Origin: Cephalotus follicularis
Lineage: Eukaryota; Streptophyta; Magnoliopsida; Oxalidales; Cephalotaceae
Assembly (NCBI GenBank): GCA_001972305.1
Contig: BDDD01002039.1
Location: 248,001-312,000, forward strand
Reading direction: 5' to 3'
Length of the DNA: 64,000 nt
Positions 1 to 64,000 of this stretch are shown here, piece after piece; the stretch's first letter is position 1, and every line of letters starts with the position of its first letter. A program made the translations under genes and the position numbers. The notes under the pieces are model-generated. The model was not told the origin of the DNA. It made no database searches and saw only the letters and a list, made by a program, of their open reading frames with translations.

Positions 1-1079
1 ACTATCTGGATAGGCCCACCATTTCAGAGTTTGACATCATGGATATAGATACACCACATGAGCCAAACTGGATGACTCCATTTATCAACTGGCTAAGGAA
101 TGGAATTTTGCCCGAGGACCATTCAGAGGCGAGGAAGCTCGTGTACAGAGCAAACAGATATCAACTTTTAGATGGGATCCTCTACAAAATGTCTTTTTCT
201 TTTCTTTGGCTGAGATGCTTGCCTCCCTCAGATGCCGATTATGCTCTAAGGGAAATCCATGAAAGAGTATGTGGCAATCACATGGGGGGCAGAACATTGT
301 CCAACAAATTATGGAGGCAGGGTTATTTTTGGCCGACCATGCACCAAGATGCCATAGACTTAGTGAGGAGATGTGATAACTGTCAGAGGAACGCTAACAT
401 AAGCAGAAGACCTTCACAGCCCCTGACATCTATCATGGCCCATTGGCCCTTTACACAATGGGGAATGGACTTCGTCGGACCATTACCAGTAGCGATAGGG
501 GAGAGGAAGTACCTCATTGTGGCAGTGGACTACGTCACCAAATGGGTAGAAGCAGAACCTTTGGCAGAAATAATAGAGAAGAACACGGAGAGTTTCATCT
601 GGAAATAAATCATCTATAGATTCAGAGTCTCGAGGACAATAGTCTCGGATAACGATAAACAGTTTGATTACCAAGCATTCCGTGATTTTTGCAAAGAGTG
701 GAGAATTGAGCACAGGCTTGCTTCAGTAGCCTACCCCCAGAGCAATGGTTAAGCTGAGGTGATTAACAGAGAGATCATCTCGGGATTAAAAAAGCGCCTT
801 GAAGATAGCAAAGGTAGATGGACAGAGGAACTACCAAGTGTACTATGGGCTTATAGAACCACTGCTCAGACAACGACTGGTGAGTCCCCATACAGCCTTT
901 GTTTTGGAGATGAAACTATGATACCGATGGAGATTGGTGTACAGTCACCAAGGGTTGTGTATTTCACAGAGAAAAATAATGAAGAAGGGTTGAAGAACCT
1001 CCTTGACTTAGTAGAGGAACTAAGAGAAAAGTCCACCATCAAAGTTGCAGCCTACCAACAGAGGAAGTATTACCAATAA
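1..1079 (+). pseudogene. Tat A pol 3' end: integrase, inactivated
   Basis: The frame starts at base 3 and matches the C-terminal part of the Tat B polyprotein. The integrase zinc-binding motif ends in CDNCQ, and the core follows with WGMDF, IVSDN and AEVINREI, so the three acidic catalytic positions are visible. Two in-frame stops interrupt it: TAA at 606-608, where B has a serine codon, and TAA at 750-752, where B has glutamine in NGQAEV. After AAYQQR the frame jumps to sequence that in Tat B lies past the pol stop. About 215 bp are lost there, so the integrase C-terminal tail is missing. The product cannot be a working integrase. Confidence 0.9.
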
Positions 1080-1476
1080 CTATTGTAAGTTGTATATCAA
1101 TAAAGTTCAATTTTTGATTCAAAAATGTGTGCAAGATCATAGTTCCAAGTTTTCAAGGGACCGGAGACCCAATGTTCATGTCCTTAAACCTCTGAACAAC
1201 CGCCAATCAACTCCCTTAATGAAGAAGCTCAAATACAAGCTTGCCCGAACATGCTCCCAAGAAAGCAATCAGAGCAGGCCTCGATACTGGGTCCGAGCTC
1301 TCCAAGTCTTACAAAGACATAAAACTCATAAAGGAGAAAAGCAAATATAGACTAAAGTCTCGAACAGACCGAGGTCTCAATTCAACTAAGACTCCTTCCG
1401 AGGAGCACCTAAAGACTTCTAAGGAAGCAACAAGACTCCCAAGAGAGCAAACACTAGTCGACATTCCTTTGCTCGA
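1080..1476 (+). other. Tat A post-pol non-coding region
   Basis: This stretch aligns with 62392-62850 of Tat B just downstream of its pol stop, including shared runs such as CATAGTTCCAAGTTT and CCAATGTTCATGTCCT. No open frame in it matches B. It stops abruptly where element G begins and resumes at 9085. Confidence 0.75.
1472..1476. repeat. Target-site duplication of element G, left copy (CTCGA)
   Basis: CTCGA directly precedes the TG of the left LTR and recurs directly after the terminal CA of the right LTR at 9080-9084. Tat A sequence continues on both sides. Confidence 0.93.
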
Positions 1477-4379
1477 TGTCACACCCCGTTCCCATAACAA
1501 CAATAAAAGTGGTGGCAATCAACATATAAATCCGGCTTATGCAATTTACCATAAATTTAAAACTTTCCAATACCATAAACAACTTGCGGAAGCATATAAC
1601 TATAAGCCGAATTAAAACGTAACATGCATCCCATACTACATGCTACAACAAAAACATCATCAAAGTTAACTGCCCACAAACGGAGCTTGAACAATATTCA
1701 TCAATACATCGATTCATTTATTACAATGATCCATAAACGTTTCTCAAAAGCAGAAACAACATAAACTCCACTTTGCTCCACGGACCACAATGTCACAGTT
1801 CACGATATCACAGTATCACAATGCACAATTCACGGTCTCAAACAAGTCCAAAGGACTACACAATACTCGGTTCACGGTTCGCGGTACACGGTGGGTACGA
1901 AGAGCGTCGCCAACTCCTGGCCCCAACGTCGTACATCCATACATCTGCCCCGACTCCGGACGGCACGAAGCAGGTCACAATACAGTAAGTCACCCAGCCA
2001 ACTCCTGGCCCCTGAGTCAACCCGACCACTAGTCATCGCTGGCATCTCCGCCACGCAACTAGTACGGTCACAATCACAATCACAATCAGCAAACCACAGT
2101 CAACTCAATCACAATCACAGTCATCTCGATGCTCAATACAGTTTTCCAAGTAAATTTATAAAACAAAATACTTGAAAGCAAACTCATTTTCAAGATGTCA
2201 CGGTTCTCGGTTCACAATGTTTACAAAACTCAGTTAACAATGTTTACAAAACTCAGTTCACGATGTTTGGAAGCCATTTTCACAGTCCTTCGAAAATATA
2301 TATTTGCTTGAACATACATTTTCATATAAAATAATGATTTATAATGATCATGAATGCACTTCCAAAAGAATGATACAACAGTTCACAATCAACAATATAC
2401 AGTCACCATCACAGTTCATCACAGTACAAGATGCACACACATGCCCACAATGCAAGACAGACACAAACGGTTATCCCTCACTGACAGTCGGTTGTTTTCC
2501 TTCAACAGTCGGCTGTCCTAAACTGGCAGTCGGCTGCCCACACTCGACAGTCGGCTGTCATCCTTGACAGTCGGCTGTTTATACCCAACAGTCGGCCGCT
2601 GGCCTACAGCAGTCAGCTACTCAAGCCTCTGTAAGCATTTCTCAGTAACACACATGGAAAGTCGACTGGCTCCCAAGCACAATCGGCTGGATCCATTGAG
2701 TAGTCCGTTGTTCATACCGAACAGCCAACTGGCGCACTCGAGCAGTCGGTTGTCCTCTTGGACAGTCGGCTGGATTCTGCAGACTGTGCAGAAAAACAGC
2801 AGCAAAACAAAGCCACAACTCACAACGATCCATTCTAACACACAACAGATCATAACGTCGATGTTATCTCTAAGCGTCAACGTTTATCGCAAATCAAGAC
2901 TCATTGTACGTATAACGATCTATAGCGTCGACGCTTCTTTCCTAAGCGTCGACGGTTAAGCGAACCAAAACATGGTTCCTTCAACACGTCTCAAAACCGA
3001 TCGTGTTCAAGGCATACAACACATGCAATCCGATCTACAATCATCGTAAATCACAATATGCATAGCAGGTTAACTATTCATAGCAACCCTAACACAGTCA
3101 CACAATTCACAATTCACAACCCACAATCATTCCAAGACACGATATGCATGCATTTCATCAAGGAACATTTATTATAATTGAACTCAAACCACATTTATAA
3201 AGTCCCTTACCTGTTACGGCAGTAACAACCGTACAGTCGAGCTGCACGTTCAATTGCCGAACCATTTCGATAACCGTTGAACCGAAGCCGGTTCTCGCCA
3301 ATTGATCAATTCCTCGATGCCAAATCCAATTGCCACTCACACACTGCACATACAACACATTTCCGTTATGTTCTACACACAAAACATTTCCGTCGCCGAA
3401 ACGCCGGCCGGATTCCGACCGACGCAACCAGGCGACAAAACACCCATCAACGGGTTCCACATTGAACGGTCTACACATAACCGGTCAAGACTCGCCGGGA
3501 ATCGGCGCCGAACGCCGCGCCATGGCCGGCAGTGAGTTGCGACTCACTGAGTCAACTCGCCGGACCTCCACAGGTCCGATCACCACCAAAAAACGCCACA
3601 CATTCACCTGTTATACACACCCATGCCCGTGACTCGCCAAGACTCGGCGCTAAACACGCGATCCAAGGCGGCAGTGAGTCGACTCGCTGAGTCGACTCAG
3701 TCAGGCCATTCCGGCCGATTCCGGCCAAATCACGCCTCACCGGTGCTCGAAATGGGAAGAGCGGGCCTTCTAGATGAAAACCCACCCCACCCGCGACGCT
3801 AACGGCGCCGGGAAACGCCGGGAAAAGGCGCGATAGTGGCGGCAAGGAGAAGAAAAAAGAAGAAAAAGAGAAGAAGGGGGAGGAGGTTACCGTCGGTTGG
3901 AGGCCCTAGGTTGACCGGCGTGCTCTCCCGGTCCGGTAGCTGCCTCCGGCGTCCTCTCCCGATCTCTCTGCCGTTCTCTCTCCCAATCTCTCTCTCTCTC
4001 TCTCTGGCGCAGGCGCACAGAGCGCCTGCGTCTCTCTCTTGCACGGGCGCGTCATGTGCCCGTGTCCCTCTCCCCTCCTTTATTCATATTTTGCTTCCTC
4101 CTTAGTATTTTCTGGTAAAATACTAAGGTACGGGTCCCGATTTTTCCCCCAAATCGCGACATAAATTATCCAAACGACCACCAAAATAATCGCAATAAAA
4201 ATGCGAACATTCGGGCTTTATTGTCGCGCATTAAAAATAGACTTTATTAGCCGTCTTAGCTAACACGATTACGACTTAAATGCGTAATGCCTTTTTATTA
4301 CTCCGGGCTCTATCGATTTTATCACAACTGTACATGCACCAATTTCATAATAAATATTTATGAAATTCGGGGCGTTACA
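1477..4379 (-). repeat. Element G 3' LTR (left copy, 2903 bp)
   Basis: It is near-identical to 6039-9079. Compared with that copy it lacks about 200 bp, including a (TA)n tract, after CACGGA near 1784. It keeps about 64 bp near 4249-4312 that the other copy has lost. Inside are a cluster of CAGTCGGCTG repeats (2480-2775), GTCGAC-centred motifs (2855-2955), TGAGTC palindromes (3530-3705) and a CT-rich tract (3955-4010). The open frames here are not conserved coding sequence. Confidence 0.93.
2483..2775. repeat. Irregular CAGTCGGCTG repeat cluster in G LTR
   Basis: About ten copies of GTCGGCTG or one-base variants recur, most at roughly 20-bp steps, for example near 2487, 2507, 2529, 2550, 2568, 2590, 2682, 2744 and 2764. 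The same cluster is in the other LTR at about 7248-7540. Confidence 0.8.
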
Positions 4380-4395
4380 TCCGCCCCTCCTTAAA
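4380..4395 (-). promoter_or_regulatory. Polypurine tract of element G
   Basis: Read on the - strand this is TTTAAGGAGGGGCGGA, directly before the TGTAACGCCCCG start of the 3' LTR. This is the expected site for plus-strand priming. Confidence 0.85.
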
Positions 4396-6022
4396 GAAAT
4401 CTCGTCCCGAGATTCCCTATATTAAACATGTGAAGGTAAAATGCCTTCACCTCTTGCAACCACAGCTCATCCACATCAAACAATTCATAAGCATACGATC
4501 CATAACCATATGGTTTACGACTGCACAATCCATAACCGTACAACCTGTATTCGTTCAATCTGTAACCATACTATATCCATATCACTAGGTCTCCTAGAAC
4601 CCAACATCTTACCCATTATTATTCCGCAACTCCAAATAACTCCAATTAGCACTTGATCAATCATATCACTTTCAATCTCTCAACAGTAAGGATCCCACAC
4701 TGGTATATCCAGCACAGCTCCGCAACAGTCATACATCAATCATACTCAAAAGTGCTATAAGCTAGAACTTTAAACAATCACATCATGTCAGCGGAACAAT
4801 CAGTTGAATACATTTCAACTCTTATAATCCCCCGAAAATTGGGCATGAAGTATTCGTTTACAAGACTATGCCCCCTGTAAAGAAAACACAATTTATATGT
4901 CCACACTCCCGAAGGAGGAACCAACAGTTCACAAACGGGCTCAGCCCTCATCAAACCACAATTCAATAGAATTACATCATTCTAGAACCTCAAGTGATGA
5001 ATCCATTAAAATCAAACTCTTAAGATTTCTCGAAATTTCGGCATGAAGTATTCATTTATCGAACTCCATGCCATCTGATAAACCACAGTTTATATGTTTT
5101 GGGGTTTAACCCTCATATCTCATCACAATCTATATGCTGGGGGCTCCGCCCACACCAGACTCAATAACGATTCATACGATCGCGACACGATCGATAAAAA
5201 TACACTAGCCATTCGCAATGACCACTCATATTCTATTCCGACCAACCGCTATTCGATACGAAAACTTTTCTGACAACACTTATGCCTTTCGACTCATCCG
5301 ATCGACCATTTAGCCATTATGACTTATTCGGAGGGTCACTTAGCCATTATGGCTCATTCGGTTGGTCACTCAACCGCTATATAGTCCATAGCCCTCACTG
5401 TCACTTCATTCGATATATCCCGCAGGATTTCGGGGGGGTCTGCCTTCTTGAAGTCAGCCTTCCTGGCAAGACTAGACCGCTTGGCAGCCTTAGGCACTAT
5501 TTCGGAGGCTTAAACATTAGCCCGATCTCAATCAGAATCAAGATCCATGGAAAACTGGGTAGTTTCACCAAAACAGGGCTATTGGCGTCAACACCATCCT
5601 TTAGGCATCGACGTCATCACTCTAGGTATCTACGTTCATATCAAGCTCTTCCAAAACGTTTCCATCATGCCACGCAACATGGTCAGGAACCACGTGCCTT
5701 GGCTATACTTGTGCGTACAATCGACGCACATCCTCCATGTTTGCAGCATCCGCAGCCATCTGCTGCTGGAAGTAATCCGCTATACGGCTCATAAGGTCCG
5801 TTCTGTCATTTACTTCCTCAGGAACACTCCCATTAGCGGCTCAAGGCCTTCCGCGTCTTCTCCTTCCGTCCATTTCGTTTCCTTTAAGGAAAGATGTCAT
5901 GGTTCATCTCGAGGAAAAAATCGTTAATTGCCAAGGAACTTATTAGCCTGGACAAGTTCCTTCATCCAATTATTTAGTTACCGAGGATAGTATCCCAGCG
6001 ATAGCTTATAAAAGGAATATAA
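4396..6022 (-). other. Element G internal region, almost non-coding
   Basis: About 1.6 kb between purine tract and primer site. No frame shows protease, RT, RNase H or integrase motifs on either strand. The only protein-like signal is a short gag-like start at 5711-5876. The remainder is AT-moderate sequence without recognised features. Confidence 0.7.
5711..5876 (-). pseudogene. gag N-terminus remnant of element G
   Basis: About 150 bases after the primer site, the - strand reads a basic start (MDGRRRRGRP), then a stop. An in-frame continuation follows with DLMSRIADYFQQQMAA and a run of acidic and aliphatic residues ending at another stop. This resembles the opening of plant chromovirus Gag, where a short arginine-rich start precedes a helical region. 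No capsid or zinc-knuckle part follows. The assignment rests on composition and position only. Confidence 0.45.
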
Positions 6023-6034
6023 GCTCTGATACCA
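6023..6034 (-). promoter_or_regulatory. Primer-binding site of element G (initiator tRNA-Met)
   Basis: The - strand reads TGGTATCAGAGC, the common plant retrotransposon primer site complementary to the 3' end of initiator methionine tRNA. Four bases separate it from the LTR. Confidence 0.92.
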
Positions 6035-6038
6035 CTGT

Positions 6039-9000
6039 TGTCACACCCCGTTCCCATAACAACAATAAAAGTGGTGGCAATCAACATATAAATCCGGCTT
6101 ATGCAATTTACCATAAATTTAAAACTTTCCAATACCATAAACAACTTGCGGAAGCATATAAATATAAGCCGAATTAAAACGTAATATGCATCCCATACTA
6201 CATGCTACAACAAAAACATCATCAAAGTTAACTGCCCACAAACGGAGCGTGAACAATATTCATCAATACATCGATTCATTTATTACAATGATCCATAAAC
6301 GTTTCTCAAAAGCAGAAACAACATAAACTCCACTTTGCTCCACGGAACTCAACGGTAACAATCCGCTGCATCAACCTGAAAACAATCTGAAACTGTAGGG
6401 GGGTTAGCATTTGTCCTCACTCGGCTAAGTTATAAACATGATTTGGGGTCAACGATAAAGAATGCTATGTAATGAATGCAACATGATGCAATACATACTA
6501 TATCCCGATGCATGTATATATATATATATACATATATATATACCCAACCACAATGTCACAGTTCACGATGTCACAGTATCACAATGCACAATTCACGGTC
6601 TCAAACAAGTCCAAAGGACTACACAATACTCGGTTCACGGCTCACGGTACACGGTGGGTACGAAGAGCGTCGCCAACTCCTGGCCCCAACGCCGTACATC
6701 CCGACATCGGCCCCGACTCCGGACGGCACGAAGCAGGTCACAATACAGTAAGTCACCCAGCCAACTCCTGGCCCCTGAGTCAACCCGACCACTAGTCATC
6801 GCTGGCATCTCCGCCACGCAACTAGTACGGTCACAATCACAATCACAATCAGCAAACCACAGTCAACTCAATCACAATCACAGTCATCTCGATGCTCATT
6901 ACAGTTTTCCAAGTAAATTTATAAAACAAAATACTTGAAAGCAAACTCATTTTCAGGATGTCACGGTTCTCGGTTCACAATGTTTACAAAACTCAGTTCA
7001 CAATGTTTACAAAACTCAGTTCACGATGTTTGGAAGCCATTTTCACAGTCCTTCGAAAATATATATTTGCTTGAACATACATTTTCATATAAAATAATGA
7101 TTTATAATGATCATGAATGCACTTCCAAAAGAATGATACAACAGTTCACAATCAACAATATACAATCACCATCACAGTTCATCACAGTACAAGATGCACA
7201 CACATGCCCACAATGCAAGACAGACACAAACGGTTGTCCCTCACTGATGGTCGATTGTTTTCCTTCAACAGTCGGCTGTCCTAAACTGGCAGTCGACTGC
7301 CCACACTCGACAGTCGGCTGTCATCCTTGACAGTCGGCTGTTTATACCCAACAGTCGGCCGCTGGCCTACAGCAGTCGGCTACTCAAGCCTCTGTAGGCA
7401 TTTCTCAGTAACACACATGGAAAGTCGACTGGCTCCCAAGCACAATCGGCTGGATCCATTGAGTAGTCCGCTGTTCATGCCGAACAGCCAACTGGTGCAC
7501 TCGAGCAGTCGGTTGTCCTCTTGGACAGTCGGCTGGATTCTGCAGACAGTGCAGAAAAACAGCAGCGAAACAAAGCCACAACTCACAACGATCCATTCTA
7601 ACACACAACGGATCATAACGTCGATGTTATCTCTAAGCGTCGACGTTTATCGCAAATCATGACTCATTGTTCGTATAACGATCTATAGCGTCGACGCTTC
7701 TTTCCTAAGCGTCGACGGTTAAGCGAACCAAAACATGGTTCCTTCAACACGTCTCAAAACCGATCGTGTTCAAGGCATACAACACATGCAATCCGATCTA
7801 CAATCATCGTAAATCACAATATGCATAGCGGGTTAACTATTCATAGCAACCCTAACACAGTCACACAATTCACAATTCACAACCCACAATCATTCCAAGA
7901 CACGATATGCATGCATTTCATCAAGGAACATTTATTATAATTGAACTCAAACCACATTTATAAAGTCCCCTACCTGTTACGGCAGTAACAACCGTACAGT
8001 CGAGCTGCACGTTCAATTGCCAAACCTTTTCGATAACCGTTGAACTGAAGCCAGTTCTCGCCAATTGATCAATTCCTCGATGCCAAATCCAATTGCCACT
8101 CACACACTGCACATACAATACATTTCCTTAATGTTCGACACACAAAACATTTTCGTCGCCGAAACGCCGGCCGGATTCTGACCGACACAACCAGGCGACA
8201 AAACACCCATCAACGGGTTCCACATTGAACGGTCTACACAGAACCAGTCAAGACTCGTCGGGAATCGGCGCCGAACGCCGCGCCACGGCCGGCAGTGAGT
8301 TGAGACTCACTGAGTCAACTCGCCGGACCTCCACAGGTCCGATCACCACCAAAAAACGCCACACATTCACCGGTTATACACACCCATGCCCGTGACTCGC
8401 CAAGACTCGGCGCTAAACGCGCGATCCAAGGCGACAGTGAGTCGACTCGCTGAGTCAACTCAGTCAGGCCATTCCAGCCAATTCTGGCCAAATCACACCT
8501 CACCGGTGGTCGAAATGGGAAGAGCGGGCCTTCTAGATGAAAACCCACCCCACCCGCGACGCTAACGGCTCCGGGAAACGCCGGGAAAAGGCGCGACAGT
8601 GGCGGCAAAGAGAAGAAAAAAGAAGAAAAAGAGAAGAATGGGGAGGAGGTTACCGTCGGTTGGAGGCCCTGGGTTGACCGGCGTGCTCTCCCGGTCCGGT
8701 AGCTGCCTCCGGCGTCCTCTCCCGATCTCTCCGCCGTTCTCTCTCCCAATCTCTCTCTCTCTCTCTCTGGCGCAGGAGCAAAGAGTGCCTGCGTCTCTCT
8801 CTTGCACGGGCGCGTCATGCGCCCGTGTCCCTCTCCCTTCCTTTATTCATTTTTTGCTTCCTCCTTAGTATTTTCTGGTAAAATACTAAGGTACGGGTCC
8901 CGATTTTTTCCGCAAATCACGACATAAATTATCCAAACGACCCCCAAAATAATCGCAATAAAAATGCGAACATTCGGGCTTTATTGTCGCGCATTAAAAA

Positions 9001-9079
9001 TAGACTTTATTAGCCGTCTTATCACAACTGTACACGCACCAATTTCATAATAAATATTTAAGAAATTCGGGGCGTTACA
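6039..9079 (-). repeat. Element G 5' LTR (right copy, 3041 bp)
   Basis: This is the partner of 1477-4379. It has about 200 bp absent from the left copy, covering roughly 6346-6545 and including an alternating TA tract at 6516-6543. It lacks about 64 bp between TAGCCGTCTTA and TCACAACTG near 9020. Lying next to the primer site, it is the 5' LTR and would supply the promoter, reading leftwards. Confidence 0.93.
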
Positions 9080-9084
9080 CTCGA
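9080..9084. repeat. Target-site duplication of element G, right copy (CTCGA)
   Basis: CTCGA follows the terminal TTACA of the right LTR and matches 1472-1476. Tat A sequence resumes immediately afterwards. Confidence 0.93.
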
Positions 9085-9597
9085 CCAGACCAATATCGTG
9101 TCTTGATAGGCGAATCCATAAGAACTCGCAACGATCAAGTTCTTTGGACTGAGCACTTTGAAATAAGAGTCCCTATGAGGACTGCAAGCTAAGACAACCT
9201 GATATAGAAGATAATGGATCAGACGAGATCCCGCTCGGCAAACCCGTAAGAACTCGTCCGAGTAGACCTAAAACATAGTCTGCGAACACACAGGAACTTG
9301 CAAAGACTAAGTATTTTTGCCTAAGCGCTTTTTAAACAAATTGTCCTAAGGGGACTAGAAAGCTTAGGTCATCAGGTCTGAAAATTATAAGACCACAATA
9401 TGATAAGTCTGTAAGTCAGACTAAGCTAAGTTTCCTAAGGGAAACGAAGGTTCTCGAAAAGAGCCAAGGCATACAATGCAGAAAAGTAAAGAAGTTTGTA
9501 AATAAGAGAACACATCAATGTTGAATGCTCTTTTTATTGATACTTAAAGGAAGGTACAAGCTACATCAAAAAATTACAAGGAAAAGCTACGAGACTA
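9085..9597 (+). other. Tat A 3' non-coding region with diverged internal repeats
   Basis: It aligns with 62870-63550 of Tat B, sharing CGAATCCAT, CTCGCAACGATCAAG and GGACTGAGCACTTT. Two diverged copies of a block running from GAGCACTTT through a GTCCT-like core to AAGCTTAGG lie near 9150 and 9330, paralleling the pair in Tat B. No coding potential is seen on the + strand. Confidence 0.7.
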
Positions 9598-10343
9598 AGA
9601 CTCTGTAGCAGGAGTCTCTTGTTCATCCTCGGGCGGAAGAGCTACGAAGGGCTCAGGGGAAGAAGGTTTAGGAGCTACGAGCTCTGAAGAAGGAGCCTCA
9701 AGCTCCGAGTGGGCCAAAGCAAGATCCAAGGGCAAAATAACCAGGTCCAGTGAATCGGTCCTGGCAACCACGTCTTTCTGAGCAGAGGGAGCTTCCTTTT
9801 CCAAAGCGAGCTTTGCCTCTTTCTCCTCCTCCTCGACTCCCTCGGGATAGAAGTCAAATGTACCAACAGTCGGGTAGCATACAATGCATGCTAGAGGGAC
9901 CTCTGGGTGGAGAGAAGAACCCAGTTCCAACAAGAGTAGAATCCCCGACGAAAGCACTCAGCCGATTCCTCAAAAACTGCATCACCAAAAGCTGGCGAAG
10001 CTTTGTAATCCTCCACGGAGGCTTCCATTAGTGTTTGGAATTTGTCCAAGGACTTGAATTCCGTCAGGGCCTTGTCAACTGCTTTCTTTGTCCGAGATTC
10101 ATTTTTCCTTCAGTAGCTATTGAACTTTGCTTCCAATGCGTTGTACCTCTCCTTTACGCTCGTGAGCTCCTGGTCCAGTGCTTTCATTTCAGCACTCTCC
10201 TCCTCCAAATCCTCAACAACCTGCCGCTTCTCCTCAACAAGAGACTCCTGAGCCCTCAGGACATCCTCCAACAGAGCTTTGACCGAGCGAGCAATCTCCT
10301 CAAGCTCCAAGTTCTCTACCCTCAGTTTTCGCTCCTCTCAAGG
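9598..10343 (-). pseudogene. Tat A antisense ORF, C-terminal part (coiled coil and acidic tail)
   Basis: On the strand opposite to pol, 10310-10110 encodes a charged heptad-rich segment (MELEEIARSV...LEEESAEMKAL) with strong coiled-coil character. After a stop, the frame continues with KFQTLMEASVEDYKASPAFGDAVFEESAECFRR, written here in part only as FGDAVFEESAECFRR. This matches FGDEVFKESAEYYRRG in the same antisense frame of Tat B. A frameshift near 9900 leads to the acidic tail TFDFYPEGVEEEEKEAK and a Pro/Ser/Glu-rich end near 9598. It is the 3' portion of the frame whose N-terminal part is 26452-27962; the Athila element and a solo LTR split them. Confidence 0.72.
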
Positions 10344-11362
10344 ATGCTTGTTCATGTAAAAAGAATGTTTTAAAATTTATAGCCGCAAGTGCACAGATCA
10401 TGCAGTAACGGGTCGAACGCAAGGAAACGTTAAACTAGTTGTAATTTATCCAACCTAGGCGAAGTATGCAAAATCAAGGTTTAATTATTTAAACTACTCG
10501 TAATTATGCAAAGTAAGTTAAATAATCAAAACAGGGAATTAAGACTTCGAAAATTAAGAACACTGAATTCAAAATACCAAGAAATAAAGCATGTAATTTT
10601 AAGATGAATCAAAACAATGAATAGAAGTGAAGAAAATATATAATTAAAGAGCGGTTTTAGGGTATAGAAACTCACCATAGATTGTATTGAACAATTCCAT
10701 TTAATTGAACGATCATACCTCGATAACCAGCGGCAGCTAGGTCGATACGGAGTGTGACGGTGATGACAAAACGTATGAGTAGTCATGCTAGGCCTATACG
10801 AGTACGACGATAGCGGCAAGACGTATGAGTAGACATGCTAGCTCTATACGAAGTGTGTTCCTTGTGACAAACCGTATGAGTAGACTCCTTTGATTGAATT
10901 AAACCCCATTTATTCACCAACTTTCAACTTTACCGATAAGATGTTTGTGGATTTTAATCAGACAGACAAAGTCTGTGTGAAGGCCGGGAAATTGAAGAAC
11001 AAATCAAATATTCAAGGATTTTTATTGATGGAATTGAAACAATAACAATCTAGACGTGTTCTTCCCTAAAACCTTGAAGAAAAGTTTAGCTACTAAACAT
11101 TGTAAAACAAACTAGAATTGATAAAGAAGAAAATAGGGTTTCTACCAGCCTCTCCACACTGATTTTGGCCGGCCTTTTTGTATTTATACATGTAAGATTG
11201 ATTAAAAACGGAAATAACACAATCCTATTTACAAAAATCTGGAAAAAAAATCTAACTTTCTATTTCTGCTGCAGAAGAAGACGTCGACGCTTTTGCTTGA
11301 ACACATCGACGCATTTGGTGAAAAATATGCTGTGACGACCTGTCGCTCAGGCGCCAAAATTT

Positions 11363-13030
11363 TGATGGGTGTCGTTAGGCCGAATCAAAATTACCCTAAT
11401 CTAACAATTTAGCAAGTGGAAGTAGGGATCGTTCCCACGAAGAGCTGAAAGGAAATGCTATAAAAATAAAACTTAGAATGCAACTAAACAAAAATAACAA
11501 ATACTAAATTAATTTAATCTAAGCTAGCAATGCAAATAAATAAATTGAAAAGAGAGAATTGATTTGGATTAAACTAATTTAATAATAAAAAAATAAACAA
11601 TTCAAATTAAATAGCTAACGTAAACTAACAAAATAAATAAATAAGAAAAATAATATGAAACAGCAATCCCGTAGATGTGAGAATCCCCGCATTTATATAT
11701 ATATTCAAATTCATGGCACAAGTTTTAGTTTAGCGCAGAAATTTACCGAATTAACCTAGGTACAACCTATCCCGTCAAACCTTGATACCCTCAAAAGGTT
11801 GATTGGTTAAAGGGTGTCTTTGATTAACACAGCAAACTAATGATTTAGCCTAGGTACAACCTATCCTGTCAAACCTTGATACTCTCAAAAGGTTGATTGG
11901 TTAAAGGCTGTCATTGGTTCAATCACATAGAAAAAAATATTACATGTCATTAACACAGATTTTATATATTAAAAATTATTCTCATCAATGTTGTCACTAC
12001 ATTAACAAGAAAAATTGTCTCACAAACATGCAATTAAACTTGAAACCAAAATTGAAATATATATATAACATGGGTTCATCTACATCTAGGGATTAAAATA
12101 CTTAGCCAGACATGACGATGGAAACTGCAATAATCTTCAATAAATTCCCCATCCTTCCACTGCCGGCTGTCATGCGCCTTCTGTCTCAATTGCGTTGCAG
12201 CTCTTGGCCGAAGCCACTGCTCAATTGTCTGCGTTGCTGCTCTTCTTTTTTTACTGCTTTGCTTAATGCTATATATATATATATATATATAGCCGACTTA
12301 CCCTGAAACATAAATTAAAACGTGTAGTGCTCCCATGATTTTTTTTCCTTATTTGACACAGGCGCTGATTGGTTAACGCATGTTGCACGCATGAAATGCA
12401 TGGGCTGATAGGATGTATGGGTTACTTCGGGCGTGTTGCATGTGGGCTGATGACGCATGGAGGCAAGTTGCGTGCTGAAGATATATGGCGTTGGCGCATG
12501 GGCTGAAGTCTTTTGCATTGATGTGTATTTTGCATGGCTGGCTAATGCATTGCATGTGGGTTTGTATGTTGAATGATGGCGCATGGATGAAGACTCTGGC
12601 GAAATTGGGTTGCATGTTGGACGCTGGCATGGAGGCAAGGCTGGACGCTGCTGATGGCGACACGTGGCGACTGCTGGCTTAATGTGTTTCAATATTTGTT
12701 TTCTTGTAATATCTCTTCATTGGATCTTCAGAATGAGTCGACCCAAGAATTAAAAGTGCTTCAAATAATTTTATGAACAAAATGAGCCCAATATTCAATA
12801 TCTTTTGAGCTTTAAATTTTGACTTATCTCGCTTAAGTGGGTGCACTCTTTAACCGAACGTTGACTTCAAACCACTTTAACTCGAAAAGTAACGTTTTAA
12901 CTCCATTTTCTCTTATTCCTCAATAATGAAATAATACCTGAAAATCAAATAAACACAACCACAGTAGTCTATTCCAAGCATAAAAATATAATAAATAAAT
13001 CATTAAAATCACACATTTTTATGCTTATCA
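11363..13030 (-). repeat. Athila-like LTR S3 with adjoining primer-site remnant
   Basis: On the + strand it starts TGATGGGTGTCG and ends TTTTTATGCTTATCA. On the - strand the LTR is followed by AAATTTTGGCGCC (11351-11362), the first part of an Athila-type primer site, and then by foreign sequence. The terminal 70 bases resemble the end of the Athila H LTR, with the shared run CTATTCCAAGCATAAAAATAT. It contains (TA)n at about 12271-12291. No target duplication was found, so it is probably an LTR left by an internal deletion. Confidence 0.68.
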
Positions 13031-14384
13031 GATAGCCACCTTGAACTAATCGCCCGACAGGAATGAGGAATTTCCCATCTCCTCTAAGCCAAAACAACGC
13101 CACAACACATGGCAGGGAAGAAATAAAACAGGAAATGGCATAACTGTAAATAATCCTTTACACAAAACCATTCAAAACTCACCGTTTAACTAAAGGGAAC
13201 ACAACAACACTACCCAAATGCACCGTTCCACTAAAGGAACATAATAGCCACTGCCCAAACGCACCGTTCCGCTAAAGAAACATGTCAGGGGAGGGAGCCA
13301 GGGCAAAGAGCGTAACACTACGTCTTGCCAGGGGTCCTGGGCAGGGGATGCCAACACTACCCAACACAATACGACGTATCACAAGCCAAGCCTGCACCAC
13401 CATCCTAAGACATGCCTTCCCCGGATGAGCCATCCTTGGGCATGTCCTCATTGGATGACCAACCCGGACATATCCACCCCGGGCATGTCCTCCCCGGACA
13501 ACACGTTCTCCTCGGATGTCTCCTCAGACAACATGTTCTCCTCGGACAGAGTCCGACGACAAGTGCCAGACCATAACATAAACCAACCCATCCCTAACAA
13601 CCCTGAGGTCAGGACACGAGCCCCGCAAGTTGACCCCCGCCCTGGGGAGATCCCCCAACCTCGGGTAACCTTCTCGGTAAACAAGCAGAAGATCGTAACA
13701 TAACGTTTCAAGTAAAAACACGAAATCTCTTCATTTAAGCATAATAAATCATCTCAAGAATTCATTATATCATCATTCAAAATAATATATATATTGTTCA
13801 CAAAATATCATCCCCTGTTCAAAAGCCAGGGACCCATACAAAAGAATATCATTTCCTCCCCAGGCCAGGGACCATACAACAAAAGTAATAAAACCCATAT
13901 GCCACATGAATGCACGCAAGGTCAAGCCTGTGAAGCTGGCAGCTCTGCTTATCCCCCGCAGACTACCTTATCAACCCAAAAGACTGCCCTGGCAGCCACA
14001 ACAGCTTCCTCTGTAAAACAACTGGGAGGGGATTAGTCCAAATGACTAGTGAGCAAGAACAAGCATTCTCCAGAGCATCCACAACCATTGGATGCACAAG
14101 GAAACATATATCAGATCATACCCAACTGGGAGAAACAAGAATATATAAAAGGACGATGAAAGAATGTACAACTCAACCACATGACAACATTCAGCTCCTC
14201 GGAGCCTGTCAAGAGAGTCAAATATCAACAAGTATAAGAGTCCAACGAAAGATTTTATCATCATCAACAAATAATAACCGTGTCGGGGACAACAATTAAG
14301 GAAAAGGAAGACAAACACACATCACCACATCCCGTGGTCTGCCGTCATACACCATGACACCACACACACACACCTATCCAGGCC

Positions 14385-14612
14385 TCGCCAGCTATGTCTA
14401 TCCGGACCTCGTCTGCTAGTATCTATCCGGGCCTTGCCCGCTAGTATCTATCCGGGCCTTGCCCGCTATCCACCACAGTATCCGTGGTCTGCCGCCATAC
14501 TAGGCAAAACACACATCAATCCAGGCCTTGCCTGCTAATATCTATCTGGGTCTTGTCCGCTAATATCTATCCGGACCTCGTCCGCTAGAATCTATCCGAG
14601 CCTCAGCTCGCT
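14385..14612. repeat. Minisatellite of about 25-bp units in solo LTR S1
   Basis: Units of the form TATCTATCCGGGCCTTGCCC followed by GCTAG are repeated in two groups, 14395-14475 and 14520-14612, with CGG/TGG and GGCCTTG/GACCTCG variants. A second, looser GGACA/CATGTTCTCCTCGG repeat lies at 13440-13550. Confidence 0.75.
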
Positions 14613-15843
14613 CTCCACCACGGTATCCGTACAACCAGGGGAAACCAAGAAGCAAAACTGCACAATTTCGTGCACCCCTCACAACAGAGGTAAACCAAGG
14701 TATAAGGAGAGAATCATCAACAAGGGTAACAACACATCCGAAGACGAAAATACACAATCCTGAGGACCATCCGAGCTCTCAAGCTTACCCCATATCAAGA
14801 ACACAAATACACAAGATAACCGGGATCCAAATCCCCAAGGAAAACATTCAACCAGAGGATAATAACAGGCACACATAATATCAAATAAAGGAAAGAGAAG
14901 AATGTCCCACTCACAGAAACACCCCACACGTTATCGCCGACCAACCCCGAGATGCTCCGTCTCAGCAACGGGACCGTCGTCTGCAAAACTAACATGAATC
15001 AACCCAGGAAGAAACACAAACACATACATAAACATAACATAACCAGCCAAACCAGGCCATCATCCTCTTCCTTGGTCCGAGCACAACATACCACCATGCC
15101 CTTACCGAGACCAGAGAAGGTAGGAGCTCACCTCCAAAGCTCAAAAGCAAGACAAGATTTCAACGCTCGGCGAAGAAGAAGAAGAAGACAAGAGCTCTCC
15201 CTTTCTTTCTCTTTCTCCAAAAACCGAATTCACTTACCAAGAAGAACTACCAACTCCAACAATTCTTATCCCAACGCAACCTTGGGAACAACAAGTTTCC
15301 TCAAGAAGCTAACTATTAAATCAATATAATAACCCAAACCATCCTTGTCCACATGTTTTAATTAAGCCACTAACCACACAAAATCAACTTAGGTCCATTC
15401 CATGAACCAAACAAAGCCTTAAGTTATAATCCTCTAAAAATAGGTACGGGGTATTACATACGCAGGTCGAATTTGCACAAAGACATCGATGAGTTTAGTG
15501 AAAGACATCGATGTCTTTCTCATATCATTTGAAGGTAGGCTGCAATCCCAGAAAGGACATCAATTCGCACCAAAAGACATCGATGCATTTTCTAGAAACC
15601 CAGAAAAGACATCGATCCTTATGAAAGACATCGACGCTATTCACTTTGTTTCTACAGAATTTGTCAATTCTTCAATCTTTACTCTTTCAATCTCCAATTT
15701 CTACAACTTTGGGTAATATTCATGTACTTTGGCCCTTTTGCTTTTGTACCTGAAAATCAATATAACATTACCAAACTAGTCTATTCCAAGCATAAAAATA
15801 TCACAAATAAATCATTAAAAACAACACATTTTTATGCTAAACA

Positions 15844-15862
15844 AATACCCACATACTTAAAC
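15844..15862 (-). promoter_or_regulatory. Polypurine tract of Athila H
   Basis: The - strand reads AAGTATGTGGGTATT just before the TGTTTAGC start of the 3' LTR. It is partly degraded, since a T interrupts the G run. A better preserved purine tract lies at 16648-16668. Confidence 0.6.
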
Positions 15863-17032
15863 TTTGCTTGTCCTCAAGCAAACATTTTGCTTTCTTTTCA
15901 TTGAACATATTCTTCCACTCTTTTCCATCTGAAATGTCATGGATGGAGCAAACACCAGACACTCAAAGTACTAAGTAGCTTCAGATTAATAATTTTTACT
16001 TTATATCCACTACCGTTGGTTTGAATGACATGATGGAGCAAACACCAGACACCCAAATTACTAAGTAGCTTCATATTTTTACCAACTTTAAATTCGTGCA
16101 AATACTTAGCCTCTTAAGCTTTCTATAAGATCCATGTAGCGAGCTTTCGACCAGTTTCTCTCAAACCAATTGCCTTTAAGGAATTCGGTGTAAAACACCC
16201 TCAAGGTTTAATGACTCGAATGAAATAGGCTACAGACTAAAACTGAATTTAAAGAGGTAAAATAACTTTTTCTTTCTTTCTTTTTTCTCTTTTTTTCTCT
16301 TTTGTCTTTTTTCTCTCTTTTTTTTCTTTTCTTTTTTTTTTCCTAGTGTGTGTGTGTGTGTGTGTATATACATATATGCAAGAACATCAACTCCTTATCA
16401 TGCAAGAACATCAATTCCTTATCATCATTCTCACTAAGATTTATGAAACTTTGAAAAACACACAAGATTGATTTATTTTTCTTTCATTTATCTTTTTAAT
16501 TTTCGCACAAAACTCCTACTTTGAGATGCATTCCTTTTATTTTCCTTGAAAACAAAATTTTTATTATCTCCTATGGGGTTTTTCCATTGTTTCTAAGCAT
16601 ATAAACACTTATTCCTACTTTCAAAATTAAAATGAACATTGGTCTACACCCCCCCCATACTTAAATCTTGCATGTCCTCAATGCAATAAGAACAAACTAA
16701 AGAAATAAAAATGCATGATCAAGAAAATATAGGAAACAATGCAATAAAAAAAAGAACAAAGGGGTAGGGTTTATCGAATTTGATCATGGAGGCTCAAAAT
16801 AAAGAGGCTCATGCAAGTCCATGGCCTCCTCCATCGGCGCAGACGGAAACTCTAAAAATTTCTTCAATCACTGCCCATTTACCTTGAATACGTCTTCAGT
16901 ACCTGGCTTACAAATATCAAAAACACCATGTGAGAAAACATTTGTAACAATATAAGGACCATCCCAACGGGATCGCAATTTTCCGAGGAACAAATATAGA
17001 CGTGAATTATATAAAAGAACCTTGTCTCCTAC
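15863..17032 (-). other. Athila H region between integrase and 3' LTR, non-coding
   Basis: About 1.2 kb with no env-like frame. It holds a long pyrimidine tract (16260-16345), a (TG)n run (about 16347-16364), TA-rich sequence, and a second tract reading AAGTATGGGGGGGGTGTAG on the - strand at 16648-16668. Two 35-45 bp near-copies containing GATGGAGCAAACACCAGACA occur near 15940 and 16030. Confidence 0.6.
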
Positions 17033-17996
17033 TTAAAAAAAATTTCGCAAAAATCGCGCATCATGAAAGGCCTTGGTCTTTTCTTTGAAAATATTCGCAT
17101 TGTCATACGCATCATTTCGAATTTCTTCTAACTCATATAATTGAAGCGCACGATGACTACTCACAGTGGAACGATCAAAATTAAATTGCTTAATAGCCCA
17201 AAAGGTTCGATGTTCCAACTCCATTGGAAGATGACAAGCTTTACCGTATACAAGCCGGTAAGGAGATTGATCAAGGTCGGTTTTGAAAGCGGTTCGATAA
17301 GCCCATAAAGCATCCACAAGTCGCGTGGACCAATCCTTTCTATTGGGGTTGACTGTTTCTTCGAGATTTGCTTGATTTGGCAATTACATACCTCAACTTG
17401 CCCACTTGTTTGAGAATGATATGGTGTAGCGAGCTTGTGAGTAATTCCATACTTTTTCATGAGATCTTCGAAAGAACGATTGCAAAAATGAGCACCCCTA
17501 TCACTGATAATGGCACGTGGGGTACCAAAACGAGAAAAAATATGTTCCTTGAGAAATTTAACAACGATGGAGTTGTCGTTGGTTCGACAAGAAATTGCCT
17601 CTATCCACTTTGAAACATAGTCAACAGCCAGAAGGATATATAAATTCCCAAAGAGTTGAGAAACAGACCCATAAAATCAATACCCTAAACATAAAAAATT
17701 TCAACCGTCAAAATCGGTGTCAAAGGCATCATATTACGTTTCGTCACACTGCCTAAAGATTGACAGGAAGCACAAGCCCTACAGTACTGAAAAGCATATT
17801 TAAAAATGGTCGGCCAATAAAAACCATATTGTAAAACCTTGGCCGCCGTCTTGGTTGGGCCGAAATGGCCACCACATGCCTGATCATGACAAAAAGACAA
17901 AATTGAGTGATGCTCATGATCAGGAACACATCGTCGCAAAATTAAATCCGAACATGCTTTGAAAAGATAAGGATCATCCCAGAAAAAATGTTTCAC
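17033..17996 (-). pseudogene. Athila H integrase (degenerate)
   Basis: The zinc-binding part (17996-17685) shows HEHHSIL, CGGHFGPTKTA and CRACASC, followed by a stop at the start of the core. The core continues in pieces: ITHKLATPYHSQTSGQVEV at 17461-17405 contains the acidic residue of the GQxE motif. The frame then shifts to DWSTRLVDALWAYRTAFKT and continues to 17033 with the chromodomain-less C-terminus typical of Athila. At least one frameshift and several stops exclude function. Confidence 0.85.
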
Positions 17997-19535
17997 TTAC
18001 GAAAGAAACCTACGCTTATCTTGAGCAGACCACTCGGACGGTACACTTCCCGTAACAAGATAATTCACTATGTCCGCATAACATGGTTCGCTCTCAACGA
18101 GCATAAGCTGCTCATCGGGAAAACTTTCATTAATCGGATCATGGACCTTGGGTGCATTGGAGAGTCGGGATAAATGGTCAGCCACCAAATTCTCAGTCCC
18201 TTTCTTGTCTCGAATTTCAACGTCAAATTCTTGGAGAAGCATAACCCATCGGATAAGACGCGCTTTTGCATCTTTTTTACTCATTAAATACCGAATCGTA
18301 GCATGATCAGTATAAACAATGACATGTGATCCTAAAGGATACGATCAGAATTTCTCAAGTGCAAAGACCACAGCTAAAAACTCATTCTCAGTGGTTGTGT
18401 AATTCAATTGCGCATCAGAAAGGGTCCTACTTGCATAATAAATGACGTGAGGCAATTTATTCATTCTTTGTCCGAGAACAGCTCCAATGGCATTATCGGA
18501 AGCGCCACACATAATCTCAAAAGGCTCAGTCCAAATCGGTGGCTGAATGATAGGAGCGAAGGTGAGCTCCTTCTTTAAGCGGTCAAATGCTATAAGGCAC
18601 TCGTCAGAGAAAACAAAATCTTGATCTTTCGCTAGGAGCAAAGTCAAGGGACGTGTGACCTTGCTAAAATCCTTGATAAACCTTCGATAAAAACCAGCAT
18701 GTCCGAGGAATGCTCGAATATCTTTCACATTGCGAGGTGGAGGCAAATGTTTGATGAATTCTATTTCAGCCTTATCAACTTGGATTCCCTCTTTTGACAC
18801 TACATGTCTAAGAACGATTCCTTTCTTCACCATGAAGTTACACTTTTCCCAATTTAACACAAGATTCTTCTCTCTACTTCTTTCAAGCACTAATTTTAGG
18901 TGATGAAGGCATTCAGAAAATGAGGAACCATGCACAGAAAAGTCATCCATAAATACTTCAAGAAAGTCTTCCACCATGTTAGAGAAAATACTCATCATGC
19001 ACATTTGGAAGGTAGCGGAAGCATTGCAAAGGCCAAATGGCATGTGTCGGTAAGTAAATGTTTCGAAGGGGCATGTGAACGTGGTTTTCTCTTGGTCTTG
19101 CAGTGCGATGGGAATTTGATTGTATCCGGAGTACCCATCGAGGAAACAGTAATACACATGACCAGCCAACCTATCTAGCATTTGATCGATGAATGGAAGA
19201 GGAAAATGATCCTTCCAGGTGGCTGTGTTCAACTTGAGGTAGTCAATGCACACCCTCCATCCAATTTGAATTTTAGTAGGGAGTAAATCATTGGTGGATG
19301 ATTGCACTACCATCACTCCGGATTTCTTTGGAACAACATGGACTGGACTCACCCATTGACTATCCGAAATGGAATAAATGATCCCATTGTCCAGCCACTT
19401 CAAGATTTCTTTTTGTATGGCTTCTTTCATCAAGGGATTTGCTCTTCGTTGAGGTTCTCTAGAAGGTTTGGATCCTTTTATGAGATTTATGCGATGCTCG
19501 TAAATAGAATGGCTAATTCTCTTGATGTCAGCCAT
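17997..19535 (-). pseudogene. Athila H reverse transcriptase and RNase H
   Basis: The long frame 19535-18345 contains RT blocks in order: the WVSPVHVVPKKSG entry block, WRVCIDYLKLN, FLDGYSGYNQIPIA, MPFGLCNASATFQ and the catalytic VFMDDFSV. It then has the thumb region (CNFMVKKGI), HAGFYRRFIKDFSK, and RNase H (FEIMCGASDNAIGAVLGQ, ENEFLAVVFALEKF). A TGA at about 18342-18344 ends it. The RNase H and connection continue at 18284-17997 ([27 protein letters not shown]). The first RNase H aspartate of the usual CDASD is glycine here (CGASD). RT is otherwise well conserved. Confidence 0.9.
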
Positions 19536-19652
19536 CGTCCAACCAATTGCCTCTTTATTTTCTTTGAGTAGGAGAATAATCTCTTCTTCCTGACTGGGAG
19601 TAATATTAGATGAGATGATAACAGGAAGAGTTTGGTTTTCACCTAAGAAAGA

Positions 19653-20894
19653 TTATTTTAATGTGGAGGGAAATTCTTTGAGTTCAAGTTTTGGGGGCTC
19701 TTCGATTGATGGTTTAGGTAAAGATGTGGACAAGTGGCCCACTGGCTCTAATGGTTGCATACTAAACGCATCAACGAAATCACCTCCATCGACATCCTCT
19801 AAAACTCGCATGCAGTCATTAAAATTTCCATCAAAATCAATGTCAAAGTGCGTATCAATGTAGTCGGGAAATGCATGGATTGCGTTCACTTCATCAAAAT
19901 CGGCGGAATGCTTACCCAGACGAAAAACATTAAAATCCACAGATGTATTTCCGAAACTTAATTTCATCAGACCATTTCGACAATTTATTAACGCATTATT
20001 AGTCACTAGGAAAGGTCTACCAAGGATAACTGGAATTTGGTCGTTTAGGTTTGTAACCGGCTGGGTGTCTAGAACGACGAAGTCGATAGGAAAGAAAAAC
20101 TTACCAAACTTTATCAAAACATCCTCGATTTTCCCTCGCGGTACCTTCACAAACCTATCCACTAATTGCAATGTCATCGCGGTCGGTCGTAACTCTCCAA
20201 GTCCAAGCTTTTCATAAACTGATTATGGAAACAAATTCACACTTGCTCCTAAATCGAGCAAGGCATGCTCAATTTTGGTGTTTCCAGTAACACAAGAGAT
20301 TGTCGGGCATCCAAGGTCTTTATATTTTCGCATCGTGGGTTGTGAAAACATTGCACTAATGTTGGCTACCAAAAAAACCTTTTTTGGAGTTTGAAGGATC
20401 CTATTTTTAGTGTATAAGTCTTTAAGGACTTTTACGTAAGAGGGCACCTGTTCAATGGCTTCAAGCAATGGAATATTGATTTGAACTTGCTTAAATGTTT
20501 CGATGATCTTTTCCATCGTTGGGGCTTTCTTACTTTGCAATCTTTTTGGAAAGGGAGCTGGTGGGTCAAATGAACTTTTGGGCGCCTCTTTTGGCTGTTT
20601 CTTTTTCTTGTCTTCTTTCCCCTTCCTCGATTCACCTTGCGCATTTAATTGCGTCGGTTGCTTCGATGGGTCAACCAATGGTTCTTGTAAATTTTCTTGC
20701 GCCAAGTGTTCCTCCATTTGCTCGCCCATGTTCTCCGTTTGATCCGCTGGATGGTATTCATTTCCACTCCTTAGGGCAAAAATTTGTTTTGATGGACCTG
20801 AGGAGGAAACTGAATTTTGCGGATTTAATGGTTGTTGGATTTGAGCGGAATGGTTTAAGGCAGTCCTAGGATTCGGGTCAAGTTGGGAGGGCAT
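19653..20894 (-). pseudogene. Athila H gag-protease linker and protease
   Basis: 20894-20223 encodes a Lys/Gln-rich linker (KGKEDKKKKQPKEAP), a helical segment with IPLLEAIEQVPSYVKVLKDL, and the protease active site LLDLGASVNLFP, where the usual DxGA reads DLGA. A stop at 20223 is followed by the rest of the protease (MTLQLVDRFVKVPRGKIEDV, QIPVILGRPFL) to 19653. It sits between gag and RT in the usual Athila order. Confidence 0.85.
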
Positions 20895-21092
20895 TTTTCC
20901 TTTTTCTCTTTAATGTAGAGCGGATGCTAGTTGTGAAATTTGTTTTTCCATGTTATGCTGACTAGTCATCATGGTGCTTATAAGAAGTTCTACGCTCTTT
21001 TCTAAAGACAAAATCCTAGATGTATCATCCCTTTGGTTCGACAAACCTGATGTTTGTTGATTTGAGAATTGATTTTGTGGTGGAAATGATGG

Positions 21093-22211
21093 TCAAATAT
21101 TATTTGAATTTTTTGAGAACCGTGGAAAGGCCTGCTGTGGTGCATACTGGGTAGGGAAACTTAAAGGTTGTCCCAAAAAGTGTGAAGGTGGGGCACCAAC
21201 GCTAGAAGGCTGCCCTGAAAAGCTTGATTGTCCTCGCATGTTTTGCCTTTGACTCCATGAAAAATTTGGATGATTTCGCCAACCCGGATTGTAAGTGTTA
21301 CTATACGAGTTGTATTGATTCATTACGAACACATTCTCAGGAGTATATTGATTGTCAATATAAATTTGGCATTCTTCAAAAACATGATTTGGGGACTGGC
21401 ACCAAGAATACATAGGGGTGCTTTGATCGATTTGATTGACTTGTGTGGAACCCCTTAGTAGTAACTCTAGTATAGTCAGGCGACTTTCTAGCTGTGCCTC
21501 CTTAGCAACTGCTCCTTCTATAACGTACCCTTTACTTGACAGAGCTCTCTCGGAAACTTGAGTTGACTCCCACTCTCTAGTTTGCTCGCCCACATCTAAA
21601 AGGAAATTCCATGCCTCGTTTTCACCAGTGTACGAGGTGAACCCATCAGGACACATAGATTCGACCAATTGGTTGGTCTGGTAATCAATACCTTCGTAGA
21701 TCATTTGGCATAAATGTCACGTGTTCAAACCATGATGAGGACATTCTAAGAGAAAATCCTTAAAACGTTCCATACACCTAGAAAATGACTCATTTGGTTT
21801 TTGATGAAACTGGAGAATGTCGTTCCTAAGTTTATTGGTTTTATGAAGTGGAAAGAATTTCTTTAGGAACGAAACAGTGAAATGGTCCCATGTAGAAATA
21901 GAACCTTTGGGGAAACTGTATAGCCACTTTTTAGCTCCATCTTTTAGAGAAAAATTTATGAAACGCAATTTGATTGCGTCATCCGAGAGTTGTTGAAGTT
22001 TCATGAGGGCGCATACCTCCTCGAACTCATGAAGGAAGAGATATGCATCCTCATTGGATAAACCATGAAAGTGTGGAAGCATACTAATGAAATGAGATTT
22101 TAACTCAAAATTATTCCCTTGAGGTGCGAGCAACATGATACAGGATGGTTGCACTGTCCTCGCGGGATAGAATCTATCGCGCAAAGTTTGGAGTGGCCAT
22201 TCGTCTGCCAT
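21093..22211 (-). pseudogene. Athila H gag (one early stop, then truncated)
   Basis: It starts with MADEWPLQTLRDRFYP about 350 bases after the primer site. It contains the retrotransposon Gag domain, with FHGLSNEDAYLFLHEFEEVC, KKWLYSFPKGSISTWD, FLKKFFP and NESFSRCMERFKDFL. An in-frame TGA follows GLNT at about 21717. The frame reopens as MIYEGIDYQTNQLVES and carries a degenerate zinc knuckle (CQSPNHVFEEC), then a Gln/Pro/Ser-rich tail ending at a stop at 21093. The stop at 21717 replaces the tryptophan-like position expected in relatives. Confidence 0.87.
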
Positions 22212-22563
22212 TTGTGGTTGTTGATTGTTTCGCTTGAGATGATTATTTGTGCCACGTACTCACTCAGTCATAAACAAATAAAAAAAACTAGCTTAACGCA
22301 ATTCTAACTAAAGATAAAATGTAGGTTTTTTTTTTAACGACCTAAATCAAGCTAAATTATTAAAGTTTATGCAGAAAAAACAACTCAGCGAAAATCAGGG
22401 TTTGTTAAAGCTTATGCAAAGATTGTCGGAAATTTGTTTTGAAGCTTATGCAACTCCCTAATTCGGCTACGCTAACAAAATAAAAGAGGACACAAAACAG
22501 AAGAATAAAACACAAATAAATACTACGAATCAGTTGAATAAATTTAAACTAATTTAAAACGTT

Positions 22564-22581
22564 TCCCCGGCAACGGTGCCA
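22564..22581 (-). promoter_or_regulatory. Athila-type primer-binding site
   Basis: The - strand reads TGGCACCGTTGCCGGGGA, the characteristic primer site of Athila elements (complementary to tRNA-Asp in described members). The LTR end lies six bases away. Confidence 0.9.
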
Positions 22582-22587
22582 AAAACT

Positions 22588-23950
22588 TGTTCACGTAAAA
22601 AGAATGTTTTAAAATTTATAGCCGCAAGTGCACGGATCATGCAGTAATAGGTCGAACACAGGGAAATGTTAAACTAGTTGTAATTTATCCAACCTAGGCG
22701 AAGTATGCAAAATCAAGGTTTAATTATTGAAACTACTTCTAATTATGCAAAGTAAGTTAAATAATCAAAACATGGAATTAAGACTTCGAGAATTAAGAAC
22801 ACCAAATTCGAAATACAAAGAAATAAAGCATGCAATTTTAAGATGAATCGAAACAATGAATATAAGTGAAGAAAATATATAATTAAAGAGTGGTTTTATG
22901 GTATAGAAACTCACAATAGATTGTATTGAACAATTCCATTTAATTGAACGATCATACCTTGATAACTGGCGGCAGCTAGGTCGATACAGAGTACGATGGT
23001 GATGACAAAACGTATGAGTAGTCATGCTAGGTCTATACGAAGTACGGCATTGGTGGCAAGACGTATGAGTAGACATGCTAAGTCTATACGAAGTGTGTTC
23101 GTTGTGACAAACCGTATGAGTAGACTCCTTTGATTGAATTAAACCCCATTTATTCACCAACTTTTAACTTCACCGATAAGATGTTTGTGGATTTTAATCA
23201 GATAGACAAAGTGTGTGTGAATGCCGAAAAATTGAAGAACAAATCAAATATTCAAGGATTTTTATTGGTGGAATTGAAACAATAACAATCTAGGCTTGTT
23301 ATTCCCTAAAACCTTGAAGAAAAGTTTAGCTACTAAACATTGTAAAACAAACTAGAATTGATAAAGAAGAAAATAGGGTTTCTACCAGCCTCTCCACACT
23401 GATTTTGGCCGACCTTTTTGTATTTATACATGTAAGATTGATTAAAAACATAAATAACACAATCCTATTTACAAAAATCCGAAAAAAAATCTAACTTTCT
23501 ATTTCTGCTGCAGAAGAAGACGTCGACGCTTTTGCTTGAAGACATCGACGCATTTTGGTGAAAAATATGCAGGTCGAATTTGCACAAAGACATCGATGAG
23601 TTTAGTGAAAGACATCGATGTCTTTCTCGTAGCATTTGAAGGTAGGCTGCAATCCCAGAAAGGACATCGATCTGCACCAAAAGACATCGATGCGTTTTCC
23701 ACAAGCCCAGAAAAGACATCGATCCTTATGAAAGAGATTGATGCTATTCACTCTCTTTCTGCAGAATTTGTCAATTCTTCAATATTTACTCTTTCAATCT
23801 CCAATTTTTACAACTTTGGGTAATATTCATGCACTTTGGCCCTTTTGCTTTCGTACCTGAAAATCAATATAACACAACCAAAGTAGTCTATTCCAAGCAT
23901 AAAAATATCACAAATAAATCATTAAAAACAACACTTTTTTATGCTAAACA
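22588..23950 (-). repeat. Athila H 5' LTR (1363 bp)
   Basis: It begins TGTTCACGTAAAAAG and ends TTATGCTAAACA on the + strand, and is near-identical to the combined left copy. At 23518-23740 it has at least seven TCGA-centred motifs, such as GACGTCGACGC, GACATCGACGC and GACATCGATGTC. It ends next to ATGCC, and Tat A sequence follows. Confidence 0.93.
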
Positions 23951-24044
23951 ATGCCCGAGAAGTTCTCTACAAGTAATTGAGTATTATTCAGGGTCTGTCA
24001 AAGAAAAACAAGTGTTAGAAGAGAAGCAAAAACTGGACTAAAAA
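23951..24044 (-). pseudogene. Tat A antisense ORF, middle exon fragment and intron end
   Basis: On the - strand a pyrimidine-rich stretch ending TTTTTCTTTGACAG looks like a 3' splice site. It is followed by about 44 bases (ACCCTGAATAATACTC onwards) running to the Athila insertion, where the coiled-coil part resumes at 10343. The intron it would end begins at the GTAAGT at 26451. Both insertions lie between. The splice reading is inferred. Confidence 0.5.
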
Positions 24045-26424
24045 TGTAACACCCAAAGCCCCCATGGCGGACACGTGACATTACTCTCAATCCAAAACAC
24101 AATACAATGGTCGGGACTAACAATATAAAAATGCGGAAAAACTTAAAACTTTGCAATACATATCATTTGCGGAAGATACAATACAAATCCTTTACAACAC
24201 CAGTCTTTTACAATACATTATCAATCCTTCAATACAGTATTTCAATGCAATACATTTCCATCTTTTCACTACAATATCTCAACCAGCTTTGCGATACCCA
24301 AGCAGTCATGCAATCAGAACGAGTCCTCAATCCTTCTGTCCGTTGCTATCAGCTGCCCTACCTATGCCACACACAAGGTACAACACAGCCCCACCCCGAA
24401 GGATGGGGTTAGCCACACTGGCTAAGGAGAAACCTCATGCAGCATGTATGCATGTACAATGTGCAATATCAGTGACAATCTATACAATATCAATGTGCGG
24501 TGTACAATATCAATGCATGACATGGCATATGCATATGTACAATTGGCGATCAGACTACCCGTATGACAGTGGCCCATAACAGAGCATACGGATATGATCC
24601 ATAATAATCAATCAATGGCAGACACTCAATGGTGGTGTATGTAACACCCAATCAATCAATCAATCAATATCCTATAGATCATACGACCGGTGTCAATACA
24701 ATGTCAATCAGTTAGCAGTGATCAATCCCATGGAAGGTAGTCCTTCGAAAAGGGTGGGAGATCTATCTACGGTTTTCAGACTGATCAGGTCTGGAACGCA
24801 TAGATCTTCCAGGCTATGGCTGGGCCAATACAATCTCGATGAGCTACAGCTGAGGGAGCTACTGATGCCATTAGGGAGCTACGGCCCTCAGCGAGCGTCA
24901 ATCAATCGTGCTCGTCAGCACATGCTCGTCAGCAAGACAATACAATAAAAGAAACAATCGACGGAATAGGTGGACAAAGTCAACCTAACATGCCGACGTA
25001 AACCACAAGGTCTCTCTGTATCATTACAACGTCGAAGCAAAGTCAATAAGTGGTGGTGCCTAATGGAGGGATGGGAACGTGCGTCCATTTTACCGACTTA
25101 GACTCACAACAACACCTATGACCCAAACAATCAATTAATCAATCAATCAGTAGCCGCTAGGCGGTGACAATCGAATCGACGGAATAGGAATGAACATCTA
25201 TTTGGTCAATGAGAGTCACTGAGTCGTTGCCTATGGCCCAAGCTGTCACTTTATCAATCTATCAATTCGATCTTTGAAAACCATTGAAAATTGTGTTTTA
25301 AACGCCTGAATACTTCAAGTGAGGTTCCGGTCAAGCGGCAATGTGAAAAGGGTTGAAAAGCCAGCTTTAACAGTTAAAAATTCCACTCAGCCCGAAAGGC
25401 GTCGATGTCCTTAACAAAAGACGTCGATGCGTATCAAGGCACGCTTTTGAAAACGGTAGAAAGACGTCGATGTCTTTCAAAGACATCGATGTCTTTCTCA
25501 ATTTGCCTGAAGACGTCGATGTCCTTGGACAAAGACGTCGACGCGTTTCAATGAAAATGACCTGGGAATGCGCATCGATGTCTCGCGTCGATGCCTTCTC
25601 TGGGGAAATGCATCTCAAGAAAAAGACGTCGACGCCTTTGAAAGACGTCGATGTCTTTGCTGCGAAAACAAGGAGGCTGCATCCCAAAGCGAAAGACATC
25701 GATGTCAATGGGCAAAGGGATCGACGTCTTTGCTGGGAATGGCCGATTTTTCTGCAGAAAACCAGCAATTTTCAAGCCAAAATCCAATCAAATCCATTCT
25801 TTAAGAAACCAAGGGTTAAAAATCAGTCTTTAAGGTTAGTAAAACTAGTTACAACCTTCAATTTAACATTTCAATCTTTCTATTAACAATTAGGTCAAGG
25901 ATTTACAAAAACCCTAAAACCCCAATTTCACTCAATACATTCTATTCAATCATTCAATCTCTCAATCAATCATCCAATTCAGTCAATCAATCAATAAAGC
26001 AATATGCAATTCAGTAAAGAAGTCCTACATTTCACTGAAGCTTCAAAAAATTGAGCTTCCAATCACTCAATCGACTGCCATGTCCTCAATCCGCAAGAAG
26101 GAGACTTGTAATATCTACTTGTCGATGAAGCAGCAAAAACCAGAGCTGCTATAGAGGAGGAGGCTGCTGGCTGGGAGAGAGAGAGAGGAGAAGGATAGAG
26201 AGAGGAGGAAAAATGAGAGAATGAGAGTGAGAATTGATTTTTATAGTCAATTCGACCAACTCTCCGAAACTCAGCCCAAAATCCCGACTATACATGCATA
26301 AAACCAATACAATCTCAAAAGGTATAAGAATACCTCAATTCAATACAATACAATACGGTCCGATACGGTACAATACGGTACGATGTATGCATGAACAGTA
26401 CAAAAGGGAATTCGGGTCATCACA
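24045..26424 (-). mobile_element. Solo LTR S2 of a gypsy-like element (2380 bp)
   Basis: It begins TGTAACACCC and ends GGGTCATCACA on the + strand, flanked by AAAAA at 24040-24044 and 26425-26429 (low complexity, so weak as a target duplication). It has no internal coding region. Contents: repeated CAATCAAT runs (24650-24680 and others), a cluster of GACRTCGAYG motifs at 25398-25735, a GA-rich tract at 26180-26225, and CAATACGGTAC repeats near 26345-26380. The minus orientation is suggested by TGTGATGACCCG at that end. Confidence 0.75.
25398..25735. repeat. Cluster of TCGA-centred motifs in solo LTR S2
   Basis: At least ten copies of AAGACRTCGAYG-type sequence, including GACGTCGATGTC and GACATCGATGTC, lie in about 340 bp. 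The same core recurs in the Athila H LTRs. Confidence 0.8.
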
Positions 26425-26451
26425 AAAAAAGAGATAGATGAAATCACTTAC

Positions 26452-27962
26452 CGTTATGTTGCTCCGAAGGCATTGGTTTACTAACTCCTCATTGGTCCAT
26501 TCCTTCCTCGCCTGCATCTCGATAGAGAAGAAAACCAGCTGGCTAACCGTGTGAGGAACCCCCTGAACACTCAGGCTCAACCTAGAACCGTCCATGGCCT
26601 CCAGCTCATTGATCACGCTCTCAGCCTTCCGAAGGGTAGGTAGCTGAATAGGATCACAAGAACCCGCGCCAAGGGTAGTTAAATCCTCGGCTCCTTTCCC
26701 CCTTTTGCTTTTTTTGCTCGGAGGGATAGGGAGAGCACTAGGGGAGCGATCGGTAACTGATCGTTTGCCTATGTGAGACTTCGTCTTGGCGACAGCAGCA
26801 ATGACAGGCCCTTTCTCGGCCAGTGTGGTTTTTCCCTTCTCCTTAGATCCCTTTTTGGGCTCCAGAGCTTTCTCTCTTTGCTTCGATCCCTCAGAAGAAG
26901 CCAGCTGTTGTTTCTTCTCGGAAACCTTCAGGATGTTGGTCACGCTACGTCGAGAAGCCATGGCTGCAAGAAGTCATAGAGATCAAAATCAAAAGCACAC
27001 CAAAGAACTATAAAAGAACAAATGAAATGCTGAAGTTAAAAGTGGAGGAGACGAAAACTTTATACAGCTTTCATCCTCGGCCGTAGGCCTAGCCTCGGGC
27101 TCTCCTTGGGCGTTTTCCTCCCTCTCCCTTTCTCCCCCAACGGGAGCCTCTTCCTCATACTCCAAGCTGAAGCGATGGCCTGGAGACATGCTCAAACCAA
27201 CTCGTTGAAGGCGGTCCTCCAGACAGTGTGGTTCGCTTCCTCGGGCTTCAGAGCGGAGAGCATCGCCAGGTCAGCCTTCTCGGCAATGATCAGTTTAGAC
27301 TTTTTGTTGAGATGTGGCACGTCCAGTGAATCTGACCACGGACATGGAGTGAAATCCGTGAGGTTCTTAATGAGAAAATGTCTTCCTCTCCAACCCTTGA
27401 TGGATTTGGTGGGGTCCACCAGAAGCTTCTTGGGCAACCCAGGACGCGACTTGAAGTAATATCCACGCTTGCCGGGGGAGGCAGTCAAAACATGGAACTC
27501 TTTGAAGAGTCCGACTGTAGCATTCACCTCAGATTCCAGGCATTTCACCAGAAACCCCACAATAAAAGCCCAAGATTGAGGATGGAGCAATGCGGGGTGG
27601 ATTTTGAAATGCTCTAAGACCTCGATGGCAAAGGGCGAAATTGGGATCCTCAAACCATGCTCTAGAGCGTCCTGGAATACCGGAAATTGCCCCAACCTCG
27701 CCTCGGTCACATCTCTAGGATCACTGGGAATGTTGAGTAAAAGACCATTCGGAAAGGCGGATTTGTTGGCCAACCCGTTTACTTTCTCTCGGTTGAACCT
27801 GCTCCTTTTGAAGTCGGTCCTAAACACTTGGACCGCTGCACCAGTTGAAGAGGTTCCGGGAGCCCCCACAATGACGACGTCTATCTCCACATCAGCGTCA
27901 AGAGGTCGATCGGCAACGGACTCCCTGTCTGCCGGATGACTCACTACGCTCGTGTCGGTATC
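26452..27962 (-). pseudogene. Tat A antisense ORF, N-terminal exons (plant gypsy-associated domain)
   Basis: Exon 27962-27066 encodes a globular domain with LANKSAFPNGLLLNIPSDPR, LEHGLRIPISPFAIEVLEHF, HPALLHPQSWAFIVGFLVKC and TVGLFKEFHVLTASPGKRGY. This resembles the putative gypsy-type transposon domain (Pfam PF04195) found in antisense frames of plant Tat elements. A stop after FNELV and a shift precede SPGHRFSLEYEEEAPVGG. A GT-AG intron at 27065-26964 (102 bp) joins DES to MASRRSVTNILKV in phase. Exon 26963-26452 is Lys/Ser-rich and ends at a GTAAGT donor. A TAG at 27963-27965 and CT-rich sequence upstream suggest a further 5' exon. Biochemical function is unknown. Confidence 0.75.
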
Positions 27963-28002
27963 CTATCGGGAGGTTTGTTTGGTTCTAGCTATGGAAAAGC
28001 CT

Positions 28003-28027
28003 CGGAGAGAGAGAGAGAGAGAGAGAG
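28003..28027. repeat. (GA)n microsatellite
   Basis: An uninterrupted GAGAGA run follows CCTCGGA. On the antisense strand it forms a CT-rich tract upstream of the 27962 exon and could be part of an intron 3' end. Confidence 0.85.
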
Positions 28028-28029
28028 AA

Positions 28030-28524
28030 GGTGACAAACCCAGAAAAACCCTAAGACCTTTCAAAAAATTCCTCAAAAAAGAAAATGTTAATATATAGAA
28101 CAAGAAGTGAGCCTCACCAGTGATGTTTGATATGAAGTCTTGAAAGGAAATTGTTTGGAAGTCTGGGGGTGTTTGAAAGGTGGAAGGAGTAAAAGCACCA
28201 AAGATTCAAGAAAGTGAGAAGAAACTTCTCTAAGAAGAAGAAGCCTATATAAAGGGCTAGGGTTAATCTGCAAACCGTTGGATCTCGGCGAAGTTGAACG
28301 GTTGGGATTGACCAGTCAAATCAAGAGTTATAAGTGAAGTGGAAACGCGCGGAAGATGACAAGGCATGTGTTATGGATGTCTGCTCTCCGCTTTAAAAGT
28401 CAGTGACGGAAGTGGGCTAAATAATAAAGGCCCAATACCTAAAATAAGCTCAAACAGTTACAAATAAGCCTTGTTCAAAACCAAGCAACAAACGGTCTCT
28501 ATCTTCTGCCAGGCCCAGAAAATG
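28030..28524 (-). other. Tat A region upstream of the antisense ORF
   Basis: About 500 bp between the antisense frame and the purine tract. It would hold the 5' leader or first exon and promoter of the antisense transcript. A short - strand frame at 28273-28088 is not supported by other evidence. TATATAAAG occurs at about 28250 on the + strand, with no clear transcript to assign it to. Confidence 0.45.
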
Positions 28525-28541
28525 AAGACTAGGGGGGCATA
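28525..28541 (+). promoter_or_regulatory. Polypurine tract of Tat A
   Basis: The run GAAGACTAGGGGGGCATA ends just before the TGATACAG start of the 3' LTR, as expected for plus-strand priming. Confidence 0.8.
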
Positions 28542-29053
28542 TGATACAGAAAAAAAACTTTTTTAAATTGTATTGCTACGTGTCATCGGGAAAACAAGTC
28601 AGGTGCTATCCAGAGTTACAGACACATGACTGAGCGCTCTAAATTTGGAAGGATAACGTCCAATAACGGCAAGGTGCCAAATCAGGTGGAGATTCAGGGA
28701 AATGGCTCGAGATCCTCGGCATTTCCTTAGGGGATCACATATCACTTCCGAAAAACAAGCAAGACAGTTACAATCAGTCTACTATAAATACGAGAATCAA
28801 AAACATATTTCAGGTCCGTAATTTCTATACACTAAATCACCATGTGATTGCATTCTTCTTTGTCTTGTCTAACTTAAGCATCGGACTGGCCCCGAGAGTA
28901 AACCCTCCTGGTTCTACGATCAGTTTGTTCATTTGTGTAGGGAATACAGTCACACCACCGTTCAAACTACCTTCCCGGAACATTTGCAGCGCTTCCTTCA
29001 ACAAATCAAACTCTTCCACGTAAGAAACAGTTTAAAAAATGATTTTTGTATCA
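28542..29053 (+). repeat. Tat A 3' LTR (512 bp)
   Basis: It begins TGATACAG and ends TTTTGTATCA, so TGATAC and GTATCA form terminal inverted repeats. It is homologous along its length to the Tat B 5' LTR (55847-56719), including AAATCAGGTGGAGAT and CCTCGGCATTTCCTTAGGGG, but lacks about 360 bp present there. A TATA-like CTATAAATACGAG lies near 28781. GTACG follows at 29054-29058. Confidence 0.9.
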
Positions 29054-29509
29054 GTACGCCCTAACAATTTAGTCATGATCACATTTCAATCGATTAAATT
29101 TTGGCAAAAAAAAAAAAAAAACTCAAGGTTTGGGATACTTAAAATAGAATTGTTGTTAACATGGGTGATTGTGGAACAAATCGAGAACTGGGAGAAGAGA
29201 GGACAGAGACAGATGGGTAGCATTGTTGACGTGGACAACAGTAGGGAAGAGGAGCTGCACAGGAACGAGGTGCCTCGCCAAAGATTAATTACGTGGTAGA
29301 TAATGTTGAGAGATGGGCAAGAGATGATATTAAAGGGAGGGTTATGTTCTAAATTGGCTGTTATAGTGTATATATTCCTTTTTAGACTATACAACAGTTT
29401 TTAAAAACGCTGGAAGTAAAGATCCGACCCGAACAAAACAAGATAAGGTAAGAAGAAAAAAGAATGAAAGCGGAGGGCGTGAGTGGGGAATAGAAAGACG
29501 TAGGTAGAA
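29054..29509 (+). promoter_or_regulatory. Host gene upstream region, shortened by the Tat A LTR
   Basis: Only 456 bp separate the end of the Tat A LTR from the host start codon. The stretch has a poly(A) run (29106-29120) and an AT-rich GTGTATATATTCC near 29367, which could act as a TATA box with a leader of about 100 bases. GTACG at its left end is the presumed Tat A target duplication. Promoter elements are inferred only. Confidence 0.5.
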
Positions 29510-30022
29510 ATGAAGACTTTTGTGTGCGGCAGTTCGTTACAAATCCCTTGCTTAATCTCACAGTGGAATAATAATCCCAAAACACGGGTCAATTATATTT
29601 TTACAAATAACAAAGAAGAGAATTATAATAAAATAGAAAATAAGGCAGAGATTGAAGTAGAAGAAATAAGGGTGTGCACACACAGAAGTTGTCGCAAACA
29701 GGGATCAACAGCAACTCTAGAAACCCTTACAGGCCTGGCTCCACCAAATGTCTCGGTCAAGTCATGTGCCTGCCTGGGCCGCTGCGGTTCTGGTCCCAAC
29801 CTCGCTCTTCTTCCCGCCTCCGTCATCCTCAGCCACTGTGGCACCCCGGCAAGAGCGGCTCAGGTGACGCTCCAATATCTTTTACGCTCTACAAATACTA
29901 TCCATATTGAATCAGAATCAGCCTTCTTAACCAAGTGTTTGGACTCGCTTGCTTTGAGGAAGAGAGCCGAATTGGAGATCCAGCATTCCGATTTCTACCA
30001 GGCTGAGCTTTTGCTGTCACAG
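29510..30022 (+). CDS. Host gene exon 1 (ferredoxin-like domain)
   Basis: It encodes 171 residues, from MKTFVCGSS through the cysteine motifs [12 protein letters not shown] and [12 protein letters not shown] to AELLLSQ. The donor GTACAATT follows. The ATG is the first in frame and lies in an A-rich context. Confidence 0.88.
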
Positions 30023-33000
30023 GTACAATTACCGAATGAATCTACTTGCTAGGAATCGAGGGACTAAAGCACTAACACTCCTATATTAATCAACAACCCC
30101 TTTATGCTACCACAAGAACCCTTCCCCTACCTCCTGTATCGGAATCTGCCGATCCAATCTCCCGGCTGAGCTGTATCCCACATACAGCATGATTATGTGA
30201 AACGCCATACGCTGATTTGATTTTATTATTTTTTCTTCTTTTGATGCTGCAGGCTTTGGACTTATATCCATTCGGTGGTATTCATATCATATATAAACAC
30301 AGGTTTTTTATTTTTCATTATCCTACGCACAATATTATCACATCCACTCAAATGAGGTGTGCTGACGTTCTTGAGATGATTTCTCGCCTTTTCAGGTCTT
30401 GTGCGAGATTGGCCTTGGGGAATTATAATGGGGCTCTTGAAGATGCCAATGAAGCCTTAACACTATCTCCTCAGTATACTGAGGTGAGCCAAAATTCCTA
30501 GTTCTTATTAGATGGTAACTATGTTGGAGATGCCGGATTATATATTTCAAGTACCTACTGATTTTGTGCATTCTAAAATTTTTAATTTTACTAAAGTCAT
30601 CACAAGTTCTCTTCTATTACCCATCTTTTAAACACTACCAAGTATTAGCTGCCAGAATTCAATGTGCTGAAACCTGCTCTGTCAGCCGACTAAAATGACC
30701 TTTCAGTCATTTAACACGCTTCATGGAAATTTTCATTAGTGAATTAGGATTTCCATTCGAGAGTGGAATTTACTGTGCTAAAGGTATTAGATGCTAGGCG
30801 AGGATACAGACGACATGGTTTTATGAGTGGTTGATTCTGAATGCTGCTTTAGTGTATAGAAAATGTTATGTTTTGAATAATTTGTCTTGTCAATTCATGA
30901 TAGAGGAGTAGCCAAATTAACAGTTCCCAAACAAATGAAGAAAAGCAGGGTTCGCTTTCTTGGAAGGTGACATCCATGTAATAAACAGTTTCCAAGAAGG
31001 AGGATGATTACATTTGTAACCTTTCTGTGAAGTAGAGTAGCCAAGGAAAAAACAACGAAAGGCTCAATGATCAACTTTGTTGCCTGAGGGATGAGAGTTA
31101 TGGGCAAAGCACACACACTCAAAGACATTGGGGGGAAGATAAGAAGTGAATGAAGGATCTAGTAGAAGAGAAGCACGAGTCTTGAAACTAAGCGTGCTTC
31201 TGGTACTTCTGTTGATGATATAGGCAGAAGTGAGAACAACATCTACCCCATACATTTTGGGAACACTCATTGTGAAAAAATATGTTTGTTTTTTCTTTCT
31301 AGGATATAAATTTTTTGAGGAGTACAAACACAAGAGGTTTGAGGAAGAATCCCCCATGCTCATCAAGATAGGGGCAAAAATTACCATCAATATACTCAGT
31401 TCCATTATCACTACTAAGAATTTGAATGCGAGCGTGAAAATTGAGTACGTATCATTGCATGATTAGACTTCAAATAATCAAAAGCCTCATTATTTGTGCA
31501 AAGAAGATAAACACAAGTGAAGCGAGTGTAATTATCAACAAAAGAAATAAAGTATCTATACTATCACAAGAAATAGTCCTAGAAAGACTCCACAAATCAT
31601 AATGTATAATAGAAACAAACATAATACTTTTATTCAAACTTGAAGAATAATGAGAGTGTGCATGTTTTTCAAGTTCGCAGAAATCACAAGCAAATTGCTC
31701 TTTAGTACACTCTTTTGTCAAATCATGAAATAAAACAGATAAAACCCTACAAGAGAGATGACCTAGACGTTTGTGTCATTGAAGCAAAGAAGGAAGGTTA
31801 GACCAGATCTGACGTAAAAAAAAACAGGAAATAGATAAAAGATAACAACTGATTTGAAGGGAGAACGATTTTGTGTTTTGAAAGTAGAACTCAGTTCTGA
31901 TTTTATTCTCAATAATAATAATAATCCATCATAAAACTCATAAAGGGCTATTTATACTAAAACATCAGAAAACCCTAGTAGCACAACCCCTTTAAGTTTA
32001 TTAAAAAGTCACATGCTAATCACATGACCCTTCTAAAAAAAAATACTTAAGACTCACAACCGGAACTTAATAAAACTGTCTGGGCTAACAAAACAGGACT
32101 AAATAAAATATTAGAAAGCCTGCTGTGCCTTAGAATTCTTCTTGGATGCTCCTGCATCAATCCTTCCGGATGGGGAAAAACTTGGCACAGCAAAAACTTT
32201 GACAACTTCATCATATATCTTAGGATCAATCTTCTTTAACTCCTCTTCAGCAATCCAAGTACTCTCACTAGATGGTTTGCCCAACCATTTCACTAAAAAT
32301 CTCCTGTACTGGTTACCACGCCTGGAATTCACTTCTTTGACATCTAAAACATCTTCAACAACCTCTCGCTTCTCCTTTGGAAGGTGATCAACTTGTTTCT
32401 CCACTGCTGTTACCTCTCCATCGAAACCTTCAAACGAAGGCAAATCAGGGACATTGAAAACTGGACTGATGTTCAAATTTGGTGGCAACTCTATCACATA
32501 AGCATTGGAACTAATCTTCTTCAATACCTTACATGGACCAAACTTCTTGGACTGAAGTTTGTGATAAGTCCCTTTGGGATGTCTCTCACGTCTCAAATGC
32601 ACCAACACCATGTCCCCTTCTTTGAATTCCTTAACTCGCCTATGTCGGTTTGCCGTTGCTGCATAAGCTTCATTATTAACCTTTAAGGCATTCCTAACCT
32701 CCTCATGAACCCTTCGAATATGATCTGCAAAAGCCTCCCCGTCATCACTTACCCGAGCTTCTTGAGGTAATGGAACTAAATCAAAAACATCCTGAGGTTT
32801 CAGCCCATATGCTGCTTCAAAATGTGTCTTCTTTATGGTTCTATTCACATAATTGTTATATGCAAACTCAGCCCATGGAATGATTGAATCCCAGGTTTTC
32901 ACATGATTTCCTACTAGGCACCGTAACATATTACCCAAACTGCGGTTAACTGATTTAGTTTGCCCATCTGTTTGGGGGTGACAAGTGCTCGAGTAGTTCA

Positions 33001-36000
33001 ATTCAGTCCCTAGTTTCCTCCATAAAGTCCTCCAAAAATGCCCCATGAACTTTGTATCTCTATCAGACATAATGGAAGTTGGAAGGCCATGTAATCGTAC
33101 CACTTCTTTAAAGAATAGTTCAGCAATGTATACAACATCTGAGGTTTTGAAACAGGGAATAAAATGTGCCATTTTGGAATAACAGTCAACCACAACAAAG
33201 ATAGAATCATACCCCTTCGCTGTCTTTGGAAGTCCCAATATAAAATCCATGCTTAAATGGGAGCTTCTGGCTGTGGTAAGGGAGTATACAAACCAGTATT
33301 TTGTGAATTCCCTTTACCCAATTGACACGTCGGACACCTTTTCACCAACCTTTCTACATCCTTATACATCCTGGGCCAAAAATAGCGATCAGTCACCATT
33401 GCCATAGTTTTATCCCCGCCAAAGTGTCCTCCCAAACCATTTCCATGAAGTTCCCGTATGATTTGCTCGCGTAAGGATCCCTCGGGAATGCATAACTAGT
33501 TGCCGTTGAATAAATACCCATCATGTAATCTGTATGGCAGGTTGTCTTGTCCCTTTGATCTTTGCAATTCAGCTACGATGTGGCTGAAGTATGGATCGCT
33601 GGAATATTGATTTTTCAGTTCTTCAAACCTTGTAACTTGCGTGCTTAAAACTGTGAGTATTAAAGACCTCCTGCTCAGCGCATTTGCAACCTTATTGGAC
33701 TCACCAGACTTGTATGTAATTGAAAAATTAAATTGCTGAAGGAAAGAACTCCATGCAACATGACGTGAATCAAGTTTTTTTTTGAGAATTCAGTTACCTT
33801 AACGGTTGATGATCTGAATAAACCAAGAACTCTCGATATGCCAAATAGTGTTGAGAATGACCAATTGCACGCACTAAAGCGTAAAATTCTAAATCATATG
33901 TTGAATATCGCCTCTTAGCATTTGATAACTTCTCATTAAAAAATTCCACTGGTCTACCATCTTGACTGAGAACAACCCTTATTCCAACATGTGAGGCATC
34001 ACACTCCACGACAAAAAGTTTCTCAAAGTTTGGTAGTGCAAGTACTGGTGCTGTTGTCATCAATGTTTTGATCCGGTCAAAGGCCCTCTGCGCTGGTTTT
34101 GACCACTCAAAACTAGTGCTCTTTAAACATTCTGTTATAGGACTCATGACTGAACTGAAATCCCTTATGAATCTTCTGTAAAATGAGGCCAAACCATGAA
34201 AACTACGAACATCTTTCAGAGTTTGTGGTGCTGGCCATTCCTTGATAGCACGTACTTTCTCTGAATCTGGTGATAAACCGTTTGTGGACACAACAAACCC
34301 AAGAAACACAACTTCATCACACAAGAGAGAACACTTCTTTAAATTTAAATACAGTTTCTCCTTGAGAAGAACTGCCATCACTTCACGTAAATGAATCAAA
34401 TGCTCTTCTTTAGTCCGACTATATATCAGAATGTCATCGAAGTAAACAACAACAAAGGATCCCAAGAAAGGTTTGAGTACCGCTGTCATAACGCGCATGA
34501 AAGTGCTGGGTGCATTAGAAAGTCCAAACGGCATCACTAACCACTAAAAAAGCCCATCTGGTGTTTTAAAAGCAGTCTTCCACTCATCTCCACTTCTCAT
34601 CCTAATTTGGTGATACCCACTCCTCAAATCTAACTTGGAGAACATTTTAGATCCAGCTAACTTGTCAAGCATGTCGTCTAAACGAGGAATTGGAAAACGA
34701 TACCGCACAGTAATTTTGTTGATAGCACGGTTATCTACACACATACTCCATGATCCATCCTTTTTAGGTGTCAGTAAGGCTGGACAAACACAAGGACTCA
34801 TACTCTCTCGTACTAACCCCTTTGCAATCAAACCCTCCACCTATCTTTGTATTTCAGTTCGTTGTACTGGCGGCATTCTATAGGCTGGCAGGTTTGGCAA
34901 AGTTGCTCTGGCACTAAGTCAATTACATGTTGGATGCTCCTCATTGGTGGCAAACCCCCTGGCAAATCATCTCTAACCAGCTCCTTAAAGTCCTTTAGCT
35001 ACCCCTTAATCTCTAAAGGATATTTATCATACTCCACAAACTGATCTTCTGTCACAATGTTACCAACCAAAGCATACATAACTCCGACCTCTTTACTCTC
35101 AAATTCAAACTTTCCAGCAGCAACCTTGTTAATAAGGAAACCATTAACGCTGCTCTCATTGTGAGGTTTACTAATTTCTTCCTTAAGAGGGTGCAAGGTA
35201 TAAGTTTTTTTTTAGCTCTTTGGAAGGAATAAGTATTAGGCTTAGTGCAATGGACCATGTCATGGTCATACAACTTCCCAATAGAACATGACAAGCATCC
35301 ATGGGCACATTGTCACACAAGGCCTCATCTTCAAGATTATCACCCATAGTAAATTTAACCAAGCATCGAGATGTAACCGGAACTTCATTTCCCTTCCGAA
35401 ACCAACTAATTTTATAAGGATGAGGGTGTTTCTCAATAGGCAACTTTAACTTCTCAACAGCATCCCTAGCAACAATATTTTCAACACTACATCCGTCAAA
35501 AATAACATTACATACCTTGCCACCACAAAGAAATCGCGTTCTAAAAATATTTCCCCGCCTACAATCTTCTTCTCCTTCATCATCACCTGCTATCAACACT
35601 TGTCGCACCACCAAAGATTCCCCTTGCACTGGGTAAATATCGACATCTTCTTCCTTATCATTGTAGATGTCATACGTGGGCTCGGGCATCTCTTCTTCTC
35701 CTTTTTCCAACTCAGCCATATTCACCCTACGTTGTGGGCAAGAATAGGAAACGTGGCCTTTATCACCACAACTATAACATCTGACTGGAGCCCCACTATT
35801 GGCATTTGAAACACAGAACTGTTTTGTGCTCCATAACGTGCAACCTCCTTTCCTTTCTCACTCCTATAGGCATTACTAATACCTCCACCACCTGGCCGAT
35901 TAATTGGGGTTGTTTCTCGGTTATTCCGCTGGGCTGGTTGCTCACCCTGAGGGCTTCTAGTAGACCCCAAGGTCCTCTGTGATGTGCCATCAAATCTGCC

Positions 36001-39000
36001 AGACAAAGGCTTCCTTGCACCATAGCGTAGCACACGTTGTTCTGCCATTAAAGCATATTGTCGAGCATCTTCAAGATTAAACAAACGAACCACTCCTTGC
36101 TCATCTCTGATGGACTGATTCTAGCCTGACAGATAACGGGATGTCATCTGCTCATCAGACTCGTTTAAACCAACCCGGAGAGAGAGGTTATTAAATTCAG
36201 AAGTATATTCTTCCACCGACATTCCATTTTGCTTTAGCAAATGGAACTTCTCATACAAAGTCTGGACATAATCAGCCGGCAAAAATTGCTTCCTCATCTT
36301 TGCTTTCATGTGTCCCCATGTGTTGATTTTTTTTTTTTAAAAGGGGGTGCAACACGAGGACTTCCCAGGAGGTCACCCATCCCGGTACTAATCTCGCCCA
36401 AGCACGCTTAACTGCGGAGTTCTGATGGGATCCGGTGCATTACTGCTGGTATGATCGCACCCTGTGTTGATTTTTGACTTGCCTTGTCGAGCACGTTGCT
36501 CCTCAACTCTCTTCCACCATTGAAGGGCAGTACTCTTTAACTTAAGCTTCACAAACAACACCTTCCGATCTTCGGCCATGGGTTTCCATTCAAAATAGTT
36601 CTCCAGGCTTGCTTCCCAATCCAAATAATCTTCTACATGCATCTTTCCAAAAAAATCAGCAACTTCTATTTTGATACCAACACCACCCAAATCAAAGGCA
36701 TGTACCAAACGTTCTTCCAGTCCGCCTCTTACCACTTGTTCTGCAGTTCCAGCATCTTGGAAGGGGTTTTCATCGTTGCCAACAGAGTCTTCATTCTCTG
36801 GAGTACCTGCCGGTATCTCCATACGGCCTTCCGCACGTTCCTGTCGCTGAATAGCTTGTACAGCCCGCAACAAATCCCCAATCATATGTCGCATCTCATC
36901 CATCTCTGCTTGCTGGCCTTGGTTTACTCTTCCACGACCTCTTCCACGTCGGTTCATGTCTCTGATACCACTTGACGTAGAAAAAACAGGAAATAGATAA
37001 AACATAACAACTGATTTGAAGGGAGAACGATTTTGTGTTCTGAAAGTAGAACTCAATTCTGATTTATTCTCAATAATAATAATAATCCACCATAAAACTC
37101 ATAAATGGCTATTTATACTAAAACATCAAAAAACCCTAGTAGCACAGCCCCTTTAAGTTTATTAAAAAGTCACATGCTAATCACATGGCCCTTCTAAAAA
37201 AAAACAACTTAAGACTCACAACCGGAACTTAATAAAAATGTCTGGGCTAACAAAATAGGATTAAATAAAATATTAGAAAGCCTGCTTGGCCTTAGAATTC
37301 TTATTGGATGCTCATGGATCAATCTTGAGAAATACAAAGGGTAGAGAAAAAAACAACACAACAGTTTAGTTTCAAGGTTAGGCGATATATAAAGAGCAAC
37401 TTATTACTAAGGTTAAGAACAAGAAGGACGAAAGGTAAGGACAATGTAGGAGTACAATGAACGATACCAATTCTTGTGATAGATGAAAGAGACTCATCTG
37501 CAACCTTAATTTTTTTATTTACCGTACCAAGGGCAATAAGAGTGAAATAATTCTGATTGGCTAATCATTTGATCAGAAATTCCATAATCAATGATGCAGT
37601 AGCAGTTTAAAAAAAAAAAAACTGTTCATGCGTACAGTAGCAGTCGGATTTTTAAGGGTTTTTATGTCTTTTAATTATTTCTTTTATGTTTAGGATTATT
37701 ATTAGGATTTCTATTTTGAATAAGATTTATTTCATCCATATATAAGAGGCTATTAGGGTTGTTTTATTATTAGAGTCTTGATATTTTCAGAATTAATAAA
37801 TAAAAGAATTCTCTTTTTCTTTCCCCAACTTAAATTACCAAAAGACAACCCAATTGGTGTTTTCTTTCCTTGGCTTAAATTATCAGAAGACAACCCAATT
37901 GGTGTTGTGTTTGTCCTTCTCTTTTGATCTCTTAATATTTCCGCTGCGTTAATTTGTTATCAGAGCCGAAGATTGATCTCAATTTGCTATGATAGTAAGA
38001 AGACAGAGGATTCCTAGGCTAAACCAAACCCAAGCAATATTAGAGATACAACATAGTATGGCAGAATTGATGCAAGAAGTGCGAGCCTTGCGTCGAGGTC
38101 ATGCGGAAGCTCGACATGAAGTAAGGAAGGTGACCGTGATCCCTTGAACCTACCGGAAGAAGGCTTTGGGGAAGAAGACGACAGATTTGAAGAAGTTAAT
38201 TCGTTCAATAATCCAGTGAATTGTGATCAGCCCGAGTGCGGTAGATTAGAAGAACGGTTGGCAAGAGCACTTGATTTTAATTCTTGAATTCGAATTAAAG
38301 TCCTTGATTTCCATGGGAAGATGCATGCTGTGATTTTTTAGATTGGGAATCAAACTTGGAGAATTATTTTGAATGGAAGCCTATGCCTGATGATAGAAAA
38401 GTATTATTTGTGAAGTTAAAATTGAAGGGAACAACACTTCAATGGTGGAAAAGGTTGGAGGAGCAACGGGTTAGGCAAGGTAAGCAGAGGATTCATACTT
38501 GGGAAGCAATGAAAACGAAGCTAAGAAAGCAATTTCTTCCAGCTAATTATATGATGAATTTGTATAAGTGATTTCATGGACTACGACAAAAAGAATTAAG
38601 TTTGGAAGAGTACACCAGTGAGTTTTATAATTTATCCATAAGGGTTGGAATTAATGAGACGGATGAGCAACTTACTGCATGGTATTTATTTGGTTTGAGG
38701 CTTGCTGTCCGTGATGAGATTGGTATTCATCATCTTTCCAATCTTGAGGATGCACATCAATATACCCTTAAAGCCGAAGAACGGGTAGCTCGCTATGGTC
38801 ATTGGCGTTTTTCATCACCTGCAACATCTGGTTCCAGGTTTGCAAGTGCTTTCCAAAGGACAAGGAGTGGTCAAATGACTGCAAGAACAAATTTTGAAGT
38901 TGGTGGTACAAGCAAGTCGACTTCTAAGGTTGGTGGGGGACCTAATAATAGGGGTGAAGGGGGTAGAGAATTGAATCATTTTGGTGCAGTAAACAGGGCT

Positions 39001-42000
39001 GGCAACATTTCTGCGCAATCTATTACTCGATGTTTTACTTGTCACGAGCTTGGGCATACTTCCTACACATGTCCACAACGTAGAGTCAATTTAGTAGAAA
39101 TTGATGATGAAGAAGAAGTGGTGGAACCTGTTTATGATGAATATAATGACAAAGAAGAGCAATAAATTGACTTGTTACCTGTGCAAGGTGAATGTCTTGT
39201 TGTGAGACTTGTTATGACAGCTCCTAAAATGGAAGATAAAGAAGATTGGAGGAGACATAGTATTTTTCATATTAGAGTAAATTGTAATGGAAAGGTGTGT
39301 TATGTTATTATTGATAATGGTAGTTGTGAGAACATGGTGGCCAAGGAAGCTGTGGATAAATTGAAGTTGGCAACTGAGAAGCATCCTTATCCTTATAAGG
39401 TTTCGTGGTTTCAAAAAGGTAATGAAGTTCCTGTTAATTCTTGCTGCTTGGTGCAATTTAACATGGTAATGCCTACAAAGATGAAGTGTGGTATAATGTG
39501 ATACCCATGGATGCTTGTCATATATTATTGGGGAGGCCTTACTTGTTCGATCGAGATATGATTCACCATACCACCTCAAACACATAAACTTTTTAAAAGG
39601 ATGATAGAAAGTTGACATTGCAACCTTTAAAAGAAGAGCCAACTAGCAGCAGAACAGTTGGCAAGTGAAATTCTTTTTTAACAGCTCGTCAATTTGATAA
39701 GTTGAGTAGTGAGTGAGACAGGAGTAATGCATGTGCTATTTGGGAGGATGGTAGGAAGTAAAGGAGAGGCAGATTCATCATATCCACCAAAGATCCAAGA
39801 ATTGTTGGATGATTTTGCTGAAATTGTCCCTGAAGAGTTGCCAAAGGTGTTGCCACCTATGCGAGAAATCCAACATGTTGTAGATTTGATACATGGGGCA
39901 GCTTTACTAACCAAGCTGCTTATAGAATGCCACCAGCACAACGCGTTGAGCTGTGGTGTCAAGTGGAAAGCTTGATTGAGAAAGGGTTAGTGCGGGAGAG
40001 CAGAAGTCCTAGTGCCATGCCAACTTTGCTTACCCCGAAGAAAGATGGATCATGGAGGATGTGTGTGGACAACCATGCGATTAACAAGATCACTGTCAAA
40101 TATATATTTCCTATTCTAAGACTAGATGAGATGTTGGACTTGCTTGTGGGTTCTACTATATTTTCTAAGATTGTTTTAAGAAGCGGTTATCATCAAATTT
40201 GGCTTAGAAGTGGAGATGAATGGAAGACGACATTTAAAACCCTGGATGGATTGTTTGAATGGCTTGTGATGCCGTTTGGTCTTTCTAATGCACCAAGTAC
40301 ATTTATGCGTGTGATGACAGAGGTATTACGGCCTTTCCTTAACTCTTCTGTGGTGGTTAATTTTGATGATATTCTTATTTTTAGCAACGATAAAGAAGAG
40401 CATTTAAAACATATTAGACAAGTCATGGAGGTTCTTCAAAGAGAAAAGCTCTATGTTAACTTGAAGAAGTGCTCCTTTTTGAGTGAAAATGTGGTGTTTT
40501 TGGTTTTTATTGTCTCCGCTAAAGGTTTGAAACCTGATCCGGAAAAGATAAAAGCCATTGTTGAATGGCCTAGACCTCAATCCGTGGGTGATGTTCGGAG
40601 CTTCCATGGATTGGCATCATTTTATGGAAGATTTATTCGCAATTTTAGTGCAATAATGAGCCCTATTGCAGAATGTTTGAAAAGAGGATGTTTGAGCAGT
40701 CAACTAAAGCGGAACATGCTTTTAATTTGATCAAAATAGCCATGACTCAAGCACCAATTCCAGTGCTGCCAGATTTTAATAAACTTTTTGTAGTGGAGTG
40801 TGACGCATCCCATACTGAGATAGGAGCTGCTCTAAGACAAGAAGGAAGACCTGTGGCCTTTTTCAGCGAGAAATTGTCAAATGCAAAACGACGATATTCC
40901 ACTCATGATCTAGAGTTTTATGCTGTGGTTCAAGCTGTTGATCATTGGCAGCATTATCTATTGTACAGGGATTTCGTGGCATATTCTGACCATGAAGCGC
41001 TTTGGTATCTTAATTCACAAAAGAAACTCAAGGCACAACATGTTAAATGGTGTTCCTTTTTACAGCAATTTTCCTTTACGTTGAAGCATAAATCTGGAGT
41101 GTCTAATAGAGTTGTCGACGCACTTAGTGGGAGAGCTATGGTGTTGACAACTTTGCAAACGCAACTTGTAGGATTTGAGGAGTTGAAAAATCAGTTTGCT
41201 GTTGATCCTTATTTCAACAAAGTGATTAAAGAGTTGCAACACTCATCTTCAGGTTCATCTTTTCCTTTTATGATTCATGACGATTACTTATTTCATGGTA
41301 CTCAATTGTACATACCTGATGGGTCCTTCCGTGAGTTAGTTATCCGAGAGTTACATGGAGGTGGTTTAGGAGGACATTTTTGGAGAGATAAGACTATGGC
41401 AATGGTAGAAAAACGTTATTATTGGCCAAAGATGAGGCGGGATGTTGACAGATTGGTGCAACGCTGTAGAGTGTGCCAATATGCCAAAGGTGTATCACAA
41501 AATACAGGTTTGTACATGTCTTTACTAGTTGCAGATTCACCTTGGATTCATAGAAGCATGGATTTTGTTCTTGGATTGCCACAAAATGCAATAGGACATG
41601 ATTCTATCTTTGTGGTGGTGGATCAGTTTTCCAAACTGGTTCACTTTATTCCTTGTTCTCGAACACTTGATGCATTACATGTTGCTGAATTATTTTTCAA
41701 AGAGGTGGTCCGTTTGCATGGACTTGCTACTACTATTGTGTTTGACAGGTATGTGAAATTTATGGCTCACTCTTGGCGTTCCTTATGGGGGAAATTGAGA
41801 ACAAAATTGGAGTATTTTAGCACCTGTCACCCCCAAACAGATGGTCAAACTGAAGTAGTGAATAGGAGTCTTGGTAACTTGCTTCGTTGTATTGTTGGAG
41901 ACCATGTGAAGATGTGGATACGATTCTTCCTCATATTGAATTTGCATACAATTCAGTAAATAGTACTATAAAAAAGACTCCATTTGAAGCTGCTTATGGG

Positions 42001-45000
42001 TTTAAGCCACAAAACGTTTTGGATCTAGTTCCATTGCCTCAAGAAGCAAGAGCTAGTGAAGAAGGGGAAGCTTTTGTTGAACATGTAAGAAGAATTCATG
42101 ATGAGGTGCATGTTGCAATCAAAAGCAGCAATGATAATTATAAAGAAGCGGCTGATGAACATCGATGTTTCAAAGAATTTGCTAATGGTGATTTGGTTAT
42201 GGTGTACTTAAGGAAAGAAAGGTATCCTAAAGGCACTTATCATAAACTGAAATCAAGGAAGATTGGGCCATGCTAAATCTTAAAGAAGATTAGCTCTAAT
42301 GCTTATGTGGTGGAGCTACCTAATGATCTCCAAATCAGTTCTATATTTATTGTTGCATATTTATTTGATTTTCATGGGTTTACAGATGATGATCAAGGAG
42401 AGGAAGCTAGAGAATGGGCTGACCAGTCGCCAAAGAAGCCAAAAGAAGTGATTGAAGAAGTGCTTGACATGAAAAAATATTGTTCGCGAAGAGGTCATTC
42501 ATACCGTAGATTTTTGGTCAAGTGGTTGGACAACTTTCGATTGAGAGCACGTGGATATTTGGAGAAGAGTTGAAGAGAGTTGACCCTGCTATCTATGAAG
42601 AGTATGTTCATGTTTTCTTGTCAGAGCTGAGTCTCTCCACCCTGAGAGAATTGATGCAGCAGCAGTAAAAAAGAAAAAAAATAGTGTTCACCCGTTACTG
42701 TTCACGCGTATTGTAACAATTGGATTTTTAAGGGTTTTTATGTCTTTTAATTATGTCTTTTTTGTTTCAGGCTTTCTATTTTGAATATGATTTATTTCCT
42801 CTATAAATAAGAGGCTATTAGGGTTGTTTTATTATTAGGGTCTTGATATTTTCAGAATTAATAAATAGAAAGAATTCTTTCTCTTTCCTTGGCTTAAATT
42901 ACCAGAAGAGAATCGAATTGGTGTTGTGTTTATCCCTCTCTTTTGATCTCTTAATATTTCCGTTGCGTTAATCAAGTAACCATGGATGTGTTGTAGACAC
43001 ACTAAAAGCACCAGGAAGTATACCTAACTACTCAAAAGTGGGAAGAGCCAATAGCAAAATTGGCAGGATATCATGCCGAAACTATGCCAGTAGGGGAAGG
43101 GCCAAGCTGCTCCTGTTGCTGAGAGATCATCCTCTGAAGTTCGATAATTTGATATGGAGAGAAAGATGAGCTTCTACCAATAGGATGAGAACTAGTTGAG
43201 ACCTCAGATACATGGGTCCGTGAGCGTGTAGAAATCAATCTACCACCTCGCCCTCTGGATGGGCGCCAGTGTAGCCTCCATGAAGTAACAAGTCTCCCTG
43301 GTATTTTCGGCTTCCTACAATAATCACACATCACTTGCGATTTATCAGCTAAACTGGTCTAGGAATCACTAGTGAGATGAGCATAGAGCTTATAGGATGT
43401 AGCATGAGCGGATCGATCGGATGTAGCTAGAGGCATCATAGCGGTACGACGATGCGCTTCATGCTGAATAAGATTATAGGCCTCCTGAAGCATAGGTAAA
43501 GACTCGCGTCCAATAACTTCAGCCCATAACTGATCAAACTCTGAATTGAGCCGACCAAAAACTCGTATACCCTTTCCCTATAAAGATCCTACTAGAAAGT
43601 AAAAAAATCTGTAGGAATCACTATGCATCAATTTGCCCCCATGAGCGAGTAAGGGTGCAGTAATATTAGGCGAGAGACAACACCCCTTGCCTCAACTCTT
43701 TGGCCTACCTATTAAGCTCAAAAGCTTGGCAAAAGTTGTTCCCCTGAGAGTATTGGGGAGCAATGGCATTTCGAATATCCTTCGCCGAGTCCATCATCAC
43801 GTATTGTTGAGTAAGGTGAGGCTCAATTGAGTTAAGGAGCCATGGCATGACCAACGCATTCTTAGAGAGCTATTTATCTCTTTCCTTCTCATCAATTTGG
43901 CTTTTGGTTCCCCTAATCAGGAATCCAACTCACTAGCACAAACGGATAACGTACAAGATCTTGACCATAGAAGATAATTATTCCCATTAAACTTTATTTG
44001 GCTAATCTTAAGAGATGGATTATAATGACCACTGCTACTTGTATCCACGACAAATGCTCTATCAGATGACATCTCACTGTCACCACCTCATTTTTTAATT
44101 TTGCAAAAAAATAACCCAAAACAAAATGCAACCAAGAACAATTCTAAAAAGAATACCCAAATATCAAGAAGCCACGCAATAAAATATAAGTTATCTCAAA
44201 AAAATAATCGCACCGACTACTACTAGTCACCAAACATCAGCCATTCATACTAAAAAGACATCAAAATGCCCAAGAAATCACTTAGAAACCAACATAATGA
44301 CAAATCAGGTCTAGCAGGAACTGAGAGTACTTTGGAGTGACAAAAATACCTCAAATAAGTGCAGGAAGAAGCTGGGAGAAATATGGCAAAAGTCAAATTT
44401 TTTTGGCAACAACAGTGGGGACGTGTGGTAATCCGATGGGGTTAGGTTTCTTAGGGTAGACGTGTTAGTAGTCGGTGTAGCTCCTGGAATGACGCGTGTA
44501 TCCAAAAAATGGTTGGAACCATGCAGATTTACAAATCCCAGGCAGTGTTCACAGCAAACTCTGTCGACACGTGGCGACGTATTGGATCGAGACAACACTT
44601 CATCGTGGCACTAGCCAGTAGGAGAGGAAGTTACCGTTGAGGAATGTTTTAGCTAAATTGAGCCAAGGGTCCCACTTCCACACTGTGCAGTCCTGTACAC
44701 TGGTCGTTCTTCTCCGGAAATGCGTCACCAATCATAGAGAACACACTGGTAGGCTGTTTTTAGGCAAGTGAAGTGTCGACTAGGGTTTTAGGGCTTAATG
44801 CTCTGATACCATGCAGAGAAATTAATATGTTTTGAATAGTTTGGCTTATCACTTAATGTTAGAGGCCTCTCACATATATACATGAGTAGATATACAATTA
44901 CGATAATGTTCCTATATGCTACAATAAAGGCTAACACTTATACGCTACATACACAAACATAATGCAACACTATGTACACTAACATTTAGGCAATGATGCA

Positions 45001-48000
45001 AGGCAACCAGGAGAAGGGAGGTCTTGGGAGGAAGAGGAAGAACGAGAGGGAGATATAGCTAGTTGAAGATTATTTGAGGGAGAATTCACTGAGTCCATTT
45101 TGATCACTATCAAAAGGAGAAAACAATAGGTGTGCAACACCATGCATATAAGCCAAACCATAGGTATATACAAAACCCTAAACCAAATAATATTATGCCA
45201 AATATTCTTGTAAAAATAGAAACAACATAATATACCCCAAAGAAACTAAAACTCTCATAAAACTTCTTAGTAATAGGAGATTCTATTTCCTAATAGCGCA
45301 AGTGCAGCCAAATATCTTGTGTGGAGATCGTGACGTCCCACAACATTAATCTTGTGTGATCAATCGAGCTATGATACACTAGATCTCGTATGATACTTAT
45401 GCTTGTAAGCTTTTTTTTTTAGACATTGCTCTACCCATGATATTTTTCATTTTGCATATTCTGTTTCATGATTGCAATTAGGATAGAAAAACTTTACTCA
45501 CCTTATTCTCTATTAGTGATCAAAGTCATTTTCCTACTTTATTCTTGTTAGAAGGCTTATGTTTATATTATTAAGTTATGTTTAGTAGGTGGTGGTCTTT
45601 AGCCCATAATCCTTATTACTAATCCTATTCTTATTAGGATTATGTGAGTGGGGATTCTAGTCTATATATATGCTTGTAAACTCAACTATTAAGTTAATGA
45701 GAACAATTATCAATATGCAATATTGTTTAACAAGGTATCAGAGCTTTTAGGGTTCTAGTATGCATTATTATATAAAAAAAAAACGATCTGGTTACTGTTG
45801 ATGGCGTGATCTGGGTTGCAGCACGCTGATTGGAGGCAGGGACTGTGATGTTACGTTGAGCTGGGTTGTTGTGGTGAGTGATTTGGGTGTGATCGGTAAT
45901 GGTGGAGATGGACAGTTCGCCGATTTGGGTTGTTGTGATGAGCGTTTGTGTTGCGCCAACTGTGGGGTTTGGTTTGATTGAGCAGCCACCATTTCTTGTC
46001 CCAGTTTCTACACTGTAAGTGTAGGCTTGTTTTGGGCTGTGTGCACAACATATTTGGGATATGTTTAGAACATTTCCTGATTTTATTTGTGTAGTAATAT
46101 GGATAATAAGGAAATTACTGGTCTTGGGTCCATGCACTTTACAGAAGTTTTTTCCTCATCTAGTTGTTTGACTAATCTTAAACTGAAGGGGGTTACCAAT
46201 TATCAACAGTGGCAAAAGCTTGTGCGGTTGGCCATCATTTGGCGTCAGCTGGGAGGTCACTTGACGGGTATTCAACCCAAAGAGGTTTCCGATGATTTAT
46301 GGGAGTGTAGGGATGCTCAAATTCTGGGATAGATGTTGGATGCAATGGAGCCTCAAGTTTTGAGTTTTGTGGCTTATCAGAATACAGTTAAAGAATTATG
46401 GGATTATTTAGCTGTTTTATATTCGGGAAAAGACAATATTTCTCGAATTTTTTCCTTATCTCAAGATTTTTATCGGGTGACTCGTGGGGATCGTCCTTTG
46501 GCTGAATATTTAGCAGATTATCAACGTATGTATGAGGAGCTAAATGCTCTACTTCCGATTACTGCTGATATACCAAAGATGCAGGAACAACGCGAACAGT
46601 TGGTTGTTATGGGTCTTTTGGGTTCTCTGGGTCCTGAGTTTGAGGGGTTTCGTTCCCAAGTGCTTGGTGGTTCTGTGGTACCAACTCTTGCTGATACATT
46701 TGCTCGTCTGATGAGACTCTCTCATCACACTTCGAGTATTGCTACGCCTGGGGATGTTAGAGAAAGTTATGTTCTTGTTGTACCTTCTGGAAGAGGAGGT
46801 CGTATTGGTGGTTGAAATGATCCACGAGGTGGTGGACGTGGAACAGGAACTGGTAGATCTCTTGGGGGTGATGGTGGCCGTGGTACAGGAGTTGGTAAGT
46901 ACCCAACTATTGATGGTGCTGGTTCTGGAACCCCAGTTTGTTATCACTGTGGAGAGACTGGACATATAAAGAGGAAGTGTTGGAAACTGTATGGTCGACC
47001 AACTCAACCTAGGTATGCCAATACAGTTGCCACTCCATTTGAATCTATCGATTCTCCGTCCGTGAATCTTAGATCTGAAGATAAGACAGTTACCTTGAGC
47101 AATGAGCAATATGCAGCATTCTTACAATATCAGTTGGCTACTCAGGCACCGTCTTCCTCCACAGCTACCTTTGTTCAGACTACAGGTAATATCTCTGCAT
47201 GTTTGTCTACTACCCGTCCCTAGATACTTGATTCTGGTGCTTCTGATCATATGACCGGAGATCCAGGTAATTTTATCTCTTACACAACTATGTCTTCAAA
47301 TCCCGGTGTTACTTTAGCTGATGGTTCCGTTGCCAAAGTTACGGGCAATGGTACTGTTCATCTGACTCCTTCCCTTTCATTATCTTCTGTTCTTCACATT
47401 CCCAGTTTTCCGTTCAATCTTATTTCTATCAGTAAATTTACAACGGAATTTAACTGCTCTGTCATTTTTTCTCCTGATTTATATGTCTTTCAGGATCTTA
47501 CGACACAGAAGATGATTGGTAGAGGTCATGTGTCTGGTGGCTTGTATGTTTTTGAAGAGTCTGTCCCCATTGCGTGTTCTAGCATTGCTTCTCCCCTTCA
47601 AATACACTGTCGATTGGGTCATCCTTCCTTGGAAAGCTTGAAGAAAATGGTGCCCACTCTTCGGTCTGTTTCTAGTCTATATTGTGAGTCACGTCAGTTT
47701 GGTAAGCATCATCGTGTGTCTTACCCGAATCGAGTCAATAAATGGTCTACGAACCTCTTTGATCTTGTTCATTCCGATGTATAGGGTCCGTGTCCTGGTT
47801 TTCAGTATTTTGTAACTTTTATTGACGATCACTCAAGAGTTACATGGCTATATTTAATGAAGAATCGATCTGAGCTTTATTCTGTTTTCTGTGCTTTTGT
47901 GATTGAAATTCATACTCAATTTAATACTTATATACGTATTCTTCGTAGTGATAATGCTAAAGAGTATTTTTCTACATCTTTCACTTCATTCATGACTAGC

Positions 48001-51000
48001 CATGGAATAGTTCATCAATCCTCTTGTGTCGATACTCCACAACAAAATGGGGTTGCCGAGCGAAAAAATCGACATTTAATGGAAACAACTTGTGCATTAC
48101 TACTTCATATGAATGTTCCTAAATCTTTTTGGGCCGATGCTGTTTTGACTGCATGTCATTTAATTAATCGTATGCCTTCCTCGATATTGAATGGTAATAT
48201 TCCTTATTCCATATTATATCCTTCTCAACCTCTGTTTTCTGTTTACATGTTTTATTCACGATCATCGTACAGGGGTGTCTAAACTTGACCCAAAGTCAAT
48301 TAAATGCATTTTTTTCGGTTATTCTAGACACCAAAAGGGCTACAGATGTTACTCTGTTGATCTTCATCGTTATTTCACTACAGCTGATGTTTCTTTCTTC
48401 GAGTCTACACCGTTAACATCTGCATCCCCTCTTGTGTCTGTCATAGATGAACATTGTAGTGATGATATTCCTTCTGTTATTATTCGCCAATCTCCTGTTG
48501 TTCGTCATGTCTATACATGTCGCCAACCGTCCTTGCCACCAGTCATACGTGACCCTACAACAGTTTCTGTGTAGGAGGATCCCCCTGTGTCACCAGTCCT
48601 CATATATCCTGTTTCCGATGATTCCATGTCTGATATGGACCTTCCCATTGCTCAAAGGAAAGGTAAACGTAGTTGTACTCATCATCCCATTTCTAATACT
48701 GTTGCTTATTCTCATCTATCTTTTTCATTTCGCATATGTCTTTCTGCCATTGCATCTCATCCGTTACTTAAGTCTATCATAGAGGCATTATCTCAATCTG
48801 GATGGGGGAAAGCTATGGAAGAGGAAATGCAGGCCTTAGAGCACAATAATACTTGGGATCTGGTCTCCTTACCGAAAGAGAAATCTGCAATTGGTTGCAA
48901 ATGGTTATATGCAGTTAAAGTTAATTATGATGGTTCTATTGCTAGATTAAAAGCTCGTTTGGTAGCTAAAGGGTATACTCATGTCTATGGGATGGATTAT
49001 TTTGATACTTTTTCTCCTGTGGCTAAGTTGTCCTCAATCATATTACTTGTTTCTCTTGCTGCTATACATCATTGGCCCTTATATCAACTTGATGTTAAGA
49101 ATGCCTTTTTGAATAGGGATCTTCATGAGGATGTATATATGGAGCAACGACCAGGGTTTGTTGCTCAGGGGGAGTCCGATAAGGTGTGTAAACTTAAACG
49201 ATTGTTATACGGGCTGAAACAATCTCCCAGAGCATGGTTTGGGAGATTTACAGATGTAGTCTTATCTTTTGGACTATCTCGGTGTAACAGTGATCATTCG
49301 GTGTTTTATCGCCAGTCCCACACAGGGAAAATTGTGTTGATTGTATATGTTGATGATATTGTTATTACTGGAGATGATCGGGTTGGTTTTAGTGCTTTAA
49401 AGATACATCTTAAACATAAATTTCAGACCAAAGATTTAGGACGTTTGAAGTATTTTCTGGGTATTGAGGTAGCCACATCTCATAAGGGTGTCTCTTTATC
49501 ACATAGAAAATATGTCATCGATCTTCTAGAGGAAATAGGAATGTTGGGTTCTAAACCTGTTGATACACCCATGGATCCGAATGTAAAACTTACAGTTGAA
49601 GATGGAGAGCCATTGAATGATCCTGAGAAGTATCGAAGGTTGGTAGGAAAACTTAACTATCTGACAGTCACTCGACCTGATATAGCATTCTCCGTGAGTG
49701 GTAAGTCGGTTTTTAGCTACCCAAAAATCACACATTGGAATGCTGTGATCCGAATTTTGCGATATCTTAAGGGTAATCCTAGACGTGGGTTAGTTTATCG
49801 AGATTATGGTCATCGACGAGTTGAGGGGTTTTCTGATGTTGACTGGGCAGGGTCCCTTGTTGATAGAAGGTCCACCACTGGATATTGTGTATTTGTTGGT
49901 GGTAATCTTGTATCATGGAAAAGTAAGAAACAACCAATTGTAGCTAGGTCAAATGCAGAATCTGAGTATAGAGCCATGGCGCATACTACATGTGAGTTAA
50001 TGTGGGTGAGACAGTTACTTACTGAGATGGGGTTTGCTGATACTTCACCCATGCAATTGTGGTGTGATAATCAGGCCGCAATTCATGTTGCATCAAATCC
50101 AGTATTCCATGAAATAACTAAACATATTGAGGTAGATTGTCACTTTGTGAGAGAGAAGATACAACAGAGACTTATTTCAACTTGTCATGTGAAGACTGGA
50201 GAACAACTAGCTGATATATTTACTAAGTCCCTTGGGAATGTGAGAATGCAATATCTTTGTAACAAGTTGGGCGTGATAGACATTTATGCTCCAACTTGAG
50301 GGGGAGTATTAGAAGGCTTATGTTTATATTATTCAGTTATGTTTAGTAGGTGGTACGCTTTAGCCCATAATCCTTATTACTAATCCTATTCCTATTAGGA
50401 TTATGTGAGTGGGGATTCTAGTCTATATATATGCTTGTAAACTCAACAATTAAGTTAATGAGAACAATTATCATTATGCAATATTGTTTAACAATTCTTG
50501 TCATGATTATTGTATGTCTCAATTGCCTGGCATTTGGAGAGTTGATGTGATAATATCAGATCAACATCTGCCTTACTAATCCCCCATTATTTGGGATTTA
50601 AGGTTTTTTGGGGTTGTTTGGTTAAGTTTTTGGAAGAGCTTTTGTAAAAGTTGGAAAGCTATGTTTTCAAGCCTTTTGAGCTTTTAGTAGGTACTTTTGT
50701 TGTTTTTTCTTAGATACCCTTATTTTTTTTCTTCAAATAATACCAGAACCACACATATAATATTACATTTATATTATCAAATACTTTTTTGTGATAAATT
50801 TAGTTTGGAAAAGCACTTTTCAACATTATCAGTTACACACAACTCTTTTCACATACGGTCTCTAAAAAACCCTTTTGTCAAAAGCACAGGCCCTGTAAAC
50901 GGCCACTTATTATTCTTCGTATTATCTTGATATTGCCTGTGGAATCTTTTGTAGGATTTAAACTTAAAATATCAATCAAAATCAGTTATTAAGGAAATTT

Positions 51001-54000
51001 ATTGGTGAGTCATTGAAGTTAATTAGCTTATTAGAAAGTGCATATTCATCTTATTTGGGATTGAGTGGTTCTCAAAATTTGCCATATTTGTGATTGAACT
51101 TTTTATATATGATGTTGTTGAGATAAATTTTCCAGTTTCTATTTTGCAGGCTTATATTTGCCAAGGTGACGCTTTTATGGCCTTGCACCAATATGATGCA
51201 GCTGAGAAGTCGTATTCAACTTGTTTAGAGATAGATCCTTCGATTCTTCGTTCCAAATTCTTTAAGGTATCATTTGTTTTCTATAATTGATGATTGTGAG
51301 TCGCTTTTTAACTTTTTCATTTTCTTTTCCCGTTGTTGGCTATTTTTTGCTTCTCAACAATGATGTTTTGAAAGAAAGAGAATATAAGGGTGCATTTTTG
51401 TATAGGACAGTTTTGGGTGCAACCTTCATGCATCCCTACAATGTCTTCAGGTACTAGATCAATAAATTTTGATCTTTAGTCTAAAGAACTAGAAGAATAG
51501 AATTTTTACTTTTGCAGTCATTGTTAGAGAGTGATGTTATTTATTATGGCCTTCTTTCATCTATTAAGGTGTGATATACTGATCCTGGAATCCTACCTTG
51601 GCAAGTCTCTATCAGAAGAAAAGTGAATATAAGTTTAGTTTTCTAATAAAGTCATTATGATTACTTCTTGAGAGCTAAATAAGAATGGTACACCCAGTTC
51701 TGTCCACGTAGTTAGGTTTGATTTTTTTTTTTTTTGGTTACGTTTTTTAGTGGAAAATTGTGAAAGGGTCTCTTGTTTTCAGTTAATATAACTTTTCCAA
51801 CAGCTAATTGCAGGTCGAGTAGTTTAGATAATTCTATAACGTTGAGGAAGATTTTAAAAATATTAAATCTGATTGTACGAAACCCAACCTGCACGAAGGT
51901 ATTAAATTTAACCTCGTTTTGAACCTGTGATTTAATTTTTTAAAATTTAAGAGTTGAATTTGATCTCTTATTTATTTAGATCATGCATGCTACTTTCAAT
52001 CCAATCAGATATATATAAACATCCCATAAAATATGCAAACCTTTTACTCTATATAAGAAAATCCTATAACCGTTGAAATTATTATACGTGGATTAAATAT
52101 ATAGAGATTCAATAAATTTTAAATTTGATACACATGATTTGCATAAATAGAATATAAAATCCAATAATTGAATTTTAAAAATATAAACATTAAGATAATT
52201 ATAGGTGACTTGCGTGTGATGTCAAATATATATCATGTTAAAAAACACATTGATGTGGGAGCGTTAGTATAACCACGTGAGAAATTTATTGTTGTGTAGT
52301 AGTTTGTTATTGAGTTTTAGTTTGTTTGGGATTATTACGTTGTTTTTATATTTTGTGGGATTCTTTTGTTTTTTTTAGGTTTAATTAGCTTGAAGGTTTT
52401 ACTATATATATAATATTTCAGACTCTTGTTAGGAAGTTTTGATGATATTGATATTGACTGGAGAACAAATATATTTGCTTTTTCCCTCTAATTATTTTTC
52501 TGCATTTCTCCCATTTTTATTGCATTTCTTTCTATCTATATCTCTTCTTCCCTAATCTCTCTTTCTATTATTGCTCTACATCAGTTGGTATCAGAACTAA
52601 AATTTGATTATGCAAGCACACGCATTTACCCGTGGTTCTTCTTCACAACAACAATCAATCAGTTTGGGCTAGCTTTTAAGTTTAAACCTATCCCATCTTG
52701 GGCCAACTCCAGGCTCAGGTTAGAGCTTAACCGCGAGCCTAGTCCAACAAAGAACCGCACATCCAAGACAGTCTTGCCATGCCAACATAGTGTCACCAGC
52801 ATTTTTCCATAAGCACATTCCTGCCTATTTTTGAAGTCCTGAGCCCTGTTTTACTATTTCTTTGACCATATTGTATTCCGAAACACCATTCTCAGATAGG
52901 TGAACTGATGTAGAGCAGTGATCAAATCAAAGAAATTAGGATTAAGAATCAAGAATTTAGTGATTGGAGATAGAAAGGGGGAAGAAGACCGGACAAAAAT
53001 AACAAGAGAAGAAGCCAGATATCTGATTCTCAATCAACATCAATATCATTCATCAGTTAACAATGATAGATTTATCACATCTATATATATAAACAAAATC
53101 CTAATCCCAATTGAATATTAAATTTACCAAATAATCCCTATAAACTATAAAAATAACAAATAAGTCCTAATATAAAATAACATAAAGGCGTATCACCTAA
53201 AATGACGCCGATAATAGGTACAGCTCAACCTCCCTGGAAAATACTGAGACAATCCCGCTTCATACTCCCTCGGCTGGAAAGAACTCGACTTTGGGGAGTT
53301 TGACTCCAAATACCACTTGAGCTGATCCGGGGCTAGCGCACGAACATCATCCTCGATGACCTATGTATTATCATACTGAGGGCGTCCCTTTCAATAGACC
53401 AAGAAGCGGCGAAAGACTCCATCCGGAGATGTGACAAACTGTTCATCCAAGATAGTCTCAATCTGATGTGGCAGCTGAGGAGGGAGAGGTGGTGAATGCA
53501 CAACAAAACCGGTAGAATCACCATCATGCAAAACCTGAGGCTCAAAAGTATCTCGGTAAAGTGTTAGATACTCAACATTGAAAAGATGACTAATATTCAT
53601 ATGATTAGGTAAATCAAGTACATAAGCATTAGATCCATGTTTTTTTAATAATGGGAAAAGGACCGAGCGTTTGGGCATGAAGCTTTTTCTAGGAATGCGA
53701 CTTCTCTTGCTAATTATTACTGTATTGTTCACCCATTCCTTCTGTCTTTTCCCTATCTCCTTCATCCTCTTCCCTTCTGCCCCGATCTTCTTCTTCCTTC
53801 ATATCCTAAACACTCTATCAGGTCATGTTAGTGTCTTGCATCACATGGTCCTTGCTTAGCTTCATGTTGTATCTTTACTTTCTAGATTACTACCTCTTTA
53901 CCTTCTTTCTTCCTATCAAGCGTGGTCTTCCCTCTAGACTTTGCCAGTCAGCCAAAACAACATATTTTTGTTTAATCATACATGTTCATGTACTTCTCTT

Positions 54001-54196
54001 AAACTAATATTGGACTCTTTAATGTAGTTGGTCAAATCAACATATTTTGGTTCAATCATGTCTTTTTTTTTTGTGTGTATTAGCTGGTATACTTTTTTTT
54101 ATTTATAATTTTTCTTCTTTTCTTATTGTGTAGGCTCGGATTGCAAAGCTTCAAGAGAAATCACTGCTGCAAATTTGCCTTGGCATAGAAATTTGA
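29510..54196 (+). CDS. Host gene: thioredoxin-like [2Fe-2S] ferredoxin domain plus TPR protein (5 exons)
   Basis: Exons 29510-30022, 30253-30302, 30396-30483, 51150-51266 and 54134-54196 join in phase to 276 residues; every intron is GT-AG. Residues 1-50 are Asn/Lys-rich with a hydroxylated, Cys-containing start, a possible plastid transit peptide. Residues 53-140 fit a thioredoxin-like ferredoxin of the NuoE type: C56-x4-C61 and C88-x3-C92 supply four potential cluster ligands, followed by [10 protein letters not shown]. Residues 150-255 are helical TPR units, such as [19 protein letters not shown] and [20 protein letters not shown]. The likely role is redox or cluster chemistry combined with protein binding; the partner is unknown. 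The only functional-looking gene here. Intron 3 is 20.7 kb because of nested retrotransposons. Whether it still splices correctly is unproven. Confidence 0.85.
30253..30302 (+). CDS. Host gene exon 2
   Basis: A 50-bp exon ([16 protein letters not shown] plus two bases) sits between acceptor GATGCTGCAG and donor GTTTTT. Its phase fits both neighbours. Its length is short for a TPR exon, and the residues [10 protein letters not shown] look less conserved than the rest, so the 3' splice choice could differ. Confidence 0.72.
30396..30483 (+). CDS. Host gene exon 3 (TPR)
   Basis: It encodes [20 protein letters not shown] and LTLSPQYTE, a TPR helix pair with the Leu-Gly-Tyr-Ala pattern. Acceptor CCTTTTCAG, donor GTGAGCC. 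Confidence 0.85.
30853..30905 (-). repeat. Copia E 3' LTR stump
   Basis: About 50 bp starting TGTATAGAAAATGTT align with the start of the right LTR (TGCAGAGAAATTAATATG), sharing ATGTTTTGAATA and ATAGAGG/TTAGAGG. Integrase-derived sequence then begins directly, so a deletion removed the remainder together with RT and RNase H. Confidence 0.72.
30890..31809 (-). pseudogene. Copia E integrase fragment
   Basis: The - strand frames show [14 protein letters not shown] near the GAG-pre-integrase end. They continue with [33 protein letters not shown] and [17 protein letters not shown], and after a frameshift [20 protein letters not shown]. These correspond, in order, to the copia integrase core and its C-terminal conserved blocks. 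Several frameshifts and stops are present, and the catalytic residues are not recoverable. Confidence 0.8.
31810..32159 (-). repeat. Chromovirus D 3' LTR (350 bp)
   Basis: It begins TGACGTA and ends CTGCATCA on the + strand. It is near-identical to 36973-37321 and contains (AAT)n near 31910-31926. Confidence 0.9.
32111..33435 (-). pseudogene. Chromovirus D integrase with C-terminal chromodomain
   Basis: The zinc-binding end (33435-33253) shows [14 protein letters not shown] and CPTCQLGKG, then one stop. The frame 33250-32111 covers the core ([29 protein letters not shown]) and the C-terminal half ([19 protein letters not shown]). The chromodomain ([20 protein letters not shown]) follows, and the tail reads into the LTR. 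The catalytic glutamate expected in [10 protein letters not shown] is lysine ([10 protein letters not shown]), so strand transfer should be abolished even apart from the stop. Chromodomains of this type may target insertion to particular chromatin. Confidence 0.92.
33436..34840 (-). pseudogene. Chromovirus D reverse transcriptase and RNase H
   Basis: RT runs from [16 protein letters not shown] through [25 protein letters not shown] and, after a stop near 34542, [15 protein letters not shown] with the catalytic [11 protein letters not shown]. The connection ([20 protein letters not shown]) and RNase H ([32 protein letters not shown]) follow to 33794. Stops and a frameshift between 33794 and 33436 break the RNase H end and the start of integrase. 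Catalytic residues of RT and the first RNase H acidic residues are present. Confidence 0.9.
35052..35725 (-). pseudogene. Chromovirus D protease and RT leader
   Basis: An acidic linker ([20 protein letters not shown]) leads into [20 protein letters not shown] and the protease motif [12 protein letters not shown], where relatives have DGGSCEN or DSGSCEN. The motif is therefore disturbed. [20 protein letters not shown] and [11 protein letters not shown] follow. A frameshift near 35200 continues the frame to 35052 and into 34999 ([17 protein letters not shown]). Confidence 0.82.
36319..36331. repeat. Target-site duplication of the 5S retrocopy, left copy
   Basis: TGTGTTGATTTTT here matches 36463-36475 exactly. 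It merges with the poly(T) (poly(A) on the - strand) of the retrocopy. Confidence 0.92.
36343..36462 (-). pseudogene. 5S rRNA retropseudogene (full length, 120 bp)
   Basis: The - strand starts GGGTGCGATCATACCAGCAG and contains CCCATCAGAACTCCGCAGTT, AAGCGTGCTTGGGCGAGA, GGATGGGTGACC and TGGGAAGTCCTCGTGTTGCA. It is exactly 120 bases, the length of mature plant 5S rRNA, with only a few apparent substitutions (AGCAG for AGCAC, GATTAGTACC for GAGTAGTACT). After CCCCC come TTTT and about 12-14 A residues. The 13-bp repeat TGTGTTGATTTTT flanks it at 36319-36331 and 36463-36475. Full 5' end, poly(A) and a long target duplication indicate LINE-type retrotransposition of a 5S transcript. The internal promoter boxes are largely kept, so transcription is conceivable. 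Confidence 0.95.
36463..36475. repeat. Target-site duplication of the 5S retrocopy, right copy
   Basis: TGTGTTGATTTTT abuts the exact 5' end of the 5S sequence. Both copies derive from the gag codons for KINT. Confidence 0.93.
36958..36970 (-). promoter_or_regulatory. Primer-binding site of chromovirus D
   Basis: The - strand reads TGGTATCAGAGAC, complementary to the initiator tRNA-Met 3' end. The gag ATG follows directly. Confidence 0.88.
36973..37321 (-). repeat. Chromovirus D 5' LTR (349 bp)
   Basis: It begins TGACGTAG and ends CATGGATCA on the + strand. It is the partner of 31810-32159 with scattered substitutions. Copia E protease sequence follows. Confidence 0.9.
37322..37591 (-). pseudogene. 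Copia E protease fragment between chromoviruses D and C
   Basis: On the - strand, frames with [19 protein letters not shown] parallel the copia protease start (W-I-I-D-S-G-A-x-D-H-M), followed by the stretch before integrase. Stops are frequent. It links the integrase piece at 31809 with the gag piece at 43000, showing that D and C both lie within Copia E. Confidence 0.68.
37592..37951 (+). repeat. Chromovirus C 5' LTR (360 bp)
   Basis: It is homologous to 42652-42970. It contains an extra about 40-bp near-duplication (TTTCCTTGGCTTAAATTA/CAACTTAAATTACC with GACAACCCAATTGGTGTT twice, near 37829 and 37880). Before the terminal GCGTTA come TTTGATCTCTTAATATTTCC. Confidence 0.88.
37956..37967 (+). 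promoter_or_regulatory. Primer-binding site of chromovirus C (one mismatch)
   Basis: TGTTATCAGAGC differs by one base from the usual TGGTATCAGAGC. It lies a few bases after the 5' LTR. Confidence 0.75.
37989..39165 (+). pseudogene. Chromovirus C gag
   Basis: It starts with [20 protein letters not shown] and soon meets stops and a shift. The Gag domain resumes at 38356 with [20 protein letters not shown] and [20 protein letters not shown]. After a stop at 38571 it continues with [20 protein letters not shown] and the zinc knuckle [14 protein letters not shown] near 39032. At the point where D carries the 5S copy, C reads straight through ([18 protein letters not shown]), which confirms the D interruption. 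Confidence 0.88.
39172..39975 (+). pseudogene. Chromovirus C protease and RT leader
   Basis: [14 protein letters not shown] leads to the protease motif [18 protein letters not shown], with the catalytic Asp followed by Asn instead of Gly or Ser. [20 protein letters not shown] follows. A frameshift near 39500 disrupts the middle. From 39709 the RT leader is seen ([32 protein letters not shown]). Confidence 0.82.
39927..41170 (+). pseudogene. Chromovirus C reverse transcriptase and RNase H
   Basis: RT shows [55 protein letters not shown] and the active site [11 protein letters not shown], where Asn replaces the usual Tyr before xDD. A frameshift near 40680 leads into RNase H ([55 protein letters not shown]). 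The Y to N change and the frameshift argue against activity. Confidence 0.88.
41171..42573 (+). pseudogene. Chromovirus C integrase with chromodomain
   Basis: Zinc-binding motif: [18 protein letters not shown] and CRVCQYAKG. The core has [29 protein letters not shown] and [16 protein letters not shown], keeping the catalytic glutamate that D has lost. A frameshift near 41930 and a stop at 42276 follow. The C-terminal part gives [16 protein letters not shown] and a chromodomain ([15 protein letters not shown]), then breaks. Confidence 0.88.
42652..42970 (+). repeat. Chromovirus C 3' LTR (319 bp)
   Basis: It begins TGATGCAGCAGCAG, overlapping the last pol codons (ELMQQQ), and ends CGTTGCGTTA. 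It lacks the duplicated segment of the left LTR. ATCAA follows at 42971-42975. Confidence 0.88.
42976..44072 (-). pseudogene. Copia E gag
   Basis: The - strand start at 44072 reads [20 protein letters not shown] and [20 protein letters not shown], typical of copia Gag openings. Multiple stops follow. The C-terminal zinc-knuckle zone at 43334-43071 reads [15 protein letters not shown] and [15 protein letters not shown], with the CCHC partly lost, then [20 protein letters not shown]. Roughly 1.1 kb, the expected gag length. Confidence 0.8.
44073..44799 (-). other. Copia E leader between primer site and gag
   Basis: About 730 bp, long for a copia leader. A - strand frame (44598-44311) has no recognised domain. 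Nothing else is seen. Confidence 0.55.
44800..44811 (-). promoter_or_regulatory. Primer-binding site of Copia E (initiator tRNA-Met)
   Basis: The - strand reads TGGTATCAGAGC minus-adjacent to the LTR (plus strand GCTCTGATACCA, ending at 44811). Confidence 0.9.
44812..44984 (-). repeat. Copia E 5' LTR (173 bp)
   Basis: It begins TGCAGAGAAATTAATATG and ends TACACTAACA on the + strand, followed by TTTAG. The short length is usual for copia LTRs. Confidence 0.83.
45546..45732 (+). repeat. Copia F 5' LTR
   Basis: It starts TGTTAGAAGGC and ends TTGTTTAACA. It has a CTATATATATGC element near 45661 as a likely TATA box. ATTCT precedes it. Confidence 0.93.
45733..45744 (+). promoter_or_regulatory. 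Primer-binding site of Copia F
   Basis: AGGTATCAGAGC follows the LTR, one base from the canonical TGGTATCAGAGC. Confidence 0.85.
46099..47223 (+). pseudogene. Copia F gag
   Basis: It starts [14 protein letters not shown] about 350 bases after the primer site. It contains [40 protein letters not shown] and [16 protein letters not shown] of the copia Gag domain. Stops are at 46330-46332 (TAG), 46813-46815 (TGA) and 47221-47223 (TAG). After a Gly/Arg-rich stretch comes an intact zinc knuckle [20 protein letters not shown] near 46938-46990. Confidence 0.9.
47224..48580 (+). pseudogene. Copia F protease and integrase
   Basis: Directly after the 47221 stop, [15 protein letters not shown] is the protease active site. 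GAG-pre-integrase follows ([25 protein letters not shown], with the integrase HxxH-like HCRLGH). A TAG at 47782 sits just after VHSDV, the first catalytic aspartate. The core continues with [14 protein letters not shown] and [19 protein letters not shown], so all three acidic residues are present. A frameshift near 48260 leads into [20 protein letters not shown]. Confidence 0.9.
48581..50299 (+). pseudogene. Copia F reverse transcriptase and RNase H
   Basis: A long intact frame (570 codons) begins near 48587. RT blocks run in order: [74 protein letters not shown] and the catalytic [12 protein letters not shown]. RNase H has [20 protein letters not shown] and [20 protein letters not shown] with the expected acidic residues, ending LADIFTKSL and IDIYAPT. 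This half alone looks intact; it is called a pseudogene because the polyprotein upstream is broken. Confidence 0.9.
50296..50306 (+). promoter_or_regulatory. Polypurine tract of Copia F
   Basis: GAGGGGGAG sits just before the 3' LTR, in the usual position after the pol stop. Confidence 0.85.
50307..50493 (+). repeat. Copia F 3' LTR
   Basis: It starts TATTAGAAGGC, with the usual TG mutated to TA, and ends TTGTTTAACA. It is the same length as the 5' LTR and is followed by ATTCT. Confidence 0.93.
51150..51266 (+). CDS. Host gene exon 4 (TPR)
   Basis: It encodes 39 residues, [20 protein letters not shown] and [19 protein letters not shown], completing the TPR begun in exon 3. Acceptor ATTTTGCAG, donor GTATCATT. 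The length is a multiple of three, so skipping it would keep the frame. Confidence 0.87.
52254..52800 (+). mobile_element. 5' LTR, primer site and gag start of a truncated gypsy-like element
   Basis: TGTGGGAGCGTTAG at 52254 through TTGCTCTACA at 52580 reads as a 327-bp LTR. Four bases later TTGGTATCAGAAC (52585-52597) is a tRNA-Met-type primer site. A short frame then starts with [15 protein letters not shown], like a Gag opening, and is lost by about 52800. No 3' LTR was found. The right border is uncertain. Confidence 0.65.
52906..53199 (-). repeat. Possible LTR-like sequence adjoining the chromovirus fragment
   Basis: AT-rich sequence lies immediately downstream (on the - strand) of a pol end, where a 3' LTR would be expected. 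TGATGTAGAGCAG near 52908 could be one end. No second copy exists in the window, so this rests on position only. Confidence 0.35.
53200..53765 (-). pseudogene. Chromovirus integrase C-terminus and chromodomain fragment
   Basis: The - strand encodes [40 protein letters not shown], a Pro-rich linker, and [20 protein letters not shown] leading into a chromodomain. A stop follows RRFLVY; the downstream frame reads [19 protein letters not shown]. It corresponds to the last quarter of a chromovirus pol unlike C and D. The remainder is missing. Confidence 0.8.
54134..54196 (+). CDS. Host gene exon 5 (C-terminus and stop)
   Basis: It encodes [20 protein letters not shown] and a TGA stop, after acceptor [20 protein letters not shown] is a typical helix following a TPR. 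A further downstream exon cannot be excluded if the donor lies inside this piece. Confidence 0.7.
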   Translation, partial: ARIAKLQEKSLLQICLGIEI

Positions 54197-55637
54197 CTAA
54201 AGTTACATGATTATTAATATTGGTCAACGACATGCGGATTAAGCGACAATGTTTCTTCTGTTTCCAGGTTTGACTTTCTATACCTCATCAATGATAATAA
54301 TTTAATGCATTATTACGTTTTATATGAAAACACGAAATGTTATTTGAAAATTTAGACAATTGCTAAATTATATATTTCTTTTCTATTTAGCCGTTTAGCT
54401 TCATTCTTAGACATGGAATGACTAGATTTGACAAAAAATGAAATCAATGACTTAATAAGCTAGGTGAAATTGGTTCCAAGGATACATATGTAGGTCTCAA
54501 TTGGCGAAATAATCTGTAGGAAAATGACGAACTTATGCGAGGCCTTTATGATATACTATGATGACTATGGAAAGGCATTTTATTCAAGGAAGTTCTAACA
54601 GTAATGCTGGCAATATCACACATAATTCTCATTATACAAGGGAAATACATTGATACTCAACTTCTGCCCGATTCACACCAATAACTCACAGTACTGAGGC
54701 ACCAATTTTCCCAACCTCTAATAAAATGAGTCACTGCCACTAGTAAATCGCTTCATATACTGGTCCTTTATATAGTCTTCATATGCAGTTGAGTTACTTG
54801 CTTTACATTGTGTAAAGCCTTTTCCATTGTTGAACACTGTCAAAGAACAATTACGATTAAGAGTATTACACATCTAATATATCACAGATAGTCATTTCTG
54901 AAAAATTATGAAACGTACTGAATGAGAGTCTAGAATTAAATCAATGTAGTGTCTTGTATCAATAAACATTGTATGTTTCTTTTTATGGAATTAGAAACTG
55001 GGAGCATGAAAATAGGTGTTCTTTTAGATTTACAATCAATTCATATCTATGCAGTCCTCACTTACCAGATGTCACCAACATGGAATTCTTTGCATGGGGA
55101 GTCCGGTTGGTAGATTGGGTGAAGAGTGTTCAGTCATTGCTGTCTCCAATAATATGGGTCTGTGTTCTTGAATCTAGCATGTTGAGGAATGCAGCGACCA
55201 GCGAGAAGCTAGTTTATGACCGTATTGAAGTATCATTAGGCTAAGAGAAGAAAAAGAAGCCTTTCTTCTTTTTCTAGTTATACTTCTGTTGTCGATGATG
55301 ATATAATTAATTGGGGGTCTTGCAAATGCCAAAAAAAAAGGTCGTTCACAAGAGAATCACTTCTGTGGGTAGGAGGCTCACATTCATTTGATATGTCCTG
55401 TTTATGCAGTCATGTAGATTGTTAATAAATATATAATACCATGAGAATTTAATCTGTATATATGGTACCATCATTTTGGATGATAAGTGTTTCTCTATGA
55501 AGAACTTACCATAAAGAACATTTGATTATTTCATGTATTTTTCTACTTGTCCGAAATAGTTACGTAAAATATTATTGTAGCACTAAAACATTATAATTAA
55601 ATAATTGTAATTTTCTTTGTTATAATATCCATAGTGT
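54197..55637 (+). other. Host gene 3' flank, no clear gene
   Basis: AT-rich sequence from the host stop to the inverted Tat LTR. It would include the 3' untranslated region. One 91-codon frame (54969-55244, MYVSFYGIRNWEHENRC onward, with a possible upstream Met at another position) shows no recognised domain. A TTTTCTAG-like stretch near 55265 could be a splice site. Nothing else is supported. Confidence 0.5.
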
Positions 55638-55846
55638 TGATATAAAAATCATTTTCTCAACAGTATCTTACGTGTAGGACTTTGATTTGTTGAGAGAAAC
55701 GCTACGGATGTTTCGAGTAAGGGTGTTTGAGTAATGGTGTGACCGTATTCACTGCACATATAAGTAAACTGATCGTAGGTCTAGGAGGGTTTATTCTCGG
55801 GGACACTCCGATGCTTAAGTCAGATAATACAAGGAAGAATACAATA
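55638..55846 (-). repeat. Inverted Tat LTR fragment, cut by Tat B
   Basis: It is the reverse complement of the end of a Tat LTR. TGATATAAAAATCATTTT matches the reversed end of the Tat A LTR, and GATTTGTTGA, GTGACCGTATTC, CTGATCGTAG and CTCCGATGCTTAAGT follow in order. It breaks at 55846, exactly where the Tat B LTR begins. The rest should lie beyond the right end of Tat B. Confidence 0.82.
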
Positions 55847-56719
55847 TGATATGGGAAAAATTGAATTATACCAAAAATAACACGTGTCCTCCGCAGACAC
55901 AGCCAAGTGTCCAAGGGTTTCGAAATTTGTACGGATACCAGTCAGAGGAGGTTTATTAAGGCCTGGGAGGAGAAGTAGATGAAGACATCCTCTTCGGCAT
56001 CAGTGCCGAGGAACTCCCCATTAGTGGTGTTGTAGAATCCACTCTCCTCGGCATAAGTGCCGAGGACCTCTTTTCCAACACTGGTGCCGAGGACCCAGCC
56101 GAAGGTCTCCCTCCTCAAATGCACTATATCAGTTACCTTCCTCGACAGTTTGGCAGAGGACCTACTTCTTCAGGCGCCAGCCCTAAAAGAAGCCATGGAA
56201 CTTGAAGACCTTAAAGAAGATAAATGACAAGAAGTCTTTTTCTCCTCGTCCTCGGCAGGACGAGACCATAAAACCAGCCTACTTTTCAGGGATTTAACTT
56301 TCCCAAATATGGAAGATAAGATAAGATTAACTACCCACAAGGAAAGTAGCGACAAATCAGGTGGAGATAAGGGAAATCCCGAGATCCTCGGCATTTCCTT
56401 AGGGGACAGCTATCACCTCCGCATTTCACGCTCAGACAGTTACAAACCAGCCCTATAAATACAAGAATCAAACACATATTTCAGGTCAGCCATTTTTACT
56501 CTAAAAAGAAACTTGTTTTCACTGTGCAAAGGTCTAACTTGAGCGTCGGAGTGTCCCTGGGAGAACAACCTCCTAGACTTTCAACGTGTTTGTTCCTCTG
56601 TGCAGGGAAAGCATCAACAACCATCTACTACCTTCTCCTCGGAGCATTATAACAGCGTTTCCTTAAACAAATCAAGCCCTTACACGTGGGGTACTGTTGA
56701 GGGAAGGATTTTTGCATCA
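55847..56719 (+). repeat. Tat B 5' LTR (873 bp)
   Basis: It starts TGATATGGG and ends GATTTTTGCATCA. It is homologous to the Tat A LTR (512 bp) at both ends but has about 360 bp extra in the first half, holding CTCGGCATNAGTGCCGAG hairpin repeats. A CCTATAAATACAAG TATA-type box lies at about 56451. Confidence 0.87.
55991..56095. repeat. Repeated hairpin CTCGGCAT-N-AGTGCCGAG in Tat B LTR
   Basis: Self-complementary units lie at 55991-56011 and 56045-56066, and a half-unit (TGGTGCCGAGGA) at 56081-56093. The spacing is about 35-55 bp. The units are not found in the Tat A LTR. Confidence 0.8.
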
Positions 56720-56724
56720 ACAGT

Positions 56725-56742
56725 TGGCGCCGTCTGTGGGAA
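56725..56742 (+). promoter_or_regulatory. Primer-binding site of Tat B
   Basis: TGGCGCCGTCTGTGGGAA lies five bases after the LTR. This is the sequence usual at this position in Tat elements; the exact tRNA was not worked out here. Confidence 0.82.
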
Positions 56743-56768
56743 ACGCAGCAAAAAGTCAGTGTTAATCA

Positions 56769-58435
56769 TGCCTCCGAGGAAGAATAACAACCAGTTTGGA
56801 GCCACGGGCAGTCAACAACAAGAGGTTACGGCTCCTCTCCCAGAAGCCGTCCAAGCGGCGGCCCAAGAACAAGCACCCGTCACAGGGGAGCAGCTCAATC
56901 AACTCCTCCAGGGAATGGAGCGTATCACTGATCTGTTGGTCACAACGTTAGCCAACCAACAGCAGCAAGCCGGGCCCATCCAGCAAGTGGTCCGAGGAGT
57001 TTCTGGTCCTAGCAGACCAGAGGTGGAGATACGGCACCCACGAGGTGCCAGACGAAACCCGTCGAGGGGAAACGAGCCTCCCCTTAGGCGGTCAGGGGAC
57101 AACTTTCCCCTGGGAAGGAGACCTGAGATCAATGCATCTTAGAGGGCAGAGTCCTCGACTGCCCGGGATCACCTCAACGATCCCAGGAGAGTGCGTCCTC
57201 ATCACCAGGCCATGGATGTGGATCCTCGGCAGGAAACCAGGGGAGCAGAGGAGGCACAAGTGCGCTCCAATGCTCCGCGTAAAGCTGGCACGGCGCGAGG
57301 CAGCAGGGTCGACCCCCCAGCCTCAGCGGCTGGAGGGTCACGTGTTTCTAGTAGGGCTAGGAACATAGAGGATGTGGAGCGAGCAGTGGATAGAAAGCTT
57401 GCAGAGTTGGAAAGAAGGTTCCGAGGAGTGGAACGGCACAGGGGGCATCTATCCGAGGTGCGAAACATTAGCGTCCACCCCTTCACGTCCGAGATCATGG
57501 CAGAGCAAGTCCCCAGCGGGTTTCGATACCCAAGCCTTGATAAGTACGATGGATCCACGGACCCCATCCAGCATATACGCTCTTACATTCAAGCTATGTG
57601 GATGTACCAGGCCTCGGACGCTATGCTTTGCCGAGGATTCCCAGCGACCTTGACTGGAGCTGCCCAGTCATGGTATTTCACCTTGGCAAAGGATTCGGTG
57701 GAGAACTTCGATCAGTTTACGGAACTGTTCGTAACTAAGTTTCTCAACAGCACCACGCAGAGGAGGAACTACACCCACTTGATCAATGTGGTGCAGGATA
57801 AAGATGAGTCATTGAGGGATTACCTCACCAGATTCAACAGGGAATCTCTCACAGTGAAGGATTTGGAGCCGTCCTTTGCACTGACAGCTTTGAACAGCGG
57901 GCTGAGGAGCAACTCATCCTTCACCTTTTCTCTTTTGAAGAGACCTGCAACGGACATGGCAGACCTGCTAAGGAGAGCAGAAAAATATGTCAATGCTGAG
58001 GAGGAGATGGCAGCCAGGAAACAAAAGACACCCTGGCCTGGCCATCAGGAGGAGAAAAAGGAGTATTCACGAAATGCTCCTGAGAGGAAAGAGAAGAAGG
58101 AAAGGTCGGAGTTAACCAAGGAAGACCTTTGGCATAAACTCCCCAGACGTAAGGGTTCATCTAGGGGAGGGGCGCCAATCCCATCTTACAACAATTTTGC
58201 CCCCCTCCTGAACACGCGTACCAGGATACTTGCTGTAGAGCAAGACAAAGTCCTTTTCCAGTGGCTTGAGAAGTTGAGGTCCCCGGCAGAGAACAGGAAC
58301 GTTGAGAAGTACTGTCAGTACCATCGTGACCACGGGCACGATACAGAGGAGTGCAAGCAGCTGAAAAATCAGATTAAGGACCTGATTAGAAAGGGACATC
58401 CGCGCAAGTACGTGGACAGAGATGCTCCCCAATGA
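56769..58435 (+). pseudogene. Tat B gag (one internal stop)
   Basis: It starts MPPRKNNNQFGATG with Gln/Pro-rich sequence and continues to an in-frame TAG at 57140-57142 after PEINAS. The frame continues unchanged through RAESSTARDHLN to the Gag domain: VPSGFRYPSLDKYDGSTDPI, ARSYIQAMWMYQASDAMLC-like sequence (IRSYIQAMWMYQASDAMLC), AAQSWYFTLAKDSVENFDQF and FVTKFLNST. A zinc-knuckle-like CQYHRDHGHDTEECKQLKNQ ends it, then TGA at 58433. The stop and the early divergence are the only defects seen. Confidence 0.9.
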
Positions 58436-59355
58436 AGGAGGGAGCAGAGAAGAGAAGAGGCTCCTCGGCAACAAGAGGAGCAGCAGCAGCAACAACCCAA
58501 AGGTGTCATCCACACCATCTCTGGGGGGGTCGCATCTGGTGGCGACCACAAAAATGCAAGAAAGGCCTATGGGAGACAGTCCCTTGCTGTGCAACAAGTC
58601 CATCACAGCAAAAGGCTCAAAACTGGTGGAGACGACGAGGTGATAACCTTCTCGGAGGCGGGCTATGAGGGAGTACGTCTCCCTCACGATGATCCAGTGG
58701 TGGTAACTCTTCTGGTGGAATTCTTCACCATGAAGAGAATCCTTATTGACAGTGGCAGCTCGGCCGATATCCTATACAAACACGCATTTGATCAGTTGAG
58801 GATACCGGCAGACCAGCTAAAGCCCGTAAAGACCCCACTGGTTGGCTTTGCAGGCGAGACGATCCATCCTTTGGGATCTATCAACCTGTCCGTAGTTGCA
58901 GGCACGGCCCCACGCCAGACTCAGGTAGAGATGACATTCCTGATGGTGGACACACCCAGCCCTTACAATGCTATAGTGGGGCGCCTAGGTCTGAACTTGT
59001 TGGAGGCTATAGTGTCTACGAGACACTTATTGATGAAGTTTCCAACAAGGTTTGGCATGAGGGAGGTCAGAGTAGACCAACAAGCAGTAAGGCAGTGCTA
59101 CAAAACTGCCATCTCGGACAAGGGGAAGGACAAGGCTCTCCCCATAGCAAACGTGGAGCTCAGAGGAGACATGGAACCAGAGCGTCCATTGCCTGTTGAG
59201 GATGTGCTCCAAGTGCCCATGGAAGAGGGCAACAATGAGAAAGTGTTCTAAGTTGGCTCACAACTTGGGGAGGCGGAGAAGGGGGAATTAATAACATTAC
59301 TCCGGGATAATAAAGACGTTTTCGCCTGGTCGGCAGAGGAGGTCCCTGGATTAGC
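58436..59355 (+). pseudogene. Tat B protease
   Basis: The frame carries on from gag after the TGA through a Gln-rich spacer (EEQQQQQPKGVIHTISGG), HHSKRLKTGGDDEVITFSEA and the protease site RILIDSGSSADILY. It continues with PLVGFAGETIHPLGSINLSV and YNAIVGRLGLNLLEAIVST. A TAA at 59249 is followed in frame by LRDNKDVFAWSAEEVPGLA, the entry to RT. A single-base loss near 59357 then shifts the frame. Confidence 0.88.
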
Positions 59356-62300
59356 CCAGACGTAATGGTTCACAAACTAAGGGTGGACCCAGCCAGGCCC
59401 CCGATCAGACAAAAGAATAGGAACTTTGCCCCAGAGAGGCAGCAGGCGATAGCAGAGGAGGTGAGCAAGCTGTTGCAGGCAGGGTTCATAAGGGAAGTGC
59501 ACTACTCAGATTGGCTGGCAAATCCAGTGCTAGTCAAAAAAGCAAATGGCAAATGGAGGATGTGCATAGACTTCACAGACCTCAACAAAGCTTGCCCAAA
59601 GGATCACTTCCCTCTCCCAAAGATAGACCAGCTTGTAGATGCAACCTCTGGTTACAGAATATTAAGCTTCTTGGACGCCTACTCGGGATATAATCAAATT
59701 CCCATGTATAAACTTGATGAGAACAAGACAACATTTATAACTGACCGATGAATGTATTGCTACAAGGTTATGCCCTTTGGCTTGAAGAATGCAGGGGCCA
59801 CCTACCAGCATATGGTAAACAAAATCTTTGAGCCTCAAATTGGGAAAATCATGGATGTCTACATCGACGACATGCTCGTCAAGACCCCAGCCAGGAGCCT
59901 CCACATAAAAGACCTGAAGGAGACGTTTGAGGTGCTGAGGAGGTATAATATGAAACTCAACCCGTCCAAGTGCACGTTTGGGGTCACCTTGGGAAAGTTC
60001 TTTGGATTCATGGTCTCTAGCAGAGGGATAGAGGCCAACCCAGAGAAGATCTCGACAATTCAAAGCATGAGGCATCCTCAAACCATCAGGGATGTCCAAA
60101 GATTAAATGGGAAGATTGCAGCCCTGAGCAGGTTTGTGTCAAAGTCAGTAGAGAAATGCCTTCCATTCTTCAAAATACTTAGAGATCCCAAGGGATTCTC
60201 TTGGTCAGACGATTGTCAAGCAGCCTTTGACAAGTTGAAGGAATACTTGGCTTCCCCACCTCTGATCTCAAAACCCAAGGATGGGGAAGACTTGTATTTG
60301 TACCTTGCGGCCACCTCGGGCGCAGTGAGTGCAGTGCTAGTCAGAGAAGAGAAAAAAGTTCAAAAGTCAGTATACTACGTGAGTAAGGCTCTGAGCGATG
60401 CCGAGGGGAGATACCCAGAGGTGGAGAAGTATGCCTATGCATTGATCATCTCGGCCAGAAAATTGAGGCCATATTTCCAAGTCCATACAATCAAGGTTCT
60501 GACTGACAAAATACTCAAACAAGTTATTGCCAAGCCTGACACCTCAGGCAGGTTAATCAAGTGGTCAGTCGAGCTAGGCGAGTATGATGTGAAGTTCGAA
60601 GCCAGACCAGCAATTAAACCACAGGTACTGGCCGACTTTGTTGGAGATAATACACCAACGAAGTGTATGGAGGAGGACCCATCCGAGAGCGAGAGGGGAA
60701 TTTGGAAGTTATCCGTGGACGGTTCGTCCTGCCTCACTGGCAGTGGGGCTGGGTTAGTATTGACAAGTCCAGATGGTTGGACGTTGGAGTATGCTCTGAG
60801 GTTTAAATTAAAAGCTACAAACAACGAAGCTGAGTGGGAAGCTCTGATAGCTGGACTGACAATTGCAAAGCACTTGGAGGTGCAAAAGATAGAAGCCTCC
60901 AGTGATTCTCAGCTAGTGGTTGGTTTGGCAAATGGGGAGTATGAGGCCAGAGAAGACCCTATGGTAAAATACTTATCCCATTTTCAGGGCATGAAGTCAA
61001 CATTCGAAATTCTAAGGATTGTGAAAGTACCCAGGGTAGAGAACGTCCGAGCAGACCAGTTATCAAAACTAGCCACGACAGAGGAGTTGGAGAAGAATCA
61101 AACCGTGCTAGTAGACTACCTGGATCGGCCGACCATCTCCGAAGTAGATGTAATGGACATAGATGTACCACAGGAGCCAAACTGGATGACTCCCTTTATT
61201 AATTGGCTGAGGAACGGGATCCTGCCTGAGGACCCCGTAGAGGCGAGGAAGCTGGTCTACATAGCAAATAGATTCCAGTTCCGAGATGGGATCCTCTACA
61301 AAAGATCCTACTCCTTTCCTTGGCTGAGGTGTCTCAACCCCTCGGAGGCTGATTACGCTCTAAGAGAGGTCCATGAAGGAATTTGTGGCAACCACACTGG
61401 GGGCAGGACATTGTCTCACAAGTTGTTGAGGCAAGGCTACTACTGGCCAACTATGCATCAAGATGCTATAGACCTGGTAAGAAAGTGTGACAAGTGTCAG
61501 AGGAACGCGAACATAAGCAGAAGACCTTCTCAACCTCTGACGTCTATCACGGCCCCATGGCCCTTTGCACAATGGGGAATGGACTTCATCGGACCACTAC
61601 CCATGGCTTTAGGTCAGAGGAAGTTTCTCATTGTAGCAGTGGACTACTTTACCAAGTGGGTGGAAGCAGAACCTCTAGCCACAATTACTGAGAAGAACAC
61701 GGAGAGCTTTGTATGGAAATCAATCATCTGTAGATTTGGAGTCCCGAGGACAATCGTCTCAGACAATGGTAAACAGTTTGATTGCCAAGCCTTCCGTGAT
61801 TTTTGCAAGGAATGGAGGATAAAGCATAGGCTTGCCTCAGTAGCCTACCCCCAAAGTAATGGTCAAGCCGAGGTGATCAACAGAGAAATCATCTCGGGCT
61901 TGAAGAAGCGCCTAGAAGACAGCAAAGGAAGATGGACAGAGGAGCTGCCAAGCATGCTATGGCCATATAGGACAACTCCTCGGACCACAACTGGTGAGTC
62001 CCCATACAGCCTTTGTTTTGGAGCTGAAGCCATGATACCGGTGGAGATTGGAGTACAATCTCCAAGAGTTGTACACTTTACTGAAGACAATAACGAAGGA
62101 CTTAAGTGCCTCCTCGACCTAGTGGAAGAGCTCAGAGACAAGGCTGCGATTATAGTTGCAGCCTACCAGCAGAGGTTAAGCCGCTACTATAACAAAAGGG
62201 TAAGCCCCAGACCACTAAGACAAGGAGATATAGTCCTACGCAACTCAGCCGTTGCAGATCCTATCGGTACCAAAGGAAAGCTAGCCTCTGCCTGGGAAGG

Positions 62301-62388
62301 GCCATACAAAATCAAAAGGGTCCTCCGCCCAGGAACATTCAAACTTGAAACTTTGGGGGGTAGGGAGATTGCCAGAGAGAGCATCTGA
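59356..62388 (+). pseudogene. Tat B RT, RNase H, archaeal-type RNase H and integrase
   Basis: From 59365: KLRVDPARPPIRQKNRNFAP, GKWRMCIDFTDLNKACPKDH and LSFLDAYSGYNQIPMYKLDE, with a TGA at 59749 just before MYCYKVMPFGLKNAGATYQH. YIDDMLVK (59860-59883) is the RT active site. RNase H follows (LYLYLAATSGAVSAVLVREE). Near 60704 a second RNase H begins: WKLSVDGSSCLTGSGAGLVL, ATNNEAEWEALIAGL and ASSDSQLVVGLANGEYEA, the archaeal-type domain of Tat elements. Integrase has CDKCQ, WGMDFIGPLP, IVSDNGKQF and NGQAEVINREI, with all three acidic residues. It ends at TGA 62386. No chromodomain, as expected for Tat. Confidence 0.93.
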
Positions 62389-63550
62389 GGAAGTACTATC
62401 AATGATTGTAAGATGTTCTGAATGAAGTTGAATTTTTCAAAATTTGTGTTTAATATCATAGTTCCAAGTTTGCAAGGGACCGGAGGTCCAATGTTCATGT
62501 CCTCAAACCTCTGACCAGCCACCGATCAACTCCCTCGATCTTTACTCTAAGCACTCAGACCATGCCCTCAAGGGGGCACCTAGAGATCCAAAGCTTTCCA
62601 AGTCTTACGAAGACTAACCCTCAAAAGGAAAACCAACACAAGCCGAGGTCTCAAACAGACCGAGGTAACAGGCATCCGAGAAAGCATTCAAGGATACACC
62701 CATGAAAGCCTCATTCCGAGAAGCATACGGAAGCTTCCTTCCGAGAAAAACCCCTATACTCGTCAACAAAGACTCCTCCCGAGGAGCGCACCCAAAGACT
62801 TCCAAGGAAGCACTAAGACTCCTAAGGGAGCAAACACTGGTCGGCAACACCATAGGAACTTGTCCAACCAGACCTAAAGTCGTGACTTGAAAGGCGAATC
62901 CATGGGAACTCGCAACGATCAAGCTCGTCGGACTGAGCACTTTAATACAAGTGTCCCTATGTGGACTGCAAGCTCAGTCGACCTGTCCTAAAACCTAATA
63001 GGTCAGACGACACTCTCTTCGGCAAACCCATAGGAACTTGTCCGAGCAGACCAAGAACTCAATCTATGAGTACAATAAAATTTTTGAAGACTGAGTTACA
63101 ATTACTTAAGCACTTTTGAAGTAAAGGGTCCTACGAGGACTGCCAAGCTTAAGTGACCTCGTCTACGAAGAGTTAGTGATTTGGGCTAAGTTAAAATTCC
63201 TAAGGGAATTATCGGCACATGTATACACACGAAGCTCAAACACACAAGGAACCAACCAAAGATAAAGTCCAAGAATACAAAAGGTCATTTATTAATATCT
63301 TTGATAAGTTAAGCATTTCTGGAGTAAAGTATCTACTTCTACGAGAGGTCAGAGGTCCCAGTGAAGTAAAAATTCCTAAGGGAATTGTGAACATACATGC
63401 CAAGTGCAAACACATCAAGCTCGCAACGCAAAAAATAAAGATAGAGATCCAAAAATGCAAAAAGTCTTTCTTTATTCATGAACTGAAGATTACAAATACA
63501 AGAAAAGGAAAATTATTACAAGGCAAAAAGAAGAAAAAAGCTAGCCTACA
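62389..63550 (+). other. Tat B post-pol region with diverged repeats
   Basis: About 1.2 kb without + strand genes. Blocks near 62935 (GAGCACTTTAATACAAGTGT, GTGGACTGCAAGCTCAG) and 63108 (AGCACTTTTGAAGTAAAGGG, AGGACTGCCAAGCTTAAGTG) are imperfect copies about 175 bp apart. A third partial copy, with AATTCCTAAGGGAATT, occurs near 63195 and 63370. Matching blocks exist in Tat A. Confidence 0.7.
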
Positions 63551-63554
63551 AAAA

Positions 63555-64000
63555 CTAAGCTATGGGAGGAGTTCCAAGAGAAGGTTCATCCTCTGGAGGA
63601 GGAGGAACGAAAGGTCCACTTGGAGGAGGTGGAGGAGTGATAATATCCGAAGAGGAGGCCAACGAAGACGAGGCTATCGCAGGATCCAACAGAGGAATGG
63701 TCACCACGGTTGACCCATTTCCTTCAGCTTCACCTTCTTGGCCGAGTATAGCTCCGGGAGCAGGTAGGATTTCCCCTTCCTCTTCCACGGCCCCTAGGCC
63801 AGCTCTTCCTTCCAAGGCCTCCTCGGCCCTCACCTCCTCGGCTTCATATCCATCAAGATAATAGTCGAAAGCCTTGGCGGCTGAGCAGTAGGTGACCTCG
63901 TCCAAGGGAACCTCGGGATGCAGAGCCTTGACCCAGTTCCTACAAGTGTAGAACCCCCGACGATAGTACTCGGCGGATTCCTTGAAGACTTCGTCACCAA
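63555..64000 (-). CDS. Tat B antisense ORF, C-terminal part (runs off window)
   Basis: Read from the right edge, the - strand encodes FGDEVFKESAEYYRRGFYTC, RNWVKALHPEVPLDEVTYCS, AAKAFDYYLDGYEAEEVRAE, an acidic Glu/Gly/Ala region and a Pro/Ser-rich end (TPPPPPSGPFVPPPPEDEPS) with a stop at 63555-63557. It matches the antisense frame of Tat A (FGDAVFEESAECFRRGFYSC, FDFYPEGVEEEEKEAK). No stop interrupts it within the window, unlike A. Function unknown; the N-terminal domain should lie right of the window. Confidence 0.75.
   Translation of the reverse strand, partial: GDEVFKESAEYYRRGFYTCRNWVKALHPEVPLDEVTYCSAAKAFDYYLDGYEAEEVRAEEALEGRAGLGAVEEEGEILPAPGAILGQEGEAEGNGSTVVTIPLLDPAIASSSLASSSDIITPPPPPSGPFVPPPPEDEPSLGTPPIA

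Follow-up and report, generated by a model that had tools for sequence, protein, structure and literature searches.

Host element and structure of the 5S rRNA copy

The window, meaning the whole stretch of 64,000 nucleotides analysed here, contains a Ty3/Gypsy chromovirus on the minus strand at positions 31810–37324, delimited by comparison of its LTRs and by the domain matches of its ORFs. The LTRs, situated at 31810–32162 and 36973–37324, show 18 differences over 351 aligned sites (JC 0.053), and the ORFs of the element match reverse transcriptase, RNase H, integrase, chromodomain and zinc knuckle. A complete 5S rRNA copy is located outside both LTRs, in the gag region. The ORF piece beside it (36388–37098) has no Pfam match; we call it gag because it precedes the zinc knuckle and because the joined flanks encode protein sequence that presumably resembles Ty3 gag. 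When the 90-bp flanks of the insertion are joined, one open frame runs across the insertion site, with another stop in the host frame further on. Furthermore, a stretch of a related element on the plus strand at 38285–38744 is uninterrupted at the matching site 38499/38500, as aligned pairwise through two short flanks, and represents a paralogous empty site; it is 73% alike to the host over 240 bp upstream.

Read from the sequence, the 5S copy comprises 120 nt on the minus strand from 36462 to 36343, and Rfam RF00001 matches it at 36462–36344 with 109 bits (E 4.8e-23) over model positions 1–120 of 120. Three substitutions in 120 positions (C20G, G72T and T79C) separate it from the canonical 5S of the genome, an identity of 97.5%. 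The copy starts exactly at the 5′ end of 5S RNA, without genomic spacer. Its 3′ end is followed, on the minus strand, by TTTT (36339–36342), corresponding to a retained Pol III terminator or U tail, then by twelve As (36327–36338) and the 13-bp repeat AAAAATCAACACA. On the plus strand, the order is TGTGTTGATTTTT at 36319–36331, further Ts up to 36338, AAAA at 36339–36342, the 5S, and TGTGTTGATTTTT again at 36463–36475. In the orientation of the copy (minus strand), the upstream target site duplication is thus situated at 36463–36475 and the downstream one at 36319–36331. Five of the twelve As also belong to the downstream duplication, leaving seven outside it, so that the tail proper measures 7–12 As. 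The 13-bp duplication is perfect and still intact. The complete insertion amounts to 144 bp, a multiple of three, and adds three stop codons to the host frame.

The initial annotation had described a full-length 5S copy followed by TTTT, a run of As and a perfect duplication of 13 bp, lacking a SINE body and residing inside a retrotransposon gag. The sequence and the Rfam match confirm the first of these points. The absence of a composite body is evident from the T4 and A tail that follow the 5S directly, and the location in gag, here that of a chromovirus, agrees with the single frame of the joined flanks. Comparison with the genome's 5S, which had been proposed for dating, gives a divergence of 2.5% (three changes in 120 sites, on one lineage), compared with 5.3% for the LTR pair, or approximately 2.7% for each LTR. 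The host and 5S insertions are therefore put at a similar age, a few million years or less under commonly used plant substitution rates, an estimate that rests on three changes.

We also considered whether the window copy might be a piece of a Cassandra-type TRIM, since these elements occur widely in plants and their LTRs contain 5S sequence (PMC10853983). However, the target duplication abuts the 5S and its tail, and the absence of LTR sequence between the duplication and the copy ruled this reading out; the completeness of the copy and its 97.5% identity to the canonical 5S likewise speak against it, and the probability left to it is negligible.

Comparison with array copies and chance matches

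The duplications were evaluated by the longest stretch at the very end of the 5′ flank that reappears in the 60 nt after the copy. This stretch reaches 13, 13, 13, 13 and 15 in the window copy and the four further tailed copies described below, against 0–5 in 63 array copies, 0–5 in 20 mismatched flank pairs and 5 for a full-length 5S at C3436. Beforehand, 12 of 75 array HSPs had been set aside because of gaps, incompleteness or closeness to an end. Flank matches of at least 6 occur in 0 of the 63 array copies. When the last 20 bases of the window 5′ flank were shuffled 200,000 times, 9 shuffles reached 13 or more, which places the window duplication above chance; long chance matches are commoner here than under even composition because the insertion region is AT-rich.

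The array units possess a TATA-like TATATAGG near −28 and mostly a C at −1. Array spacer beside the window copy, which the initial annotation had singled out as contrary evidence, was looked for: TATATAGG is missing from the flank, as is the C, and both flanks consist of gag-region sequence. Such flanks, devoid of array spacer, ruled out an array unit at this position. The Ts after the 5S are less discriminating, with 38 of the 63 array copies carrying five or more, 4 carrying four and 21 carrying 0–3. Consequently, T3–4 alone is not decisive; the decisive feature is T3–4 followed immediately by an A tail, together with the duplication.

These data also bear on a move at the DNA level, in which an array unit would have been displaced by recombination, through an extrachromosomal circle or as repair filler, and the A run would have arisen by chance. 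Tailless 5S pieces do exist in the genome, as a fragment at C3704 and at the centre of an inverted repeat at C3436, and could be products of such moves. However, a displaced unit would carry spacer and the gene's own T-run, whereas all five tailed copies display the exact 5′ start, T3–4 and then As, and duplications of 13–15 bp, with no spacer, and none of the 63 array copies has a flank match of comparable length. We consider a DNA-level origin of the tailed copies extremely improbable.

Further tailed copies in the genome

The genome (1.58 Gb in 9,746 contigs) was searched with RF00001 and with BLAST, and 47 and 40 places, respectively, were scored among the matches listed, a limited sample of candidates. 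Its 5S and the relatives of its transposons mark this genome as that of a plant; among the matches listed for the copia protein of the window, 52–68% identical, the named sources are eudicots belonging to many families. Forty of the 47 scored places fall within three arrays, at C24, C252 and C789. Four places outside the arrays share the anatomy of the window copy, including a full-length 5S, T3–4, an A-rich tail and a private perfect duplication. The copy at C24:211269–211388 has 0 substitutions and the duplication AACCATTCTTGAA; it adjoins a 5S array, approximately 3 kb from the nearest full unit. The copy at C2247:308698 has six substitutions, every one a C-to-T or G-to-A change, and the duplication AATATCAAATGAA. 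At C1585:158670, a copy with six substitutions ends in the tail A11TA9 and is flanked by AATGTTCTAATAT, and at C3822:15609, a copy with two substitutions ends in (AAAT)n and is flanked by AATAAATGAGTTGAG. Hence, the duplications of the five copies measure 13, 13, 13, 13 and 15 bp, within the approximately 7–20 bp typical of LINE-type (L1) retropseudogenes, all starting with AA, and T3–4 followed by an A-rich tail is present in 5/5, the tails of the last two copies being not pure A.

Pattern searches for the 5S 3′ end joined to an A tail, with at most 3 mismatches, returned 4 and 5 places, all among the five copies, and the reversed-pattern controls returned 0. The count of five holds at the sensitivity of these patterns, which short or strongly diverged tails would escape. 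They replaced a first, looser tail pattern that was unspecific as a count (110 places against 92 in the reversed control); among the places listed for it, 5S sequence was present at C24, C88, C1585, C2039 and C2247.

The search of the same genome for dispersed tailed copies with separate duplications, as the initial annotation had suggested, thus yielded four more. Its proposal that the window copy was either a one-off event or the founder of a 5S-headed SINE family holds in neither part: five copies exist, and the other four share neither the substitutions nor the flanks of the window copy.

A copia-type gag ORF (Pfam PF14223) lies shortly downstream of the C1585 copy, and TGGTATTAGAG at this locus would be a primer site. 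The copy may be situated at the border of LTR and primer site, but a 3′ LTR was not found in approximately 12 kb downstream. The alignment of a second copia-type copy, in L055, sets in only deeper within gag, too far in to reveal the empty site. The C3822 copy (L023:5009–5127) is located between two ORFs, the second of which matches glycosyltransferase 8 weakly, with a score under the Pfam cut-off; this copy may lie in an intron.

Source gene and independence of the copies

The canonical 5S was taken as the majority of the 63 array copies, except at position 80, where G occurs in 30 and A in 31. Across the five tailed copies, none of the 17 substitutions is common to two copies. Position 79 is altered in two of them, to C and to G, and the C24 copy equals the canonical 5S. 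Several C2247 substitutions recur in some array copies (e.g. T at position 28, in 13 of 63), and part of them may accordingly come from the source gene. Since no substitution is common to different copies, the simplest account is five separate retropositions of ordinary 5S RNA.

The alternative is a 5S-headed SINE family, in which the copies would descend from a mobile source copy instead of the gene arrays. The five copies do have the same layout of 5S, T3–4 and A-rich tail, and their full length means that the internal promoter region is present in every one. However, in addition to the lack of common substitutions, the two changes at position 79 differ from each other, one copy matches the canonical 5S exactly, an added body is absent, and only five copies lie within 3 mismatches of the tail patterns. 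Within the same searches, no second tailed copy with the substitutions of the window copy was found. A family of this kind is highly improbable, and a 5S-derived SINE (SINE3) family was rejected on the basis of the five copies, which have neither shared diagnostic substitutions nor a composite body.

All five copies carry G at position 80; the same base occurs in 6 of 7 tested units at C24 and in 22 of 34 at C789, but in only 2 of 22 at C252, a pattern that is suggestive only as a pointer to the source array. The tested array copies average approximately 93% identity to the canonical 5S, and C789 has stretches read as N; for these reasons, the main functional 5S array is probably not fully assembled.

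Proposed mechanism of retroposition

The window copy is very probably a 5S rRNA retropseudogene, formed by LINE-type retroposition of a 5S transcript bearing its terminator and an oligo(A) tail, with at least four further such events from canonical 5S. In this process, a Pol III 5S transcript keeping its terminator U residues would be extended by a short oligo(A) tail. The reverse transcriptase of an L1-type LINE would then nick an A-rich target in the Ty3 gag region, and target-primed reverse transcription from the nick would generate the full-length 5S, T4, the A tail and the 13-bp duplication. The same process would have occurred at least four other times in the genome, each time from canonical 5S. 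The T3–4 agrees with the U tail that a completed Pol III transcript carries. Mobilisation by a LINE of a 5S transcript with its terminator Ts, as originally annotated, is supported by the T4, the A tail and the duplication; both the involvement of a LINE and the L1-clade identity of the machinery are inferred from these marks of the copies. The nick sites of the five copies, TC/AAAA, CT/AACC, TG/AATA, TT/AATG and GG/AATA, show only a loose fit to TT/AAAA, with TT before the nick in one of the five.

The origin of the As is the least supported step. The oligo(A) appears to have been attached to the RNA itself, for instance in RNA quality control, and not made during reverse transcription. Yeast 5S is described as polyadenylated at −2, −3 and +11, with an average of 12–14 As (PMC11115967), and a poly(A)-type recognition has been proposed for L1 of flowering plants, according to PMC3747384; because of these two observations, adenylation of unprocessed 5S RNA before target-primed reverse transcription is favoured. 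Less probable, though a serious alternative, is that the reverse transcriptase began on a non-adenylated 5S-U4 RNA and that the As arose through primer slippage or through switching off LINE poly(A). Tailless retropseudogenes of mammals, as presented in PMC5322556, show that L1 uses untailed RNAs, and the (AAAT)n form of one tail would accord with such a start. However, in 5/5 copies the tail sets in at the same point, after T3–4, as a tailed pre-5S RNA would predict, and the adenylation sites reported for yeast 5S include one past the mature end (PMC11115967), which favours adenylation of the RNA itself.

Comparison with known 5S retrocopies and SINEs

The window copy is of a known kind, the 5S retropseudogene, in a new setting. 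Retrotransposed 5S genes have reportedly been studied in rodents. Tailed plant 5S retrocopies with target duplications were not encountered in a search of the open-access PMC literature. In mammals, 5S retropseudogenes made by L1 are known (PMC5322556, PMC13174262), and in both settings LINE-type machinery copies 5S RNA into DNA and integrates it with target duplications. However, the mammalian cases described in these sources are tailless and truncated or are 5S/LINE-1 chimeras, whereas 5/5 of the present copies are full length with U3–4 and an A-rich tail, in a plant.

For plants, the account in PMC5322556 gives only eight tailless U2 copies, from maize. L1-like mRNA retrocopies of dicots (PMC4838847) resemble the present copies in the A tail, the target duplication and the A-rich target. 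They derive from mRNA templates, and a single case fits the full mammalian model according to the authors of that source, compared with five clean 5S cases here. Retroposition of foreign RNA by plant LINEs appears rare or restricted in these two sources (PMC4838847, PMC5322556); five clean cases in one genome suggest recurrence, with an RNA that is not normally polyadenylated.

SINE3 elements, as characterised in PMC10886601, likewise have a 5S head with the internal Pol III promoter region, but the present copies lack a body and shared substitutions, and the families named in that source are from animals. 5S-related SINEs are also named in a fungus (PMC5063351), and PMC3095306, citing the Cassandra paper, includes plants among the SINE3 retrotransposons with 5S-homologous sequences. 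Plant 5S pseudogenes described in PMC6526317 are array- or unit-linked. In the case of the 5S within Asteraceae 35S units, a retrotransposon-mediated event has been suggested in PMC3095306, without a duplicated integration site.

A dispersed family, probably of LTR type, that carries 5S nucleotides 1–64

A pattern of 5S nt 1–29 preceded by a non-C base, with at most 3 mismatches, matched 489 places in the genome, including some array units and retrocopies, against 0 for the reversed-pattern control. Among 100 places listed, 86 are exact, 4 of these at loci already covered. In 6/6 fetched places (L056–L063; C257, C290, C315, C509, C413 and C7), the 5S part is embedded in a conserved longer repeat. 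Compared with 5S, these six match at 58–62 of 64 positions over nt 1–64 (the first 29 of which were fixed by choosing exact matches), at 11–18 of 23 over nt 65–87 and at 12–14 of 33 beyond. In the two wider loci, L062 and L063, the 5S part begins 244 and 236 nt, respectively, before the polypurine-like tract AAGGGGGG. In L062, the sequence starting with TGTAACACC after the tract is repeated approximately 2.7 kb upstream with 96% identity over 102 bp, and no second 5S match at E 0.01 occurs in the 12 kb examined. From its sequence, the family resembles a putative LTR-type element whose internal part contains the 5S sequence.

In Cassandra, the 5S is located in the middle of the LTR and always comprises the A box, the intermediate element and the C box, as stated in PMC10853983. 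In the present family, by contrast, the 5S part is internal and its similarity fades before the end of the C box, and for these reasons the family was not assigned to Cassandra. Both Cassandra and the window arrangement join 5S sequence to an LTR retroelement; however, the mid-LTR 5S of Cassandra amplifies with its element (PMC10853983), whereas the 5S of the window is complete and was inserted, LINE-type, into the gag of another element.

For the origin of the Cassandra 5S, spatial association, recombination or extrachromosomal DNA are proposed in PMC10853983, and PMC10886601 reports a proposal of SINE3 insertion into an LTR. Complete 5S modules have been retroposed into LTR-element sequence in the window gag region, with the C1585 copy just upstream of a copia-type gag frame. 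It is conceivable, albeit unlikely on present data, that an oligoadenylated 5S precursor is a recurrent LINE substrate, that its insertions seed LTR elements with a Pol III promoter module, and that the family with 5S nt 1–64 is a successful outcome independent of Cassandra. If true, such seeding would trace 5S-bearing LTR elements back to an RNA intermediate, an origin that the Cassandra papers cited here leave open. A retroposition route of 5S into LTR elements is directly checkable in other plant genomes.

Other 5S pieces and features of the window

Several further 5S pieces were recorded in the genome. At C3436 (L024:557–2139), a full-length 5S with 2 substitutions, lacking target duplication and tail, occupies the centre of a long inverted repeat near the contig start. 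The arms exceed 700 bp at approximately 95–99% identity, and further out each arm contains a 52-nt 5S-like piece (75–77%); the inverted repeat could be biological or an assembly artefact. At C3704 (L022:5003–5103), a 5S fragment is present that aligns over 101 nt with 99% identity; it has no tail or clear duplication and is possibly repair filler. At C88 (L033:1518–1569), the last 52 nt of 5S at 100% identity are followed by TCACAAT and ten As, and no duplication was found by eye.

Elsewhere in the window, at 1477–9021, two direct repeats (1784–4258 and 6547–9021, 97.2% identical) resemble long LTRs, and short parts of them are 68–82% like the putative LTR of the 5S-bearing family. In addition, the plus strand at 21727–21833 matches the plant snoRNA snoR71 (RF00097) with 52.6 bits, against a cut-off of 40.
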